Shown: piece after piece, positions 1 to 64,000 of the stretch
How the letters are laid out: each line of letters begins with the position of its first letter
Position numbering within the stretch: the stretch's first letter is position 1
Assembly: GCA_001796335.1 (NCBI GenBank)
Contig: MGMF01000001.1
Span: 124,001-188,000 of the forward strand
Length of the DNA stretch: 64,000 bases
Origin: Chloroflexi bacterium GWB2_49_20
Lineage (GTDB): Bacteria > Chloroflexota > Anaerolineae > Anaerolineales > Villigracilaceae
Reading direction: 5' to 3'
Notes under the pieces: model-generated
Seen by the model: the letters and a program-made list of their open reading frames with translations, nothing else
The model's database searches: none
What the model was told of the DNA's origin: nothing
Translations under genes and position numbers: made by a program

Positions 1-381
1 ACGGCTGGTAAACCCGAGTAGATCCACCTGTTCCAATAATTCGTTTACTCGCAAATTTATTTCCGCCTGAGGTAAATGCTGCATTTTCAAACCAAAAGCC
101 ACATTCCCGCCCACATTCAGAAATGGAAAGAGGGCATAATCCTGGAACATCAATCCGAAATTTCGAATATGCGCGGGGACAAGAGCCAGGTCTTCCCCGG
201 CCCACAACACCTGGCCTGACTCAGGTGGTTCCAAGCCTGCCACAATGCGAAGCAACGTTGATTTGCCGCTGCCAGATGCACCCAGCAGGCAAACAATTTC
301 TGATTCCCCCACCGAAAATGAGATCCCATTCAGCAAAGGCGCATCCTGATAAGATTTGTGAATGTCTATAAGTTCCAGCAT
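1..381 (-). CDS. thiQ: Thiamine ABC transporter ATP-binding protein, partial (ThiQ-like)
   Basis: ATPase subunit that would power import of thiamine at the cytoplasmic membrane. The 127 visible codons start at 381, after a TAGGAG ribosome binding site, and run off the left edge, so the signature motif, Walker B and the C-terminus are missing. Visible are Walker A (GASGSGKST, about residues 35-43) and the Q-loop (FQDYALFP, about residue 80). It follows the permease gene by 15 bases and is the last gene of a riboswitch-controlled thiamine operon. On sequence alone an iron(III) or other FbpC/PotA-type ATPase would look similar; the thiamine call comes from thiN and the TPP riboswitch upstream. 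Confidence 0.85.
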
Positions 382-396
382 GAAATGCTCCTATCC

Positions 397-2064
397 TTAA
401 AAACTTCCGCTGCCGGGCAGGCGCATCCGTTCGATCAACAATATGGCCAGTGTGGCAACCAACATAAGCAAACTTGCCATGGCCATGGCCTGACCATAGT
501 TCAATCCGCCAGGCTGGGAGAGGAAACGATAAATGGCCAGGGGCAAAGTCGGGCTCTCCGGCCGGGCCAATATGGAAGTGGCGCCAAATTCCCCGAGCGA
601 AACTGTGAAAGCGAAAGTCCCCGCGGCCAGGGTTGCGCGCCCAACCAGCGGCCAATTAACTGCAAACCATGCCCGCAGCGGAGGGGCACCCAGCACAGCT
701 GCCGCCTTTCGGTAGTCGTCCGGGATGGCAGCCAGGGCTGGCTGCAAGCTGCGGATGACGAATGGCAGGGCAATGGTGCTGTGCGCCAGTGGCACCAGCC
801 ATGAGGATGTCAGAAAATTAAGTGGCGACTGGTTGAATGAAATGATATAACCCAGACCCAGGGTGACAGCAGAAGCCCCCAGAGGTAACATGAGAAATGG
901 ATCCAGGGCACGTTCAACGCGCCCTGGTCGTACCAGCGCCGAAGCTACCGGAAAGCCAAGTGCCAGTGAGATCAAGACGGTCATGCCAGCATAACTGAGC
1001 GAGTTGACTAAAGCTTGAATGGGAGGCACATAAAAAAGCGATCCGCTCCTGTTGATAAATAATTCCCGGTAATAATCCAGGGTTAAATGGGCTGTAAAGA
1101 CGGTGCGCTGCCCCATGGCTGGGTCGAGGCTGGCAAACGAACGCAGGGGCAGGGCCGCCATTGGCAAAATGAACAGGCTTATTAGCAGAATGAGCATGCC
1201 TGATACGAATATGCGTGCCGGCCAGGTGTTCACTTTTCGCATGGGATTCATGAATGGAGTGCTGGGCACATTTACCCTGCCCACCACCCGGCTGTATAGC
1301 ACGGAAAAAACCAGCGTACACAGCAATTGGAGGATGGATAACAGAGCAGCCACAGGTAAATTGAGCATCTGCATGCTTTGAATAAATATCTCCACCTCCA
1401 GGGTGGCAAAATGCGGGCCGCCCAGCAGCAGGATCACCCCAAAACTGGTGAAATCAAATAGAAATACCAGCAAACCAGCTGCCAGAATTGCCGGACGCAA
1501 TAAAGGGAGACTCACTTTCCAAAATACTTCCCCCGGCTTTGAACCCAGCATTCGGGCTGCCTGACCCAAGCGTGGATCCAGCCGCATCCAGGCATTGCCC
1601 ACCAGCCTCAAAACGATCGTGGTGTTGTAGAAAACGTGTGCCAAAAGGATGGCGCTCATCGTGTTCACAAAAAGGATCGGTGCAGTTTCCAGGTGAAAAA
1701 GGTTCATCAGAACTACATTGACCCAGCCGCGTGAACCCAGCAGGGCATTGAAACCGGCCGCCACTACCACGGTTGGCAACATGAATGGTACTGCTGTGAG
1801 CGCTTTTACCAACTTTTTTCCAGCGAAGTCATAGTGGGCAAATAGATATGCCCCCGGCAGCCCTACCAGCAAGGTCAGGAGAGTGGAGAGAATTGCCTGG
1901 TAAAAAGTAAACCAGAGTGTTGTGCCAGCCAGCCGGGCAACCTGATCCCAATTTCCCTCCAGTCCACTCCAATCCAATCCCAGCCACAATATACGCAGCA
2001 AGGGATAAAAAAAGAAGACCACTAGGAAAATTGAGGCACCCAGCCAGGGTAGAAAACGACGCAT
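397..2064 (-). CDS. thiP: Thiamine ABC transporter permease, fused double domain (ThiP-like)
   Basis: Membrane channel of the thiamine importer. The protein (555 residues from ATG 2064) holds two binding-protein-dependent permease domains in tandem, each with about six hydrophobic segments and an EAA-type loop that docks on the ATPase: one around residues 180-225 (EVFWKVSLPLLRPA) and one around 460-500 (the stretch ending SLGEFGATS). This fused layout is that of ThiP/FbpB. A TTG at 2070 is also possible, but the ATG at 2064 has a GGACGG 9 bases upstream and looks better. It lies 21 bases after thiB and 15 bases before thiQ, so the genes are co-transcribed. Confidence 0.88.
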   Translation of the reverse strand: MRRFLPWLGASIFLVVFFFYPLLRILWLGLDWSGLEGNWDQVARLAGTTLWFTFYQAILSTLLTLLVGLPGAYLFAHYDFAGKKLVKALTAVPFMLPTVVVAAGFNALLGSRGWVNVVLMNLFHLETAPILFVNTMSAILLAHVFYNTTIVLRLVGNAWMRLDPRLGQAARMLGSKPGEVFWKVSLPLLRPAILAAGLLVFLFDFTSFGVILLLGGPHFATLEVEIFIQSMQMLNLPVAALLSILQLLCTLVFSVLYSRVVGRVNVPSTPFMNPMRKVNTWPARIFVSGMLILLISLFILPMAALPLRSFASLDPAMGQRTVFTAHLTLDYYRELFINRSGSLFYVPPIQALVNSLSYAGMTVLISLALGFPVASALVRPGRVERALDPFLMLPLGASAVTLGLGYIISFNQSPLNFLTSSWLVPLAHSTIALPFVIRSLQPALAAIPDDYRKAAAVLGAPPLRAWFAVNWPLVGRATLAAGTFAFTVSLGEFGATSILARPESPTLPLAIYRFLSQPGGLNYGQAMAMASLLMLVATLAILLIERMRLPGSGSF

Positions 2065-2085
2065 GCGCAATAACCGTCCGGAAAG

Positions 2086-3135
2086 TTAGTGCAGGACCAC
2101 ATCTGTCCAGGCGGCTATCCAGTCATCGCGATGGCTGGCTATGTCACTGGGGGTAAGGTTGGCAGGTTGCTCTGACACTTGTGCGTACTGGACGAATTCG
2201 GGAGGCAATTTTGCCTGTGGATTGACCGGGTATACAAACATCTGCAAAGGCATATCCTGTTGGAATTGAACTCCCAACATAAAATCCACGAATTTCTCTG
2301 CCAATTGGCGTTGTTGTGTGCCTTTTAAAATTCCAACAAACTCGATCTGTCGAAAACAATTACCCGGTCCGGTGAGCGAACCGGTTGGCGCCTCAGTCAA
2401 TTTTGTCTCGGCATAGATCACCTCGGCGGCAGGGCTGCTGGCGTAAGAAACCACCAATGGCTGGGATCCATGCCCGGAGGATGCCGAAAAATTTGTGTAG
2501 TAGGCGGTTGACCAATCGCCCACAACCACCAGCCCATTTGAGCTTAACCCTTGCCAATAATCCAGATAATTCTCTTTTCCAAAATGAGCAATGGTTGCCA
2601 ACAAGAAAGCCAGCCCGGGTGAGGACGTAGCCGGATTTTCCATAACAAGTAACCCCTTGTAATCGGGTTTGAGCAGGTCTTCGAGGGTTTGTGGTACTGG
2701 CAGGTTATGTTCGAAAAAATAGGCCTTGTCAAAATTAATACATACATCCCCATAATCTACTGGAAGCAAGTTGTTACCCTGGTCAAGTTGAAACTCGGCA
2801 GGGATGGTTTTCAAATCGGATGAGTTATATGGCTCAAATATATCTGCTGCCAGGGCACGTGACAGAAAGGTGTTGTCCACACCATAGAACACATCCGCCA
2901 GCGGGGCATCCTTGGATAGAATGGCCTTGTTCAAAGCCGCCCCGGCATCACCGCTTTTTAGAAAAACTAATTTCACATTGTTGGCTTGTTCAAAGGTGGA
3001 AACAAGGTCTGCGCTCACTTCAAACGAATCATGTGTCATGACAGTCAGGCTGTCAGAATGGGATGCTGGTTGAACTCCGCTGCAGGCGGCAACCAACGAG
3101 GCAATAAGTAAGGTGATAAGGTAAAGTCGTTTCAT
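2086..3135 (-). CDS. thiB: Thiamine-binding lipoprotein of ABC transporter (ThiB/TbpA-like)
   Basis: Extracytoplasmic solute-binding protein that would capture thiamine and deliver it to ThiP. The 349-residue product starts with a lipoprotein signal (lipobox LVAAC, Cys about residue 18), which anchors it to the membrane instead of leaving it soluble as in Escherichia coli TbpA. It then shows the ThiB/iron-binding-protein fold sequence: LTVMTHDSF near the mature N-terminus, FLKSGDAGAALNKAI, DVFYGVDNTFLSRA, and the VDYGDVCINFDK region. The start is supported by GGAGATAAATT before the ATG at 3135. It is the second gene of the operon, after thiN. Confidence 0.9.
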   Translation of the reverse strand: MKRLYLITLLIASLVAACSGVQPASHSDSLTVMTHDSFEVSADLVSTFEQANNVKLVFLKSGDAGAALNKAILSKDAPLADVFYGVDNTFLSRALAADIFEPYNSSDLKTIPAEFQLDQGNNLLPVDYGDVCINFDKAYFFEHNLPVPQTLEDLLKPDYKGLLVMENPATSSPGLAFLLATIAHFGKENYLDYWQGLSSNGLVVVGDWSTAYYTNFSASSGHGSQPLVVSYASSPAAEVIYAETKLTEAPTGSLTGPGNCFRQIEFVGILKGTQQRQLAEKFVDFMLGVQFQQDMPLQMFVYPVNPQAKLPPEFVQYAQVSEQPANLTPSDIASHRDDWIAAWTDVVLH

Positions 3136-3218
3136 AATTTATCTCCAGTTTTTTGGCGGGATGACAACAATATCATTCTGATCACACGGTTCATCAGGAA
3201 TGGTTCCTGCATATTTAT

Positions 3219-3881
3219 TCAAGATATCCCTGGCGGAGATCTTCGGCGATGGATGCACAACAGCAATCCCGAACCGATACGAATAACGGCCTCGGCAACC
3301 TGCATTTCGTTACTGATCGTGCGGGTTTCATAGGACTCCAGGCGATCGTCACTCAAAGGCCAGCGCAGACCGGATGTGGTCACCTGCTCAACAGGTCCTC
3401 CCCAGGCAACCAGCGAGATGATATCTCCTGCATGGCCTGATATATGAGTCTCCCCCCGCACAAATAAAACCTGTTCCATGCCATCATCCAATCTCACATC
3501 CAGGTTCAGGAGATCTGGGCGGGTCAACAAGCTGAGATTGCTAAGGGTCATATCCAACCGCCCTCCCAGGGCTGCCACGATCAAAAAACTGCGATGACCT
3601 TCCTCCAGGGCGGAATTGATGGTCAGCTCGAGGTCGGTCAGGGCCTTATCCTGCGGGTGTTGCACCATCCGGACACCGTCAGCCCTCAGTTTTTGCAAAT
3701 CTTCTTCTGGCAGTGAATCCAGGTCACCCACTACCAATGCAGGCAGCAAACCCATCCTTAGAATATGGCTGGCTCCGGCATCGGCAGCATAAAGCACATC
3801 CTCAGGTTGCAACAGACGCCTGGCGGCAACCGGGTCTGAAAGAAAACCATTGGCAAAGATCACAACTCGGGCTTTAGGCAT
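3219..3881 (-). CDS. thiN: Thiamine pyrophosphokinase
   Basis: Transfers pyrophosphate from ATP to thiamine, giving thiamine diphosphate in the cytoplasm. Family motifs are clear: ANGFLSDP near the N-terminus, AADAGASHIL, VVGDLDSLPEE, the QDKALTDLELTI stretch and GALGGRLDMTLSN-like residues (here AALGGRLDMTLSN), followed by the beta-sandwich C-terminal domain. Two starts are possible: ATG 3893, which lies inside the riboswitch terminator hairpin, and ATG 3881, after the T-run. I choose 3881, since an AAGGA lies about 11 bases upstream and the four codons between would be encoded by the terminator itself. First gene of thiN-thiB-thiP-thiQ, so salvage kinase and importer share one riboswitch. 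Confidence 0.9.
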   Translation of the reverse strand: MPKARVVIFANGFLSDPVAARRLLQPEDVLYAADAGASHILRMGLLPALVVGDLDSLPEEDLQKLRADGVRMVQHPQDKALTDLELTINSALEEGHRSFLIVAALGGRLDMTLSNLSLLTRPDLLNLDVRLDDGMEQVLFVRGETHISGHAGDIISLVAWGGPVEQVTTSGLRWPLSDDRLESYETRTISNEMQVAEAVIRIGSGLLLCIHRRRSPPGIS

Positions 3882-3913
3882 AAAAAAAACCATCCTTGCC
3901 GTGGAGGGTGGTT
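3882..3913 (-). terminator. Riboswitch terminator overlapping the thiN start
   Basis: On the minus strand AACCACCC (3913-3906) can pair with GGATGGTT (3895-3888) around a 10-base loop with one mismatch, followed directly by a run of eight T. It lies between the TPP aptamer and thiN. The 3' arm and loop also contain the AAGGAT that looks like the thiN ribosome binding site, so the same hairpin could stop transcription and hide the translation start. Confidence 0.75.
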
Positions 3914-3929
3914 CATAAGTGCAGCCTAT

Positions 3930-4015
3930 TTTGCCTCCGCCGGCATTATCCGGATCAGGTCATACGGGTCGAAAGCCGGTTGCTTTCCTCTCAGCCTGTT
4001 CGCAGGCTCCCCGTT
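3930..4015 (-). promoter_or_regulatory. TPP riboswitch (THI element)
   Basis: Read on the minus strand the segment carries the conserved THI-box order: GGGGAGCC, a short hairpin, GGCTGAGAGG, an extra stem (GAAAGC / GCTTTC), GACCCGTATGACCTGATC, CGGATAATGCCGGCGGAGG. The CTGAGA, ACCTGATC and GGATAATGCC blocks are the invariant TPP-binding parts. It lies between a promoter and thiN. By family rule, TPP binding should turn off the thiN-thiB-thiP-thiQ operon. Confidence 0.95.
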
Positions 4016-4028
4016 CAATTGTAGTTTT

Positions 4029-4057
4029 AGTATATATGTGTTTTAAGTCTCTTTCAA
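4029..4057 (-). promoter_or_regulatory. Predicted sigma-70 type promoter of the thiamine operon
   Basis: Minus strand: -35 TTGAAA (4057-4052), 17-base spacer, -10 TATACT (4034-4029). The expected start is a few bases before the riboswitch, so the aptamer would be at the 5' end of the RNA. Pattern match only. Confidence 0.55.
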
Positions 4058-4071
4058 TAATTCGGGGGAAG

Positions 4072-4114
4072 GTTGGGGTGTGAAAGCGAGCTTCGCTCGC
4101 TTTCACACCCCAAC
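4072..4114. repeat. 43-bp palindromic element, copy 1
   Basis: Perfect inverted repeat with 19-base arms (GTTGGGGTGTGAAAGCGAG and its complement) around a CTTCG loop, with a T-run after a short gap on the plus strand. A second copy lies at 29585-29627. The two copies share the flanking GGGGAAG on the left and differ by one base pair inside the stem, changed on both arms. It sits just upstream of the thiamine promoter. Confidence 0.85.
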
Positions 4115-4222
4115 ACTTACCTTTTTTTAAATGTTACTATTTTAGTATATACAAGTCAAATCAGGATGTCAAGCAGAATTTGGATTCAAGTTCGCATAAC
4201 AGTAACCCCACCTTTAAACCTC

Positions 4223-4261
4223 AAACCCCGCTGCAGATCGGCCCTGATCTGTGCGGGGTTT
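4223..4261 (-). terminator. Probable terminator of the Fe-S oxidoreductase gene
   Basis: Stem AAACCCCGC (4223-4231) / GCGGGGTTT (4253-4261) with an inner stem CAGATC/GATCTG. It lies about 100 bases past the stop of the minus-strand gene 4363-6351. The T-rich tail is short (GGGGTTTGAGGTTT), so efficiency is uncertain. Confidence 0.55.
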
Positions 4262-4362
4262 GCTAGGGGAGAATGTCTAATCTCTATTATATTCATTTAG
4301 ATAAGAATATCCTGAATGAGACTTAAGAAACAGATTAGAGAATATTCTCACACATGAAACTG

Positions 4363-6351
4363 TTATTTGAGATGCTCAGCCACCAGCTCGGCAACATCCT
4401 TGACTTGGATCGAGCCACCATCCGCTTTGGAGGCATCATTCAGCATGGTCAGGCAGAAGGGACAACCAACCGCTACGGTTCCAGCACCTGTGGCTTTAGC
4501 CTCAGCAAAACGCGCCAGGTTGACATTTTCGGTGCCATGTTCTTCTTCCTTCCACATCTGGGCGCCACCAGCACCACAGCAGAAGGATTTATCCGCATGG
4601 CGCGGCATCTCCACTAATTCAACTCCGGCAGTTTTCAGGTCATCACGCGGGGCAGCAAAGATATGGTTGTGACGTCCGAGGTAGCAGGGATCATGGAAGG
4701 TTACTTTTATCAACTCGCCTTCAGTCTGCATGTGCAGCTTGCCAGCGCCTGCCAGTTCATTGATCAATTGGGTATGATGGATGACCTGGTAATTACCACC
4801 AAACGCCGGGTATTCATTCTTTAAGGTATGCAGGCAGTGTGGGCAGGTGGTCACGATCCGGCGCGGAGCCACTTCATTGAGAAGCTCCACATTGGCTGTC
4901 GCCAATTCATTGAACAGGAATTCATTCCCTGCGCGACGGGCTGAGTCACCGGTGCATTGTTCATTCTGACCCAACACGGAATAATTGACCCCGGCAGCTT
5001 CGAGTATTTTTGCAAATGCCTGGGCAGTTTTCTGCGCTCGAGCGTCGGTGGCAGGGGCACAACCCACCCACCACAGGATCTCCGGCTCGGGATTCTGTTC
5101 AATAGTCGGCACATTCAACCCTTCAGCCCAGCGCATGCGCTCCGTCGGGGAGATGTTCCACGGGTTGACCGTGCGTTCCATACCGCGGAAAGCGGTTTCA
5201 AGCTGCTTGGGGAAAGTATTCTCCATCAACACCAGCGAGCGGCGAATGTCAAGAATATCGCGCATAGGCTCGTTGCCAACCGGGCAGATATCCACACACG
5301 CTCCGCAGGAGGTGCACGCCCAAACAGCCTCATCCGGGATCAAGTCCCGCAGGGGGATTTCCGGCAGCATCCCGGAGCTGACATGGTTTAATGCATAGCG
5401 TTTGTTGATCTCCAGCGCAGCCGGGGACAGTATTTTTCCAGTGGTATAGGCAGGGCAAACCTGTTGACAGCGGTAGCACATGATGCAGGCATACGCATCC
5501 ATGATCTGCTCCCAGCCCAGGTCTGATAATTTGGAGGCTCCAAATTGCTCAACTCTCTCATCATCAAAATTCAATTTGCTCAATTCACCAATGGAACGCC
5601 GCTCAGGCTTAAGTAGAAAGTTGATGGGAGCAAAGAATAGATGAACGTGCTTGGAATACGGAAAATACGGAATAAAAGCCAGGATCAAACCCAAAGCCAG
5701 CCAGAAGGCGACATGTTCGCCCACCACCAGGGCAGATTGACTCCACCCATTCCACAAGGATGCCAGTGCTGAGGCAAAAGGTTGCCAGGCATCTGCCTGA
5801 GCCTGTGAGGCAATGCTGAACGACTCGCCTGCAAAGCGTGACCCAACATGCAACAGGATGAAAATTCCGACAATCGCAGAGTCGCGCCGGATGCCGGTAC
5901 GCGCCTGCGGATTAAGCAGGGTGGTATCACGAGCAGTAAGCAGAGCGGGATTAAAAACAAAGCGGCGGATGAGAAAATACAGCATCCCCAACAGTACACT
6001 CACCGTAAGCACGTCTGCCAGTAGGCGGTATATATTGCCAGCCATGCCGGGTATCTCGAAACCCGGTATATACCCGCGCAACACATCCACCACGTTCACC
6101 AGAAGGTAAAAACCAAACCCCCAGCCAACCAAGGCATGAAAAATACTCGTCAACAAACGGAAGCGAAATACAGGTTGAAAAGTTCCAACCTTTAACAATA
6201 CTTTTACAAGCCGCCGGGGGATGATTTTCCAATCTGGTTTCCCCTGCCCGCCCGAGATCAATCCAACCAACCGTTTCACTGCAAACCATGCAAGGACCAA
6301 TGTCGCAGCAACTGCACAGGCGAATAAGATCTTTTCTACCAATTGAAGCAT
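4363..6351 (-). CDS. Membrane Fe-S oxidoreductase with CCG domains (HdrD/EMO-like)
   Basis: Likely moves electrons between a soluble donor and the quinone pool. The 662-residue protein has an N-terminal NarI-like membrane part with about six hydrophobic segments (to about residue 245), then two 4Fe-4S motifs (CIMCYRCQQVCP about residue 290, CTSCGACVDICP about 345), then two CCG cysteine-rich domains of the HdrB/GlpC type (CPHCLHTL about 510 and CYLGRH...CCGAGGAQMW about 560-610). This order matches the EtfAB:menaquinone oxidoreductase (EMO) and related HdrD-like proteins. No etfAB gene is in the window, so the electron donor cannot be named. Monocistronic, with hairpins on both sides. Confidence 0.85.
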   Translation of the reverse strand: MLQLVEKILFACAVAATLVLAWFAVKRLVGLISGGQGKPDWKIIPRRLVKVLLKVGTFQPVFRFRLLTSIFHALVGWGFGFYLLVNVVDVLRGYIPGFEIPGMAGNIYRLLADVLTVSVLLGMLYFLIRRFVFNPALLTARDTTLLNPQARTGIRRDSAIVGIFILLHVGSRFAGESFSIASQAQADAWQPFASALASLWNGWSQSALVVGEHVAFWLALGLILAFIPYFPYSKHVHLFFAPINFLLKPERRSIGELSKLNFDDERVEQFGASKLSDLGWEQIMDAYACIMCYRCQQVCPAYTTGKILSPAALEINKRYALNHVSSGMLPEIPLRDLIPDEAVWACTSCGACVDICPVGNEPMRDILDIRRSLVLMENTFPKQLETAFRGMERTVNPWNISPTERMRWAEGLNVPTIEQNPEPEILWWVGCAPATDARAQKTAQAFAKILEAAGVNYSVLGQNEQCTGDSARRAGNEFLFNELATANVELLNEVAPRRIVTTCPHCLHTLKNEYPAFGGNYQVIHHTQLINELAGAGKLHMQTEGELIKVTFHDPCYLGRHNHIFAAPRDDLKTAGVELVEMPRHADKSFCCGAGGAQMWKEEEHGTENVNLARFAEAKATGAGTVAVGCPFCLTMLNDASKADGGSIQVKDVAELVAEHLK

Positions 6352-6469
6352 GACACCTCACAAACAACAAACTCAATAGATTCGGCGGTCTCAAAAAAGA
6401 ACTTGCCTGCCTGGAACACGCCGGTATGTTAACGGGGGAAGTTTACCACAAGCAGAAAATGGATGCAAT

Positions 6470-6507
6470 AATACAAGCGGAGACGAAAAAATGTCTCCGC
6501 TTGTATT
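6470..6507. terminator. Long perfect hairpin between two minus-strand genes
   Basis: Perfect 15-base stem AATACAAGCGGAGAC (6470-6484) / GTCTCCGCTTGTATT (6493-6507) with an 8-base loop. It lies downstream of the gene remnant at 6530-6630. No strong T-run follows on the minus strand, so it is terminator-like but not textbook. Confidence 0.5.
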
Positions 6508-6529
6508 GTTGAAATTGTGCTTGAGCTGT

Positions 6530-6630
6530 TTACTTCACAGTCACCCGGATTGAAAAGGTTTGCAATGGTTCTACACTGGTTTCCCAAGGGCGATGATGGC
6601 TACAATTACTCTGCTTAATTTAATATGCAT
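6530..6630 (-). pseudogene. Remnant of a small secreted-protein gene
   Basis: A good ribosome binding site (GGAGG, 5 bases) precedes ATG 6630, and the reading starts MHIKLSRVIVAIIALG, which resembles a signal peptide, but stops after 19 codons. In another frame the same segment ends with WETSVEPLQTFSIRVTVK and a stop at 6530, which reads like a normal protein C-terminus. I read this as a gene that lost its middle, leaving the start and end out of frame. The family is not recognisable. A chance open frame cannot be excluded. Confidence 0.3.
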
Positions 6631-6706
6631 TTTAGCCTCCAGATCATGAACGCTTACATATACATGATGCTGAAAATATTAAATTGTTTCAAAATAAACG
6701 ATCAGG

Positions 6707-8308
6707 TCATCGGCTGATATCGCTGACATAATCCTTGGCACCCTTGCAAACCGGTGTCAGGTGCGCAGACACGTGCAACCAATCCACCGGCTCGCCTGCC
6801 TTTCTGGTATCCTGCAAAGCCAGGATCAGGCAGCCTGAACCGGCATTGTAATTTACCAGGGTGAAGCGCCAGAGGTCATCATAGTCGCTGACCAGCCCGG
6901 GTGCGGCTTTAAAGGTATTCTGTACGATGTGCCCGGTTTGCTCACAATTTGCCTGAAGTGTTTCCGCAAAAGTGCGTACGGAGGAATTGGCTTGCTCCAG
7001 ATCCAGGCCATACGGACAGTCACCGCAAAAAGCATTCACACTGCGCACCAGTGCACTTTGCAGGAGTTCCTGGAATGCAGGTTTTAATAGTGCATAAGGT
7101 TTTTGGCAAACCGAGACGTCCAAAACCAGTGGGCAGTATTGACTGTAAAAGGATGCATTCCATAACAGGGTGGTATCGGCACCATTGAGGGTTAATTGTC
7201 CCAGACCCGCTTCAGGTCCTTCTGTCCCTATCCCCGGCCAGAACTGACTCTCCCGGCTGAACAAGTTCTTAAGCAATTGAGCCGGGATTCCCGATTCACC
7301 TGCTACTGTATAGATCTGTTCGTCAAAACGGTTTTGCCACTGCTCAACCTGTGGTTGGGCAGCTTCCAACCCGCATATACTGGCTTGCCCACTCACCAGA
7401 AACCCTGAATCGGGGCAGTTGCTGACATCCACCAATCCCTGGATGATCAGGTTGCGCGCCAGGTAAGAGTAGGGAATATCGGAGGCGAGACCGTTTGCAT
7501 CCACAGGCGTGGTTAACCAGGCCGGTACTCCATAGATGGGTGGAAAGGATTCCCAGGTTTGTGAGCAACTGGCAGTTGGAGAACCTGTCCACTGACTGCT
7601 GAGGACATCCACATACCAGGTGCGCTCACCTGGAAGAGTATCATCCAGGATGACCACACGTATCTTGGCATGAAATGGCTCGCTGCTGTCGCCATAGCTG
7701 GAATATGCCCAAAAATCCAACTCAATGCCATCCTCATCATTTGTATCCGAGAGTGGCAGTTCGCATTCAGCCTTGCAGATAAATGGTTCCCCATTCAACA
7801 TACCCTCAATTTTTAGGATATTCTCATTTGGGAGTGGTTCTTCAGCTGTTATCACCAATAGTGGCGGTTGAATACATACATTGGTATATGAAACCAAGTC
7901 ACAACCTTTAAGTGTAAGCCAGATCTGAACAGCAGGAAGCGAAACTCCAACCGTGCGACTGGCGGGAGCAGAATCTACAAAATGCAGGTAATAGCCTTCA
8001 CAATAACTGAATGATTCACAAGGTTTTGTAAAAGCCCAGGATTGATACAATTCTTCCCCGCAGGACTTATAAATTTCGTTATATGTTGGCGACCCCTCGT
8101 GGTCTACAAATAACTCGCAGGCCACGCTGTTGTCCTCCCAATTGGTCAGCCACCAATCGTATGAGGTGTAATCCACAGTCACCAGCGCAGCCCGATCCGG
8201 ACCAGGTGGTTGGTCCTGTTTTGCGGAGGCGTGCAGATTTGCAAAGGCGGATGCAACCATCGCCATGGCCAAACCCAGCCATAAGAACCTAACTCTCCAC
8301 CGTCCCAA
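6707..8308 (-). CDS. Secreted protein with lytic transglycosylase (SLT) domain
   Basis: Probably cleaves peptidoglycan outside the membrane. The 533-residue product begins with an uncleaved or cleaved signal segment (FLWLGLAMAMVASAFA). The first 300 residues are beta-rich, have several cysteines and are not recognised. From about residue 330 there is an SLT-like fold: LLKNLFSRESQFWPG, with the Glu of SRES as likely catalytic acid, EAGLGQLTLNG, and late NYNAGSGC, which is the usual third SLT motif. The start is a TTG at 8308 supported by AGGAGG 7 bases upstream. It follows ccmD by 75 bases and may be read from the same transcript. Confidence 0.72.
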   Translation of the reverse strand: MGRWRVRFLWLGLAMAMVASAFANLHASAKQDQPPGPDRAALVTVDYTSYDWWLTNWEDNSVACELFVDHEGSPTYNEIYKSCGEELYQSWAFTKPCESFSYCEGYYLHFVDSAPASRTVGVSLPAVQIWLTLKGCDLVSYTNVCIQPPLLVITAEEPLPNENILKIEGMLNGEPFICKAECELPLSDTNDEDGIELDFWAYSSYGDSSEPFHAKIRVVILDDTLPGERTWYVDVLSSQWTGSPTASCSQTWESFPPIYGVPAWLTTPVDANGLASDIPYSYLARNLIIQGLVDVSNCPDSGFLVSGQASICGLEAAQPQVEQWQNRFDEQIYTVAGESGIPAQLLKNLFSRESQFWPGIGTEGPEAGLGQLTLNGADTTLLWNASFYSQYCPLVLDVSVCQKPYALLKPAFQELLQSALVRSVNAFCGDCPYGLDLEQANSSVRTFAETLQANCEQTGHIVQNTFKAAPGLVSDYDDLWRFTLVNYNAGSGCLILALQDTRKAGEPVDWLHVSAHLTPVCKGAKDYVSDISR

Positions 8309-8382
8309 TCGGTGCCCTCCTGGATACCAATAAAAAAGTCCGCTATATTATAATGGACTCTGACTGAAAAGAAAGGGAAAAC

Positions 8383-8541
8383 TCAGGATTTATTATCTAT
8401 TTCCAGGTCTTCGAGAATGTGCATATCGCGCCGCAGGTTGGACCAACGCACGACCAGGCTGACGATATAAAAAGTGAATACAAGGAAAAAGACAGCATAA
8501 CCGGCGATCATATAATTGGTTGTTTCGGGGGAGATGGACAT
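8383..8541 (-). CDS. ccmD: Heme exporter small membrane protein CcmD
   Basis: Small gene (52 codons), easily missed. It starts at ATG 8541 after GGAGCAAAAC and ends at TGA 8383. The product has one hydrophobic helix (about residues 11-31, MIAGYAVFFL then VFTFYIVSLV) followed by a basic stretch VRWSNLRRD and an acidic tail. Length, single membrane span, basic segment after it and position 9 bases after ccmC are those of CcmD, which ties CcmE to the CcmABC exporter. Sequence similarity in this family is weak, so the call rests on topology and position. Confidence 0.82.
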   Translation of the reverse strand: MSISPETTNYMIAGYAVFFLVFTFYIVSLVVRWSNLRRDMHILEDLEIDNKS

Positions 8542-8550
8542 GTTTTGCTC

Positions 8551-9249
8551 CTATTCCATGACTTTCAGTTTGAGTTCTTCGGTTTTATTTGCCAGGTTGC
8601 CCAGGCGGATGCGATGCCAGAACAGGTCGGCAAATATGATCGTAAAAGTAAAGAGTGAGAAGAAGAAGGCCACTTCCATATCGGGTGACATATTAAAACC
8701 ACCCTGAGCCTGTGCACTCTGGCTGCCAATCACCACTGGATGAATGGTACGGAATAATCGAATGGCCATAAAAGTTATTGGGACGCTGACAGCGCCCACC
8801 AGGGTGTAAACTGCGCTAAATCGGGCGCGCCGATTGGGGTCTTCAATGCCGTTGCGCAGCATGAAATATGCCAGGTAGATCATTTCGGTAATGGCAGCCG
8901 TGGTCAGACGTGGTTCCCAGGTCCACCAGGTATTCCAGGCTGGTCGAGCCCAGATGGAACCCAACAAAATGGCGATCAGGAAAAATACCAGGCTGATCTC
9001 CACTGCAGCCACTTCAACAATATCCCATTTGGGGTTGCCAGACCGCAGGTAAGCGATGCCAGCCACGCCTGCCGAAATAAATCCGAGCATACCCACCCAG
9101 GCATTGGCAACATGAAAATAGAAAACCTTTTGGACATTGCCCATCGTGGCTTCCATCGGAGCATAACTGAGCGCCAGGTAAGCCGCCACGGCCAAAAATA
9201 CCAGGGATAAGATATCTAAAACAAGTAAAATAACGGGTTTTTTATTCAT
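8551..9249 (-). CDS. ccmC: Heme exporter/handling protein CcmC
   Basis: Integral membrane protein (232 residues, six predicted helices) that presents heme to CcmE at the outer face of the membrane. The tryptophan-rich signature is clear (GSIWARPAWNTWWTWEPRLTT, split here as GSIWARPAW and NTWWTWEPRLTT, about residues 96-116), flanked by histidines that ligate heme (FYFHVANAW near residue 45 and a later RTIHPVV). The start at 9249 is supported by AGGAGATTAACTA. It sits between ccmB and ccmD in the maturation operon. Confidence 0.93.
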   Translation of the reverse strand: MNKKPVILLVLDILSLVFLAVAAYLALSYAPMEATMGNVQKVFYFHVANAWVGMLGFISAGVAGIAYLRSGNPKWDIVEVAAVEISLVFFLIAILLGSIWARPAWNTWWTWEPRLTTAAITEMIYLAYFMLRNGIEDPNRRARFSAVYTLVGAVSVPITFMAIRLFRTIHPVVIGSQSAQAQGGFNMSPDMEVAFFFSLFTFTIIFADLFWHRIRLGNLANKTEELKLKVME

Positions 9250-9326
9250 TAGTTAATCTCCTGCGTTTCTTCTCAAAAATCCGCTCCCGGTTTTATTGAG
9301 GTGATACTAATTATTAATAGTCTGAC

Positions 9327-10031
9327 TTATTCCTCAACTACGTAATCAAATACCATGAATGCAATGGCAATAAAAATGACATCATACACCAAAAGCAGGT
9401 TGATCCAATAGCGCAACTCGGATATATCCATTCCCTGCAGATAGCCTCCGCTGGCTTCCACCGCGGCCACAACCACCGGGATAATCACCGGAAAGAGCAG
9501 AATGGGAAGCATCACATCACGCGTACGCGTCTGAACTGCCATGGCAGACAATAATGTGCCAATGGCAATATACCCCACTGAACCGAGCAGGATGACCAGA
9601 AGCAGGCCGGGGTTGAAAAGATTTACATTATAAAGCAGGCTGTAAAGCGGTAGAACGATGGCTTCCACAATAAACATGAATGCCAGATTGCTGAGTAGCT
9701 TGCCAAAATATATGCTGGAGCGGTCAACCGGAGCCAACAGTAATCCATCCAGGCAGCCACGATCTTTTTCGACTGCCATTGAGCGATTTAAACCCAGTGT
9801 TCCGGCAAAGGTGAATGTCACCCATAAGATGCCGGATGTAGCGGTTATGCGTGTTTTTGCATCCAGTTTGAGTGCAAAATTAAAGATCAGGATCACCAGC
9901 ATGCCAAAAACCAGCATGGCGGAGAGCAATTCGCGCGAGCGCAATTCGGCAGCCAGGTCTTTCCACGCAATGGCAAATACCGCTTTGATGAAATTGCTGG
10001 ACTTTGCGACAGGAGCTTGTTTTTCAGCCAT
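9327..10031 (-). CDS. ccmB: Heme exporter permease CcmB
   Basis: Membrane component of the CcmAB transporter (234 residues from ATG 10031; a GTG at 10037 is also open). Six hydrophobic segments and typical CcmB blocks are visible: AIAWKDLAAELRSRE near the N-terminus, RITATSGILWVTFTFAGTLGLNRS, EKDRGCLDGLLLAP, and VRTRDVMLPILLFPVIIPVV-like sequence (here QTRTRDVMLPILLFP). GGCAGG lies 5 bases before ATG 10031. It overlaps the end of ccmA by 8 bases, a sign of translational coupling. Confidence 0.92.
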   Translation of the reverse strand: MAEKQAPVAKSSNFIKAVFAIAWKDLAAELRSRELLSAMLVFGMLVILIFNFALKLDAKTRITATSGILWVTFTFAGTLGLNRSMAVEKDRGCLDGLLLAPVDRSSIYFGKLLSNLAFMFIVEAIVLPLYSLLYNVNLFNPGLLLVILLGSVGYIAIGTLLSAMAVQTRTRDVMLPILLFPVIIPVVVAAVEASGGYLQGMDISELRYWINLLLVYDVIFIAIAFMVFDYVVEE

Positions 10032-10731
10032 TTTCACCTGCCAGTGCCTTTTTATAGAACGTGAGGATATTACCCGACTTTAATTCCGATTTTTTGGAGG
10101 TGGCGGAGATAATGCCTTTTGAAAGCACATCATAACGGGTTGCCAGGTCTTCGACACGCGCCAGGTCGTGGGAGGTCATCACCACTGTCCGGCCTCGCGC
10201 AGCCACATCCCGCAGTACTTTGTCCAGCATGTCACAGGCATCCTGATCCAGGCCGGTATGTGGTTCATCGAACAGCATCACTTCAGGGTCATGCAATACT
10301 GCCCGGCCAATCGCCAGGCGTTGCTGCATGCCGCGCGAGAATGTCCGCACCAGATCGCGGCGGCGCGAAGTCAATCCCACCAGGTCCAGCACTTCTCCAA
10401 TCCGTTGGTTGAGGACGTTGACATTGTACATTTGGCCAAAAAAACGCAGGTTTTCTTCAGCGGTCAGGTCGCCGTACAATAAAGGCATGTGAGAGACCAC
10501 TCCCAATTTCTGGCGAACCTGGGCAGCCTGGTGCGGCAGGCCAAAACCTGCCACCCGAATTTCACCCAGCGAGGGGCGTGACAGGGTAGCTAAAATACGC
10601 AGGAAGGTTGTCTTTCCTGCCCCATTCGGTCCAAGCAGTGCCACAAACTCACCCTGCTCAACTTGGAAATCCAGGCCGCGCAGGACTGTTTTCAGCCCAA
10701 AGCGCTTCACCAATTTTCGAACTTCTATCAT
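10024..10731 (-). CDS. ccmA: Heme exporter ATP-binding protein CcmA
   Basis: ATPase of the CcmAB complex, which releases holo-CcmE from CcmC/D. Visible are Walker A GPNGAGKTT (about residues 35-43), signature FSRGMQQRLAIGRA (about 135), Walker B VMLFDEPHTGLD (about 155) and the switch His in MTSHDLARVE. I start at ATG 10731 (IEVRKLVKRFG), since the upstream TTG at 10761 would add ten unlikely residues. The gene lies between the diheme cytochrome gene and ccmB. Confidence 0.9.
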   Translation of the reverse strand: MIEVRKLVKRFGLKTVLRGLDFQVEQGEFVALLGPNGAGKTTFLRILATLSRPSLGEIRVAGFGLPHQAAQVRQKLGVVSHMPLLYGDLTAEENLRFFGQMYNVNVLNQRIGEVLDLVGLTSRRRDLVRTFSRGMQQRLAIGRAVLHDPEVMLFDEPHTGLDQDACDMLDKVLRDVAARGRTVVMTSHDLARVEDLATRYDVLSKGIISATSKKSELKSGNILTFYKKALAGENG

Positions 10732-10793
10732 CAATACTCTTTCTGTATCCGTGCAGATCAATTTCTGATCATTAAATGGATACTGATCCAGGT

Positions 10794-12728
10794 CTAGAGT
10801 AATTCTTTCAGGCGTGCTTTCAAATCAGCCCTTCGCTTTTGGTAGGTTTCTTCAGAAAGCGCACCTGCCTTATATTGATCATCAAGAGATGCAATTGCGT
10901 CCATCAGGAGATCCGCATCATTTCCCAGCGCATCAGTTTCATCATCATCCAGTTTATCATCCAAATCAACCTTCCGGGAAGGACCCCGCAGGAAGAAGAA
11001 CACACCCGCCAGGATCAGTACGCTGCCAAAAATACCCAGGCCAATCACCAGGCTGGTTTGTGATGTAACAGATGTTGAACCTGTAGAAGAATCCGTTTTG
11101 GGTGTTCCCGAAATAGTCAGGGTTAATGAGTCGCCAACTGCCAGGTTCTCCGCGGTGAACATAGTATATGGTTGTCCCTGGACATCCCGGGAACCTCCAT
11201 CTGCCAACTGATCACTGCTGACCTTGATGCCATCTGGAGCCATGACAATCACCGATCCAACCGATACATTGAGTGACTGGTTGATCTCAAGTTTCTTGCC
11301 ATAAGGCAGGTCAAATGCATACATTAGTTGATATGAGCTGGCTCCTGGCAAAATGCTGGTGGGATCTCCAAAACCATCCTTAGTGGAAATGAACGGGTTG
11401 CCAATCTCACCAGTTTCAAATTGCAAATTGCTGGCACCCTCCGGAAGAATGTAAGTCAGGATTGATTGGTCTGGTCCAGCCGCCACAACCGCCTTGTTAC
11501 TTGTGTTGGAAAGGATATAGATCTCGATCACCTGGACTTGCCCACTGTTGGAGAAATCAAAGAAAATATGCAAACGGTCTGCAGAAATGGAACTGGGATC
11601 CGTAGTCGTGTCAAAAACTGTAAGAGGCAATTCAAAAACAGTTGTTGTACCATCATATACAGCTACATCCGAGTTATAAGGAGTCCCTTCGACATCAGTT
11701 GAGATTACGAAAGCCATACCGGATTCCAACGGGACACCAGTAAACTCATAAGAGCCATCTGGATTAACCGGGGTAATCAGGTTGACGATCTCGTTCATAT
11801 TGACATAGCCATGCAGCACAATACTGAGATCCTTTGGAACATTCCCGCCTGAACCATTGGTGATCTGCCCTGATACTGAAGCAAACAGACCTTCGGGTGT
11901 CACTGTAAATTCAGGGGTTGCGGTGACCTCAGGAGTCATATCCACAGGCATGGAAGTGGTATCTTGGGTAGGGTTTTCTGTGGGAGAAAAAGTGGTAAGC
12001 GTTTCAACTGTTGGTGAAGGCATCTGGGCAACCAGTACACTATTATCATAAGTTAATGTGCGCAGGTATGCCGTTATCGCCCAGATCTCGGCATCACTTA
12101 ATTGGGAATTAAACGCTTCCATTTTTGGAGACAATCCGTTGGAGATCACTTGGTACATACCCAGGCCAGTGACCTGGGACATGAAAGCTGGATTGGAAAA
12201 ATCGACCGGGGAACCTGTTGTTTGTCCTTTGCTTCCATCTCCATTTGGACCATGGCATGTGGCACACAGGTTCGCATAAAGCACCGCGCCCTGCTCCACC
12301 TGGCTGGAAATATTGCTCAAAGTGTATACATAGGAGAGCACATCCCAGCGTTCAGCATCAGACAGGCTTGTAAAGGGCGGCATATAGCGATCCATTTGGC
12401 CTTGTGTGATGATCGTATACCATTTGGCCGGATTGGACTGGCTGGCAATATCGCGCAAACCGATAGCAGAGATTGGCACTGACAGACTGCCTGCCTGTGG
12501 CCCGTTGCCCAATCCATCCGTGCCATGGCAGGGGGCACATTTCGCATCAAAAATAGCCTGTCCACGCGCAGGTGAAGGCGGTTCAGAAGGAAACAAAGCA
12601 CCCATTGTCGGTGCAGGGGTGGGGGATACATAATTTGGTGGAGGAGTAATATCTTCCGCCAGGGTGAAATTGCAGGCTGCCAATAAGATGCTCAGCATGA
12701 AACCCAATATTAATAAACGATTTTTCAT
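10794..12728 (-). CDS. Diheme cytochrome c lipoprotein with C-terminal membrane anchor
   Basis: Electron-carrier lipoprotein inside the cytochrome maturation cluster. From ATG 12728 (AGAGGG upstream) it has lipobox LLAAC, a Pro/Thr-rich linker, then two cytochrome c domains with CAPCH (about residue 65) and CATCH (about 155), each with a distal Met candidate (YMPP, KMEAF). A Thr-rich linker follows, then a beta-sandwich part like a carboxypeptidase regulatory domain (SGQITNGSGG to about residue 380), a second beta-rich part, a transmembrane helix near residue 575 (LVIGLGIFGSVLILAGVFFF) and an acidic/basic helical tail. The tail resembles the helical C-terminus of the neighbouring CcmI-like protein. 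Its role in maturation is not established; it could simply be a client. Confidence 0.82.
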   Translation of the reverse strand: MKNRLLILGFMLSILLAACNFTLAEDITPPPNYVSPTPAPTMGALFPSEPPSPARGQAIFDAKCAPCHGTDGLGNGPQAGSLSVPISAIGLRDIASQSNPAKWYTIITQGQMDRYMPPFTSLSDAERWDVLSYVYTLSNISSQVEQGAVLYANLCATCHGPNGDGSKGQTTGSPVDFSNPAFMSQVTGLGMYQVISNGLSPKMEAFNSQLSDAEIWAITAYLRTLTYDNSVLVAQMPSPTVETLTTFSPTENPTQDTTSMPVDMTPEVTATPEFTVTPEGLFASVSGQITNGSGGNVPKDLSIVLHGYVNMNEIVNLITPVNPDGSYEFTGVPLESGMAFVISTDVEGTPYNSDVAVYDGTTTVFELPLTVFDTTTDPSSISADRLHIFFDFSNSGQVQVIEIYILSNTSNKAVVAAGPDQSILTYILPEGASNLQFETGEIGNPFISTKDGFGDPTSILPGASSYQLMYAFDLPYGKKLEINQSLNVSVGSVIVMAPDGIKVSSDQLADGGSRDVQGQPYTMFTAENLAVGDSLTLTISGTPKTDSSTGSTSVTSQTSLVIGLGIFGSVLILAGVFFFLRGPSRKVDLDDKLDDDETDALGNDADLLMDAIASLDDQYKAGALSEETYQKRRADLKARLKELL

Positions 12729-12905
12729 GAACACGACCCTCTTTATTGATTTTTTACAACAGGAAAATTCTTTAGCCTAGATGTTTTGTTCTTTATTTAG
12801 TCTTCTTGAAATAACCAACCTGGCCAGTTGTGCAAGAACTATATATATATAATTACAAAAACCCGATTTATGCATCTGCCTTGAAGGCATATTTCCAAAG
12901 CCTCA

Positions 12906-13418
12906 TTACTTGAGTGAATTGCCACACTTGGGGCAGAAAGTATCGGATACCAGGATGGGATTGCCACATTTGGGGCAAAACCCTGCAGACTTCGCCTTTT
13001 GGGCTGACCTGCGCTTGGCGATCAGGGCTTCCAGGTCTTCATCTTTCTCAGCATCGTCGGAAGAGGTAGCCAGCGCTGAGTCAACTCTGCGGTCTGCAAT
13101 GGCTGCCTCCAGCAGGCTTTCAGCATCCTGGCCTGAAGCGGTTTGTTGGTATTCATCCAATTGACGCAGGATGGCAACTCCTTTCTGCATCAAAGCTGTG
13201 CGCATACTTGGATAGTCCTCAGTGGGAATTTTTCCCAATGTATTATCAAAATCGAGTTCCTGCAAAGCATTCAGGATGCGTTCATTCTCGGCCTTCAGGC
13301 TGGAGATCTCATGTTCCTCCTGGACCAATTTGCGCTGCTTTTGCATGAAAGGACCTGAAACGAACATGGCAATCAGGATCAGAACTGCAAGTGTTAGAAA
13401 AATTGCGCCAATATCCAT
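12906..13418 (-). CDS. CcmI-like membrane protein with C-terminal zinc ribbon
   Basis: The 170-residue protein has one N-terminal membrane helix (FLTLAVLILIAMFVSG), a coiled-coil region with ERILNALQELDFDNTLGKI, which is like the helical segment of CcmI that binds CcmH and apocytochrome, and ends in a zinc ribbon with two CPKCGN units. There are no TPR repeats as in proteobacterial CcmI. Position between the thioredoxin-like gene (3 bases before) and the cytochrome gene supports a role in cytochrome c maturation, but the exact task is inferred. Confidence 0.62.
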   Translation of the reverse strand: MDIGAIFLTLAVLILIAMFVSGPFMQKQRKLVQEEHEISSLKAENERILNALQELDFDNTLGKIPTEDYPSMRTALMQKGVAILRQLDEYQQTASGQDAESLLEAAIADRRVDSALATSSDDAEKDEDLEALIAKRRSAQKAKSAGFCPKCGNPILVSDTFCPKCGNSLK

Positions 13419-13421
13419 TTG

Positions 13422-14330
13422 TTAATTCCCAATCAGTAAAGGATCAATGACAGACTGGATCTCTAAGACCGAGACAAAAGGCCCGATCTTTATATTTCGC
13501 AATATGCCATTCTGGTCGATGATATAGGTTTCCGGGACGCCAATTTGCCGGTTGAACGCTTGCGAGATGCGTGTTCCGAGATCAGGTCCATTGATATAGG
13601 TTATACCAAATTTTGCCAGGTAGGAGCGGGCTTCCGGTTCGGTATCCACGTAATCCACGCCTAAGAAGACAACATCACCCCGTGGCTCGTAATATTTCCA
13701 GGCAGCTTCCAGGTCAGCAGCTTCGCTTTCACAAGGTTTACACCAAGAAGCCCAGAAGTTAACCAGCACTACCTTGCCTTTCAAGTCACTCAAAAGGATA
13801 TCCTGCCCTTGCGGATGCGTATCATCGCTAAAAGTGGTCAGTGTAAAGTCTGTCACGGGATCACCAATTGCAATGATGCTTTTTTGAGCACGCAGCAAAC
13901 CCGATCCAATAAAAGCCAGGAAACCCAACAATACCACCCAGATGATGCCCTGGATGAGGGGTGAAACACCACGTTTTTCGGCTGTTACTGGCTGATCATT
14001 CTGTTTAGTCGGCTTTGCATCAATATCATGCCCATTGGGACAATATTTATCACCCACATAAAATGATTCCGCACAGATGGGACAGACCTTCACCAACCCT
14101 GCGCCGCATTTCCTGCACGATCTGTGAGTCTGTGGATTGTCTGTTCCACAATCGGGACACAAATTCGCCCCAAAACTCAACACCAATGTAGGTTGATTAT
14201 CGGGCCAGACCAGAGTACTGCCACAATTCCCACACTTAAATACTTTGCCTTTCTTTATTTCTTCAAGGATGCTAGTCCCACACTTGGGACATTCCAAGCC
14301 TTTTATTTCCGCTTGAATAATATCAGACAT
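13422..14330 (-). CDS. Membrane thioredoxin-like protein with zinc ribbons (CcmG/ResA role)
   Basis: Thiol-disulfide reductant for apocytochrome heme sites. The 302-residue protein starts with zinc-ribbon pairs (CPKCGTS...CGNCGS, CPDCGTD...CRKCGAG, CPICAES...CPNGHD, about residues 14-110), then a membrane helix (LIQGIIWVVLLGFLAFIGSG), then an AhpC/TSA-type thioredoxin domain with active site NFWASWCKPCES near residue 195 and cis-Pro region GVPETYIID near 270. The zinc ribbons would face the cytoplasm. Fusion of ribbons to a ResA/CcmG domain is unusual compared with proteobacterial CcmG. It lies 6 bases after ccmH. Confidence 0.82.
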   Translation of the reverse strand: MSDIIQAEIKGLECPKCGTSILEEIKKGKVFKCGNCGSTLVWPDNQPTLVLSFGANLCPDCGTDNPQTHRSCRKCGAGLVKVCPICAESFYVGDKYCPNGHDIDAKPTKQNDQPVTAEKRGVSPLIQGIIWVVLLGFLAFIGSGLLRAQKSIIAIGDPVTDFTLTTFSDDTHPQGQDILLSDLKGKVVLVNFWASWCKPCESEAADLEAAWKYYEPRGDVVFLGVDYVDTEPEARSYLAKFGITYINGPDLGTRISQAFNRQIGVPETYIIDQNGILRNIKIGPFVSVLEIQSVIDPLLIGN

Positions 14331-14336
14331 CGAATC

Positions 14337-14822
14337 CTAGCCTCGTTTCTTTAATTCTTCTTCCAGACGGTTGAGATAAGGATCAGTCTCTTCCGGTGCC
14401 GATTTCTGTGCTTCTTCTTCGGAAAGTTGCGTGGCAAGTGCACGCCATGAGCGAAATGCCCGAAAAAGAATGTAAGCTCCGGCCAGGAATGCCACCGGCG
14501 GAACAATATACACCAGCCAGTTCAACCCCTGGCGGGGTGGTTCAGCCAGTACCCGGATCCCATAATTCTCAGCAAAGTAATTTTTGATCTGTGCTTCGCT
14601 CCAACCCTGGGCCAGGCGCAGACGGATCTCATCACGCCATTGTGCACATGCCTGGGTTGGACAAACATCCAATGGAGTATTTTCACACACCGGGCAAAAC
14701 AACTGACTCGCAATCACATTTACATCATCATCAGACGGGGTCGGCTGTTGGGCATGGGCAACTCCGGCCCAACCTACTAAGAGCAGGATGCTGATAAAGC
14801 CAATCCAAATAAGACGTTTCAT
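14337..14822 (-). CDS. ccmH: Cytochrome c-type biogenesis protein CcmH
   Basis: Thiol component of the heme ligation step. From ATG 14822 (GGAGAGAGTT upstream) it has a signal peptide ending AHAQ, then the CcmH domain: SQLFCPVCENTPLDVC, ACAQWRDEIRLRLAQGWSEAQI, FAENYGIRVLAEPP, and a C-terminal membrane helix (VPPVAFLAGAYILFRAFR). The motif CPVC replaces the usual CxxC of LRCxxCQNQ, and there are two further cysteines nearby (DVCPTQAC). The longer open frame starting at 14939 overlaps ccmF and I reject it. The gene begins 26 bases after ccmF. Confidence 0.9.
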   Translation of the reverse strand: MKRLIWIGFISILLLVGWAGVAHAQQPTPSDDDVNVIASQLFCPVCENTPLDVCPTQACAQWRDEIRLRLAQGWSEAQIKNYFAENYGIRVLAEPPRQGLNWLVYIVPPVAFLAGAYILFRAFRSWRALATQLSEEEAQKSAPEETDPYLNRLEEELKKRG

Positions 14823-14847
14823 AACTCTCTCCTGACCAGGGGTTTCA

Positions 14848-16902
14848 TTAATTGGCAGCACCCGGTGCCTGGACAAGTTTGGCCGTGGCACGTAAAGTTG
14901 CGGGGTCTTTTTCCGGCCAGGCAGCCACCAGTGTTCCAAAAATGAACAGGATACTCCCCACCCATAACCAATTTACCAACGGATTATGATAAACCTTAAA
15001 AGTAGCACCGATGGTCGAGATGGGCTGCCAATCCACCAGGATCACGTACAGGTCATCCAGCATGGTGCTGCGCAAACCCGGGATGGTCATGGGCTGCTGG
15101 GATTCATAATAATAATCACGGCGCGGGAATACCTGGCCGATATAATTACCGTCTTTATAAATACTCATAACAGCACGGGTGACATTTCGTCCGCCGGTTG
15201 TATCAAACTGAGCCACTGAGTCGAAGGTAATCTCATAATTTGCCAGCTCTAGCGAACTCCCCTGCGGGATGGTGCCCTGGGTTTGAGTTTGAAAGATTTC
15301 AATACCCAGGATGCCAATTGCCATGAAAACCATGCTGATGTGAATAATATAACCGCCATATCTGCGGCGGTTGCGGCCAAAAAGCCGCCAGGTGGAGACG
15401 AAGAAATTCTCTTCCAGTTTTTTGCTGCGCGCCATGGATCCGCGCCAGATTTCATACAGGGTGACACAAATGACCAATGCCACCAGGGTGAAACCGATCA
15501 AGGCAACGATATTCCGAACTCCCAGAAAAAAAATAGCGATCGGTGCGATCAATGCCACCACACCGGGCTTCCAGATGGCTTTACCCAGGGTCTTAATGGT
15601 GGAATGTCCCCAGGCAGCCAGAGGGGCAACTGCCATCAGGAACATCAGGGCTCCAAACAGAGGTGCAGTTGCGCGTTCATAAAAGGGTGGTCCAACAGTC
15701 ACTTTTTGCCCTGTAGCCAGCTCAGAGATCAAGGGGAAGATTACACCCCAAAAACTGACGATCAGGATCCCCATGAACAACAAGTTGTTCAACAGGAAAA
15801 GTGCCTCACGTGAGAGCATGGAAGTCATGGGAGTTTCAGACTTTAATTCATTCCAACGGTGCATAAGCAACCCAACAGATACAGCAAATGTCAGCCCGAT
15901 GAATGTAAAAAACATGGGGCCAATGGCACTTTGAGCAAAAGCATGCACTGAAGAGAGCACACCCGAACGTGTCAGGAAAGTTCCAAAAATAACCAGGTCA
16001 TAGGTAAGGATGATAAGCAGCATATTCCACTGTTTTAACATGCCGCGTTTTTCCTGGATCATTACCGAATGCAGAAAGGCTGTCCCGGTCAGCCAGGGCA
16101 TGAAAGCGGCAATTTCAACCGGATCCCAACCCCAGTAACCACCCCACCCAAGCACATCATAAGCCCAACGACCTCCCAATACCAAACCCAGAGAAAGGAA
16201 GAGCCAGGCCCACAGCGTCCAACGGCGGGTGATGCGAATCCAGCGATCATCGGTACGCCCGGTGATTAATGCCGCCACTGCAAAAGCGAATGGGATGATA
16301 AATGCTACGAAGCCCAGGTAAAGCATGGGTGGGTGGATGATCATCCCTGGATGCCGCAGAAGGGGATTCAGACCCATACCGTCAGCTGGTGTCAATAACG
16401 TGGCTTGGGTTGGTGCAAACATGGCAGCCACCTCTCCGCCAAGAGTCTGCCACCAGCGTATAAATGGATTTTCGAATAACAAAATAAGTGACAGAAAGAA
16501 GATCATGGTCACTGCTGTAACCAGGATTACCCAGGGTAGAAACTCCCGATCTCGATCCCATTTGCGCAGCATGACCGCTGAGCTGAAAGCGGAAAGCAGC
16601 CAGGCCCAAAACAGCAGGGAACCAGACTGGCCACCCCACAGGGCAGTCAATTTTAAATACATCGGCATGCTCAAGCTGGTTACCGAATATACATATTGAA
16701 CTTCAAAATGATTGGTGGCCAAAAGATATAACAGTACGAAAACCGTAAGAGTAGCCAAAGGAAACGAGAGTATTGTCGCCCGGCGGGCACTTTCCACCCA
16801 GCGAGAATCCTTCTTCACATCACCATACACAGCTGTCACCGCACCATAAATGGCGGTTATAAAAGTCACTACCAATAAACCAAAACCAAGATTTGCAATC
16901 AT
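14848..16902 (-). CDS. ccmF: Cytochrome c heme lyase CcmF
   Basis: Large polytopic membrane protein (684 residues, about 14-15 helices) that attaches heme from CcmE to apocytochrome. It carries the WWD signature WGGYWGWDPVEIAAFMPWL near residue 240, the TFLTRSGVLSSVHAFA block near 310, periplasmic histidines, and a late soluble segment before the last helix (LVNWLWVGSILFIFG). The start at 16902 follows AAGGAGATTGA. It lies between ccmE and ccmH, the order usual in System I operons. Confidence 0.95.
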   Translation of the reverse strand: MIANLGFGLLVVTFITAIYGAVTAVYGDVKKDSRWVESARRATILSFPLATLTVFVLLYLLATNHFEVQYVYSVTSLSMPMYLKLTALWGGQSGSLLFWAWLLSAFSSAVMLRKWDRDREFLPWVILVTAVTMIFFLSLILLFENPFIRWWQTLGGEVAAMFAPTQATLLTPADGMGLNPLLRHPGMIIHPPMLYLGFVAFIIPFAFAVAALITGRTDDRWIRITRRWTLWAWLFLSLGLVLGGRWAYDVLGWGGYWGWDPVEIAAFMPWLTGTAFLHSVMIQEKRGMLKQWNMLLIILTYDLVIFGTFLTRSGVLSSVHAFAQSAIGPMFFTFIGLTFAVSVGLLMHRWNELKSETPMTSMLSREALFLLNNLLFMGILIVSFWGVIFPLISELATGQKVTVGPPFYERATAPLFGALMFLMAVAPLAAWGHSTIKTLGKAIWKPGVVALIAPIAIFFLGVRNIVALIGFTLVALVICVTLYEIWRGSMARSKKLEENFFVSTWRLFGRNRRRYGGYIIHISMVFMAIGILGIEIFQTQTQGTIPQGSSLELANYEITFDSVAQFDTTGGRNVTRAVMSIYKDGNYIGQVFPRRDYYYESQQPMTIPGLRSTMLDDLYVILVDWQPISTIGATFKVYHNPLVNWLWVGSILFIFGTLVAAWPEKDPATLRATAKLVQAPGAAN

Positions 16903-16999
16903 TCAATCTCCTTGATTTGTCAGCCTGGAATGCGTTTATTCGCGGTCCATATCACCATCCCCGAATATGGATTAGGTCCACGCTTCCTAACCTGGATGA

Positions 17000-17509
17000 T
17001 TAATTTCCACTGGACTGGGAGGGGATTGCCGGCTCGTATTTGGTTGGGCACTTGAGGAGAAGTTCATCGGCATAGAAAATGCCATCTTCTCCAAGGTGAC
17101 CGGTCATGATTGCCTGGGCTTCATCACGCAGCAAGTCTGGCATGGGGCCATTGTATATCACCTGCATACGAGCGCGGGTGGAGTCGACCACAGCTTCATG
17201 CAGCACCAAGGCAAGGCCACCTTGAGCTTCAATTTCATTGTTGTCACCTGGTACATTTGCAACTGTGAACGATAAGTTCAACGTTTGAGGATCATATTGT
17301 ATGGTATCTCCAACAACTGCTCCTGAAGCGCGCAGGTTGCGATCGATCACTGTTGAACCCTTGGCTTTCAATTCTTCTACAGTCATAAAATACTCGGCAT
17401 TGCCTTGAGTCGAAGATACTATCAGATAAACCACGGCAGCCAGGATCAACAGACCGCCAAGAATGAACTTTATCCGCCCGGGTTTTTGAGGGGTGGGGGA
17501 TTGTTCCAT
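17000..17509 (-). CDS. ccmE: Heme chaperone CcmE, Cys-type (CxxxY)
   Basis: Carries heme covalently from CcmC to CcmF. The protein has an N-terminal helix (FILGGLLILAAVVYLIV), then the OB-fold with YFMTVEELKAKG, LRASGAVVGDTI, GPMPDLLRDEAQAI and the C-terminal heme-binding motif CPTKY. Most bacterial CcmE proteins have HxxNY there; here a Cys takes the place of the His, as in the CxxxY type known from archaea and some Desulfovibrio-like bacteria. I start at ATG 17509, since GGAGG lies 8 bases upstream; the ATG at 17524 overlaps that site. First gene of the ccm cluster. Confidence 0.92.
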   Translation of the reverse strand: MEQSPTPQKPGRIKFILGGLLILAAVVYLIVSSTQGNAEYFMTVEELKAKGSTVIDRNLRASGAVVGDTIQYDPQTLNLSFTVANVPGDNNEIEAQGGLALVLHEAVVDSTRARMQVIYNGPMPDLLRDEAQAIMTGHLGEDGIFYADELLLKCPTKYEPAIPSQSSGN

Positions 17510-17849
17510 GTTGAAAACCTCCATGTAAAAATTGAGTAAGTATCATCTCAATAAAGCGGGGAAGCGGGGGGTGTGCGGACAGCGAAACCACCCGCGCATC
17601 CCCATCCTCCCCTGATTATTGGGAAGAACAAGTGTGACAAAAATCAACCCTAATTCTTACATATTTACATTAGAGAAAGGTGAGAATGTGAGAAATATGA
17701 CTAATCAAACAATTCTCTTGCTTAATCTGCGGTTTATCGGATTTTTGGTCAGGTTGAGTATATAAACCACGAACATTACCTTCCCATACTGAAGGAAAAC
17801 CCACTCAACTCGTGGCTCTTGTTTAGCGGGAGAACCAACAAGCTGTGAC
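17510..17849. other. Intergenic stretch without a recognised gene
   Basis: About 340 bases between ccmE and the response regulator gene. It holds a G-rich run near 17558-17575 and probably the ccm promoter, but no box or hairpin clear enough to call. Confidence 0.5.
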
Positions 17850-18542
17850 CTAATTTAACTTAACCAGCCCGGTGCGAATGGCGAATTTAACCAGCTCTGT
17901 GCGTGAATGCATGTTCAGTTTGTTCATAATCCTTTCACGGTGGCGGGCAATTGTCTTGGGGCTGAGATTCAGCAAGCTGCCAATCTCCTGATTATTTGAA
18001 CCGTCAGCCACAAGTTCCAAAACCTGTCTTTCACGATGACTGAGAACCTCCAACCCTACCGCTTCCGGTGCTTCTTCATCCACAACAGCGTTGGGGGAAA
18101 ATCCACGCTGGTTTGCCAGTCTTTGATAGTCATCCAACAACCAACGTGCCAGAGCTGGTTGCAGGTAAATATTTCCCTGCGCCACAGTAAAGATGGCTGC
18201 CACCAGGTCGTCCGCAGCCGCCTGCTTGGTGATATATCCCGAAGCACCCGCTGCCAGCATTTGCATAAAGTATTGTTTATCATCATGCACAGTCAAAGCC
18301 AGTACCAGACAATCCGGGCAAAGGGTGCGTAAACGGCGCGTTGCTTCCAATCCATCCATGCCAGGCATGCTGATATCCATTAATATAATATCTGGTTTAA
18401 CTTGTAAAGCCAGCTCAATGGCTTGTTCTCCATTGGCAGCTTCAGCTATCACGCTCAATCCTTCTTGAGTCTGCAAGAAGGATTTTAAACCAACGCGCAC
18501 AACATCGTGGTCGTCAACCAACATCAAGCGGATTATATCCAT
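17850..18542 (-). CDS. Response regulator, NarL/FixJ family
   Basis: Transcription regulator of a two-component system. It has a receiver domain (residues 1-120) with acidic pocket DDHD, phospho-acceptor Asp in DIILMDISMPGMDG (about residue 56), switch Thr in ALTVHDD and Lys in YITKQA, then a LuxR-type HTH (about 165-225: LSHRERQVLELVADGSNNQEIG). Start supported by GGAGATTTGAT. It follows its kinase by 16 bases. Targets are unknown; the nearest respiratory genes are the ccm operon downstream and the multiheme cytochrome pair on the other side. Confidence 0.92.
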   Translation of the reverse strand: MDIIRLMLVDDHDVVRVGLKSFLQTQEGLSVIAEAANGEQAIELALQVKPDIILMDISMPGMDGLEATRRLRTLCPDCLVLALTVHDDKQYFMQMLAAGASGYITKQAAADDLVAAIFTVAQGNIYLQPALARWLLDDYQRLANQRGFSPNAVVDEEAPEAVGLEVLSHRERQVLELVADGSNNQEIGSLLNLSPKTIARHRERIMNKLNMHSRTELVKFAIRTGLVKLN

Positions 18543-18558
18543 ATCAAATCTCCTGACT

Positions 18559-20052
18559 TTAGGTAAATTCCGGTTCTAAAGGAATGATCACTTCAATAAT
18601 TGTTCCTTTACCAGGTGATGACATTATGTTCAATAAACCATCCACAGAATCAACCCTTTCTTGCATACCTGCTAGGCCCCAGCCACGGGGAGGTGAAAAA
18701 TTGTCTGCAGGGTTAAATCCAATTCCATGATCCTCAATCCATAGAGTAACTTGACCTTCTTCATAATTCAATCTTATGAGTGCTTCATTCACATGGGAAT
18801 GCCGGCTGATATTTGTCAAAGCTTCCTGCGCCACCCGGAACAACACGGTTTCAGTGACTGGATCCAACCTGCGTTCCTGCCCTTTGACCTCCAGGGATAC
18901 TTTTAATCCAGGTGGGCAGTTTTCACTTTCTCTAAGGTATTGCAAAGCTGACGCCAAACCAAGATCATCCAGTTGGGCAGGACGCAAATCGTGCACCAAC
19001 CGGAACAATCCCTGTGACATTTGCTTTCCCAATTTCTGCAAGCGATCTACCAGCAAGGTGATATCTTTTTGCCGGGAGGATAGCTGGCGCAAAGTAGCCA
19101 GGTCAAGCGAGAAGGCAGATAACACCTGTGAAGTCTCATCATGTAATTCCCTGGCTATTCGGGAACGTTCGTCTTCCTGGGCACGTACTGTATGGCGCAG
19201 CAGTTCACGACGCAAAATCTCTCGTCCGGTTAATTCCACCTGGATCTGTTCCAGTGCGGCCAGCCGGGCTTGTTGTGCTTGCACTAGCTGTGTTTGACGT
19301 TCCTTTTCCACCTGGGTGACAGCCCGGAGCATACCGATCATGACAACCATTGCCACGATCGCCCGAATGACCTGGATTGGAAATCCGGCAATGGATTCAA
19401 AGGCGTCAGAATTGATCCATCTGGCAGGAAACATATCCACGAAAGGGACAAATATCTGGGTGAGTCCATAAATACCAAAACCGACAGCAACCATGCGAAT
19501 GCTTTTTGACAATTCCAGGCGGTCTTGCGATCGAAACCCTTTGGACTCTGCAATTAAACCCAGGCAAGCAAATACCGCTCCAGGAACCGCCAGCATATAA
19601 CGGATCAGAACATCCGCTATTCTTAGAGCTGGATTGGATCCAGTTTTCATGGCTGAAAAAGCGCAGAATGCAATGAATACAAAATAAATTCCCAGCACAG
19701 AATAGCCGGGGATTCTCGCTCGGAAGTTGATTGGCTTATTAACACCCTGCATGGTTTGCAGACTAAAATGGAACAGCAATAAAAAGGAAACCGCCAGCAA
19801 GGTTAACCGGAATATGGATAACCACAAGGGGTATTCATATCCCACCCACACCAATTGCAGCAGGAATATCTCCATCCATTCATGAAAACCATGCAAGAGA
19901 CCAAAACCCGCCAGGGGAATGAGAAGGCTGGCCCTGGCCAGGGCTGAAGATCGACTTACTTCCAAAGCCATTGCCAGGCCCATGGCAAAAAAACCTAATC
20001 CATAGAAAAAATATATTAGTATGATGTTAAAATGCAAGCCAATATCAGGCAT
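18559..20052 (-). CDS. Membrane sensor histidine kinase (HisKA_3 type)
   Basis: The 497-residue kinase has seven or eight hydrophobic segments in residues 1-245, a short coiled coil, a dimerisation/phosphoacceptor helix with ERSRIARELHDETSQVLSA (His about residue 304) and a HATPase domain with HDLRPAQLDDLGL, EALTNISRHSHV, IEDHGIGF and GWGLAGMQERV. The membrane sensor region shows no cofactor motif that I recognise. The start has AAGGAAGAA before ATG 20052. It forms an operon with the response regulator at 17850-18542. Confidence 0.9.
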   Translation of the reverse strand: MPDIGLHFNIILIYFFYGLGFFAMGLAMALEVSRSSALARASLLIPLAGFGLLHGFHEWMEIFLLQLVWVGYEYPLWLSIFRLTLLAVSFLLLFHFSLQTMQGVNKPINFRARIPGYSVLGIYFVFIAFCAFSAMKTGSNPALRIADVLIRYMLAVPGAVFACLGLIAESKGFRSQDRLELSKSIRMVAVGFGIYGLTQIFVPFVDMFPARWINSDAFESIAGFPIQVIRAIVAMVVMIGMLRAVTQVEKERQTQLVQAQQARLAALEQIQVELTGREILRRELLRHTVRAQEDERSRIARELHDETSQVLSAFSLDLATLRQLSSRQKDITLLVDRLQKLGKQMSQGLFRLVHDLRPAQLDDLGLASALQYLRESENCPPGLKVSLEVKGQERRLDPVTETVLFRVAQEALTNISRHSHVNEALIRLNYEEGQVTLWIEDHGIGFNPADNFSPPRGWGLAGMQERVDSVDGLLNIMSSPGKGTIIEVIIPLEPEFT

Positions 20053-20849
20053 TTCTTCCTTGAGTGGGCATTATTTTGTCATCCCGATGCATTTTGTTTG
20101 TGAAATATATCTCTTATTGGGTATTGTACATCGCTATGCATGGGGATAATATGCATATCCATCACCTTAACGAGTGTGACATTTATCACATGTGCTTGTA
20201 TATTATTCAACTTATTTTTAAACTAACTTGGGGCAATAAACCCGGATTAATATCCCACCTGTCCCTGGCATACTCGCCATTCTAACAAGAGAAAAACCAA
20301 TTGTTGTCAGGCAAATGGATGGCAATTCTTATGGAAGAAAGCATACGTACCAACGTTTACACCAGCTACACGCCTAACATACTGGTCGCCACACCCATAA
20401 TTACCATTTCCTGGAATAAGAACCGGGAAAATATACATATAATCCGTTGTACATCATCCAGGTCTTTTACGATTCCATCGAAACCCGGGTTGAAGACATC
20501 ACCGGATATGTGCAGCCCTGATCTTTGCTCACACCAGCCAAAAGCGGGATCGAACAACTCTCGCTCCCGCCTTTTTTACTTGTGATTGGCAAAAATATCT
20601 TCTCAAGAATCTGTGGAATTGAGTTGATGTTGGGAAGGTTACAAATATGTGATACTCTGCACTATTGGCAATTCGGCAATTATGGGTTTATAATTGGGTA
20701 TAATTACACAATTCACAATCCAAGAACAGGGTAACCCTACCCACTTATGTAGTGCAAATACCCCACGAGCCCGGGGATACTTTTATTATCATTTGTTTTA
20801 TGTAATTATGGTTGCACCAGGCATGTATATAACATTGTAGGAGAATGTA
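20053..20849. other. Long intergenic region with possible decayed coding sequence
   Basis: About 800 bases between divergent genes, A+T-rich. Plus-strand frames near 20270-20515 give short protein-like stretches in different frames (for example REKPIVVRQMDGNSYGRKH near 20290, and YNPLYIIQVFYDSIETRVED ending at a stop near 20520) followed by a clear terminator. This pattern fits a frameshifted small gene, but I cannot name a family. The promoter of the cytochrome operon must lie in the last 150 bases. Confidence 0.3.
20540..20577 (+). terminator. Intrinsic terminator
   Basis: GCGGGA (20544-20549) pairs with TCCCGC (20565-20570) and is followed by CTTTTTT. It has no intact gene upstream on the plus strand, which supports a decayed gene before it. 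Confidence 0.6.
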
Positions 20850-22022
20850 ATGAGTAATTTTCTTTCCACCAACAAGGAGCGTCGTCGCGCGCTATTGACG
20901 GTTGTCGTGGGATTAGCCTTGGTGGGCACTGCACTGGGTTTGACTCAACCAGTGACCGCATCACAAAAGTCTCTCCCTGGCGCCAGGACAGCCAGCGATG
21001 ATTCCACATGTCTGGGTTGTCATAGCAAGCCCGGCTTAACCAAAGAACTAGCCAATGGCGAAGTAATGCTCCTTACCATCGATGCAGAACATTTTTCAGA
21101 GACAGTTCATTCCAGCGAAGGGCTTTCCTGTACAAATTGTCACCTGGACATCAGCGGGTTTCCTCACCTCCCCTTCGCAGCAAGCAGCCTGCGCGAAGCT
21201 TCCATTTTGCTGTACCCTGTATGTCAAAAATGCCACATCGAGCAGTATAACCAGACGCTGGACTCCATCCATCAGAAGCAGCTTGCAGGTGGTAATTACA
21301 ATGCTGCCATCTGTACCGACTGTCATAACCCGCATATTCAAAAGCGTATAACCGATCCCACCACCGGGCAACTATTGCCGGATGCCCGTTTGCAGATTCC
21401 TCAAACCTGCGCACGCTGCCACAGCGGTATCTATAACGCCTATAAATCCAGCGTGCATGGTGACGCCCTGAAAAATTATGAAAACCAGGAAGTACCCACT
21501 TGTATCAGTTGCCATGGAGTCCATAACATCCAGGATCCACGCACGGATGCTTTCCGAACCAATTCTCCCTTGCTGTGCGCGGGGTGCCATACCAATCCGG
21601 AGATCATGGACAAGTACAACATCTCTACCAATGTGCTGAATACCTATGTTTCAGATTTTCACGGCACCACTATCACCCTCTTTGAGGAGACGAATTCTGA
21701 CCAGCCATCCAACAAACCGGTCTGTTATGACTGTCATGGTGTTCATGATATCAAGCGAGCTGATGACCCGGACTATGGCATCGCCATGAAAGAGAATCTC
21801 TTGATAAAATGCCAGGTGTGTCACCCTGGAGCCGATGCCAATTTCCCGACTGCTTGGATGAGCCATTACATACCAAGTGCAACAAAATATCCCCTTGTAT
21901 ATTACATCAATCTATTCTATAAATTTTTTATCCCCTTAGTGTTGGGAGGCATGGGTGGATATGTACTCATTGATTTCATCCACCGCATGGTTGTACGACT
22001 GAAAGGAGCAGATCGCAAATGA
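20850..22022 (+). CDS. Nine-heme membrane-anchored cytochrome c
   Basis: Extracytoplasmic electron-transfer protein (390 residues). It has an N-terminal hydrophobic signal/anchor (ALLTVVVGLALVGTALG), nine CxxCH heme sites (CLGCH, CTNCH, CQKCH, CTDCH, CARCH, CISCH, CAGCH, CYDCH, CQVCH) spread over residues 50-330, and a C-terminal membrane helix (FFIPLVLGGMGGYVLIDF). Spacing resembles NrfB/OmcA-like multiheme proteins of the doubled CxxCH type. The start follows AGGAGAATGTA. It overlaps the next gene by 4 bases, so the cytochrome b partner is translated with it. Probable role: quinol oxidation or reduction coupled to a periplasmic partner. Confidence 0.9.
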   Translation: MSNFLSTNKERRRALLTVVVGLALVGTALGLTQPVTASQKSLPGARTASDDSTCLGCHSKPGLTKELANGEVMLLTIDAEHFSETVHSSEGLSCTNCHLDISGFPHLPFAASSLREASILLYPVCQKCHIEQYNQTLDSIHQKQLAGGNYNAAICTDCHNPHIQKRITDPTTGQLLPDARLQIPQTCARCHSGIYNAYKSSVHGDALKNYENQEVPTCISCHGVHNIQDPRTDAFRTNSPLLCAGCHTNPEIMDKYNISTNVLNTYVSDFHGTTITLFEETNSDQPSNKPVCYDCHGVHDIKRADDPDYGIAMKENLLIKCQVCHPGADANFPTAWMSHYIPSATKYPLVYYINLFYKFFIPLVLGGMGGYVLIDFIHRMVVRLKGADRK

Positions 22023-23182
22023 GCAACGAAACCCAAACCTACCAACGCTTTCCGATCGCTCGCCGGATCGAACATATCTTCATGTTGCTATCTTTCGGTT
22101 TGCTGGGCTTGACCGGATTACCGCAGAAATTCCCCACCCTGAATATCTCCATCTTTATTACTAGCACCTTTGGCAGTGTGGAAAACTTGCGTCTGGTTCA
22201 CCATATCGCAGCCACAGTTATGATGCTGGGTACAGCCTGGCACATCCTGGTAGCGGGATATAAGATCTTTGTATTGAAAGAACCCATGAGCATGCTGCCA
22301 GCTGTCAAGGATGCTTTGGATGGCATTCAGGCACTTTTGTATAACCTTGGGATCGGCAAAAAATTTCCCCAAATGGGACGGTTCAATTTTGAAGAAAAGC
22401 TGGAATACTGGGCATTCGTCTGGGGAGCTGCAGTCATGGGGTTGACTGGTTTCATGATGTGGAATCCCCTCATCACCCTCAAGCTACTGCCCGGTGAAGC
22501 CATTCCAGCCGCCAAAGCAGCCCATGGTGGCGAAGCCATTCTGGCAGTTGCAGCCATCATTATCTGGCACATGTATGGGGTCCACCTCAAAAAATTTAAT
22601 AAAAGCATGTTCACCGGCAAAATGAGCGAAGAGGATATGCTGCACGAGCATCCACTTGAATTGGCCGACTTAAAAGCCGGATTGGCGGGTCCGCGTGTGA
22701 TCGACCCAATTCAACTTCGCAAGCGAAAAGCCATCTACTACCCCATCGCCGGCTTGCTTACGGTGGTCATGCTGGCTGCAGTTTACGGGTTTGTCAACGG
22801 TGAGAACACCGCAATAACCACCATCCCACCGGTCAGCAGCCCCATCCCGGCCTACCTTCCTCAAACACCCACTCCAATACCCCCGCTGCCGCCTCAAGAA
22901 TCCGGCCCAGTTGGTCCGATCAGTTGGAACAGCTATATTGGCCCGCTGTTCCAGGAAAATTGCACCAGTTGCCATGGTGACATGGCCTTTGGTGGACTCT
23001 CACTGGTTACTTATTCTGACGCCATGCTCGGTGGAGATCATGGACAGGTGATTATTCCATCGAATAGCTCTGACAGCCTCCTGGTGATTGTTCAATCGAG
23101 CGGTGAACATTACGCCCAGCTAACTGCTGAAGAACTGGATAATATCGTTAAATGGATCAACAACGGAGCACCGGAAAAGTAA
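22019..23182 (+). CDS. Cytochrome b (FdhI/NarI-like) fused to a C-terminal cytochrome c domain
   Basis: The N-terminal 220 residues have about four membrane helices with histidines placed as b-heme ligands (RRIEHIFML, RLVHHIAATVMMLGTAWHI, IIWHMYGVHL), as in formate dehydrogenase gamma/cytochrome b561 proteins. A further helix (YPIAGLLTVVMLAAVYGFV) leads to a Pro-rich linker and one CTSCH heme site about residue 318, with the planctomycete-type cytochrome c pattern (GLSLVTYSDAMLGG, VKWINNGAP). The protein would pass electrons from quinol through b hemes to its own c heme and the nine-heme partner upstream. The fused c domain is the notable part. Confidence 0.85.
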   Translation: MSNETQTYQRFPIARRIEHIFMLLSFGLLGLTGLPQKFPTLNISIFITSTFGSVENLRLVHHIAATVMMLGTAWHILVAGYKIFVLKEPMSMLPAVKDALDGIQALLYNLGIGKKFPQMGRFNFEEKLEYWAFVWGAAVMGLTGFMMWNPLITLKLLPGEAIPAAKAAHGGEAILAVAAIIIWHMYGVHLKKFNKSMFTGKMSEEDMLHEHPLELADLKAGLAGPRVIDPIQLRKRKAIYYPIAGLLTVVMLAAVYGFVNGENTAITTIPPVSSPIPAYLPQTPTPIPPLPPQESGPVGPISWNSYIGPLFQENCTSCHGDMAFGGLSLVTYSDAMLGGDHGQVIIPSNSSDSLLVIVQSSGEHYAQLTAEELDNIVKWINNGAPEK

Positions 23183-23225
23183 TGCTTCTCATTTATTTCG
23201 TGGATTAAACCTCGTATAACTAACC

Positions 23226-23258
23226 AAAAAGGCTTCCTGTTAAAGGAGGCCCTTTTTT
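23226..23258. terminator. Terminator between convergent operons
   Basis: GGCTTCC (23231-23237) / GGAGGCC (23245-23251), A-run before and CTTTTTT after. Works for the cytochrome pair on the plus strand and could serve herA on the minus strand. Confidence 0.85.
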
Positions 23259-23283
23259 CTTTCAAAGGTCACTAATACCCGAC

Positions 23284-24978
23284 TTAATAACCCAACTCTT
23301 CAATGATCTTACCTTCTCGTTTTCCGATGGAACCTCCCAGTAATTCTCTCCAAAACTGGTCATCATACCGGCGTGAGCTGACCGGCAAAGGCATGGGCAC
23401 GCCCCACCCCAACAGCAATACTTCCTCTTTTTGCTGCAGGTGCGCCAGCATGCCGCGCAGCGCCTCGCGGCCTGCCAACCCGGAAAGGACGGCATGGATA
23501 TCATCTTCATCTCCCAGCCAACCCGAGATACGCGTACCCAGCTGTGACATGACCTCATCATGGATCTGTGAAGGCCGCTGGTCGATGATCAACAGGGTGA
23601 CGTAGTATTTGCGCATTTCACGCGCGATGGTGGCAAAGGTGGTTTGCCCTGCCATCTCCCGGTTGAGCAGCTTATGGGCCTCCTCAATAACGATCACCAG
23701 TGGACGAGGTTCTTCCTTGCCATTTCGGAAATCATTGGTCATTATCTCCCAGCGTTCACGGATCTTGCGTGTCAGCAGGTTGGATACCAACAGGTAATCC
23801 AGGTCGGTTTCGTAATTCCCAAACGAGAGCACGATATGCCTGCCAGCCTGCAGGGATTTGATGATCTCACTGACACTATCCGCGGCTGGCTTCTCAACAA
23901 TATATGGCTTGTCGAATAAACGGCGAAGCTTGTCATGCAGCCCTTCAGCCGCCATGACATTCACTCCATTTTCATCCGCCCAGGCTGCCACACTGTCTGG
24001 GTGTGGTTTTTTCTTTAGTTTGCCCTTTTCATCTTCATATTCAACTTCATCCCGGTTCATGCTCTTAAACCGTCTGAACCAATCTTTGCCAAAACTGGTC
24101 AGCAGCGCATGCAGTGTTGTGGGGGTGGTCTCGCGCAGGTTCAACTCACGCGTCAACAGTTCCACATCAATAGGGGTGATATCCTGCATGGCAATTTCCA
24201 AATTAAAGTCAGGGGCCTGGCCGCGGATCAGTGCGCCCCCTCCCAGCCCAACCACCTGCACACGGGAGGCAAATTTGGTTTTTAGTCCTACCACGCGCAG
24301 GCTGGTATCCGTGGCGGTATCGTCATAAGCATATTCATTATGCATGTCAAAGACCAGCACACAGGCTTTTTTGTAATTAATTAAACCAGCCAGGATGATG
24401 CGTGTCAGAAAGGATTTCCCCGTTCCTGTGGCGCCAAACACACCTGAAGAACGCTGCACCAGTTTGTCCAGGTTGATGCACACCGGATGGTGCTGTTCAC
24501 GCGTGTAGCCTACCACAAAGTTTCCCTTCTCTACCGGGTCTCCAAAGATCTCGGCGATGTCGCCTTCCCCTGCCAGGTGCACCTCGGCATGATGCCGGGG
24601 GACGGTTTTGACCGGGCGCGGATGAGGTATCTGATCACCCATTTTTTCCACCCAGGCCGGGTATTCGGGTGAAGCCGGATCCGGTCCTCGTTCCAGCATC
24701 AGGGCTGGCAGGACTTCCAGGTTGGTGAACAAGGTTTGTCCATGCAAAGCTTTGGCCAGGGCAGGCGGCAGCCGAGTCTCGGATTGTTCATCAGCAAAAC
24801 GCGGGTCTGTGGCTCCAAGTTGCAGGTCGGTGACCAGCCCGTAAAATTGCAAGTCACCGCTGGCAATGGTCACAAATGCGCCTTCCTGGATCTCCTGGGA
24901 GGGGACGGTCAGGCGCACGCGGAAATTTTCCTTCAACCCACCACCAACGATGTAACCGATGGATTTATTTTCGTTCAT
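23284..24978 (-). CDS. herA: HerA-type DNA translocase ATPase
   Basis: Hexameric FtsK/HerA-family ATPase that would move DNA for the NurA nuclease. The 564-residue protein has an N-terminal HAS-barrel (about residues 5-60, with IGYIVGGGLKENF and FYGLVTDLQLG), Walker A GATGTGKS (about 183-190), the VFDMHNEYAY block, Walker B LVIVIEEAHKLLN (about 430) and the C-terminal arginine/glutamine motif TLLIIDQRPSQI. It is the last gene of a four-gene operon and overlaps the methyltransferase by 4 bases (ATGA). The usual bacterial HerA context is herA-nurA alone; here two other genes lie between. Confidence 0.92.
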   Translation of the reverse strand: MNENKSIGYIVGGGLKENFRVRLTVPSQEIQEGAFVTIASGDLQFYGLVTDLQLGATDPRFADEQSETRLPPALAKALHGQTLFTNLEVLPALMLERGPDPASPEYPAWVEKMGDQIPHPRPVKTVPRHHAEVHLAGEGDIAEIFGDPVEKGNFVVGYTREQHHPVCINLDKLVQRSSGVFGATGTGKSFLTRIILAGLINYKKACVLVFDMHNEYAYDDTATDTSLRVVGLKTKFASRVQVVGLGGGALIRGQAPDFNLEIAMQDITPIDVELLTRELNLRETTPTTLHALLTSFGKDWFRRFKSMNRDEVEYEDEKGKLKKKPHPDSVAAWADENGVNVMAAEGLHDKLRRLFDKPYIVEKPAADSVSEIIKSLQAGRHIVLSFGNYETDLDYLLVSNLLTRKIRERWEIMTNDFRNGKEEPRPLVIVIEEAHKLLNREMAGQTTFATIAREMRKYYVTLLIIDQRPSQIHDEVMSQLGTRISGWLGDEDDIHAVLSGLAGREALRGMLAHLQQKEEVLLLGWGVPMPLPVSSRRYDDQFWRELLGGSIGKREGKIIEELGY

Positions 24979-25883
24979 CTATCTTTCTCCTCAGAGCTCA
25001 GGTTTGCTCCAAAACCCTGTATGCGTTTTTCGGCTAGGTTGACATATTTTTCAGCGATTTCATAACCAACATAATGTCGTCCGGTTTGGATGGCTGCCAG
25101 GGCGGTCTGCCCGGAACCCATGAATGGATCCAGGATCACTTCCCCGGCGAAGGTATACAGCTCGATCAGGCGCCGCGGCAATTCCAGCGGGAAGGGAGCC
25201 GGGTGCCCGATCTTGCGCGCAGATTCGGTTGGAAGAGTCCATACCGATTTGGTAAACTCGAGAAAATCATCCCGCGTAATCGTGCTGGCACGTACCGCAG
25301 GGTTGGGACGCTTGAATGTGTCCTTGCAGAAAATCAGGATGTATTCATGCACATCCCGCAGGGTGGAATTGGATGCGGATTTCCAACTGCCCCAGGCAGT
25401 GGATGGGCTGGCACTGCTGCCCTTGTTCCAGATGATCTCACCGCGCATTAGAAAGCCCAATTTCAATAGGCTCGAGATGAGCATTGCATGCAGGGGAATA
25501 TAGGGCTTGCGCCCCAGGTTGGCGACATTGATGCACAGCCGCCCGCCCGGCACTAGCACCCTCTGCACCTGCAACCAGACACGCCCCAGGAATGCCAGGT
25601 ATTCGTCCAGGGTCTGATCCTGGTCATAATCCTTGCCCACATTATAAGGTGGCGAAGTGACCATCAGGTGAACGCTGTTTTCTGGTAGTTCGCTCATATC
25701 CTCGGCTGTTTTACAATAGATCCGGTCAAGTGCATTGCCCGGAATGAAATTTTCAACGTAATCCACTTTCTGGTCCTGAACCACTCCGTGGTAGATCTTG
25801 CCCGCATAAAATGCACTGGCATCATGTCCAACGCGGCCGGGGGATCCAAACGAAGAGGTTTGTGTTTTTTTTCGCCTGTTCAT
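24975..25883 (-). CDS. DNA methyltransferase, beta-class, probably N4-cytosine
   Basis: S-adenosylmethionine-dependent DNA base methylase (302 residues from ATG 25883; GTG 25886 also open). Motif IV is TSPPYNVG (about residue 84) and precedes motif I DPFMGSGQTALAA (about residue 262), the order of beta-class enzymes; SPPY rather than DPPY suggests N4-cytosine, although N6-adenine is not excluded. Other blocks: EIIWNKGSSASPSTAWGSW and VGYEIAEKYVNLAEKRI. The N-terminal 30 residues are basic. No restriction endonuclease or specificity subunit is adjacent; instead the neighbours are NurA and HerA, so target choice may reside in the enzyme itself. Confidence 0.9.
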   Translation of the reverse strand: MNRRKKTQTSSFGSPGRVGHDASAFYAGKIYHGVVQDQKVDYVENFIPGNALDRIYCKTAEDMSELPENSVHLMVTSPPYNVGKDYDQDQTLDEYLAFLGRVWLQVQRVLVPGGRLCINVANLGRKPYIPLHAMLISSLLKLGFLMRGEIIWNKGSSASPSTAWGSWKSASNSTLRDVHEYILIFCKDTFKRPNPAVRASTITRDDFLEFTKSVWTLPTESARKIGHPAPFPLELPRRLIELYTFAGEVILDPFMGSGQTALAAIQTGRHYVGYEIAEKYVNLAEKRIQGFGANLSSEEKDR

Positions 25884-26494
25884 CACTTATCCAGAGGGAG
25901 AGCATCCCCCAGTGCGGAAAGTACGGACATAAGGGTGGGGTAATCATCGCGCAAGAGGATGATCAATTCCTGGGCTGCCTGTTCCTGCCATAACAGGTTC
26001 CCTTTGTGCGCATGGGCGGCTCCGGCTTGTTGAATGTGGGCTGCAAGGATCTCCCCAATAGGCAGATCCTTGTTTCTGAGAACATGCCGGAAATAGCCAA
26101 AACTTCCCGCGCCTGTGAATTTGACAAGTTCATCCTCATCACACAGGTTGATGACATCCAGGCTGAGCGGCGGGCGCGGCGGCAGCAAGTGAGAGATCCT
26201 GCCATCCTGCTCCCAACCCACTGTCAGCACCGACATTTCCACCGGAACAATGCGCCTTTCACGGTTATCGCGCATCACTTCCTGGCTGATATTATCTGCA
26301 GTGACCAGTTGTCGTACCAAGCCATCATCATCGATGTGAATATCATGGATCAAGCCATAAACCTGATACCCTGAACTGAGCGGTGCACTTATCAGCGCTC
26401 CCAGCGCCGGTGAGGCAAGCTGGGAAACCGAGCAGCCAGCCACAAACCCTGTTGTGCCGGAACGCAGCAGGTAGCCTATCTGAAGTGGTTTCAT
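25883..26494 (-). CDS. Stand-alone HAS-barrel-like protein of the HerA-NurA operon
   Basis: No named family is obvious, but the first 55 residues resemble the HAS-barrel of the HerA encoded two genes on: both open with IGY(I/L)(V/L), both have a Gly-rich middle, and YGLIHDIHI here matches YGLVTDLQL there. The rest (residues 60-203) is mixed, with a conserved-looking SLDVINLCDEDELVKF and FGYFRHVLRN. I choose ATG 26494, with AAGGAG 5 bases upstream, over ATG 26512. It ends on the methyltransferase start (TGATG). Possible roles: adaptor that lets NurA or the methylase dock on HerA, or part of a mixed ring. Confidence 0.65.
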   Translation of the reverse strand: MKPLQIGYLLRSGTTGFVAGCSVSQLASPALGALISAPLSSGYQVYGLIHDIHIDDDGLVRQLVTADNISQEVMRDNRERRIVPVEMSVLTVGWEQDGRISHLLPPRPPLSLDVINLCDEDELVKFTGAGSFGYFRHVLRNKDLPIGEILAAHIQQAGAAHAHKGNLLWQEQAAQELIILLRDDYPTLMSVLSALGDALPLDK

Positions 26495-26508
26495 TTTCTC
26501 TCCTTCGT

Positions 26509-27678
26509 TCATTTACTGCCTCTACCCGGCAAATCCTTCGTAGCTTGTTTGTTGGAAGGTTCTCCCACCTCTGCCCCTGCCTTGAGCAGCTCCAACATCA
26601 GCATCTGCTCCACTTGTTGTTTTTCCTGGAGTTTCACCACTGCAATTTCATGGGCACGATGCAAAATATAAGGATACGATCTGGCACCCAAAATGCGGCA
26701 CTGCGAGATCAAGGCGGCATGCAGCATATTGAGTTTGGATTCATCTTGGGCCACCCAGGCCGGGATCTCCACCCGCACCAGGTAGGGATGTCCGTCGCTG
26801 CTGGTATTCAGATAAAAAAAGTGCAGTGCCAACCCACCCTTGTAATGCGCCCGTGAGCTGGATTGCAGCCCAAACACCGCAGAACGCGCTCCCGGCGGTA
26901 ATTGTCTGAACAGCCAACGGTCGCTTACTCCCCGCAAGCTGGATTTCTTGCGAATATCCTTGAGATTTTCAACATGCATCTCGGCAATCTCCAGCAGGCG
27001 CACCACCAGGTTGGCTCCTGGTTTATCCACCAGCCCGCCCAGGGTTACATCCCTGTCCTGCAGCCTGCTCAAGACCAGCAGGTGGGTTTCCAGGGTGCGG
27101 CGGTAAGCCTCCAAACTTCCATCCTTGGGACCCCACACCTCCACCGGGCCATCGGTCAGCGCTACAACAGGAGAGGGGTATTTTTCTGCCAGATCGAGTA
27201 GTTTTTGGCGTTCAGCCAGGTCTCTCCCCATCGCGATCAGGTCTTCGCCAAGCAGACCTGTATCAGTGTATAACTCTTCTCCGTATTTAAGATCGCTGAA
27301 AGTGAATATATCAGGCGTCTTGCCAGAGCCAGGTTCGATCACAATGGCGCCGACATTGATCAGGGAAAAGAAAAGTGCGGCGTGTCTGTCCGGGTTGATC
27401 TGCGAGCCATCTGCCGCGATGAGCGTCACCTGGGGAGGCAGGTCTGGCAGCTCAACGGAGGCATTCAGAGCATCGCTGACCGGCAGCGCACAGCGCAGGC
27501 TGGGATCATGTTCACATGCCTGGTCCACCTTATACAGTAGCTCATCCAACCGATTGGCATGTGCCTCCAGAAGACTGCTGGCACGCAAGCGTCTGGCACT
27601 TATTTGCTCATCGCTTTGTTTCGCTCCGGCTGCTATTTCCCTTATCTTCTGAATGACCTGTTGATAATCAATCGTCAT
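26509..27678 (-). CDS. nurA: NurA-domain nuclease
   Basis: Predicted 5'-3' nuclease that works with HerA in DNA end processing. The 389-residue product has a helical N-terminus (residues 1-75), the NurA metal-binding signature LIAADGSQINPDRH (Asp about residue 88), a second acidic block VVALTDGPVEVWG (about 170), and C-terminal LRGVSDRWLF and ARSYPYILHRAHEIAVV, in which the His is the usual last active-site position. First gene of the operon; a promoter with TTGCAT-17-TAGAAT lies about 60 bases upstream. A Gln/Glu-rich tail follows the domain. Confidence 0.88.
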   Translation of the reverse strand: MTIDYQQVIQKIREIAAGAKQSDEQISARRLRASSLLEAHANRLDELLYKVDQACEHDPSLRCALPVSDALNASVELPDLPPQVTLIAADGSQINPDRHAALFFSLINVGAIVIEPGSGKTPDIFTFSDLKYGEELYTDTGLLGEDLIAMGRDLAERQKLLDLAEKYPSPVVALTDGPVEVWGPKDGSLEAYRRTLETHLLVLSRLQDRDVTLGGLVDKPGANLVVRLLEIAEMHVENLKDIRKKSSLRGVSDRWLFRQLPPGARSAVFGLQSSSRAHYKGGLALHFFYLNTSSDGHPYLVRVEIPAWVAQDESKLNMLHAALISQCRILGARSYPYILHRAHEIAVVKLQEKQQVEQMLMLELLKAGAEVGEPSNKQATKDLPGRGSK

Positions 27679-27735
27679 TTATTCGCCCTGTATGGTATAA
27701 GACATTATTTGCCAGCTAGAACATTTGTCTTAGAT

Positions 27736-27764
27736 ATTCTACAAGCAAAGATTGTATAATGCAA
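27736..27764 (-). promoter_or_regulatory. Predicted promoter of the nurA-herA operon
   Basis: Minus strand: -35 TTGCAT (27764-27759), 17-base spacer, -10 TAGAAT (27741-27736), 58 bases before the nurA ATG. No operator-like repeat is obvious around it. Pattern match only. Confidence 0.5.
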
Positions 27765-27924
27765 GTGACAGCCGGATAGAAATTCCAGGTTTAAACAATT
27801 TTCAAATAACGGGAACCATTTAACCTGCTTTCACGTCTTGTATCCAGTAATTCGTAACTCCAATGAAATAATTGGACACGAATTTACACAATCTATTTAA
27901 ATAAAGTTTCAATATGGAGGAACC

Positions 27925-28641
27925 ATGCGTACCAAAATCACACTAACGGCATCCATTGCCATCCTGGCATTGGTATTGAGCGCCTGTGCGCCCAATGTGA
28001 CCGGATCTACAGTAGCTGCCCGTACCATTTCGGTCAATGGCACCGGAACTGTGTACCTGACACCGGATATCGCCTACATCAATATCGGTGTTCACACCGA
28101 AAACCCTGAAGTTGGGAAGGCTGTGGACATGAACAGCCAGAAATCCCAGGCAGTGATGACAGCCATCAAAGCCCTGGGCGTGGAAGCCAAAGATATCCAG
28201 ACCACCAATTTCAGCGTCAACAATTCCATTCAATATGATCCAACTAGCGGCCTGCAGACCGGCACCATCTATATGGTGGATAACACAGTTATTATCACAA
28301 TGCGTGACCTGGCTAAAATGAGTGATATTCTGGATGCATCCATCCAGGCCGGGGCAAACAATATCAACAGTGTTTCATTTGATATCGCGGATAAATCCGA
28401 AGCTGTTCAACAAGCCCGCTTGCTGGCCCTTGAAAACGCCCATAAACTGGCAACCGAACTGACCGACGGAGCGGGCGTTACCCTGGGCGATGTACAAACT
28501 CTTTCATATTATGACTACTCCCCATCCCCATTTTATGGCAAAGGTGGTGAAGGCGTGGATACTGCAGCTTCAAGCGCACCCATCAACCCCGGGCAAATGC
28601 AGTTAACCGTGGATGTAAGTATTATCTACGAGATCAAATAA
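27925..28641 (+). CDS. SIMPL-domain (DUF541) lipoprotein, first copy
   Basis: Surface or periplasmic lipoprotein of unknown biochemical role. The 238-residue protein has lipobox LSAC (Cys about residue 21) and one SIMPL domain: ISVNGTGTVYLTPDIAYINIGV, VDMNSQKSQAVMTAIKALGV (in two parts here), DIQTTNFSV and the closing LTVDVSIIYEIK. GGAGGAACC precedes ATG 27925. The next gene encodes a close paralogue, so the pair arose by tandem duplication. Family members occur in many bacteria as oxidative- or envelope-stress-linked proteins, but no reaction is known. Confidence 0.88.
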   Translation: MRTKITLTASIAILALVLSACAPNVTGSTVAARTISVNGTGTVYLTPDIAYINIGVHTENPEVGKAVDMNSQKSQAVMTAIKALGVEAKDIQTTNFSVNNSIQYDPTSGLQTGTIYMVDNTVIITMRDLAKMSDILDASIQAGANNINSVSFDIADKSEAVQQARLLALENAHKLATELTDGAGVTLGDVQTLSYYDYSPSPFYGKGGEGVDTAASSAPINPGQMQLTVDVSIIYEIK

Positions 28642-28660
28642 GGACTCATTGGAGAAAGCC

Positions 28661-29398
28661 ATGAAAAACAAATTTCTATTCTTGATCAGCGTCCTGGCGA
28701 TCGCCAGTGTATTGAGCGCCTGTGGATCAGGCACAACCCAAACCTTATATCCGCAAATCCGCAGCATGTACATCAATGGTACAGGCACAACTGAAATTAC
28801 TCCGGACATTGCCTACATCAACATCGGTGTACATACCGAAGCTCCCACAGCTGTGGTTGCAGTTTCAATGAATAACACCCGGGCGCAGAAGGTGATGGAT
28901 GCTTTGAAAAAATTTGGTATCCAAAGCAAAGACCTGCGCACCAGTAATTTCAGCATCGCCTCTCTACAGAAAACCAATCCTGAAACCGGAGAGGTAACCG
29001 GAACATACTATGCAGTCGACAATAATATCATTGTGACGGTACGCGACCTCCCCAAACTGGGCAATTTATTGGACAATGCCATCCAGGCAGGTGCAAACAG
29101 CATCAACAATGTCCAGTTCGATGTGGCGGATAACACCGCAGCACTAAAACAAGCCCGTGACAAAGCCATGCAGAATGCCATCCAGCAGTCCCAGGAACTT
29201 GCCGATGCAGCCGGGATCAAACTGGGTGCAATCCAGTTCATCAATTATTCAGAAAGCATTCCAATGTTTGCCGGGAATTCCTACATGGATTATGGCAAGG
29301 GCGGTGGCGGTGGAGTGCGCGCTGACATTTCCGTGCCAGTCAACCCCGGTCAGATGACCATTACAGCAACAGTCACCATCACCTATGCGCTCAAATAA
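28661..29398 (+). CDS. SIMPL-domain (DUF541) lipoprotein, second copy
   Basis: Paralogue of the protein encoded just upstream. From ATG 28661 (GGAGAAAGCC before it) there is a lipobox LSAC, then MYINGTGTTEITPDIAYINIGVH in the same place as in copy one (two consecutive parts), VMDALKKFGIQSKDLRTSNFS and a closing ITATVTITYALK. The Gly-rich loop KGGGGGV near residue 215 is longer than in copy one (KGGEGV). The TTG at 28649 is open but has no good binding site. 19 bases separate the two genes, and a terminator follows. Confidence 0.87.
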   Translation: MKNKFLFLISVLAIASVLSACGSGTTQTLYPQIRSMYINGTGTTEITPDIAYINIGVHTEAPTAVVAVSMNNTRAQKVMDALKKFGIQSKDLRTSNFSIASLQKTNPETGEVTGTYYAVDNNIIVTVRDLPKLGNLLDNAIQAGANSINNVQFDVADNTAALKQARDKAMQNAIQQSQELADAAGIKLGAIQFINYSESIPMFAGNSYMDYGKGGGGGVRADISVPVNPGQMTITATVTITYALK

Positions 29399-29422
29399 AG
29401 CAGTCTGAACATTAAATATTCC

Positions 29423-29460
29423 AAAAACTTCCGATGATCATATTCACCGGAAGTTTTTTT
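29423..29460 (+). terminator. Terminator of the SIMPL gene pair
   Basis: AAACTTCCG (29425-29433) pairs with CGGAAGTTT (29448-29456), followed by TTTT. It lies 25 bases after the second SIMPL gene. Confidence 0.85.
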
Positions 29461-29584
29461 CTGCACGTTTTCTTTCCAAATGTTCAAACCACAGGACGGG
29501 CTTCCAAAGTCCCCCACAAGAGGATACCCACCATCCCACCATTGGTATAATCATGCCATGGTCCATCGAAATAATTAGGGGAAG

Positions 29585-29627
29585 GTTGGGGTGTGAATGC
29601 GAGCTTCGCTCGCATTCACACCCCAAC
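29585..29627. repeat. 43-bp palindromic element, copy 2
   Basis: Perfect 19-base arms around CTTCG, as at 4072-4114, with A replaced by T in the left arm and T by A in the right arm so that pairing is kept. A T-run (ACTTTTTT) follows on the plus strand. It lies between the SIMPL pair and the dehydrogenase gene, with the same GGGGAAG left flank. Confidence 0.85.
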
Positions 29628-29678
29628 ACCCCACTTTTTTGAGAAGTTACCATGCCATTTTTTGATCAGGAGGTGTCC

Positions 29679-30566
29679 ATGTTAAAAATAGGGTATATCG
29701 GACTGGGGTTGATGGGTAAATCCATCGCCCGTAATATTCTAAAAGCAGGCTTTCCGTTGGTGGTGCACAATCGCAGCCGCGTGGCAGTGGACGAATTAAC
29801 CGCCGAGGGCGCCATCCCGGCAAAAAATCCGAGGGAAGTGACGGAACAGGTGGATGTGGTCTTCACCAATCTGCCAGACAGCCCGGATGTGGAGCTGGTT
29901 GCCCTCGGACCTGAAGGCATCCTGGCTGGCGCTCACCCGGGGTTGATATTCGTGGATAATTCAACCATCAAACCAGCCTCTTCACGCCTTATCGCATCCA
30001 AACTGGCAGAAAAAGGTGTCTTAAGCCTGGATGCCCCGGTCAGTGGAGGGGATATCGGAGCGCGCAATGCCACCCTGACCATCATGGTCGGAGGTCCACA
30101 GGAAGCCATGCACAAGGTCATGCCGGTCTTCCAGGTCATGGGCAAAACCATCACCCTGGTGGGTGAATCCGGCGCCGGGCAGATTGCCAAGGCCGCCAAC
30201 CAGATCATGGTGGCTGCCCAGATGGTGGCTATGGGTGAATTGCTCATTTTTGCCCAGCAAGCCGGGGCTGACCCCGTCAAAGTTGTGGAAGCCATCAAGG
30301 CCGGAGCTGCCCAATGCTGGGCACTGGATATCAAACCACCACGTCTGTTCAGCGGGAATCGCTCTCCCGGCTTTAAAGCCTACATGCAGGCCAAGGATCT
30401 GAATATCGCCATGGACACAGCCCGTGAATATGGTGTGCCGCTGCCGGCCACAGCCGGGAACACCCAGCTGTTTAATGCCATGCTGCAAATGGGCATGGGT
30501 GAATTGGATAACTCGGCAGTGATCGGAGTGATCGAAGCTCTGGCAGGAACTGAGTTGAAGCTATGA
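29679..30566 (+). CDS. 3-hydroxyisobutyrate dehydrogenase-like (beta-hydroxyacid) reductase
   Basis: NAD(P)-dependent oxidoreductase of beta-hydroxyacids, such as tartronate semialdehyde reductase (GarR) or 3-hydroxyisobutyrate dehydrogenase. From ATG 29679 (AGGAGGT upstream; the longer frame from 29652 lacks a site) it shows the Rossmann motif GYIGLGLMGKSIA, the substrate signature LDAPVSGGDIGARNATLTIMVGG (in two parts) about residue 120, and the catalytic Lys in GQIAKAANQ about residue 170. The substrate cannot be read from sequence. It overlaps yitT by 4 bases. Confidence 0.85.
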   Translation: MLKIGYIGLGLMGKSIARNILKAGFPLVVHNRSRVAVDELTAEGAIPAKNPREVTEQVDVVFTNLPDSPDVELVALGPEGILAGAHPGLIFVDNSTIKPASSRLIASKLAEKGVLSLDAPVSGGDIGARNATLTIMVGGPQEAMHKVMPVFQVMGKTITLVGESGAGQIAKAANQIMVAAQMVAMGELLIFAQQAGADPVKVVEAIKAGAAQCWALDIKPPRLFSGNRSPGFKAYMQAKDLNIAMDTAREYGVPLPATAGNTQLFNAMLQMGMGELDNSAVIGVIEALAGTELKL

Positions 30567-31438
30567 AAAATAAAAAGAAAATCTGGCCGGTATTACGTGA
30601 TTATCTGCTCATCCTGGCAGGCGCAGTTTTGCAAGCCATCAGCCTGCGCATCTTTCTCCTCCCTGCCAAACTTGCCAGCGGAGGGGTGACCGGGACTTCG
30701 ATGCTGATCAACCATTTCACCGGTTGGCCGATTGGCACCATGGTGTTGATCGGGAATATCCCGCTTTTTCTGCTCGGTTGGCGCTTCCTGGGGGGCAAAC
30801 GCTTTGCCACTAAAACCGCCGTGGCAGTGGTCGTCTATGCGCTGTGCGTGGATATCTTTGCACTATTCCTGCCCGCCAACGGGCTGACAGATGACATTGT
30901 TCTGAATTCGTTGTATGGTGCGGTTGTCAGCGGCATTGGCTATGGGCTGGTTTACCGCGGCCAGGGCACCAGCGGAGGCAGCGACATCCTGGCCCGCATC
31001 CTGAACAACTGGCGGAACATCTCTGTATCCCAAAGTTACCTGATGGTGGATGGCCTGGTGATCCTCACCGCCGGGTTTGTATTCGGACCCAAACAAGCCC
31101 TGTATGCCCTCATCACCTTATACGTGAGCGGAATTGTGGCCGAGACTACCATGGAAGGCTCCAGCGTGGTACGCACAGCCATGATCGTTACCAGCCAGCC
31201 GGAGCAGGTGGCCGGGCAGATCATGGAGGTCATGAGCCGTGGTGTCACCATGTTGTCCGGCAAGGGTGCTTATAGCGGGGAAGAACGCTGTATCCTGTAT
31301 TGCGTGGTGATCCGCTCGGAAGTAGCCCAATTGAAATCCATTATCCACGAAATTGACCCGCAGGCTTTCATGGTGATCGGGCAGGCGCATGAAGCCCTGG
31401 GTGAAGGTTTCAAACCGTTGACCAGAGGCTCGAATTAA
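30563..31438 (+). CDS. YitT family membrane protein
   Basis: 291 residues: about five hydrophobic segments (to about residue 190) including LPAKLASGGVTGTSMLIN and GTSGGSDILARIL, then a soluble DUF2179 domain (from about residue 205, with AMIVTSQPEQV and GAYSGEERCILYCVV). Proteins of this family are of unknown function; some are linked to small-molecule transport. The ATG overlaps the preceding dehydrogenase stop. Its last 29 bases overlap the convergent YhhN-type gene. Confidence 0.88.
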   Translation: MKNKKKIWPVLRDYLLILAGAVLQAISLRIFLLPAKLASGGVTGTSMLINHFTGWPIGTMVLIGNIPLFLLGWRFLGGKRFATKTAVAVVVYALCVDIFALFLPANGLTDDIVLNSLYGAVVSGIGYGLVYRGQGTSGGSDILARILNNWRNISVSQSYLMVDGLVILTAGFVFGPKQALYALITLYVSGIVAETTMEGSSVVRTAMIVTSQPEQVAGQIMEVMSRGVTMLSGKGAYSGEERCILYCVVIRSEVAQLKSIIHEIDPQAFMVIGQAHEALGEGFKPLTRGSN

Positions 31439-32093
31439 GCACTACTGCCACCATCAGCAGCAATTGACCTAAATGGTAAGTGACCATCACGACCACCCGT
31501 CCGCTTTGCACTGGATTCACGAAGCGGATCCAGGCATTCGTCAAGTCAGAACTATAAAATAACAGGGCACCCAGGCTGACCAGCAGCGCATTCCCAGTGC
31601 TCCAATCCGGTCTGAAAAGGGTCCACAGGGCGGATAGCAGCATCAGGCTGATCAGAAAAGCATAGAATAAAGTTGGTCGCACCAGTTTCCCAAGTCCCCG
31701 GCTGATTTGCGCTGCGGTGATCCGGCGCATCACAAAGAAAGCTGTTCCGCCAATGGCAATAACCAGCCCCAATGCTCCCAAATAACCCTCACCTGGGAAT
31801 GGAGAATTAAAGCCGATAAAGTACGCCAGGTGCACCAGTGAAAAGGAAGCCAGGCCCGCCATAAAGAAACGCGGCGGCAGTATTAGAAAGACATCCCCCG
31901 CCAGGGAAAAGAGCAGCCCGATCCCAAACCAGGCAGTGGGTCCCCTCAAGCTGGTACGAAAAACCAGCCAGGCAAAAAGTAAAATGATGGTGAGCGGTTT
32001 GGCAATATACCCCAACCGGCGCCACCTCCGCCACACAGTCAACCAATCCAGGATTGCCACCAAGCAGGTGGCGATCAATAGCAACGCGGGCAT
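31410..32093 (-). CDS. YhhN family membrane protein (lysoplasmalogenase-like)
   Basis: Membrane protein with about eight helices in 227 residues. The family signature is visible as AKPLTIILLFAWLVF (about residue 25) and LLFSLAGDVFLILPP (about 55), with acidic residues that in the TMEM86/YhhN family serve catalysis of lysoplasmalogen cleavage. I begin at ATG 32093; the longer frame from 32177 would run through the era stop and a hairpin. It converges on yitT with a 29-base overlap of coding ends. Confidence 0.75.
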   Translation of the reverse strand: MPALLLIATCLVAILDWLTVWRRWRRLGYIAKPLTIILLFAWLVFRTSLRGPTAWFGIGLLFSLAGDVFLILPPRFFMAGLASFSLVHLAYFIGFNSPFPGEGYLGALGLVIAIGGTAFFVMRRITAAQISRGLGKLVRPTLFYAFLISLMLLSALWTLFRPDWSTGNALLVSLGALLFYSSDLTNAWIRFVNPVQSGRVVVMVTYHLGQLLLMVAVVLNSSLWSTV

Positions 32094-32117
32094 TATTTCT
32101 ATTTGATGTATCCTCTC

Positions 32118-32150
32118 CGTAATTCGGGGGAAGTTGCCCCGCTTTTTTAA
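32118..32150 (+). terminator. Short hairpin with T-run, possibly a shortened palindromic element
   Basis: CGGGG (32125-32129) / CCCCG (32137-32141) then CTTTTTT. The left flank TAATTCGGGGGAAG is shared with palindromic element copy 1 (4058-4072), and the right side keeps CCCC plus T-run, as if the centre had been deleted. It is oriented for the plus strand although both neighbours are on minus. Confidence 0.5.
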
Positions 32151-32154
32151 GAAA

Positions 32155-33060
32155 TTATTTCTTGATCTTAAATCCAAAACGATTCAAAAAATTCTCGTCA
32201 TTGCGCCAATCTTTGGCCACTTTGACGCGCAACTGCAGGAACACTTTGCGTCCGCTCATGGACTCGATCTCTTTGCGGGCTGCAGAACCGATATTTTTGA
32301 GCATCAAGCCACCGTCACCGATCACTATACCTTTTTGTGATTCACGTTCCACGAACAGGGTGGCTCCGATATAGGCCCCGATCTCACCGCGCTCAGTGAA
32401 CTCATCAATGCGTACCGCCAGACCGTGAGGAACTTCATCGCGCAGGTATAACAGGGCAGCCTCCCGGATCAGGTCGGCAGCGATCTCGCGTTCGTAAAGG
32501 TCGGTCAACTGGTCCAGTGGAAAATCTGGAGCACGCTCAGGCAGGTTTTCGATCAGCTTTTGTAACAGGGACTGGCGTCCCTCGCCGTGCAGCGCCGAGA
32601 GCGGGACCAGGCTGGCATGCGGCACCATGGCCTGGAACAGCAAGGATTGCCCCTCCACGGTCTGTCCGGCGTGCAGCAGGTCGATCTTGTTGAGTCCCAA
32701 GATCAGGCGTTGTGAACGTTTGAGCCCCGTCAGCAGCCCGGCGATCAGTTGGTCTTCCTCTTCCGGTTCATGGCTGCCGTCCACCAACCACAGGATCACA
32801 TCCACCCCGTTCAGGCTGTCTTCGGCTTCCTGGTTGAGAAATTTTCCAAGTTTATGACGCGGCTGGTGCATGCCCGGAGTATCCACAAAAACCACCTGGG
32901 CTGACTCCGTGGTCAGGATGCCAAGCTGACGGCGGCGCGTGGTTTGCGGGCGCGGCGAGACGGCTGCTATTTTTTGCCCCAGCAATGCATTGATCAATGT
33001 GGATTTGCCCACATTGGGCTTGCCGATCACGGCTACAAAACCGGAACGAAATTCACTCAT
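32155..33060 (-). CDS. era: GTPase Era
   Basis: Ribosome-associated GTPase needed for 30S subunit maturation. From ATG 33060 (GAAGGAATAAA upstream) the 301-residue protein shows G1 GKPNVGKST, G2 in TTRRRQLGI, G3 DTPGMH, G4 LNKIDLL, and a C-terminal KH domain with GIVIGDGGLMLKNIG and the closing RVKVAKDWRNDENFL. All catalytic motifs are intact and length is normal. The longer frame from 33123 adds 21 residues without homologous character. Confidence 0.95.
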   Translation of the reverse strand: MSEFRSGFVAVIGKPNVGKSTLINALLGQKIAAVSPRPQTTRRRQLGILTTESAQVVFVDTPGMHQPRHKLGKFLNQEAEDSLNGVDVILWLVDGSHEPEEEDQLIAGLLTGLKRSQRLILGLNKIDLLHAGQTVEGQSLLFQAMVPHASLVPLSALHGEGRQSLLQKLIENLPERAPDFPLDQLTDLYEREIAADLIREAALLYLRDEVPHGLAVRIDEFTERGEIGAYIGATLFVERESQKGIVIGDGGLMLKNIGSAARKEIESMSGRKVFLQLRVKVAKDWRNDENFLNRFGFKIKK

Positions 33061-33174
33061 TTTATTCCTTCTATTTATGACCTTACTGAAAAAAGTCTTT
33101 ACCACAAAGTCACGAAGCCTCATTATTAAAGAATCTTTGTGTCTAGGTGGTGAAAAGGGTTTATTGCGATGGAC

Positions 33175-34050
33175 TCATTTATTCGTTTTTCTATTCACCA
33201 TGATCACGCTGATCACGATCAACAACCCGCCCAGCGCCAGGTTCCAGCTGAGCGGTTCTTTCAGGAAGATAACTCCCAGGAGCACCCCCCCCAACGGCAA
33301 GGTGTAATTCACCAGGGAGGCGCGGGTCGGGCCAACCTCCTGTAACAGATAATACCAGAGGATGAATGCCAGCCCGGAGCCAAGCACCCCCAGCCAGATG
33401 ACTGCCAGCCAGGTCAGCGGCAGGGATGGCAGGTGGATCGGGCTCTCGAGCAGGGCGGTACCGGTCCACATCAAGGTGGTGGCACTGACCAGCGGCAGGA
33501 TGCCGCGCACCAGGCCGGGCACCCGGTCGGTTTTCAGACGGGCGTATACCGCGCTGCCGGCATAGAAGACTGCGGCCAACAGGACAGCGGCCTGCCCCAG
33601 GATGGAATTGTGCAAACCGGGCTGGAGATCTTTGATCAGCAGGATGATGACTCCCACAAAGCCGGTGATCAAGCCCAGGATGCGGGGCGGGGTCAGACGC
33701 TCATCGTGCAGGAACAGGTTTGCGATCAAAAAGATGAAGAGCGGGACAGTGGCGTTCAAAATGGAGGCTACGGCCGAGTCGATGGACTGTTCACCCCACG
33801 AGATGAGCACAAAAGGCACGGCTACATTGGTCAGCCCCAGGACGGCCAGGGCGGTCCAGACCGAACGCTGACGGGGCAGGGGTGTGCGGGTGATGACGAT
33901 GGCCAGGATACCGCTCAACGCCCCAAACAGGGTGCGCAGGGATACCAGCAGGAAGGGGGAGAGCTCCTGTACTGCAATTTTGATCCACAGGAAGGAGGAG
34001 CTCCAGACCGCGGCGAGCAGGATGAAGGCGAACCAGTGTTTGGGTTTCAA
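33175..34050 (-). CDS. EamA/DMT family transporter
   Basis: Integral membrane protein with ten predicted helices forming two EamA repeats (residues about 5-135 and 145-285), including WSSSFLWIKIAVQELSP near the N-terminus and YALLQEVG-like YYLLQEVGPTRASLVNYTLPL in the second repeat (shown in parts). Such proteins export amino acids or other metabolites; the substrate cannot be inferred. The start is TTG 34050 with AAGGA 6 bases before it. It is 9 bases downstream of brnA, so may receive read-through. Confidence 0.88.
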   Translation of the reverse strand: MKPKHWFAFILLAAVWSSSFLWIKIAVQELSPFLLVSLRTLFGALSGILAIVITRTPLPRQRSVWTALAVLGLTNVAVPFVLISWGEQSIDSAVASILNATVPLFIFLIANLFLHDERLTPPRILGLITGFVGVIILLIKDLQPGLHNSILGQAAVLLAAVFYAGSAVYARLKTDRVPGLVRGILPLVSATTLMWTGTALLESPIHLPSLPLTWLAVIWLGVLGSGLAFILWYYLLQEVGPTRASLVNYTLPLGGVLLGVIFLKEPLSWNLALGGLLIVISVIMVNRKTNK

Positions 34051-34059
34051 TGGGATTCC

Positions 34060-34335
34060 TTATTCAATTTTATAATGTGCCAATTCTTCACGTACCACGC
34101 GTCTTAAAAGGTCTTCAAAAGGAATTTTCTGCTGGCCAATATGGTCCCTCAAAGCCTGATTGATAAGGGTTTGATAGTTACCTCCACCCCGGGTGTTTAC
34201 CTGTTGGCGGAACCAATCCAAAATATCCGCATCCAAACGAATTGTGATCCGTTCCTTACCGGGGGGAAGTGGGTATACTGCCCCCCGCTTGCCCTTTGAA
34301 AAATCGTAATCCGTCTTGATGTCATCGTCTTTCAT
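34060..34335 (-). CDS. brnA: BrnA-type antitoxin
   Basis: 91-residue DNA-binding antitoxin that neutralises BrnT and represses the operon. The ribbon-helix-helix part is seen in ERITIRLDADILDWFRQQ and the QTLINQALRDHI helix (about residues 30-75). The N-terminus is charged and disordered-looking. It overlaps brnT by 4 bases, toxin first, the typical brnTA order. A palindrome in the promoter upstream is the expected operator. Confidence 0.88.
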   Translation of the reverse strand: MKDDDIKTDYDFSKGKRGAVYPLPPGKERITIRLDADILDWFRQQVNTRGGGNYQTLINQALRDHIGQQKIPFEDLLRRVVREELAHYKIE

Positions 34336-34610
34336 GCTTTATCCTTTTCATAAAACTTACGTTCTTTGGGTGTTGCCTGGCGAGCGGAGATCAGGCGAAC
34401 AACATTTCCTCTGAAAGTATAAACAACTACCAGAATTTTTCCCGAATCACTTAACCCAATGGTGATGAACCGGATTTCCCCTGAATGCAGTTCTTCGATC
34501 GTGACTGCATAATCATCTTCCAGAGCTGTAACGGCTTCGGTGAATTCAATCCCGTGCTTGTTGTTATTGCGGCGGGCTTTTTCTGGATCCCATTCAATAC
34601 CTGGCAGCAT
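34332..34610 (-). CDS. brnT: BrnT-type ribonuclease toxin
   Basis: 92-residue toxin with a RelE-like fold that cleaves RNA. The family pattern is clear: EWDPEKARRNNNKHGIEF at the N-terminus, EDDYAVTIEE, RFITIGLSDSGKILVVVYT, and VRLISARQATPKERKFYE at the C-terminus, with Arg and acidic residues in the usual catalytic positions. GGAGG lies 7 bases before ATG 34610. Intact and paired with brnA, so the system looks functional. Confidence 0.9.
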   Translation of the reverse strand: MLPGIEWDPEKARRNNNKHGIEFTEAVTALEDDYAVTIEELHSGEIRFITIGLSDSGKILVVVYTFRGNVVRLISARQATPKERKFYEKDKA

Positions 34611-34626
34611 TCACTTGCCTCCATAT

Positions 34627-34655
34627 ATTATATGTACATTTGTACATACTGTCAA
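34627..34655 (-). promoter_or_regulatory. brnTA promoter with embedded palindromic operator
   Basis: Minus strand: consensus -35 TTGACA (34655-34650), 17-base spacer, consensus -10 TATAAT (34632-34627). The spacer holds the palindrome TATGTACA-N2-TGTACATA (34631-34648), which overlaps the -10 box. This is the place where a BrnA dimer or tetramer would block RNA polymerase. Confidence 0.8.
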
Positions 34656-35251
34656 TTTACAGAAGTACAAAATCTCTCCACGATCTTACGGATGGTTCTG
34701 ACTCCACACAGAGTGGAGAGCATATCTGGAGCGTATCCAACCCATCAGGCGGGCAATTCGGCGAGGCAGCGATGCTTTGGCAGTTGGAGGTTCCGGAATC
34801 ATGTGGGTATTGTACTATATGAGCCGGTTTGACTGAGGAACGAACCTCCGAAAAGCATCCCAAAAAGACGGGACTTCCTGCGGTCGCGGGAGCCTTCCCC
34901 TTACCCCCTGCAATCAGGGGTTGGGGACTTACTTCCCAAAAGCATGGGACTTCGCCCCGCTAAAAGGCAGGCGGGATTCCCTACGGCTCAATAAATTGAG
35001 CCTACGGTCGGAGGAACGAAGAGGAACGAATCCCGGAAAAAAAGTCCGGGACTCCCTTCGGTCGGAGGAACGAATGGTTGGGCAGACGGTGGAACACAAA
35101 CGATAGACGTGTAAGTTTTCCAGTGTCACGTTTTCCGGTTTCACGTGTTCCAGTGCCAAGTGTGAGGCGCGGTTGGTGTGTGGCGCTTGGGTTAAGATGG
35201 GGGGGTTCAGTTTTTAAGGTGCGGGTTGGTGATAAGTGGCAAAGCCGGAGA
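34656..35251. repeat. Non-coding stretch with short direct repeats
   Basis: The 16-mer CGGTCGGAGGAACGAA occurs at 35005-35020 and 35059-35074; GAGGAACGAA occurs again at 35021 and a GAGGAACGAA relative at about 34835. A related inverted copy lies at about 52493-52517. Short hairpins such as GGCTCAAT-AA-ATTGAGCC (34986-35003) are interspersed. Open frames here are shadows of these repeats; I see no gene. Confidence 0.6.
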
Positions 35252-35797
35252 TCAAGCGAGAGGATCGGTGTCTGTGGCGGCCTGTGTTTTAGCGGCTTCG
35301 AAGGCTGCTTTTTCCCTGGCTTCGACAATAAGAGATTCGCTGTAGGACAAGGGTTTGGGCATGAGGTCGGGTTCGATCTCGAGGACACCGTCGGGGACAG
35401 CATAACCCAGCGCGGCCACCTGCCGGTACACGCCGGTACGGATGAGGGCAATGTGCTTGGCTTCTGCTAAAAACGAATCCCATTTATTATGGGTCTGGTT
35501 GTAGTCGGATTGATATTTGACCAGTGTCCCGATCGTGCGGGCGGCCACGGCGATGGTGTAGAGGGTGCTGAGTGACTCCTGCGGTGTTTTGCAGGGGTCT
35601 TTTTGCTGGGCTTTGAGGACTTCGGCAATCTCGGAACGCATGAGGCCGATCTCAAGGGTGACTTCTTCCCTGGGGTGGTTGAGAAGCATTTGCTGCTCTT
35701 CTTTGGTGAAGTAAGGCCAGTAGGTGCTGGTGGAGGGGTCGTATTCGGGTTTGGGTGGGTGGAGAGGGGGGTAGACGGGGATGGGGGTGGTGGTCAT
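35252..35797 (-). CDS. Hypothetical helical protein
   Basis: 181 residues, not recognised as a named family. After a Pro-rich N-terminus (PIPVYPPLHPPKPEY) it is largely helical, with EEVTLEIGLMRSEIAEVLKA and AVAARTIGTLVKYQ, and an Ala/Lys-rich tail. Chloroflexota genomes contain small helical proteins of this look in mobile or phage-like regions, but I cannot prove a link. AAGGAG lies 6 bases before ATG 35797, and codon usage looks coding. An SOS-type promoter lies 230 bases upstream with a repeat element in between. Confidence 0.55.
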   Translation of the reverse strand: MTTTPIPVYPPLHPPKPEYDPSTSTYWPYFTKEEQQMLLNHPREEVTLEIGLMRSEIAEVLKAQQKDPCKTPQESLSTLYTIAVAARTIGTLVKYQSDYNQTHNKWDSFLAEAKHIALIRTGVYRQVAALGYAVPDGVLEIEPDLMPKPLSYSESLIVEAREKAAFEAAKTQAATDTDPLA

Positions 35798-35885
35798 TTG
35801 GGGCTCCTTGGTGGTATCTACTCACGTCCATAATTGTGATTAATTCCACAGTGGCAGAACGCTGCTGTTCAATGCAAAAAAGCTC

Positions 35886-35999
35886 TATCTTCTGTCTTTG
35901 CGAGGAGCATCCTCCCAGCGACGCCGGAGACCCCGATGCTTTTTGGGGTGGCAATCCCCTTGCCGGAGAGGAGACTGCCACGCTGCGCTCGCAGTGACA
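35886..35999. repeat. Interspersed repeat, copy 1
   Basis: The segment with TTTGCGAGGAGCATC at one end, GACCCCGATGCTTTTTGG in the centre and GCGCTCGCAGTGACA at the other end is a non-coding repeat. A diverged inverted copy lies at 37935-38022. It sits between a LexA-type promoter and the 181-residue gene, and probably inserted there. Confidence 0.65.
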
Positions 36000-36029
36000 A
36001 AATCTGATATGGTGAGTAGTAGCAGGTTC

Positions 36030-36058
36030 ATTATAGAACATATGTTCGTACAATACAA
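36030..36058 (-). promoter_or_regulatory. SOS-type promoter with LexA box
   Basis: Minus strand: -35 TTGTAT (36058-36053), 17-base spacer, -10 TATAAT (36035-36030). The spacer contains CGAACATATGTTCT (36048-36035), almost the same as AGAACGTATGTTCG before lexA. This is the GAAC-N4-GTTC box. The next gene on that strand is the 181-residue hypothetical, behind the inserted repeat. Confidence 0.65.
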
Positions 36059-36263
36059 GCCCCAATTTTGAATTTTAATGACCCCCTGCGACCCCCTCCG
36101 GCCTGTGGCCACCTCCCCCAAATACTTCGGATTTGGGGGAGGAAAAATACCGCACAGGTTAGTAAAATTGATGCTACAATCATATTGATTGCAAAAGGTT
36201 GGATAAGCGATCATGCACCGATGTTGCCAGTTATGATTTTAATATTGTTCCATGGAATCGAAA

Positions 36264-36404
36264 ATGACAACTGACCTTACCTTCATTACTAACAAAAATA
36301 ATCAAAGCCTGAAAGACAGATTCAATGTCTTGATCAAAGACTCCCGGTTCTTTGATTGCCTGGTTCGGGTTTTTTTACTTTGGCCAGACAGCTTGGCAGG
36401 CTGA
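36264..36404 (+). pseudogene. N-terminal fragment of a SNF2-type helicase gene
   Basis: 46 codons beginning MTTDLTFITNKNNQSLKDRF and NVLIKDSRFFDCLV, which match the N-terminus of PLD-domain/SNF2 helicases (the usual form has LKDRFxxLIKDTRFFDxLVGYF). The frame then goes off into VFLLWPDSLAG and stops. Further on, a frame at about 36388-36481 (LKDEDEDAFWHKECLSTFE) is an unrelated fragment. The gene is clearly dead. Confidence 0.5.
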
Positions 36405-36493
36405 AGGATGAGGATGAAGATGCTTTCTGGCATAAGGAATGTCTGTCTACTTTTGAGACCTGGAAAGTTGTATTGAAATAAGAGTTCTACGAA

Positions 36494-36756
36494 ATGTTGA
36501 GCTGCACCATGATCGAAAACAAATTCGAAAGCATCAAATAGATCAGTGGTCTTTCCAGGACCGACTTTGGCTGGTCCAAACAGTTCAACCTGGTCAGTTG
36601 GAACGATAGAGAACCAAAATATGATCTGCGCGAATGGTCACCGGATGGGGTGAAGATGGGCACCCCGAAAAAACATCGGGGCAGGCGGGCGTGACCTTGT
36701 CCAGAGAAGAATTGCTGGCTTTAAAAGAGTTGTTGAATAAGATGGAGTTGGAATAA
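36494..36756 (+). pseudogene. Broken PC4/YdbC-type single-strand-binding coactivator gene
   Basis: Frames join to a small YdbC/PC4 protein: FGWSKQFNLVSWNDREPKYD then LREWSPDGVKMG, and in another frame GVTLSREELLALKELLNKME to the stop at 36756. Damage: an in-frame TAG after ENKFESIK, and a 27-base insertion near 36660-36690 with a small hairpin (CCCCGA/TCGGGG) that shifts the frame just after KMG. Intact family members have about 70-80 residues with the same order. Confidence 0.6.
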
Positions 36757-36907
36757 GCCCTAACCCCAACCAGCATACAAGAAAAAAGGGGGAAATACAA
36801 TACCCCACCCCAGCCCTCCCCAAATCCTGCACTCGATTTGGAGAGGGGAAAAACCCCTGTCGGAGAGGGTCGGGGCTTGTTCGGTTGGTCAGGAGGTTTT
36901 AATGTGA

Positions 36908-36938
36908 GACTTCCGAAGTCTTTAAGACTTCGGAAGTC
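36908..36938. repeat. Perfect 13-bp inverted repeat
   Basis: GACTTCCGAAGTC - 5-base loop - GACTTCGGAAGTC. Each arm is itself nearly palindromic. It lies among gene fragments with no T-run, so more likely a repeat than a terminator. Confidence 0.55.
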
Positions 36939-37030
36939 TGCTGTGGGGTAGTGGGCTTGACCCGGGTTATTGAAAAATGTCCTCATCAAGATTCCAGGAT
37001 CATGCGGGCGGCACGCCGCCCGATCTCCAC

Positions 37031-37252
37031 GGCACTGGCACACCTGAGGTGGGCGGTTTGAGCAGTTACCAGATGCTGCAGTTGGTACGCGGCCTGCAGG
37101 GGCTTAACCTGGTGGGTTTTGACCTGGTGGAGGTCAGCCCGCCCTACGACCACAGCGAGATCACCGCCATCCTGGCAGCCAACCTGGTGTTTGAGTTCCT
37201 GTCCCTGCTGGCGATAAAGAAAAGAGATGTTTCAATGGACCCCTCACGATGA
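37031..37252 (+). pseudogene. C-terminal fragment of agmatinase (speB)
   Basis: In one frame the segment reads GTGTPEVGGLSSYQML, LVGFDLVEVSPPYDHSEITA and LAANLVFEFLSLLA, which is the last 60 residues of agmatinase/ureohydrolase proteins, including the DLVEVSPPYD block after the metal site. The first 230 or so residues of the enzyme, with the metal ligands, are absent. The tail runs into the end of the DUF1697 gene. Confidence 0.7.
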
Positions 37253-37792
37253 AATCAGCTTTTCGATTTTCCTGATCGTACTGATTCCTCGTAATGTACA
37301 AGGCCTGCCAAGCGTTTTTTCAAAGGCGGCATTGGATAGGGTGGATTGGCTCTGTTTGAGCTGGCACAACCAGTAGATCTCACGCCCATCCACATGCAGG
37401 CGATCAATATCGGTTTGCAATCCCAACAATTTCTGCTTTGAGCCTTCGTCAGGTTCTTCTGCCAGGAAGCCAATATTGAAGGCTGATGCAGCCTCCATTT
37501 CCGCTGGAGGAAAAGGCTGGTATCCTGTAATCGCTCTCAACTCCCCGGATGTGCGGATGAATGTGGCCACCCTGTATCCCAGGTCTGCTTCAAGGCCGTT
37601 TTCAATTCGCTCTGCCAGCCTGCCACCAGATTTCTGCGGGGTATCAAAAATGACATTCCCGCTGGCAATGAAAGTTTTCACACGCTCCAACCCAAAGGAA
37701 GTAAATAATTCACACAGGTGATCCATTTTGACCACATGCCCGCCAACATTGATCGCACGCAGGAAAGCTATCGTTCGCACATTATCTCCCAT
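37244..37792 (-). CDS. DUF1697 family protein
   Basis: 182 residues with the DUF1697 pattern: TIAFLRAINVGGH at the N-terminus, FTSFGLERVKTFIASGNVIF, then LEADLGYRVATFIRT and FLAEEP. Function unknown; the fold is ferredoxin-like. I take ATG 37792; the open frame continues upstream to 38038 only because the interspersed repeat has no stop in that frame. It overlaps the agmatinase remnant on the other strand by 9 bases. Confidence 0.85.
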   Translation of the reverse strand: MGDNVRTIAFLRAINVGGHVVKMDHLCELFTSFGLERVKTFIASGNVIFDTPQKSGGRLAERIENGLEADLGYRVATFIRTSGELRAITGYQPFPPAEMEAASAFNIGFLAEEPDEGSKQKLLGLQTDIDRLHVDGREIYWLCQLKQSQSTLSNAAFEKTLGRPCTLRGISTIRKIEKLISS

Positions 37793-37934
37793 AATATAAA
37801 TTATGCCCGATTTTACTACTTCTTGCATTAATATCTGGACTATAGAATATCGTCCCGCTGAAAAAACCCACCGCAGGTCCCCTGAAAGAGTAAGGGTGAA
37901 AGTTTTTCTCAAGCGCCACAATCTATTAAAACGA

Positions 37935-38022
37935 ACCTTCGGGACGGTTTTGTGGAGATTGCCACCTCCAAAAGCATCGGGGTCTTCGGCGTCGCCGCTG
38001 TGCGGCTTCTCGCATGACAAAT
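37935..38022. repeat. Interspersed repeat, copy 2 (inverted relative to copy 1)
   Basis: Reverse complement carries TGTCATGCGAGAAGCC, GACGCCGAAGACCCCGATGC and GGTGGCAATCTCC, aligning with copy 1 at 35886-35999 (GACGCCGGAGACCCCGATGC, GGTGGCAATCCCC). The two copies bracket the region of broken genes. Confidence 0.65.
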
Positions 38023-38090
38023 AAAAAAGGGTGACCACAAGCCGAAGAACGGCTCAAGATCACCCAATTTATGAATGGGGGCGGAGCGGG

Positions 38091-39476
38091 TTAGTAGGAC
38101 GAGTTGGAGTGGGATATCTCCAGGTCTCGCACGCACATGAAAACAGGCACCACGATGGAGGACGGGTTGCGCGCTCCATAACTGGCCGAGGTGTTATAAG
38201 CCACGGTGTCTTTTGATAGCCAGGCCACTTTTTCACCGAACACATCCAGCAGGCTCTGGGTGATGCGCACATTGTAAGGTACCGCCACTGTGCCATCTTT
38301 CTTAAGCAGAAGGGCGCCAAAGCGGGAGCTTCCGGTGATCATGCCCCTGGAGGGGTTGACGATGTTCATGTAATGCAGGAAGGGGAGATACAGGATGTCC
38401 TTCTCACGCGGCATCTTAACCAGTTCTTCCAGAGTGCTGGCATCTACGTCACCACCCTCCATTACCAGGCTTTTGTGTGGAACCGTGTGACTGGTGGATT
38501 GGGTGGCAAACTCGTCAGCATCATCCTGTGACCAAGTATAGGCCTGGAAGACGCCCTCTTTGAACAACGGGAACAGGTCACGCGGCTTGCCCATATAATC
38601 ACGTTTCATCGGGAAGGTATCCAGGCAATTGGCGTCATCGCTGAGGGTCAGCTTGTCCGAGAAGACTCGTTGACCGATCTTTTCCTCACTCAGGAAAGAA
38701 TAGCCGCGCTTCATCAGCCCACCGCTGAAACCTATATAGTTCATGAAGTTGACCATATCGGCAGTGGCAGCAGCCCCAAAAACAATATCATATTGTCCCA
38801 GGGGAAGCTGCCGGGGGGCATCCTTCTGGTAACGTTCCACCAGGAAAGCCAGGTCACTGCGCAGGGTGGCTGGGTTCAAGTCTGCCTTGCGCCAGGCGGA
38901 CTGCTCGGCAGTCACTTCCCACTTGAGGCTGGCATGCGCCAGGACTATGGTCACCTGGGCATCTGAAACCTTGAAATATTGGACATGCTCCGAGCGCGTA
39001 TTGATCTGCGCCAGGGTGGTGGCGCCATTTGAAAAAATGCCCGAAAGTTTAATGTCTTCGGTTTCCAGCCCGGCACTGGCTTTATTAAAATACTCAAGCC
39101 GCTCTTCATTGCTGATCTGCGCCAGGGCGGCATCGTAACCACTTTCGTCAATAAAAGTCTCAGTGAAGGTCGGGATGGAGGGTTGGTAATTAAGCGCTTG
39201 GGCATGTAGCACCAACTCGGCCGCGGCATCGATGGCTTTCTTCATCGCATCCACTTTTCCCAGATCGGTGATCAATTCATAGCTGGCACGCTTGCGATCA
39301 TCGTAGGCGGTCACATCCAGGCGGATGAGGTGCTCATTGGTATTTAAGGAGATGGCTGAATTGGCGAACCTCATCAGGTAGCTGTCTTCCTCATGGTAAG
39401 AGAGGCTGATCTCATAGCCTTTGTGTAGCGCATAAGCCCGCAGGTCTTTTATTGTTGATAAAATTCGATCTTTCAC
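38091..39476 (-). CDS. TldE/PmbA-like protein of the TldD-TldE protease
   Basis: Non-catalytic partner of a TldD-TldE metalloprotease. 461 residues; N-terminal alpha/beta part with ISLSYHEEDSYLMRFANSAIS (in parts) and the C-terminal barrel with PLGQYDIVFGAAATADMVNF, ENGGLM-like FSGGLMKRGYSF, and the late LPFLHYMNIVNPSRGMITGSSRFG (in parts). There is no HExxxH, as expected for the TldE side. The gene starts 2 bases after the tldD stop. No peptide precursor gene is adjacent. Confidence 0.82.
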   Translation of the reverse strand: MKDRILSTIKDLRAYALHKGYEISLSYHEEDSYLMRFANSAISLNTNEHLIRLDVTAYDDRKRASYELITDLGKVDAMKKAIDAAAELVLHAQALNYQPSIPTFTETFIDESGYDAALAQISNEERLEYFNKASAGLETEDIKLSGIFSNGATTLAQINTRSEHVQYFKVSDAQVTIVLAHASLKWEVTAEQSAWRKADLNPATLRSDLAFLVERYQKDAPRQLPLGQYDIVFGAAATADMVNFMNYIGFSGGLMKRGYSFLSEEKIGQRVFSDKLTLSDDANCLDTFPMKRDYMGKPRDLFPLFKEGVFQAYTWSQDDADEFATQSTSHTVPHKSLVMEGGDVDASTLEELVKMPREKDILYLPFLHYMNIVNPSRGMITGSSRFGALLLKKDGTVAVPYNVRITQSLLDVFGEKVAWLSKDTVAYNTSASYGARNPSSIVVPVFMCVRDLEISHSNSSY

Positions 39477-39478
39477 GG

Positions 39479-40933
39479 TTATTCTCCTATGCGAACATTG
39501 TCGAAGCGGCAGACCGGAATGCCATGCCCCAACTGCATGATCTGGTTGGGCTGACCTTTGCCGCAGTTATCCACGAACTTCACCTGCCAGGTGGATTCAT
39601 CCCCAACTGCTGAAAGCGAGTTCCAGAATTTCACGGTATCGCCCTTGTGGGTAGGGTTTTTCACTACGCCGGTTACCCGGCCATCATCCACCAACCAGCC
39701 GATCTCCTCCCCAAAATGGAATTGTTCGCGGTTCGAACCAATCGACCAGCTGCGGTCACCATCCAGGATGATGCCTTTTTCAGTATTCTTGATGATGTCA
39801 TCCAGGCTGCCATCCTGACCCGCGTCAATATTGATGTTGGTCATGCGTTCGATGGGCACGCGATAGAAAGCGGTGGCACGGTTGGCGCCCCCGCTGCCCT
39901 GGAAGATGTTCTTTCGGGCTTTGGCGTTGGCCTCCTCCACCATCTGCCGCCCGGTGATGGCACCCACCAGGATGCCCTTATCGATCAACAGTTTGTTCTG
40001 GGCGGGAACGCCATCGTCATCAAACCCAAAGCTGCCGGGGCTGTTCACCAGGGTGGCATCTGCGCGTGCGGTCAGTCTTGAAGAACCATAACGCAGGTTG
40101 CCAAAATCATTCAGTGTAACGAATGAACCACCAGCAAAGGCCAGCTCATAACCCAGGATGCGATCCAGCTCGAGGGCATGCCCGATGGTTTCATGCGTTT
40201 GCAGGTACATGATGCCCGGCAGCAGAATGACCGAACGATCTTCCTTCGGGCAATCCTCCGCCACCAGTACCTGGTTGAGTTCCTTTACGATCCGCTCGGC
40301 ATTTTCATGGAATTGCTGCCTGTCGATCGATTCCCAACCGCGGCTGTCCCCTACCCGGCTCAAGCGGAATTTGCGTTCCTGCGAGGCGCCCTGATTGTCC
40401 TGTCCATCCACTTCCATTCCGGCAAAGACTTCGGTGATCAGTTTTTCAATGTGGCTGCCTTCCGAATCGACAAAGACGATCTGCTTGCGCACAAAAGCCA
40501 GTGAGCTGAAGCGCTGGAATACGCCTGCCTGGTTCAGTTTTTCGTCCATCTCTTTGAGGAAGGCCACTTTTTCAGCCAGAGGTACTTCAAAGGGATTGAT
40601 CTCACATGGACTCTCAAATTTGGCCTGAATGATGTCCTTCTCGGCCAAACGTACCGGGAAAGTCACCCTCTCGGCTGCGATGCGCGCATTATCAAAGGCT
40701 TTATCAAACAAGGCTGCCAGGGAGCTGACATCTGAGGATGCAGAAAAACCCCAGGCGCCCTTATACAGCACCCGGATGCCGATACCACTTTCCCCGGACA
40801 TGGCAGTGGTTTTCAGGTTGCCATTCAACATCATCAAGAAGTTGGCATCCTCAAAAGGGTACCAGCGGGAATCCACATAGGTGGCGCCTTTGGCTTTAAT
40901 GCGTTCGATCTGTTTCTGGATCTCATTTAGCAT
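39479..40933 (-). CDS. tldD: TldD-like zinc metalloprotease subunit
   Basis: Catalytic half of TldD-TldE, which degrades unfolded peptides and trims some ribosomal peptides. The zinc site HETIGHALELDR is present near residue 240, with the Cys later in the C-terminal barrel (FVDNCGKGQPNQIMQLGHG). Other family blocks: SGESGIGIRVLYKGAWGFSAS (in parts), GSFGFDDDGVPAQN, and GEEIGWLVDDG. From ATG 40933 (GGAGATTTAAGC upstream) it has 484 residues, normal length. It forms a two-gene operon with the TldE-like gene. Confidence 0.9.
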   Translation of the reverse strand: MLNEIQKQIERIKAKGATYVDSRWYPFEDANFLMMLNGNLKTTAMSGESGIGIRVLYKGAWGFSASSDVSSLAALFDKAFDNARIAAERVTFPVRLAEKDIIQAKFESPCEINPFEVPLAEKVAFLKEMDEKLNQAGVFQRFSSLAFVRKQIVFVDSEGSHIEKLITEVFAGMEVDGQDNQGASQERKFRLSRVGDSRGWESIDRQQFHENAERIVKELNQVLVAEDCPKEDRSVILLPGIMYLQTHETIGHALELDRILGYELAFAGGSFVTLNDFGNLRYGSSRLTARADATLVNSPGSFGFDDDGVPAQNKLLIDKGILVGAITGRQMVEEANAKARKNIFQGSGGANRATAFYRVPIERMTNINIDAGQDGSLDDIIKNTEKGIILDGDRSWSIGSNREQFHFGEEIGWLVDDGRVTGVVKNPTHKGDTVKFWNSLSAVGDESTWQVKFVDNCGKGQPNQIMQLGHGIPVCRFDNVRIGE

Positions 40934-41132
40934 GCTTAAATCTCCTTTTCGATGAATCATGGGTTACTTTTACCCATTTAGATTTTATTATGCTTGCAAC
41001 CTGATTATTTTACCAGTAACGCCGGTTGTCCAACATTCTGGTTTCATGTATTTGTTTATCTGCTATAAGGGTTCAGTTTGTAAGGTAAAAAACATTGCTG
41101 GAAACCCAAAAAAAAGGTAAGATACAGATGCC

Positions 41133-41183
41133 ATGTTACCCAAGCAGATCTACCTGGCCTTATTGGCCTTGCTCTTGCCATAA
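41133..41183 (+). CDS. Candidate Leu-rich leader peptide
   Basis: 16 codons, MLPKQIYLALLALLLP, seven of them Leu, ending 13 bases before a strong terminator and 124 bases before the aminotransferase gene. Leaders of this shape control branched-chain amino acid genes by attenuation. The binding site is poor: AAAGG lies about 16 bases upstream, nearer to another ATG at 41128. CCTGGC inside the leader can pair with GCCAGG of the terminator. The call is an inference from composition and layout. Confidence 0.4.
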   Translation: MLPKQIYLALLALLLP

Positions 41184-41196
41184 TTCAGTCAGCCCC

Positions 41197-41232
41197 GGCC
41201 TGACAGGTGAGTCACACCTGCCAGGCCTTTTT
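41197..41232 (+). terminator. Strong hairpin terminator before the aminotransferase gene
   Basis: GGCCTG-a-CAGGTG (41197-41209) pairs with CACCTG-c-CAGGCC (41215-41227) around a 5-base loop, one A/C mismatch, then TTTTTA. No full gene ends just upstream on the plus strand, which makes it an attenuator candidate. Confidence 0.75.
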
Positions 41233-41307
41233 AGTCCTAATCAACTGGTCACCTAATTCGGTTCCCGAAAACCAGTAAATTACATACTTCATTTAGTAGG
41301 AGAAAGA

Positions 41308-42534
41308 ATGCAGACACCCTGGGAAGATCGCTATGCCTTTCGTACAAAACGCATGGGAAGTTCCGTCATCCGTGAACTGCTCAAATTTACACAACAACCC
41401 GATATCATCTCCTTTGCCGGTGGCTTGCCGGCACCGGATGTTTTTCCACTCAAAGAGTTCCAGCGGGCCTGCAATGCTGTCCTGCAGGAACAAGGGGCCC
41501 AGGCTTTGCAATACAGCACTACCGAAGGCCATCCGCCTCTGCGCGAGATGATCGCCCGTCATACTGCCCGATACGCCATTGAAGTTTCACCTGATAACAT
41601 TCTGATCACATCCGGTTCGCAGCAAGCCCTGGATTTTATTGGCAGGTTGTTCATCAACCGCGGAGATCGCATCCTGGTGGAATCTCCCACCTACCTGGGC
41701 GCTCTGCAGGCCTGGAACGCGTATGGGGCAGAATATGTCTCCGTTCCCATTGACGAACACGGCATGATCACAGATGAATTGGAAAAAGCCTTGCGCTCAG
41801 GCGTAAAGTTCATCTATGTGCTTCCTAATTTTCAAAACCCCACCGGTTCCACCCTTAGCCTGGAACGACGCCACAAGCTCATTGAACTGGCGGATCGTTA
41901 CGGCGTGCCGATCGTAGAGGATGACCCTTATGGTCAGCTCCGCTATGAAGGCCAGCACTTGCGCCCGATCATCGCCCTGGATAGTGAGTTCCATAAGAGA
42001 AATGGGGACACATACAGCGGCAATGTCATCTATTTGAGCACCTATTCAAAGCTGCTGGCTCCCGGTTTGCGCCTGGGCTGGGTGATCGCACCCCAGGAAG
42101 TGATCCGCAAGCTGGTGATGGCCAAGCAGGCCGCCGACCTGCATACCGCCACCTTCAACCAGGTAGTGGCGCATGAAATTGGCAAGGATGGCTTTATCGA
42201 TCAACATGTCAAGACCATCCGGAGCACTTACAAGGAGCGCCGCGATATCATGCTTGAAACCATGGCTGAATTATTTCCATCTGAAGTGAGCTGGACTCAT
42301 CCTGAAGGAGGCATGTTCCTGTGGGGTATCCTGCCTGGGGACATGGACGCAGCCGAGGTTCTCAAAATTGCCATTGAACGCAAGGTAGCCTTTGTGCCCG
42401 GATTTGCTTTCCATGCCAACGGAGGAGGTAACAATACTATGCGCATTAACTTCTCCTTCTCCAACCCGGAGACCACCCGGGAAGGCATTTCCCGCCTGGG
42501 ATTGGTGTTGAAAGAGCAAATTTCCAAAAAATAA
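41308..42534 (+). CDS. PLP-dependent class I aminotransferase (LysN/2-aminoadipate type)
   Basis: Fold-type I aminotransferase, 408 residues, of the group that includes 2-aminoadipate transaminase LysN and broad leucine/aromatic aminotransferases. Visible: ISFAGGLPAPDVFP near residue 35, ITSGSQQALDFIGRLF about 95, YVLPNFQNPTGSTLS about 175, IVEDDPYGQLRY about 200 and the PLP lysine in YLSTYSKLLAPGLRLGW about 243. AGGAGAAAGA precedes ATG 41308. The upstream Leu-rich leader hints at a role in leucine or related amino acid metabolism. No N-terminal MocR HTH. Confidence 0.88.
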   Translation: MQTPWEDRYAFRTKRMGSSVIRELLKFTQQPDIISFAGGLPAPDVFPLKEFQRACNAVLQEQGAQALQYSTTEGHPPLREMIARHTARYAIEVSPDNILITSGSQQALDFIGRLFINRGDRILVESPTYLGALQAWNAYGAEYVSVPIDEHGMITDELEKALRSGVKFIYVLPNFQNPTGSTLSLERRHKLIELADRYGVPIVEDDPYGQLRYEGQHLRPIIALDSEFHKRNGDTYSGNVIYLSTYSKLLAPGLRLGWVIAPQEVIRKLVMAKQAADLHTATFNQVVAHEIGKDGFIDQHVKTIRSTYKERRDIMLETMAELFPSEVSWTHPEGGMFLWGILPGDMDAAEVLKIAIERKVAFVPGFAFHANGGGNNTMRINFSFSNPETTREGISRLGLVLKEQISKK

Positions 42535-42555
42535 AGCTCTGTAAATTATGACAAA

Positions 42556-42588
42556 AATAGAGACATCCTGAAATTGGATGTCTCTATT
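42556..42588. terminator. Terminator between convergent genes
   Basis: Perfect 13-base stem AATAGAGACATCC (42556-42568) / GGATGTCTCTATT (42576-42588), 7-base loop, A/T-rich on both sides. It would serve the aminotransferase and the MFS gene. Confidence 0.7.
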
Positions 42589-42657
42589 AAATTATTAAAG
42601 AGTCTTTAATTAAGAAACACTCGATTTTGTGGGTTCAATTATTTGGTGGAAAAATCC

Positions 42658-44043
42658 CTAAGTCTCTTCTACCCTGGCAAGTTGGTCATGATCCGGCAGA
42701 ATACTTTCTGCATCCCGGATTGGCCTGAAAAAATAACCGGATAATCCCACCAGCGCTGCCATCATCCCGGAAAAGAAAACCAGCAACCCCATCCCGGCAC
42801 CCGGACCTGTTCCAAACAGACCTCCAAAGAGCCGGGATAACCCGGAATTGACCTGCATGGATGGTTCCATAACGTAATCGGCCAGAACACCCGCGATGAT
42901 CGGTGCGATCGGCTGGGTGAACCAGGCGATCAGACGTCGCGCAGAGAAGACCCGGCCCTGGACGTCGGGTGCCACCTTGGATTGCCAGATGGCCTGGTTG
43001 GAGCTATTTACCAAGGGGCTCACCATCACCATTAAAACCATGAATGGGATCCAGACGGTCAATCCCTGTCCCACTCCCAGCATGGCAAAGAATACTCCAG
43101 ACATGAGCCAACCCAATAAAACACCATGCACCTTGCGCTTAAAACCACTCCAGGCGCTCATGATGACCCCTCCGATCACGCCTCCCACTGCTCCGGCAGT
43201 TTGGACAGAACCAAATATCAGGCTGTTTTGAGCTGTACGGGCCAGCACCATGGGCGCCAGCAGGGTGAAACCCATACCCGAAAACGAATTACCTATAAAA
43301 AAGATCATTTGCAGTCCCAACAGACTGGGACGCTTGAAAATATACTTGAAACCATAAACCGATTCCCGCCAGATCGAGCCTGATTCCTGCTGGCCTTCAA
43401 CCGTCTTCTCAGGCTGGGGAATATACACAAAGAGCAAAGCCCCAATTGCGATGAAAAATGTAAGCACATCGAGCAGCATAATCAGGGCAAAACTGTCAAA
43501 GGGTTTGGTCATCGGCAGCGCCAGGATGATCCCGGCCAGGAGCGGGGCAAACACGCCTGGACCCGCATCCAACAGGGACATGAGTCCATTGGCGCGCCCG
43601 TACTGTTCCTTGGGGAGCATGGTGCTGATGGCCGCCGAGTAGGCCGGCCACTGGAAGGTATTGCCCAAACCGTTGATCACAGCCGCTATGTACAGGTGCC
43701 AATACTGCAAATTACCTGAAGCATACAAAACAAAGATGCCAGCCGTGGAAAGCACAGCCATCAGGTCGCTGACCATCATCATCAGTTTGCGGTTATATCG
43801 GTCCACCAGCACACCCGCTATGGGGGATAGCAGTAGAAAAGGCGTGATGAAAGCCACCTGCATACCTGCCATGGCTGTGGCGCTGCCGGTTTGTTTGTAC
43901 ATCCAAAGAGTCATCCCAAAACCGGTCATGGAGGAGGCCAAAACTGAGATGATCTGTCCCAGCCAGACTATCATAAAGCCGGCCATACCAGTTGGCCGGC
44001 GCTTTGTGGTGGTCTCTGTTGTATTCACGCAGCGTCTAACCAT
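42658..44043 (-). CDS. MFS transporter, MdfA/macrolide-efflux-like
   Basis: Twelve-helix proton-driven exporter (461 residues) with the MFS loop motif GVLVDRYNRKLMMMVSD after helix 2 and the helix-4 to helix-5 stretch NGLGNTFQWPAYSAAISTML (in parts), typical of macrolide/permease-2 efflux proteins. Its start overlaps the DUF4097 gene stop by 8 bases, making it the last gene of the envelope-stress-like operon. The cargo cannot be inferred; an export role under the same control as the LiaX-like genes is plausible. The N-terminal 20 residues are hydrophilic. Confidence 0.85.
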   Translation of the reverse strand: MVRRCVNTTETTTKRRPTGMAGFMIVWLGQIISVLASSMTGFGMTLWMYKQTGSATAMAGMQVAFITPFLLLSPIAGVLVDRYNRKLMMMVSDLMAVLSTAGIFVLYASGNLQYWHLYIAAVINGLGNTFQWPAYSAAISTMLPKEQYGRANGLMSLLDAGPGVFAPLLAGIILALPMTKPFDSFALIMLLDVLTFFIAIGALLFVYIPQPEKTVEGQQESGSIWRESVYGFKYIFKRPSLLGLQMIFFIGNSFSGMGFTLLAPMVLARTAQNSLIFGSVQTAGAVGGVIGGVIMSAWSGFKRKVHGVLLGWLMSGVFFAMLGVGQGLTVWIPFMVLMVMVSPLVNSSNQAIWQSKVAPDVQGRVFSARRLIAWFTQPIAPIIAGVLADYVMEPSMQVNSGLSRLFGGLFGTGPGAGMGLLVFFSGMMAALVGLSGYFFRPIRDAESILPDHDQLARVEET

Positions 44044-44929
44044 TCAACTGAGCCAGGGCCTCTTCCACGGTCAATTCACCGCTCTCTATCTTGGAGAGGA
44101 TATCAAGTGAATTTTTCACTGGTGCCTGGGAAATTTCACCGTCACATTCCACCAACAGATCACCGGAAACACTATTCAGCGAGAGTAGTACTCCACCCCC
44201 TCCAAGCCGGGAAGTCTGAATTCCATTGCTGCGCGACGATTGGTTGACCGGGAAGTTTGTAGAGAAATCGCCACTGATGCTGTGCATTTCAACATTACAA
44301 CGGGATGTTCCCGGCACAACCAGGTGCACATCTCCCGAAACAGCATGAAATTTATAAGGACCTTCCGCAAGACCCGTCTGCAGGCTGACATCTCCACTGA
44401 CCGTGTTGACACTGGCTGAGGTTAGACTGGAATCCCGCAGGTTGATATCTCCTGACACGGATTTTAGTTGTCCGCTGCCGGATAGAAATTCTCCGGTAAT
44501 ATCTCCGCTTACCGTTTCTATTTTCAACATACCTGATAAGTCGTTCAGGGTCATATCACCACTGACCGTTTTGAAGGTGAGATCCCCTTCAAAACCTGAA
44601 ACATGCAACGAATTACTGACACCATTTACATTGAGGGAACACTGCCGAGGTACTTTAATCACATAATCGACATCACAAACCTGCGATCCAAATAACCAGG
44701 TCAAACCCACATCAGAAAATCGGGTGGCGATGGACACAGAACCGTCTTCAGCCTGCAAACACTCAATTTTTGTACGCTCTGCATCTCCGCTGCCGGGCTG
44801 CTTGACTGCCAGAACGTGGATAACCCCGTCTTCTCCTGTTTGGATTTCCACTGAGCCGCTGATATTGCCCAGTTTTAGTTGTGCTGGAGACGAAACGCTA
44901 AAAGTATGCTCTATGGTTTCGAGTGACAT
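44036..44929 (-). CDS. DUF4097 beta-helix protein with C-terminal helical module
   Basis: 297 residues. The main part (residues 20-265) is a DUF4097 beta-helix with repeated VSGD steps (KTVSGDMTL, ETVSGDITG, KSVSGDINL, NTVSGDVSL, HAVSGDVHL, HSISGDFST, NSVSGDLLV). The last 25 residues, LDILSKIESGELTVEEALAQL, form the helical module shared with four neighbours. Resembles the LiaX/YvlB group, except that the module is at the C-terminus. No signal peptide. Confidence 0.82.
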   Translation of the reverse strand: MSLETIEHTFSVSSPAQLKLGNISGSVEIQTGEDGVIHVLAVKQPGSGDAERTKIECLQAEDGSVSIATRFSDVGLTWLFGSQVCDVDYVIKVPRQCSLNVNGVSNSLHVSGFEGDLTFKTVSGDMTLNDLSGMLKIETVSGDITGEFLSGSGQLKSVSGDINLRDSSLTSASVNTVSGDVSLQTGLAEGPYKFHAVSGDVHLVVPGTSRCNVEMHSISGDFSTNFPVNQSSRSNGIQTSRLGGGGVLLSLNSVSGDLLVECDGEISQAPVKNSLDILSKIESGELTVEEALAQLNG

Positions 44930-44958
44930 GAAAGCTCCTTCAAAAAGTTTTTTAATGC

Positions 44959-45342
44959 TTATTCGACGAAGATCTCGACGTGTTCGCCATCTTCATCATC
45001 CATAACATCAATGATCTTGCCGGTCATGCCATTTCGCAGGGCATCCATCACCTCAGACATATCCACACCGGCAACCTCGGGGGCAAAATGCGCACCAATC
45101 TTCATGCCTGCATCAATTAAACTGATGGGAATTTGAACAGTTGCCTTTGAGCGCCCGGTGACTGTATCCGTTACGCGCACACGCAACCAGCGGGCGCCAC
45201 CAGTTCCAAGGTTGACACTGCCGCCCGGGGATGCTTTCTGGCTGGCACTTAATGCAGACAGCAGTTTGGCTCCCTCCTCCACGCTCAATTTGCCTTCATC
45301 AATCATTTTCAGGATTTTCATCCGTTCTTCAGCATTTGCCAT
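44959..45342 (-). CDS. Small protein with N-terminal SHOCT-like module
   Basis: 127 residues. Residues 5-32 (RMKILKMIDEGKLSVEEGAKLL) are the shared helical module. A Ser/Gly linker follows, then a beta-rich part with WLRVRVTDTVTGRSKATVQIP (in parts) and a C-terminal block EVMDALRNGMTGKIIDVMDDEDG. That block resembles the C-terminus of the next protein upstream (DQIIDAV...NVDEGDDGEKVQVYI), so the two are paralogues, one with and one without membrane helices. Function unknown. Confidence 0.72.
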   Translation of the reverse strand: MANAEERMKILKMIDEGKLSVEEGAKLLSALSASQKASPGGSVNLGTGGARWLRVRVTDTVTGRSKATVQIPISLIDAGMKIGAHFAPEVAGVDMSEVMDALRNGMTGKIIDVMDDEDGEHVEIFVE

Positions 45343-45421
45343 ATTCAGCCTCCTTAATAAATTAAGAAATTAAGTCTTCTATCATAACAAAAGAATATAT
45401 GTATGTTTAGGTAAAATCTCA

Positions 45422-46045
45422 TCATCCAATATAAACTTGAACCTTTTCGCCATCATCGCCTTCATCCACATTCACCACCAGGGGATCACTCGTGTGTTGG
45501 ACTGCATCAATGATCTGATCCACCGGCACATTGCCCAGACCCTCGATCTTATGCCCAAAATTGCGCAAGAACCAGGATGTCAGATGCAGCGGCAGGGGAA
45601 AGCCGATCAGGATCCGTTTTGGAAAATCTCCAGGTTTTTGTTTAACCGACACGAACAACCAGCGTGCGGTTTTTGAACCCCATCCCAGGAGGATGATCAA
45701 CATACCGAGAATAAAGATTGGAAAACCCAGGCAATAAAACCAAATGCTGATGTCTGATGGATGTACGTTTTTATACATGACCCAGCCGCCAAAAGTTGTG
45801 ATGATCACACCGATCCACAAGGGGATCATCCGCAGGCTGCGAGCTTTTTCCACAGTTTTGCTGATATCAGGGTCTGCTTCAGAAGCAGGTCTGGCCTCCA
45901 CTTCAGCAATGGCTGATGCAACGCTACACTTCTCGTCATCAAGAGGGTCATCGTCCAGAACCTGCATCAGGCGCAGTCCTTCTTCCGGGGTGATCTTGCC
46001 ATCTTCAACCATCTTAAGAATCTTGGATCTTTCAGATGCTGTCAT
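45422..46045 (-). CDS. Membrane protein with N-terminal SHOCT-like module
   Basis: 207 residues from ATG 46045 (AGGAGAGTAAT upstream; the frame from 46066 overlaps the preceding gene). Residues 6-28 (RSKILKMVEDGKITPEEGLRLM) are the shared module, then an acidic stretch, two membrane helices (MIPLWIGVIITTFGGWVMY, FYCLGFPIFILGMLIILLGWG - each its own segment), and a soluble end with DVDEGDDGEK-like NVDEGDDGEKVQVYIG. It would be the membrane partner among these proteins. Paralogous end with the 127-residue neighbour. Confidence 0.72.
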   Translation of the reverse strand: MTASERSKILKMVEDGKITPEEGLRLMQVLDDDPLDDEKCSVASAIAEVEARPASEADPDISKTVEKARSLRMIPLWIGVIITTFGGWVMYKNVHPSDISIWFYCLGFPIFILGMLIILLGWGSKTARWLFVSVKQKPGDFPKRILIGFPLPLHLTSWFLRNFGHKIEGLGNVPVDQIIDAVQHTSDPLVVNVDEGDDGEKVQVYIG

Positions 46046-46046
46046 A

Positions 46047-47309
46047 TTACTCTCCTTGTCCCTCAAGTGCAGATAACAGCTTCTCGGCTTCCACCGCGCT
46101 GATCTTCTTCTCCTGCAGCATTCTCAAAATCGTCAGGCGTTCATCATCGCTGACAGGTTCGACAGGTTTCTTATTGGAGGAAAAACTGAACATTTCGGTT
46201 CCACCAATGTTAATGCGGGCATTAACATGCCTGTCGTGTCCACGCCGGGCGCGTACCTCGGCGGCTCGTGCCTTGGATTCTGCACGGCGCATGGCAGCCT
46301 CCACTCGCACATCTGCCCTGCGGGACAACCCTTCAGACCTCAGTTGAACTTTTTCAAGTGCTTTTTGAACTTTGAGATTGATACGTTCATTCAAGCCACC
46401 CAGGTCATGCGGGATGGGCGGAATGGGAGGTATGGTTGGTATCGATGGGATACCTAATCCATCCAACATACCTACTCCGAAATCGGCGGCTGAATCCCAT
46501 TTCTCCGACTTGCTGGTTACGATCAGATCCTCTCCCGCTGTCAAATACATTTTTGCAGAACCATTCCCCAGGGCGAATTTTTGCGTGGGGCTGCCTTCTT
46601 CAAGTGTGACACCCGGGAAATCCACATGCAGAGAGCCCTCATCCCCATCCATGATTGCCAGATGCAGCTCAGCATTGGCATCCACAGGCAGGTGCAGGAG
46701 CAAGTCCTCACCGGCGCTGACACAGTACTCAACCCCCGGCAAAGGGTCCAGGTTCAAAGCAGCATCATTGCCTACGTCTGCATGCACAGAACCACGCACA
46801 TTCCTCAGGTAGAGATCACCTTCCACTTTTTCCAGGCTGACATTTCCTTCCACATCTCGCAATGAAGCATCTCCGTTGATGGAAACCGCCGAAAAATCTC
46901 CCTGACAGTTATGCAAGTTCAAGTCACCGTCGATTTTGCCCAGCATGATCCTACCTACATTCCGTAATGTAACATCTCCAGAAGCAGTATCCAGACTGGC
47001 ATTTTGGACATCATTCAACGACAGATCACCATTCAAACTCCCCAGTTTGATCTGACCTTTCAAAGCCTGCAGACTGGCATCTCCGGCCACATTTTCTATC
47101 ATCAGATATACCTGGCGCGGCAGGTAAAGGATCAGGTCATCGTCACAGGAAATCACAAAGTTCTGTTCTGTCGCCTCAATATCCAGGCTGTCTCCGTTGG
47201 TCTTTGCCATGATCTCAGCCCGTTCCCAACCAGCCACACGCAAATCACCTGCCACAAATTGCACCTGGATGTGCGAATTGGCATCGGCTTGCAGAGTTTG
47301 CTGTTTCAT
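46047..47309 (-). CDS. DUF4097 beta-helix protein with basic helix and C-terminal module
   Basis: 420 residues: DUF4097 beta-helix with steps such as ALKGQIKLGSLNGDLSL, GKIDGDLNLHN, SINGDASLRDV and KVEGDLYLRNV (residues 30-170), a beta-sandwich to about residue 265, a Pro-rich turn (IPSIPTIPPIPPIP), a long basic Ala/Arg helix (about 300-350), and the module RLTILRMLQEKKISAVEAEKLLSAL at the very end. Second copy of the DUF4097 theme in this operon. It ends 1 base before the next start. Confidence 0.8.
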   Translation of the reverse strand: MKQQTLQADANSHIQVQFVAGDLRVAGWERAEIMAKTNGDSLDIEATEQNFVISCDDDLILYLPRQVYLMIENVAGDASLQALKGQIKLGSLNGDLSLNDVQNASLDTASGDVTLRNVGRIMLGKIDGDLNLHNCQGDFSAVSINGDASLRDVEGNVSLEKVEGDLYLRNVRGSVHADVGNDAALNLDPLPGVEYCVSAGEDLLLHLPVDANAELHLAIMDGDEGSLHVDFPGVTLEEGSPTQKFALGNGSAKMYLTAGEDLIVTSKSEKWDSAADFGVGMLDGLGIPSIPTIPPIPPIPHDLGGLNERINLKVQKALEKVQLRSEGLSRRADVRVEAAMRRAESKARAAEVRARRGHDRHVNARINIGGTEMFSFSSNKKPVEPVSDDERLTILRMLQEKKISAVEAEKLLSALEGQGE

Positions 47310-47312
47310 GGA

Positions 47313-47696
47313 TCACTCCTCTCCCTGTAACAGGCGGCGCGCTGCTTCAGCAGTGATACGACCAGCGTCCAACTCTTCCAGGATCTTTAAGCGATTACCT
47401 CCCGTTATTTCAGGTATCTCTTCATCTTTGCCGGGTTCATACCCCATGGCACGGATGACTTCATGTAAGCGGTTGCGAATGGTGGGATAGGAGAGACTGA
47501 GCTCATCCTCCATGCGGGTGATCTTGCCTTCGCAACGCACGAAAGTTTCCACAAAATCCAATTGTTCGGCTGTCAATCCCGGGAAGGCACCATTTGTAAA
47601 ACGTCCTTCAATGGTCGTGTCACAAGCGGGACAATATAAACGGGAAACCACTAATTCAGAATCACACACCGGGCAGGCACTTAAAGATTGTTTCAT
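47313..47696 (-). CDS. DUF2089 transcription regulator
   Basis: 127 residues: N-terminal zinc ribbon (CPVCDSELVVSRLYCPACDT), a helix-turn-helix (about residues 40-85, with LDFVETFVRCEGKITRMEDE and LSLSYPTIRNRLHEVIRAMG), and the shared helical module at the C-terminus (RLKILEELDAGRITAEAARRLL). Likely repressor or activator of its own operon; an inverted repeat lies in its promoter. GAGGTGATGA precedes ATG 47696. First of six co-directional genes with gaps of -8 to +79 bases. Confidence 0.85.
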   Translation of the reverse strand: MKQSLSACPVCDSELVVSRLYCPACDTTIEGRFTNGAFPGLTAEQLDFVETFVRCEGKITRMEDELSLSYPTIRNRLHEVIRAMGYEPGKDEEIPEITGGNRLKILEELDAGRITAEAARRLLQGEE

Positions 47697-47817
47697 TCAT
47701 CACCTCTATACTTTGAATTAATGATATTTCATGTTCACCCACTTCAGGGAATTGAGGTAAAATATCTTCACCAGTGGGGTGGATAAATTAGATCTCAACA
47801 ACAAGTTATAATCTTTT

Positions 47818-47848
47818 AATATTATACCAAATAATATTTAACAGTCAA
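47818..47848 (-). promoter_or_regulatory. Promoter with operator of the DUF2089/DUF4097 operon
   Basis: Minus strand: -35 TTGACT (47848-47843), 16-base spacer, -10 TATAAT (47826-47821). An inverted repeat AATATTAT-N5-ATAATATT (47818-47838) overlaps the -10 box, a fitting operator for the DUF2089 protein. Expected leader is about 120 bases. Confidence 0.65.
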
Positions 47849-47992
47849 GTACTATTTTTTACATATTCTTATTTTTTGTTCAATATTATTGATTTTTACT
47901 GCCTTATTGTTGTTTTTCAGGGTTATAAGTGAACTGAGGGTTATTCGAGCATACAAATGCCTCGTCTACCAAGATTTTTCAAAAAGTCGTGC

Positions 47993-48022
47993 TTGACACA
48001 GAACGTATGTTCGTGTTATTAT
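47993..48022 (+). promoter_or_regulatory. lexA promoter with SOS box
   Basis: -35 TTGACA (47993-47998), 18-base spacer, -10 TATTAT (48017-48022). The spacer holds GAACGTATGTTC (48001-48012), a GAAC-N4-GTTC LexA box, so lexA is self-regulated. A second box of the same kind lies at 36036-36047. Confidence 0.85.
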
Positions 48023-48060
48023 TAGCACAAATGAGCGAACAGTAGGAAAGGAAGGCGCAA

Positions 48061-48780
48061 ATGGTAAGACCACGCAAAGGCATCAATGAACGGCATCAAA
48101 AAATATTGGAATACTTATCCCGCCGTCAAGATAAACAAAGATACCCCCCCTCCATTCGTGAGATAGGTATAGCTACCGGGATTTCTTCCACATCAGTGGT
48201 TACTTACTACCTCAAGCAGTTGGAAGAAATGAATTTGATCGAACGGGATCATAATGTCTCGCGCGGGGTTCGCTTGAATGTGGAAGCACAAAAACCTGCC
48301 GAACGGGCATCTCAAGCTGCCAGGAATATTGCCACCAGCATCAACGAATTATTGAACGTACCTGTTATTGGTCGTATTTTCGCAAGCGATCCCATCCCGG
48401 TACCGGCTTCAGATTTCAACTACTTCGACGCAGAAAGCAATATCCAGATCGCCCGCAGCTTGCTTCCTGCCAAAGAAAAGACAAGCGAGCTGTTTGCCCT
48501 CGAAGTCAATGGAGATTCGATGATCGACGCCATGGTTAACAATGGCGATATCGTCATCATGAAAAAAGCGCAAACTGCCGAGAACGGTGAAATGGTGGCA
48601 ATCTGGCTCAAAGACGAAGATAAGACCACACTTAAATATTTTTTCAAGGAACCCAAAGGCATCCGGCTGCAACCAGCCAACCCCACCATGCAGCCGATCA
48701 TGGTAAAAAATCCGGCCAGCCTTGAAATCCAGGGCAAAGTGGTCATGGTCATACGCAGAATGGATGTCGTCTCTTCCTGA
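48061..48780 (+). CDS. lexA: LexA repressor
   Basis: SOS repressor that self-cleaves on RecA activation. 239 residues: winged HTH (1-70: HQKILEYLSRRQ, YPPSIREIGIATGISSTSVV), a long linker, and an S24 peptidase domain with Ser153 in GDSMIDAM and Lys192 in TTLKYFF. The cleavage site is Ala108-Ser109 (IFASDPIPVP) instead of the usual Ala-Gly. The start has GGAAGG 5 bases upstream. Divergent from the DUF2089 operon, with about 360 bases between; a terminator follows. The linker and cleavage loop are otherwise standard. Confidence 0.95.
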   Translation: MVRPRKGINERHQKILEYLSRRQDKQRYPPSIREIGIATGISSTSVVTYYLKQLEEMNLIERDHNVSRGVRLNVEAQKPAERASQAARNIATSINELLNVPVIGRIFASDPIPVPASDFNYFDAESNIQIARSLLPAKEKTSELFALEVNGDSMIDAMVNNGDIVIMKKAQTAENGEMVAIWLKDEDKTTLKYFFKEPKGIRLQPANPTMQPIMVKNPASLEIQGKVVMVIRRMDVVSS

Positions 48781-48809
48781 CCCAACTTTCAGAATCCATA
48801 AAATCATAA

Positions 48810-48842
48810 AAAAGGCCACCCGGTCATATTGGGTGGCCTTTT
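48810..48842. terminator. Terminator after lexA
   Basis: AAAAGGCCACCC (48810-48821) / GGGTGGCCTTTT (48831-48842), 9-base loop, A-run before and T-run after. It can serve lexA and the convergent lipoprotein gene. Confidence 0.9.
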
Positions 48843-48867
48843 CATTTTTTATCCATTTACAGGCGGG

Positions 48868-49791
48868 TCACTTAAGCGTCACATCCACCGAGTCCATCGT
48901 CAGGATGGAACCATCCGCCATGCTCATCTCCAACACCTCGATTCGGATTGAGCCCGGACTGGCTGGGGAACCGGAAAGATCCACCAGCCCATCAAAGGTT
49001 CCCGGGGCACCCATATCCGGGGCGGAGACCATGATCGGCCCAGTGTAGATCGAGGTATTGTTTACATCCATGATGCGCACCAACAATGTGTTTTCAAAAG
49101 GTGCGATGGTCACTCTGCCTTTAAGTTGGATCTGGTTGGTCACTTCACTGCCTGCAGTGGGTGCTTCAATACTTATCTCCCGCAGGGTATCCGTGAAAGT
49201 TCCACTGGTGGCATGTACCATCACCAGGCCGGGTCCCCAATAGAAACGGAAGGATTGCGTCATCGACTGGCTCGGGCAACACTGACCGTCATTGGGGGCA
49301 TGCACCAGCATATCGAGCGTGATGCGCCCATCTGCGATGCTCATGGAATTGACAGCCACACGATCTCCCAGGAAATACCCGCTCGAAGGGGATAGCGAGA
49401 CGCCACTATTGAAGACTGGAACCAGGTATTCAAATTGACCGGTGCCTCCATAGTTTTCCACCAGGATGATAGCCGCATCCTCTACACCATCTGCATTCAG
49501 GTCCCCAAAAGCAGACTGCTCCTGCATGCTGACAGACAGGTAATCGCTGCCGGATCCCGCCTCATATTTTCCATCCATAAGCCTGACCAGGGTCATACCA
49601 TTTTGAGCCTGGTATTCTCCATTCTTGAGCATCTCCATCGTAATGGGTCCTGTGCTGGGTGTGCTTTGCAGGAAAGCAGGATCAATACTGGGTGTAACCT
49701 GGGATTGATCAGGCAAAACAGTCGCAGGGCTGCAACCAGCGGCCAGGACCACCAGCAGTACAGACATAAGGGAAAAGCGGATTGCTTTCAT
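48868..49791 (-). CDS. Lipoprotein with C-terminal Gmad2-like domain
   Basis: 307 residues. Lipobox LAAGC, then an alpha/beta part with LKNGEYQAQNGMTLVRLMDGKYE (in parts), a calcium-loop-like AFGDLNADGVEDAAII, and a C-terminal Ig-like part from about residue 210 (ISIEAPTAGSEVTNQIQLKGR, in parts) that fits the Gmad2 spore-germination domain. Similar architectures are annotated as hypothetical in Anaerolineae. Function not known. The CC pair in DGQCCPSQSM is unusual for a secreted protein and may form a vicinal disulfide. Confidence 0.68.
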   Translation of the reverse strand: MKAIRFSLMSVLLVVLAAGCSPATVLPDQSQVTPSIDPAFLQSTPSTGPITMEMLKNGEYQAQNGMTLVRLMDGKYEAGSGSDYLSVSMQEQSAFGDLNADGVEDAAIILVENYGGTGQFEYLVPVFNSGVSLSPSSGYFLGDRVAVNSMSIADGRITLDMLVHAPNDGQCCPSQSMTQSFRFYWGPGLVMVHATSGTFTDTLREISIEAPTAGSEVTNQIQLKGRVTIAPFENTLLVRIMDVNNTSIYTGPIMVSAPDMGAPGTFDGLVDLSGSPASPGSIRIEVLEMSMADGSILTMDSVDVTLK

Positions 49792-49813
49792 AACATTCTC
49801 CTTTGAAAAACGA

Positions 49814-51005
49814 TCACGGTATCAAGACGCTCCAGGTTGCCCCGCCATCCACAGTTTTGTAGAGGCTATGATGATTGGCTGAATCTCCAGTCAGCATCCA
49901 ACCAGTTTGAGCATCTACGAATTCCATCTTCATTAATATGTCCGTAACATCAACATTTGTGGCTACCGGGTTCCAGGTCAGACCGCCATCATGGGAAACC
50001 TGCAAACTTGGACCACCATCCCATACAAAAACGTCCATAAACGAGGGGATTGAATATTGCCCATTGCTGATCAACGGAGTTGTCGAAGTCCAGGTGACCC
50101 CACCGTCATGGGTAACATAAAAATCCACGGCTGAATTTCCAGCCAAAAGGCGAACCGGCAAAATACCATCCATTCCATTAAAGAATTGAGCGGATCTCAC
50201 CTCGGTCATGGCGCTTTCGTAATCAGCAGGCAGGCTTACATCCTGTTTGTTCCAGACATGGCCTCCATCGGAACTGGCATATAAATAAACATACCCGTCC
50301 ATGGGAATATTGCCCCCCACCCAGCCATGCTGACTGTCTAAAAAGGTGATGCCACTTTTCTGTCCACTGAACGGTAAGGTATTCACATCTTCCCCGGCGC
50401 CAGGTTGCATGATATACACCGGAGTCCAAGTGGCACCCCCATCCGCGCTGGAATACACATCCACAGCCGAAGAACCGGCTGCCGCGCCCGACCAGGATGA
50501 AACCAGTGGTGGCGTTGAGAAAATCGATCTGGCCTCCCGCAAATGGAACTGCGACCAATGTCCAACTGAAGCCGCCGTCGATGGTATAAGCCAGCGTTCC
50601 GGTCATGAAATCGGAGCCTGCCATTACCACCCATCCCGTGGCTGGATCCAGGAAGAAGACACTGGCTGGGTAACCCAAACTGCCTGCGCCGGGAGGAGTG
50701 ATGTCATACCAGGTCAAGCCGCCATCCAGGGTACGCACCAGGCTGGTCTCAGTCGTCCCCCAGCCGTTCAGAGAGTCCAACATATCCAGTGCGGTAAGCG
50801 ACGGGTTGGTTAACACCGGCAGATCTGGCGGGGATGCCGGTAAAACAGGAACCGGGGTTTGAGTTACGGACGGCGCTTGCGTTGCAGGTGGTTCTGTGAC
50901 AGCCGGAGCAGGTGCCGGTGTGCCGGGAATGGAGCAAGCCAGGACCACCATCATCATAGCCGCCATTGCTGACAAAACTTTCAAAGCTGCATTATTTAAC
51001 CGCAT
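49814..51005 (-). pseudogene. Frameshifted BNR/YCF48-like beta-propeller lipoprotein gene
   Basis: From ATG 51005 (GGAGG upstream) the first frame gives a lipobox VLAC, a Pro/Thr-rich linker and three beta-propeller steps (TLDGGLTWYD, TIDGGFSW, then FLNATTGFILV). Near 50500 the reading passes to another frame, which continues with SADGGATW, SSDGGHVW, THDGGVTW, SHDGGLTW and TVDGGATW to the stop at 49814. A single-base indel in or near a GGGCGCGGC run explains it; joined length is about 396 residues, as for intact YCF48-like lipoproteins. It could be a real mutation or an assembly error. Confidence 0.7.
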
Positions 51006-51156
51006 ATAGCCTCCGAATACTATCCCTATAAGTATGGAACAATAATGGATATTTAAGCCACTCATTTCGAATCAAAACATAACGCGACAAGCAAGCTAAA
51101 GACGAAGCTTGATCCCGGAAAGTTCCCGGCACAAACCAAAAACAGCCAGGATTTTT

Positions 51157-52380
51157 TTACCCGACCCACTCCACTAGGGTCGCTTCGCCCTGTCCGACCC
51201 CCACACACAGGGTTGCCAGGCCAAAAAACGGTTGTTTGTGATCCATAGAGCGGCGTTTCATTTCATATAAAAGGGTGGTCAGGATACGAGCCCCTGAGCA
51301 TCCCAGGGGATGCCCGAGTGCAATGGCACCCCCGTTTACATTGACGATTTCCGGATCCATTTCCAACTCTTGCATGACTGCCAGGGATTGGATGGCAAAT
51401 GCTTCGTTCAGTTCTACCAGGCCGATATCAGCTAACTTTAAACCAGCGCGTTTAAGCACTTTGGTGGTGGCAGGAACCGGTCCCAGCCCCATAATGCGGG
51501 GGGGAACCCCTCCCGCAGCAGATGTCACCAGGCGGGCCATGGGCTTGAGACCCAGTGCTTTAGCCTTCTCGGCGTTCATCAGCAATAATGCGGCTGCGCC
51601 ATCATTCAACCCCGATGAATTTCCAGCAGTCACAGTGCCCCCCTCCTTGCGAAAAGCCGGGCGTAATTTTGCCAGCGTTTCCAGCGTGGTATCCCGTCGT
51701 GGACGCTCATCGGTATCCACCACCAGTGCCTCGCCCTTGCGCTGCGGAATTTGCACAGGCAATATCTCCTGCGCAAATTTACCGCTGTCAATGGCTGCGA
51801 TGGCATTTTGATGCGAGCGCACAGAAAATGCATCCTGCATTTCACGTGTAATTTCGGGTTTCATGGCGGCAATGTTTTCGGCGGTCTCACCCATTTGCTC
51901 GGTTCCGTACATTTCCTGCATACGGGGATTGGGGTATCGCCACCCCAGGGCGGTATCCCACATGGTCAGATTACCAAACGAAAAGCCTTTTTCAGCTTTT
52001 GGAGCAGAGTATGGCGCCCGCGACATATTTTCGACCCCACCCGCGATAAAAACATCGCCCTCGCCAGCCTTGATGGCACGCGCCGCCTGGTTAACCGCGT
52101 TCAATCCCGAAGCACACAGGCGATTAAACGTTACCGCCGGCACTTCCACGGGCAGACCAGCCAGCAGTGAGGCCATGCGCGCCACATTACGGTTATCTTC
52201 CCCGGCCTGGTTGGCGCAACCAAAGTAAACCTCTTCCACCAGGCTGGGGTCCAGGTTATTGCGCTCCACGATCGCCTTTATCACCAGGGCTGCCAGGTCA
52301 TCAGCACGCACTGAGGCTAGAACTCCACCCAGCGCACCGATGGGGGTGCGGATGGCGTCAATTATATAGACTTCAGACAT
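51157..52380 (-). CDS. Thiolase (acetyl-CoA C-acyltransferase)
   Basis: Condenses or cleaves acyl-CoA at the beta-keto position. From ATG 52380 (GGAGGAGATC upstream) 407 residues with all thiolase sites: nucleophile Cys in [15 protein letters not shown] (about residue 90), [29 protein letters not shown] with the His of the second site (about 355), and the CVGVGQGEA block with the third Cys (about 385). Closest pattern is 3-oxoadipyl-CoA/acetyl-CoA thiolases (PcaF/FadA-like). No other fatty-acid or aromatic degradation genes are near. Confidence 0.92.
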
Positions 52381-52807
52381 GATCTCCTCCAAATTATATG
52401 TGTTTGTCACTTACTTGGTTTTTTGTAAGGTTGGCTTGCAGCAACCTATGGATTAATTAATGTAACTATTAAGGCTTGTCTAACGGAGGAAGCGTTCGCT
52501 GCGACCGAAGGGTCTCCTTCACCGTCCCGGTCTCTTTCGGGGCACTGCCACGGGATCCTTCGCTGTGCTCATAAAATCCCGATGTTCTTCCGGGGCACCG
52601 TCCCGGTGTCCCCGTTCGGGCCGGCAGCCCGCCGGGGCGAGTTGGCCCTCGAGAGAAAAGACAGCTTGGCTAATCAGGTACAATTATTATAAGATTGTAA
52701 TGTTCCATGGAATTGATTCTACCACTGTGATTGTTGGTCACTGCCCGGATTCGTGTCCCGAATTCAACTTAGAACGAAAACCATACTTGTTGTATAATGA
52801 ATAACTG
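52381..52807. other. Intergenic stretch with GC-rich repeat remnant and a promoter
   Basis: Holds a GC-rich block (52485-52660) with a diverged inverted relative of the GGTCGGAGGAACGAA repeats (near 52493-52517), and no gene. TATAAT at 52793-52798 lies only 10 bases before the ATG of the TPR gene, with no ribosome binding site in between. Confidence 0.45.
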
Positions 52808-54355
52808 ATGAAAAATGCTTCCGACCCAGGCCAGGGTTCCAATAATTCTTCCGAAACCTTCGAAGACCGGATAGCCACCCTACTCGAAGAGATTGACCTT
52901 GCCATCAAATGGGATCGCCCCTCCATCCTGCTGGCCGTATATGCTTCAGAAGTAATTCACAACCACGCCCGGGAATCACTCGAAAAACAAATCGAATGGC
53001 TCGGGCAAAAAGTCACCCGCATTAAAGTTGATAAAGAAAATTTTGACCTCGCCCGGTTTTTATCACAATTTGAACAACACGAACAGGTAGTCTTTTTTAT
53101 CTCCGGTTTAAGGTGGGGAGGTGGCCGAAGCAGATCCAATGCCTACCAGGCATTAAATATGCGCCGGGAATTGTTCGTGGATGAAAAGATCCGCCTGGTC
53201 ATCTGGCTGAATGAAAAAGAAGCCAGTGACCTGCCTCACCATGCTCCAGATTTCTGGGCTTTCCGACACCGGGTGGTTGAATTTCCAGATAACATTTCAA
53301 AACTTCCTGCATCTTCCTCGCAGCCTGACCTATCCTGGCGGGATTGGCAGGTCAATGAAACCCCGGTTGATCTGGAGGCAAAGATTGCCCTCAGGGAATC
53401 CCTGCTGGCACAATTGCCCATCAGCGACTCATCCCTGTTCACGCGCACAGACCTGGTGTATATCCTGGCTTATTTGTATGCGTCCAGGCAGGATTATGAT
53501 AAGGCAGCTTCTTACCTGGAAAAAGGCCTGGCGCTGGCAGTCCATCCACAGGCAGCTTCCATCCAGGCAAAATTCAGGGTCGCCTTGGGAATGCTCTATC
53601 ACGAGCAATACATGCTGGGCAAGGCCATTGCCACTTTTCAGAAAGTGATCGAGCAGGATCCCCGCAACGCAAGCGCATGGAACAACCTGGGCAGGGTATT
53701 CACTGACCAGGGTCGCCAGGATAGCGCCCTGCACGCCTTCAAGAAAGCCATTAAACTGGCTCCCAGATATGCCAATGCCTGGAACAACCTGGGAAATTTC
53801 CATCGGCAGAATGCACAAAGCCGCGACGCACTGCATGCTTACAAGCAGTCAGCCCGCTTTGAACCACAGAATGCCAAACCCGTGATCAACCTGGCACATA
53901 CCCACCTGGATGCCGGGCAGCCTGATCTGGCCATCCGTGCCTACAAAAAAGCCACCCGCCTGGTTCCGGCGAATGCAGCTTTGCTAAATGAGCTCGGTAC
54001 TATTTACCGGGAAATGAACCGCTTTAAAGATGCCATCGCCGCCTACAATAAGGCTATAAAACTCGATCCTGAATATGTCTTGCCTTACGCAGGTCTGGCT
54101 GCCTGCTACCGGCAGTTGGGAAAACCTGATGCATTTAAAAAACAAATTAACCATGCCCGTCCCCGTCTGGAAAAACAATCTGTTATCAAATGGGCGGAGT
54201 TTGAAGCAATATGCGGAAATAACGAAGCAGCATTTCGATTTTTGAAGGTTGCCTTGGATCAAAACCAGACAACTCCCCAGGCAGTTCTCTCCAATCCAAA
54301 CTTTATTGGTTTACGCGCTGATCCTCGTTATCAGAAGTTGATAGATGGTGATTAA
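52808..54355 (+). CDS. TPR protein with degenerate NTPase-like N-terminal domain
   Basis: 515 residues. Residues 10-165 form a domain with SILLAVYASEVIHNHARESL, VVFFISGLRWGGG, ALNMRRELFVDEKIRLVIW and APDFWAFRHRVVEF. This resembles the N-terminal NTPase-like domain of STAND/TPR proteins (often ALNLRRExL...PDFWSWRSGVFEF), but no Walker A is present. Seven or more TPR units follow (for example ASAWNNLGRVFTDQGRQDSA, YANAWNNLGNFHRQN), ending with a cap FEAICGNNEAAFRFLKVALD. Same architecture and cap as the protein at 59295. Probably in an operon with the kinase 42 bases on. Start chosen at ATG 52808, with no visible ribosome binding site. Confidence 0.8.
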   Translation: MKNASDPGQGSNNSSETFEDRIATLLEEIDLAIKWDRPSILLAVYASEVIHNHARESLEKQIEWLGQKVTRIKVDKENFDLARFLSQFEQHEQVVFFISGLRWGGGRSRSNAYQALNMRRELFVDEKIRLVIWLNEKEASDLPHHAPDFWAFRHRVVEFPDNISKLPASSSQPDLSWRDWQVNETPVDLEAKIALRESLLAQLPISDSSLFTRTDLVYILAYLYASRQDYDKAASYLEKGLALAVHPQAASIQAKFRVALGMLYHEQYMLGKAIATFQKVIEQDPRNASAWNNLGRVFTDQGRQDSALHAFKKAIKLAPRYANAWNNLGNFHRQNAQSRDALHAYKQSARFEPQNAKPVINLAHTHLDAGQPDLAIRAYKKATRLVPANAALLNELGTIYREMNRFKDAIAAYNKAIKLDPEYVLPYAGLAACYRQLGKPDAFKKQINHARPRLEKQSVIKWAEFEAICGNNEAAFRFLKVALDQNQTTPQAVLSNPNFIGLRADPRYQKLIDGD

Positions 54356-54397
54356 TAGGCAAGAATTACTGGAATTGGGATGCGTTCAAGAGGGTAA

Positions 54398-56581
54398 ATG
54401 AATTTATACCTGGGATTCTTATTAGCGCTCGTAATGATTGTGACAACCACCATCATTTCGATCTCAATTCGAAAACGGAATGCGCCAGGTGCCATCAGCC
54501 TGATCTTCTTTGCAATTGGGTTGTTGATTTGGTCGATCACTTATATATTCTTTTTCTATGCCTCCCAATCCTGGATATACTACTGGCTGGGCGCCGCTTA
54601 TCTTTTTTCATCCCTGGCACGCCTCTCACTCTTCATCTTTTCCATTCAATATACAAATAACGACCACTGGCTGAGCAAGCGTACATTCGGGTTCTTCCTG
54701 ATAGAACCGATCATATCTCAAGCGATCCTGTGGACCAACCATATACACGGTTTCTTCTTCGCTCGAAGGACCATTGAATTACTCGGACAAACCTATCAGA
54801 TTGGTCCCTGGTTTTGGATAAGTGCTGTCTATAACTATAGCTTGCTGCTGATAACAATTCTAATTATCGCTCAATCCTATATCCGTTTATCTCGAATCGA
54901 TCGCAAGCTTTTGGGTCTGCTGCTTTTTGGAGCCATTGCTCCCGTTGTTCTTTATGTGGCCACATTGGCAGGTTCAGCCATCATCCCCGGCGCCGAATTA
55001 TCGCCAGCGGTATTCATCATACCCGGTATCACCCTGGTCATTGGTCTGGTCAAATACCGCCTGCTGGATTATTCCATTCAAACCCGCGATGCGGTCATCG
55101 AGATCATGAATGACGGCTGGTTGGTGCTGGATGATAACAACCAGGTCATTGACATTAATCCAAAGGCAGAGCAGTTGATCAATCGTCCGCGTAAAGAGAT
55201 CTTTGGATTGCCCGTAGAGGCAGCCCTGACAGACTGGCCTAATGTTATTCGGCAGATCAACAACAACACAGTTGTCCTGGATACCAATTTTAGCGTGGAA
55301 ATGAACAATTCCTGGCGCTACTTCAACCTGCGTGTTCAGCCCCTCACAAATGCTTTCAAGCGTCTGATAGGACATGTGATCTTCTGGAGGGACATCACTG
55401 AACAGAAGATGGTCGATGATGCCCGTAAACAAGCCCGGGACGAGATGTTCTTGCTGTTGCATGGGTTGGCCAGCGCAGCCAGCGAGGCCTCCAACTTGCA
55501 ATCATTTTTATCAGATTCGGTGTATTTGATCCTGTCAGCTTTTCAATGCCAGAGCATTGGCATCTTTCTGTTGGATGAAAATCAACAGACCGGAGAACCT
55601 CTCAAGTTGTCCCTGGTAAATCAGGTGGGGCTTTCCGCACAACTCGCCAAGAAACTTTCCCGAATAGCCGTAAAAAATGGGGAGGCTGGGAACATGTACA
55701 ATGAAGTACTGGTCAAAAGACAACCGTTCACCTCCCAAGTCATAAACAATGACCCGCTTGTTCCATTTGAGCTGCAGGATTTGGGTCCAGGAGCACTTTT
55801 GGCGGCACCTTTGCGCTCTAGCGATCAGATACTGGGCTTGGTTAACATTATTCGAAAACCGGGAGCTACTTTCACTTCCGAAGAAATATTTCGCTTCAAT
55901 GCCGCGGCTGAGGAGATTTCCAATTTCATTTACAATGATCGCCAACGCCAGTTAGCCATTGCCCTTGCAGAACGAGCCCGCCTGGTGCGGGACCTGCATG
56001 ATTCGGTCACTCAGAAGCTTTATGGTTTGCTGGCTCTAACCGAGGCAGCCCAGGCAGGGCTGGAGATGGGATCTACTGAAATGTCCACCAAAGTCCTGGT
56101 TCCTATTGGAGAAAACGCCCGCCAGGCACTGAAGGAAATGCGCTTGTTCTTGTATGAATTAAGCCCCTCCAATCTGAAGAAGGATGGCTTGATTGCAGTG
56201 CTCAATCAGCGCCTGGATGCAGTCGAAGGTCGTGCGGACATTAAACGCAAGATCATTTCAGATGAGAACATTTCCCTGTCTTACACCCAACAGGTGGCTT
56301 TTTTCTACATCGCCCAGGAAGCCCTGAATAATACTCTCAGACATGCTCATGCAAAATCTGTTTTGATCCGTCTGAAACAGACCAAGAACAACATCGTCAT
56401 GGAGATAGAAGATGACGGGCATGGTTTCGATACTCATGATTACAAGCAGGGAGGCATTGGTCTGCGTAGCATGCAGGAGCGTACAATGCAAATTGGTGCA
56501 ACATTAAAGATGCACTCAGAACCCGGAAAAGGGACTAAAATAATCTTATCATTAAGAAAGGATGGTGCACAGCATGGATAA
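54398..56581 (+). CDS. 7TM sensor histidine kinase with PAS and GAF domains
   Basis: 727 residues. Seven hydrophobic helices (residues 1-225) in the HisKA_7TM arrangement, then a PAS (about 230-345, IMNDGWLVLDDNNQVIDINP), a GAF (about 360-510), the HisKA_3 phosphoacceptor helix ERARLVRDLHDSVTQKLYG (His about 533), and an HATPase domain with LYELSPSNLKKDGL, EALNNTLRHAHA, IEDDGHGFD and GGIGLRSMQERTM. Overlaps the response regulator by 8 bases. Signal unknown. Upstream TPR gene may deliver the input. Confidence 0.9.
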   Translation: MNLYLGFLLALVMIVTTTIISISIRKRNAPGAISLIFFAIGLLIWSITYIFFFYASQSWIYYWLGAAYLFSSLARLSLFIFSIQYTNNDHWLSKRTFGFFLIEPIISQAILWTNHIHGFFFARRTIELLGQTYQIGPWFWISAVYNYSLLLITILIIAQSYIRLSRIDRKLLGLLLFGAIAPVVLYVATLAGSAIIPGAELSPAVFIIPGITLVIGLVKYRLLDYSIQTRDAVIEIMNDGWLVLDDNNQVIDINPKAEQLINRPRKEIFGLPVEAALTDWPNVIRQINNNTVVLDTNFSVEMNNSWRYFNLRVQPLTNAFKRLIGHVIFWRDITEQKMVDDARKQARDEMFLLLHGLASAASEASNLQSFLSDSVYLILSAFQCQSIGIFLLDENQQTGEPLKLSLVNQVGLSAQLAKKLSRIAVKNGEAGNMYNEVLVKRQPFTSQVINNDPLVPFELQDLGPGALLAAPLRSSDQILGLVNIIRKPGATFTSEEIFRFNAAAEEISNFIYNDRQRQLAIALAERARLVRDLHDSVTQKLYGLLALTEAAQAGLEMGSTEMSTKVLVPIGENARQALKEMRLFLYELSPSNLKKDGLIAVLNQRLDAVEGRADIKRKIISDENISLSYTQQVAFFYIAQEALNNTLRHAHAKSVLIRLKQTKNNIVMEIEDDGHGFDTHDYKQGGIGLRSMQERTMQIGATLKMHSEPGKGTKIILSLRKDGAQHG

Positions 56582-57233
56582 AATTCGAGTACTTATTGTG
56601 GATGACCAAACCGTTATTCGGGAAGGTCTGGTTGCAATCTTATCGTTCTACCCGGAAATTGAAGTGGTTGGCCAGGGAGAAGATGGCATCCAGGCAGTTG
56701 AGAAAGCCAAAGAACTCAAGCCCGACGTCATCCTGCTTGACCTGGTGATGCCTCGTCAGAACGGGTTGAAAACCATCCCCTTGTTATTGGAAATAGTTCC
56801 CAAGCCAAACATCCTGGTGGTAACCAGTTTTGCGGAGGATGAGCTTGTTTTTCCCGCCATCAAAGCAGGCGCACTCGGTTACTTATTAAAAGATTTTCAG
56901 CGTGATAATTTGGTTCAGTCGATAAGGGATGTAGCCAAGGGGCAGGCCTCTTTGGCGCCTTCCATTGCTCTAAAAGTGATCCAGGAATTCAACAATCCCG
57001 AAGAAACCTCACTGCCTGAGGACGCACTCACCTCACGGGAATTGGATACCTTGCGCTTGATCGCACGGGGTTTCAGTAACCAGGAAATCGCTAATGAACT
57101 TTACATTCAGGAACGTACTGTGGCAAAATATGTCAGCAGCATCCTGACCAAAATCCATGTCGAAAACCGGACAAAAGCAGCCCTGTATGCCTTGCGTGAA
57201 GGTATATCTGAGCTGGAGGTGAATCCGAAGTAG
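56574..57233 (+). CDS. Response regulator, NarL/FixJ family
   Basis: 219 residues from ATG 56574, inside the end of the kinase gene. Receiver with DDQT acidic pocket, phospho-acceptor Asp in VILLDLVMPRQNG (about residue 54), switch Thr/Lys in VVTSFAEDE and YLLKDFQ, and LuxR-type HTH with LTSRELDTLRLIARGFSNQEIA (parts) in residues 150-210. A terminator follows 35 bases after the stop. Target genes are unknown; the ATPase/TPR locus just downstream is a candidate. Confidence 0.9.
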   Translation: MDKIRVLIVDDQTVIREGLVAILSFYPEIEVVGQGEDGIQAVEKAKELKPDVILLDLVMPRQNGLKTIPLLLEIVPKPNILVVTSFAEDELVFPAIKAGALGYLLKDFQRDNLVQSIRDVAKGQASLAPSIALKVIQEFNNPEETSLPEDALTSRELDTLRLIARGFSNQEIANELYIQERTVAKYVSSILTKIHVENRTKAALYALREGISELEVNPK

Positions 57234-57267
57234 TTCTACGAATTCGATCTTTCTGCCTGGCATTTAC

Positions 57268-57304
57268 AAAAACATCCTCATTTAATGTGAATGAGGATGT
57301 TTTT
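57268..57304 (+). terminator. Terminator of the TPR-kinase-regulator operon
   Basis: AAAAACATCCTCATT (57268-57282) pairs with AATGAGGATGTTTTT (57290-57304), T-run at the end. Also an A-run on the other side. Confidence 0.9.
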
Positions 57305-57508
57305 CTTAATTCACAGCACCACCTGGTCATTCTTGACCATTTAATAGAGTAAAGCTGGTCATTTTGAGTTGCCCGCCAGATATTTAAAGACATATTTCTT
57401 GCATTTCACCGTTCCAGCTCAGGCGATATACTGAATTCAAGCACAACCAGAAATGGCAGCCAGAATTCCTGGAATGGATTGTGTATGCAATCGAAAAAGG
57501 AATGCAGA

Positions 57509-57946
57509 ATGTTCTCAGGTCAGTACAACACTACCCTCAATTCAACCAATCAACTTACTCCCCCACAGCGGTTTGGAGATCTGCTTGCGCAGGGTGGTGT
57601 TGTAACTCAAGGTTTTGACCGCAATCTGATGGTCCTAACGAGCCAGGCTTTCCAGGAATTAACCTCACGGGTCATGTCCATGAATCTGACCAATCCGTTG
57701 GCCCGTATGCTCTTGCGCATGTTATTGGGCAACGCAAATGAAGTCGCCCTTGACCAAACCGGTCAACTGACCATACCCAAAAAACTCTGCCGGATTGCAA
57801 ATCTGCAATCCCCAACTGTAATGGTAGGCATGGGTGATTTCTTTGAGATCTGGTCTGCAGAAGCATGGTCTGAGCAGGAAACGAAACTGACGGATTCCGA
57901 GGCTGACCCATCCCGCTATTCATCCCTGAATCTCGTTATGCGCTGA
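57509..57946 (+). CDS. MraZ-like (SpoVT/AbrB fold) protein outside a division cluster
   Basis: 145 residues from ATG 57509 (AAGGAATGCAG upstream; the frame from 57479 lacks a site). Two AbrB-type halves as in MraZ: MFSGQYNTTLNSTNQLTPPQR at the start, VTQGFDRNLMVLTSQAF, then EVALDQTGQLTIPKKLCRIANL (in parts) and FEIWSAEAWSEQ. In MraZ the positions read LDxKGRLxIP; here STNQLTPP and QTGQLTIP. Bona fide mraZ heads the division cluster, but no rsmH, ftsL or mur gene is here. Likely a paralogue that controls the ATPase-TPR locus. Confidence 0.72.
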   Translation: MFSGQYNTTLNSTNQLTPPQRFGDLLAQGGVVTQGFDRNLMVLTSQAFQELTSRVMSMNLTNPLARMLLRMLLGNANEVALDQTGQLTIPKKLCRIANLQSPTVMVGMGDFFEIWSAEAWSEQETKLTDSEADPSRYSSLNLVMR

Positions 57947-58000
57947 ACGCCTTCATGTGGAGTGACATGTTGAAAGACTTGAGAAAACAAGAGGCAGCAA

Positions 58001-59260
58001 ATGGTTGATTTTGAATACATCATGGCAAAGGATTTCGACCGGGCCTGGTTAAATTTTGAACTGGATCTGCCCCTCAAACCCGGCAAGAATGGCAAAGCTA
58101 ATCCATTTTATATCAATCGTCCAGGTAACCCGATTGCTGAGTTGGAAGATGCCCTGTTGGCGCCCTTCTACCGTCCCCCAAAATTCTTCTTTTCCGGGCA
58201 TCGCGGTTGTGGAAAGTCCACTGAATTATTGCACCTGATGAGCAACACCGCCATCCTGGAAAAATTCTGGCCGATCAATTTCAGCATCCGCGAAGAAGCA
58301 GATATTATTGACCTGGACTTTCGCGATATCCTGCTGGCAGTTGGTGGCCGGATGTTCCGTGATTACCGCAAGAATGGCGGCAAACTACCCGAGCAGCTTC
58401 TCAAAGAATTGAACACCTGGCGCGGCAAGGTGGAGGAAGAGGTTAAAACCATCGGTGGGCTGCCAGTCCAGTTTGAACTCGGTGCCGGGATGGAAGCTTT
58501 CTTTGTCAATGCCGGATTAAAAATGAAATTGGAGCCCAAAACACGCTCCGAGATCCGGCAGGTTTTTGAAAGGGATATCACCGGCCTCATTTCCGTCATC
58601 AACAACATCGCCACTGCAATTTACAGCAAGGAAAAACGCATTCCCCTCATCCTGATCGATGACCTGGATAAACCAGAATTGGAGAAAGCCCGGGCTATCT
58701 TCCATGACCGGCGTGAGATCATGATGCAGCCCAGCTGCGCCATTGTTTACACAGTCTCAAGCGCCCTCTTTTACAGCAAGGATTTCGACTCCATCCGTGA
58801 CCAGGCTGTCTTCCTGCCAAATATTAATTTACACCCACGCCTCAAACCAACCGAATTGAATGCAGAGGGGTATGAAATACTGGTACGCTTCGTAAATCAA
58901 AGAATGGATATCAATTTAATGGACCCCACAGCACTAAAGGAAGCCATTACTTACAGTGGTGGCGTCTTTCGGGAAATGGCCCGCATCATGCGCACTGCTA
59001 TCGGACAGGCACGCCGGCGCAAAACAGCCCGGGTTGAAAGCGTGGATGTGGAATTTGCAGCCACCGAGATCCGCAACGAATACCGGCGCATCCTGGAAAA
59101 GGAAGATATTGAAATTCTCAAGAAAGTCCAGGTGGATAACCGTCTGGAAAACACCGATCGCTTGACTCCCCTGCTTCAACTTCTGGCATTGCTGGAATAT
59201 CGCAATGGCGAGAACTGGTGTGATGTTCATCCTGTATTAAGAAAATTATTGAATGACTGA
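58001..59260 (+). CDS. P-loop ATPase of STAND/AAA-like type
   Basis: 419 residues. Walker A FFSGHRGCGKSTELLH (about residues 62-77), Walker B RIPLILIDDLDKPELE (about 210-225), sensor-like IVYTVSSALFY about 250, and winged-helix-like helical C-terminus (GGVFREMARIMRTAIGQA). GHRGxGKSTEL ATPases of this length are found in many cyanobacteria and Chloroflexota next to TPR proteins, and are of unknown function. The partner TPR gene follows 34 bases later and lacks a Walker A of its own. Confidence 0.78.
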   Translation: MVDFEYIMAKDFDRAWLNFELDLPLKPGKNGKANPFYINRPGNPIAELEDALLAPFYRPPKFFFSGHRGCGKSTELLHLMSNTAILEKFWPINFSIREEADIIDLDFRDILLAVGGRMFRDYRKNGGKLPEQLLKELNTWRGKVEEEVKTIGGLPVQFELGAGMEAFFVNAGLKMKLEPKTRSEIRQVFERDITGLISVINNIATAIYSKEKRIPLILIDDLDKPELEKARAIFHDRREIMMQPSCAIVYTVSSALFYSKDFDSIRDQAVFLPNINLHPRLKPTELNAEGYEILVRFVNQRMDINLMDPTALKEAITYSGGVFREMARIMRTAIGQARRRKTARVESVDVEFAATEIRNEYRRILEKEDIEILKKVQVDNRLENTDRLTPLLQLLALLEYRNGENWCDVHPVLRKLLND

Positions 59261-59294
59261 TCCCTATATCAAGTAACCAACCGGATAAATAATT

Positions 59295-62200
59295 ATGACA
59301 ACAACTCAAATTCCAATCCAAACAACCACTACCGGTGCCTTCGATGATCGGATTGATATTTTATTCCGGGAGCTTGAACTAGCCATTCGTTGGCAGCGGC
59401 CATCCATCTTGCTGGCAATTTTCAAATCCGATCAACTTCACGATGAGGTTGAATCCGTTCTTAAAAGCCGTTTGCTGGCTGTTGGACAGGATGTGCATTG
59501 TTTCAAAATTGATGGGGAAGCGAACTCGGATATTCCCCAGTATCTGACCAACCTGCCCCACCTCGAGAAAAAGGTGATATTTGTTGAAGGCTTTAAGTTG
59601 GGAGGCGGGCAGGAAAATGCCCATGCCTACCGGACGCTGAACATCGGACGGGATTATTTTGTCAATCGTCAGGTTCGGGTGGTTTTCTGGCTCACCCTTG
59701 ATGAAGCCAACGACTTGGCGCGCTATGCCCCGGAATTCTGGGGTTACCGCCATCGTGTGGTCGAATTCATGGAACATATGGACCCTGCCCAATCGCCTCT
59801 GCGCAGCCTGGGGTCCATCTGGCAGGGTATTGGTGAATATACAGATGGAATGGAAGATATAGACAACAGGATAGCCTTGCGGAATACGCTTTTATCAGGC
59901 CTTCCCGAGAAGAATGAATCCACTTCGGTGCGGGCTAATTTGCTCATCTCCCTGGGAGTACTGCACTGGCGCAAGGGAGATATTGAGAAAGCCATCGGAC
60001 TTTCCCAATCTGCCCTGCAACTTGCCACCAAGATTGAAAATAAATGGTTCGAAGCCTTTTGTTACAACTCACTGGCACTCATCCAGGCCAACTCAGGCCA
60101 GGTAAGTGAAGCCATCGAAGCATTAAAACAAGCCAGCAGCCTGGCTCCAGATCAGATCTTTCCCTGGAATAACTTGGGGAACCTGTTCAGCGAGCTGGAT
60201 CGCTTTGATGAGGCTCTTGAAGCCTTCCATACAGCCATGCAATGCAACCCCCAGGACCCCTTGTGTCTGAACGGACTGGGCAATGTATATCTGAAACTAG
60301 GGCGCACAAATGAGGCCTACACCAACTACCAGCAAGCCATCCAACTTGCACCCAACTTTGCACATGCCTGGAATGGTCTGGGAAATATCTATGCCAGTCA
60401 GGATCAAATCGATGCTGCCATTTCTGCTTTCAAAAAAGCCACTGAACTCGATCATCATCTGGCTTTACCATGGATCAGCTTGGGAAGTATCTTTGAAAAG
60501 CTGGATCGCCTTGACGAAGCTGCAGTTGCCTTCAAGAAGGCTTTTGAGCTTGACCCCGCCAATGCCCTTGTTTGGAATGAACAAGGCAAAATTTATCTAA
60601 ACACAGGCAGTTATGACGAGGCTGTATGCGCTTTTCAAAAATCCATAGAATTGGATCATGGTAATGGCTGGTCACTGTGCAACCTGGCGCAGACTTACGT
60701 GTGCAAGGGTAAATATACGGAAGCCATCCAGTTGTATCACAAGAGCATCAAGCTTTTCAAAAGCAATACCGAAAAAGCCATCACATGGAGTAGGCTGGGT
60801 AATATTTACCAACAAAATAACGATATTGAAAATGCTATTACAGCCAAGAAGATTGCCCTGGAACTTGATCCCTCGAATGAGCAGATCAAGAATGAACTGA
60901 TGGAAATTCACAATTCCTTGAACTTGCAGAGTAAATCGGGAGATGAAAATTCCATGTCCAGTATAACCATGGAAAACACAGCGTTACACAGGTTTCTCGT
61001 GGATGCAAGTACTGAATTGGGGCCGGACTCTGCCATCAATAAGGTTTCACCTCAAATGGGACCACTTATTGAAACCCAAACTGTTGGATCCACACACGAC
61101 TGGAACGAACGCGGCAATACCTTGATGAAAGCAGGCGCTTATAGCAAGGCAGCCTTGGCATATCTCAAAGCCATCGAACTGGACAGTAGGTTTGGCTGGC
61201 CTTACGCGAATCTGGCATTGATCGCTGTCAGCAATGGCAAATATGCAGAAGCTGTGCCTCTTTACCAAAAAAGCCTGAAGTTGCTCAAAACCAAATTGGA
61301 AAAAGCTGTGGTTTGGAGCCGGCTTGGGGTTGCCTATCGAAAATTGAATGATTATATTAAAGCCATTCAGGCCCACCGTAAAACCCTGGAACTGGATCCC
61401 AAAAACATTAATGCACGACAGGACTTGATCCGTATCCATAATGATCTGGGACACATAAAAACAACGATCGACCTGTTGACAGCCAGTCTGGATAAAGCCT
61501 CAGCCTGGAACATGCTCGGAAATGCTTACCGTCGCTTGAGCGATTACGAGTCTGCCACCGAGTCCTTTCAAAAAGCGGTCGAACTGGCGCCTGATGATTA
61601 TGCCTTCAAGTTTGACCTGGAGGAATCCATCAAAGAGGCCAGGCAGAAGATCCAACCATCCATGAACGATGATCAAAAAATGGGCAACAAGAATATTGAA
61701 TATTTTAGAATTGCCTTGAAAGATACAGGTGAAACATCATCCATCGAAGATAATCAACCGGGTCCGCTGGGAGAATTGATCGATATACAGACTACCTTAC
61801 AATCCAGTGAAGGTGATCAGCTCACCCAGGAAAAAGGATTATTCGACCCGAAACAGGAAACCCGGGTAAAGTATCCAATTGGCAAACCTGCCAGGCGGAA
61901 TGTAGAAGTTAATCCAACCAGGCGCAGTCTGACAGGAATGCCTGTGCCTGCCCAATCTTCAGGTGGAGACAATACCAATATGCCCGGGATCGCTCAAAAG
62001 GCAGCCTCCAATTACCGCAACATGTGGCACATGGAAGAAAGAATTTCCTCTTTCCAGGAAGCGACTAAATCCATGCCTGTGGAAAGCCTGGATCCCGCTC
62101 TGCTGGTCTATCATCGTGCTATGGAATTCGTATCTGCTGGCTCTGACAAAGAATCCTTCGTGAATGAATTGGAAACCTTCCAGCCCTTACCTGCCCGCAT

Positions 62201-62930
62201 GCCAAATACTCCACCCTCCGGTGTTAACCACAAGCTGCGCAAACCTTTGGAATTCACCATTGCAGAACCTGCCTCCAAGCCTGAGCTTCCAGTTGAAAAA
62301 ATCTTCAAAGAAAGCCAATCTTTGGAAAGCTCACCAGCCTCACCCCCCACGATCATCCGAGTTCCTGCGTTACAAAGGAAAATTGAGCCCGGCAAGATCG
62401 AGAGTGACATCCTCATCTACAAGAAAGTGACCGGGATCAATCCAAAGAATGCACGGGCCTGGCATTCCCTGGGAAACCTGCAACGTTTAACCGGACAATT
62501 TGACGAAGCGGCAAACTCGCTTGAAAAAGCAATCGAGCTCGATCCACGCCAGGAAGTCTTCCATTATCATCTTGGCCTGGTATACGCCGCCCAACGAAGG
62601 TTTGCAGATGCCATTGAAACTTTCAAAAAGGTTATCAGCATCAATCCTGAGTACAATCTGGCACATGCCACCCTGGCCGGTTATTACAGCAAACTGGGTA
62701 AAACAAAAGAATCTCAATATCACATGGCAATTGCCCAGCGTACCATGCAGGAAGAAAAGGAATATAACCAGGCCTGTTTTGAAGCCATCTGTGGAAACGC
62801 AGAGGGAGCCATAGAATTGCTGCAAATAGCCTTGAAACAGAACCAGACCACGCTGGATTGGGTGCGTCGTGATCCAGACTTTGATAATATTCGCACTGAT
62901 GCACGCTTCCAGGCCCTGACAGCAGGCTGA
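59295..62930 (+). CDS. Large TPR protein with degenerate NTPase-like N-terminal domain
   Basis: 1211 residues. N-terminal domain (10-165) paralogous to the one at 52808: SILLAIFKSDQL, KVIFVEGFKLGGGQENAHAYRTL (parts), RTLNIGRDYFVNRQVRVVFW, APEFWGYRHRVVEF, no Walker A. TPR block one (about 205-540), a spacer, TPR block two (about 595-770), a long low-complexity linker (to about 1020), and TPR block three with the cap FEAICGNAEGAIELLQIALKQ at the end. Follows the P-loop ATPase gene; a strong terminator follows. Likely scaffold of a signalling or conflict complex. Confidence 0.82.
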   Translation: MTTTQIPIQTTTTGAFDDRIDILFRELELAIRWQRPSILLAIFKSDQLHDEVESVLKSRLLAVGQDVHCFKIDGEANSDIPQYLTNLPHLEKKVIFVEGFKLGGGQENAHAYRTLNIGRDYFVNRQVRVVFWLTLDEANDLARYAPEFWGYRHRVVEFMEHMDPAQSPLRSLGSIWQGIGEYTDGMEDIDNRIALRNTLLSGLPEKNESTSVRANLLISLGVLHWRKGDIEKAIGLSQSALQLATKIENKWFEAFCYNSLALIQANSGQVSEAIEALKQASSLAPDQIFPWNNLGNLFSELDRFDEALEAFHTAMQCNPQDPLCLNGLGNVYLKLGRTNEAYTNYQQAIQLAPNFAHAWNGLGNIYASQDQIDAAISAFKKATELDHHLALPWISLGSIFEKLDRLDEAAVAFKKAFELDPANALVWNEQGKIYLNTGSYDEAVCAFQKSIELDHGNGWSLCNLAQTYVCKGKYTEAIQLYHKSIKLFKSNTEKAITWSRLGNIYQQNNDIENAITAKKIALELDPSNEQIKNELMEIHNSLNLQSKSGDENSMSSITMENTALHRFLVDASTELGPDSAINKVSPQMGPLIETQTVGSTHDWNERGNTLMKAGAYSKAALAYLKAIELDSRFGWPYANLALIAVSNGKYAEAVPLYQKSLKLLKTKLEKAVVWSRLGVAYRKLNDYIKAIQAHRKTLELDPKNINARQDLIRIHNDLGHIKTTIDLLTASLDKASAWNMLGNAYRRLSDYESATESFQKAVELAPDDYAFKFDLEESIKEARQKIQPSMNDDQKMGNKNIEYFRIALKDTGETSSIEDNQPGPLGELIDIQTTLQSSEGDQLTQEKGLFDPKQETRVKYPIGKPARRNVEVNPTRRSLTGMPVPAQSSGGDNTNMPGIAQKAASNYRNMWHMEERISSFQEATKSMPVESLDPALLVYHRAMEFVSAGSDKESFVNELETFQPLPARMPNTPPSGVNHKLRKPLEFTIAEPASKPELPVEKIFKESQSLESSPASPPTIIRVPALQRKIEPGKIESDILIYKKVTGINPKNARAWHSLGNLQRLTGQFDEAANSLEKAIELDPRQEVFHYHLGLVYAAQRRFADAIETFKKVISINPEYNLAHATLAGYYSKLGKTKESQYHMAIAQRTMQEEKEYNQACFEAICGNAEGAIELLQIALKQNQTTLDWVRRDPDFDNIRTDARFQALTAG

Positions 62931-62974
62931 AAGCGCCACCCGGCTCTCTCGTAGGGAGAGGAATAATGTTACCC

Positions 62975-63011
62975 AAAATCAGGCCTCAAGGATTCTTGAG
63001 GCCTGATTTTT
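62975..63011 (+). terminator. Terminator after the large TPR gene
   Basis: AAAATCAGGCCTCAAG (62975-62990) / CTTGAGGCCTGATTTT (62995-63010), 4-base loop, T-run. Confidence 0.92.
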
Positions 63012-63235
63012 ATCAGAAACAGTCAGTATTTTGAGACTACCGGATTACAAATTCTGGAATTGGAGTTGCTAAAGCGTATCCTGTGTTTCCGAATGGCGTT
63101 TAAATAATAGGATATTCGTATTGCGGGTATAATGACGCTTGGTACTACCCGCCCTCTGAAGATATAGGTTTAATCACCACGGGTGGATAATTGTGCCCTG
63201 TATTATCCAATTTATCATATAAGGAGGCAAAATCC
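63012..63235. other. Intergenic stretch, presumed promoter region of the oxidoreductase operon
   Basis: TATAAT occurs near 63127-63132 but without a convincing -35 box. No other structure recognised. Confidence 0.3.
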
Positions 63236-63487
63236 ATGCCTGCAAGAGGATGGATCGAAGTTAACAACATGTACTGCAAGGGGTGTGAACTTTGCATTAA
63301 TGCCTGCCCCCAGGATGTCTTACGCCTGGATATGGAATCTCTCACACCCAAGGGCTTTCACCCGGCAAAACTGTATAAAGACGGCTGCACAGGCTGCGCA
63401 ATTTGTTCCCTGGTTTGCCCGGATGCTGCCATCACTGTTTACCGCGAAGTAATCAAAAAGCCCGCAATCGTAACAGGAGGCGCATAA
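63236..63487 (+). CDS. 2-oxoacid:ferredoxin oxidoreductase, ferredoxin-type delta subunit
   Basis: 83 residues from ATG 63236 (AGGAGG 8 bases upstream). Two 4Fe-4S sites: CKGCELCINACPQ (about residues 14-26) and CTGCAICSLVCPD (about 50-62). This is the electron-transfer subunit (VorD/KorD/PorD type) that passes electrons from the TPP enzyme to ferredoxin. The stop is right before the alpha-subunit ATG, so the pair is translationally coupled. Oxoacid specificity cannot be told from this subunit. Confidence 0.88.
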   Translation: MPARGWIEVNNMYCKGCELCINACPQDVLRLDMESLTPKGFHPAKLYKDGCTGCAICSLVCPDAAITVYREVIKKPAIVTGGA

Positions 63488-64000
63488 ATGGCACGTGAAT
63501 TGCTCAAAGGCAATGTTGCCATGGCCGAAGCCGCAGTGCGGGCTGGCCTGGAAGCCTATTTTGGTTACCCGATTACCCCACAAACCGAAGTTCTTGAACA
63601 CCTGTCCGCACGTTTGCCCGAACTGGGACGTACATTCGTTCAAGCCGAAAGCGAAGTAGCTGCCATTAACATGGTGTACGGCGCGGCCTGTACCGGGACA
63701 CGCGTAATGAGTTCATCCTCCAGCCCGGGAGTATCTTTGATGATGGAGGGCATATCCTACATCTCGGGTACCGAAATCCCGGCAGTTTTGGTCAACGTGA
63801 TGCGCGGCGGGCCGGGACTGGGAAATATCGCCCCCTCGCAGGGAGACTATAATCAGGCAGTTCACGGCGGCGGTCACGGCGATTACAACATGATCGTCCT
63901 GGCACCTTCCACTGTGCAGGAATCAATTGACCTCATGGTGCTGGCATTTGACCTGGCAGAAAAGTACCGCATGATCACCATGCTTTTGACGGATGGATCG
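63488..64000 (+). CDS. 2-oxoacid:ferredoxin oxidoreductase alpha subunit, partial
   Basis: 171 codons visible, cut by the window edge, no stop. The start ATG at 63488 follows the delta subunit stop by 0 bases. Typical pyrimidine-domain sequence: [31 protein letters not shown] (in parts), [30 protein letters not shown] (in parts), and the [21 protein letters not shown] stretch (parts). This matches VorB/KorA-type alpha subunits; the TPP-binding beta subunit should lie beyond 64000. Confidence 0.9.

What the first reader, a model, noticed from the sequence alone, without database searches (positions are those of the whole stretch)
23284..27764. Four-gene operon NurA - stand-alone HAS-barrel protein - DNA methyltransferase - HerA
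Gene order and tight packing are seen directly: the genes are co-directional, with a gap of 14 bases or overlaps of 1 and 4 bases, under one predicted promoter. HerA and NurA are a known translocase-nuclease pair; a beta-class methyltransferase and a free HAS-barrel-like subunit between them are not part of the textbook pair. Inference: a self/non-self module in which the methylase marks host DNA and HerA-NurA degrades unmarked DNA, with the HAS-like protein as adaptor or alternative ring subunit. It may instead be a housekeeping repair operon of this lineage.
Basis: partly seen in the sequence, partly recalled or inferred. Interest (0 to 1): 0.8.

Follow-up and report, generated by a model that had tools for sequence, protein, structure and literature searches.

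The report
Three-part HerA–NurA operon with inserted methylase
A DNA-end-processing machine (motor HerA plus nuclease NurA) in this Chloroflexota bacterium has a conserved, apparently undescribed third partner made of a free copy of HerA's docking domain, and a DNA methylase was later inserted once into its operon in one lineage; this points to a three-part repair complex rather than to a new methylation-based immune system.

Summary
On the minus strand lie NurA, a stand-alone HAS-barrel protein, a beta-class N4/N6 DNA methylase and HerA, tightly packed.

The interpretation splits in two. NurA–HAS–HerA is an old, vertically inherited Chloroflexota operon. In 301 genomes the free HAS protein and this HerA co-occur in 114; 4 have only HAS and 4 only HerA. 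The three genes abut in most other classes. Divergences correlate (r 0.89–0.95). In the family the operon keeps one chromosomal neighbourhood (SIMPL genes in 38 of 44 loci). AlphaFold2 (pLDDT 91) matches HerA HAS domains (Z 13.7). I find no published report of this third component in the library searched.

The methylase is a later passenger. It entered the HAS–HerA interval once, in an ancestor of at least six genera. It kept its motifs, and 14 of the 15 clade genomes with the HAS gene still have it. That interval also holds many unrelated genes. Relatives of the methylase are orphans or sit beside restriction endonucleases.

Most likely: a three-component HerA–NurA end-processing complex plus a captured orphan methylase. 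A self/non-self module is not supported for the core, but is not excluded for the one clade.

The parts
26509..27678 (-). NurA nuclease, 389 aa, first gene of the operon
   Evidence: PF09376 E 1.9e-15 over residues 85-348; D90-G91-S92, E156, D253 and others are near-invariant in 84 Chloroflexota NurAs
25883..26494 (-). stand-alone HAS-barrel protein, 203 aa (209 aa if started at 26512)
   Evidence: 19 of 65 homologues hit PF09378, best 3.9e-10; AF2 pLDDT 91; VIA Z 13.7, rmsd 2.0 over 106 residues to a HerA HAS domain (9c1m_M), Z 12.7 to Deinococcus HerA
24975..25886 (-). beta-class N4-cytosine/N6-adenine DNA methyltransferase, 302-303 aa, orphan (no endonuclease beside it)
   Evidence: PF01555 E 1.2e-45; PADLOC MTase_II PDLC03350 E 1.2e-126; TSPPYN at 77 before DPFMGSG at 253
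23284..24978 (-). HerA-type hexameric translocase ATPase, 564 aa
   Evidence: PF01935 E 3.7e-29; GATGTGKS Walker A and IVIEEAH Walker B; best solved-structure match 8wiv, also Sulfolobus HerA 4d2i
27704..27731 (-). weak promoter-like site upstream of NurA
   Evidence: AAGACA-16-AATAAT, 9 of 12 matches, near chance level
23231..23251 (+). terminator-like hairpin in the convergent gap downstream of HerA
   Evidence: 8-pair stem plus T run on the + strand
27925..29398 (+). two SIMPL-domain genes, divergent from NurA: the conserved chromosomal neighbour that marks the locus as ancestral
   Evidence: SIMPL homologues divergent from NurA in 38 of 44 family loci; the L122 copy is PF04402

Best explanation
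This is the Chloroflexota form of the HerA-NurA DNA-end-processing machine, with a dedicated third component. HerA is the ring-shaped double-strand DNA pump and NurA is the nuclease docked on the crown formed by HerA's own HAS domains (established for relatives). The free HAS-barrel protein most likely binds at that same crown/NurA interface as an adaptor or gate that assembles or regulates the complex (inferred). In one Anaerolineales-type clade an orphan DNA methylase, probably N4-cytosine-type and derived from type II restriction-modification, was inserted once between the HAS and herA genes and has been kept. It probably methylates the host genome on its own account, as an orphan maintenance, regulatory or anti-restriction methylase, and merely shares expression with the complex (inferred). 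Shown here: gene order, homology, fold, co-occurrence, vertical inheritance and single insertion. Inferred: physical complex, role of the HAS protein, role of the methylase.
For: Free HAS and HerA co-occur in 114 of 301 phylum genomes, with 4 HAS-only, 4 HerA-only and 179 neither. Outside the family HAS abuts HerA (gap at most 100 nt) in 25 of 28 same-contig loci and NurA in 27 of 35. Pairwise divergences correlate: HAS/HerA r 0.95, HAS/NurA 0.92. Where herA lies elsewhere (13 genomes, Chloroflexia-type and others) the HAS gene still lies beside NurA in most. The HAS fold matches HerA HAS domains. SIMPL genes lie next to NurA in 38 of 44 family loci. Linked methylases form one clade (99/97), as do their HerAs (96/78; 98% of bootstraps). 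In the clade 14 of 15 genomes with the HAS gene keep the methylase. The same interval holds many unrelated inserts. Papers: the HAS domains of HerA bind NurA, 6 HerA to 2 NurA (PMC9960219, PMC12977600).
Against: No complex has been shown; no co-fold of HAS with NurA or HerA could be run. The co-occurrence p-value ignores shared ancestry. hhalign of the HAS alignment against the HerA alignment gave only 10% probability (E 0.003), although it aligned the expected region. The long retention of the methylase with intact motifs and its ATGA coupling to herA in the window fit functional coupling at least as well as passive linkage. HerA-NurA may itself be antiviral in archaea (PMC12977600).
Confidence: 0.7

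Rival explanations
1. Self/non-self module: the methylase marks host DNA and HerA-HAS-NurA translocates along and destroys DNA that lacks the mark, with the HAS protein as sensor or adaptor.
For: Methylase gene overlaps herA by ATGA in the window; one insertion kept through at least six genera; two relatives (L107, L116) carry a type II endonuclease and a D12 methylase in the same interval; HerA-type motors serve in anti-phage systems, and Thermococcus HerA-NurA degrades both strands of dsDNA (PMC12977600).
Against: Most lineages have the core without this methylase, so it cannot be what spares host DNA there; fixed, non-island location; other inserts at the site are mostly unrelated to defence; this HerA is far below the anti-phage HerA cut-offs (80.6 against 800 bits, 61.3 against 850).
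Confidence: 0.1
2. Eroded restriction-modification island: the methylase is the surviving half of an R-M system that landed in the operon; the endonuclease was lost and the methylase is kept because remaining sites must be protected, or is drifting.
For: L107 and L116 carry type II endonuclease PDLC03417 plus a D12 methylase beside it; a 54% relative sits next to a ThaI endonuclease beside the same operon in L122; Methanobrevibacter relatives overlap a ~290-aa candidate endonuclease.
Against: Only 2 of 14 linked loci show an endonuclease, and its D12 methylase is a better cognate; all motifs intact and 71-75% identity across genera argue against drift; most relatives elsewhere are orphans.
Confidence: 0.35
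3. Methylation-linked repair module: the methylase, and the UDG-superfamily gene beside it in relatives, act with HerA-NurA on deaminated or mismatched methylated sites.
For: A UDG-like gene (PF03167; hit to Thermus UDG 2d3y, E 2.2e-6) lies between methylase and herA in about six linked loci.
Against: Absent from the window; present in L191 without the methylase; other cargo varies.
Confidence: 0.08

Closest known systems
Bacterial NurA-HerA of Deinococcus/Thermus (7wrx, 7f6d; PMC9960219, PMC5448004)
   Same: NurA then HerA in one operon; [quoted passage not shown] presumed 6:2 end-resection complex
   Different: The published Thermus locus is a nurA-hepA tandem without a third gene; here a free HAS-barrel protein lies between them and co-occurs with HerA across Chloroflexota
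Archaeal HerA-NurA (Sulfolobus 4d2i, Thermococcus 9x1l/9x1m)
   Same: Motor and nuclease pair; the HAS domain is the NurA-binding face
   Different: Archaeal operons pair with mre11-rad50; here an SbcD/Mre11 homologue is elsewhere (contig C22) and a HAS protein is added
SIR2-HerA and HerA-DUF4297 anti-phage systems
   Same: HerA motor; HAS fold match Z about 13
   Different: Different effector; anti-phage HerA models score far below their cut-offs here
TdpAB (8wet, 8wfd)
   Same: HerA-like hexamer whose N-terminal domain matches the HAS model, Z about 11
   Different: From general knowledge it restricts by sensing phosphorothioate DNA; no such genes were looked for here, and its paper is not in the library
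ThaI-type R-M
   Same: A 54% relative of the methylase sits next to a ThaI endonuclease (PF15514) in L122
   Different: No endonuclease in the window; the relative falls outside the linked clade

Membership tests
NurA nuclease | NurA domain with conserved acidic residues | tested here: met
   57.5 bits against 21; D90, E156, D253 invariant in 84 sequences
HerA translocase | DUF87/HerA ATPase core with Walker A and B | tested here: met
   102.8 bits against 23.2; motifs and invariant in alignment A2
HerA translocase | own N-terminal HAS barrel | tested here: inconclusive
   PF09378 at residues 7-66, 16.2 bits, below the 25.2 cut-off
HAS-barrel domain | sequence match to PF09378 | tested here: met
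   met at family level only: window protein alone none; 19 of 65 homologues, best 3.9e-10
HAS-barrel domain | fold of HerA/F1 HAS barrel | tested here: met
   top Foldseek matches are nearly all HerA or HerA-like chains, best 1.1e-5; VIA Z 13.7, then F1-ATPase about 11
HerA-NurA complex | physical hetero-oligomer | not testable with these tools
   no complex prediction available
Beta-class N4/N6 DNA methyltransferase | PF01555 domain; catalytic motif IV before the SAM motif | tested here: met
   156.6 bits against 26.7; TSPPYN 77, DPFMGSG 253
Type II restriction-modification system | cognate endonuclease beside the methylase | tested here: not met
   the neighbours are HAS and HerA, with no insert between them; no endonuclease family among the window families listed by PADLOC (25 of 48 shown)
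Anti-phage HerA (NCBIfam NF042943/NF042944) | score above the equivalog cut-off | tested here: not met
   80.6 against 800 and 61.3 against 850 bits

The most novel reading that the evidence does not exclude
In the methylase-linked clade the three-part HerA-HAS-NurA motor-nuclease reads DNA methylation while threading DNA, with the free HAS protein as sensor, so that methylated self DNA is spared: a methylation-gated translocating restriction system grown out of a repair machine.
Probability: 0.08. Interest if true: 0.85.

Novelty: new variant of a known kind. Interest (0 to 1): 0.5.

Why it matters
HerA–NurA has been studied as a two-protein machine, and one paper states that bacterial examples are confined to a few groups such as Deinococcus-Thermus (PMC9960219). 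Here about 40% of sampled Chloroflexota carry HerA with a matching third gene, a free copy of the very domain by which HerA grips NurA. That makes the assembly question (six HerA, two NurA, and how they are coupled) testable in a new way. It also shows a clear case of an orphan methylase captured by a repair operon, a caution against reading neighbourhood as defence.

Tried and rejected
Sequence searches of the PDB with the HAS protein or its profile found nothing useful. hhalign HAS against HerA gave a low probability, so I relied on the fold and on Pfam hits of homologues. The promoter claim is not clearly above chance. Considered and rejected: that the operon is a recent mobile island (conserved synteny); that the four genes are a fixed unit (the methylase is absent from most loci); that the interval inserts form a defence pattern (they include a DUF6056 membrane protein, a diguanylate cyclase, 23S intervening-sequence proteins and others). 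Methylases also lie just downstream of HerA in L128, L142, L187 and L201; I could not say whether this exceeds chance. No report of the triad was found in the searches of the held library; subscription papers are not covered, and the TdpAB paper is not held.

Full report
OBSERVATION. The window is contig C1:124001-188000 of a 3.37 Mb, 99% complete genome. Its relatives by search are Anaerolineae/Anaerolineales of the Chloroflexota. Pfam identifies NurA, the methylase and HerA above their cut-offs. The 203/209-aa protein has no direct Pfam hit.

THE FREE HAS PROTEIN. I aligned 65 Chloroflexota homologues; 19 of them hit the HAS-barrel family PF09378, best E 3.9e-10. AlphaFold2 gave pLDDT 91 and pTM 0.85. 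Foldseek's best matches are nearly all HerA or HerA-like chains. VIA-align gives Z 13.7, rmsd 2.0 over 106 residues to a HerA HAS domain, 12.7 to Deinococcus HerA, and about 11 to F1-ATPase, whose barrel gives the fold its name. A C-terminal helical part (about residues 150-205) follows the barrel. So it is a genuine stand-alone HAS-barrel protein; it has no ATPase domain.

THE CORE IS OLD AND VERTICAL. Profile searches over the same 301 phylum genomes find the free HAS protein in 118 and this HerA in 118, with 114 in common (shared ancestry inflates the p-value). NurA-family proteins are commoner (187), so HAS presence tracks HerA rather than NurA. Outside the window's family, HAS abuts HerA in 25 of 28 same-contig loci and NurA in 27 of 35. 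In Chloroflexia-type and some other genomes herA is elsewhere while the HAS gene stays beside NurA in most; in others (e.g. G234, G129, G053) HAS–HerA stays and NurA is elsewhere. Divergence matrices correlate at r 0.89-0.95. In the family the operon keeps the same divergent neighbours as in the window, SIMPL genes in 38 of 44 loci, often followed by the 3-hydroxyisobutyrate-dehydrogenase-like gene. Within 150 family genomes the HAS protein is in 125 (77 of 88 high-quality). This is a housekeeping-type locus.

THE METHYLASE IS A LATER INSERT. The same methylase type (E at most 1e-60) is in 44 of 150 family genomes, mostly not in this operon. It lies between HAS and HerA in 14 genomes of six genera (window, g6, g182, g188, g190, g199). 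The linked methylases form one clade (99/97) and their HerAs one clade (96/78, 98% of bootstraps): one insertion, then inheritance. Of 15 clade genomes with the HAS gene only G347 lacks it, and no HerA was found there. G358 and G320 have contig breaks between HAS and the methylase, with the methylase next to HerA; the G368 contig ends just after the methylase. Identity to the window is 71-75%, comparable with the HAS protein (67-74%) and above NurA (52-62%), with SPPY and FxGxG-type motifs intact, so it is probably under selection. SPPY favours N4-cytosine chemistry (general knowledge; not tested).

THE INSERTION SLOT. In this family the HAS–HerA interval is over 300 nt in 37 of 44 loci; in other lineages the median is -1 and 25 of 28 are at most 100 nt. 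Its contents vary: PDDEXK_3 GxxExxY proteins, 23S intervening-sequence proteins, DUF6056, a PAS-GGDEF protein, a UDG-superfamily protein (PF03167, hit to Thermus UDG 2d3y), and in L107 and L116 a type II endonuclease plus a D12 methylase. A tolerant insertion site explains the methylase without functional coupling, though its uninterrupted retention is more than most other cargo shows.

ORIGIN OF THE METHYLASE. Relatives occur in Anaerolineales, Dehalococcoidia, Desulfobacca, Methanosarcinales/ANME and Methanobrevibacter. Methanobrevibacter copies overlap a ~290-aa gene that resembles an endonuclease by eye (PADLOC hit only marginal). Desulfobacca and ANME copies sit among biosynthesis genes as orphans. 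In L122 a 54% relative is paired with a ThaI endonuclease (PF15514, 4.4e-79) about 1.1 kb from NurA, beyond the SIMPL gene. The family therefore probably comes from R-M systems; the window copy has no endonuclease.

MECHANISM. Known relatives: six HerA form a ring whose HAS domains make a crown that binds a NurA dimer (PMC9960219; PMC12977600). Shown here: a free HAS barrel co-inherited with both partners. Inferred (about 50%): it docks at the crown/NurA face as adaptor or gate. An alternative ring subunit is less likely because it lacks the ATPase. Some authors now suggest that archaeal HerA–NurA may be antiviral (PMC12977600), so a defence role for the core itself is open; a role for methylation in it is not supported.

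VERDICT. Observation confirmed; interpretation partly supported. The most interesting element is the conserved third component, not the methylase. I found no description of it in the papers searched, with the limit that subscription papers are not held.

Noticed in passing
L040:7284-7910; also L045, L046, L091-L094, L096-L098, L103, L104, L106: A conserved 208-aa gene lies directly beside the unlinked family relatives of the methylase (48-100% identity among loci); no PADLOC hit for the one tested, function unknown.
   Followed up: partly
window 26509-26565 (NurA C-terminus): The NurA C-terminal tail S375-x-K377-x3-K381 is 99-100% conserved in 84 Chloroflexota NurAs, outside the Pfam domain match: a candidate interaction or DNA-contact tail.
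   Followed up: partly
L122:2513-4039: ThaI restriction endonuclease plus a methylase 54% identical to the window's, inserted between the dehydrogenase and SIMPL genes beside the same nurA locus.
   Followed up: yes
L110:5834-6454, L111:4338-4949: UDG-superfamily protein between methylase and herA in related genomes, a divergent relative of Thermus UDG 2d3y.
   Followed up: partly
HAS-HerA interval of L108, L111, L112, L126, L127, L129, L136-L138, L140, L142 and others: GxxExxY PDDEXK_3 and 23S-intervening-sequence proteins recur in the same interval in many genera, as if it were a preferred landing site.
   Followed up: partly
L128, L142, L187, L201 (downstream of HerA): Other methylases, with a type II endonuclease in L201, lie 0.4-2 kb downstream of HerA; not tested against chance.
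   Followed up: partly
G000:C22:102304-103092: SbcD/Mre11 homologue encoded away from the HerA-NurA operon, unlike archaeal operons.
   Followed up: no
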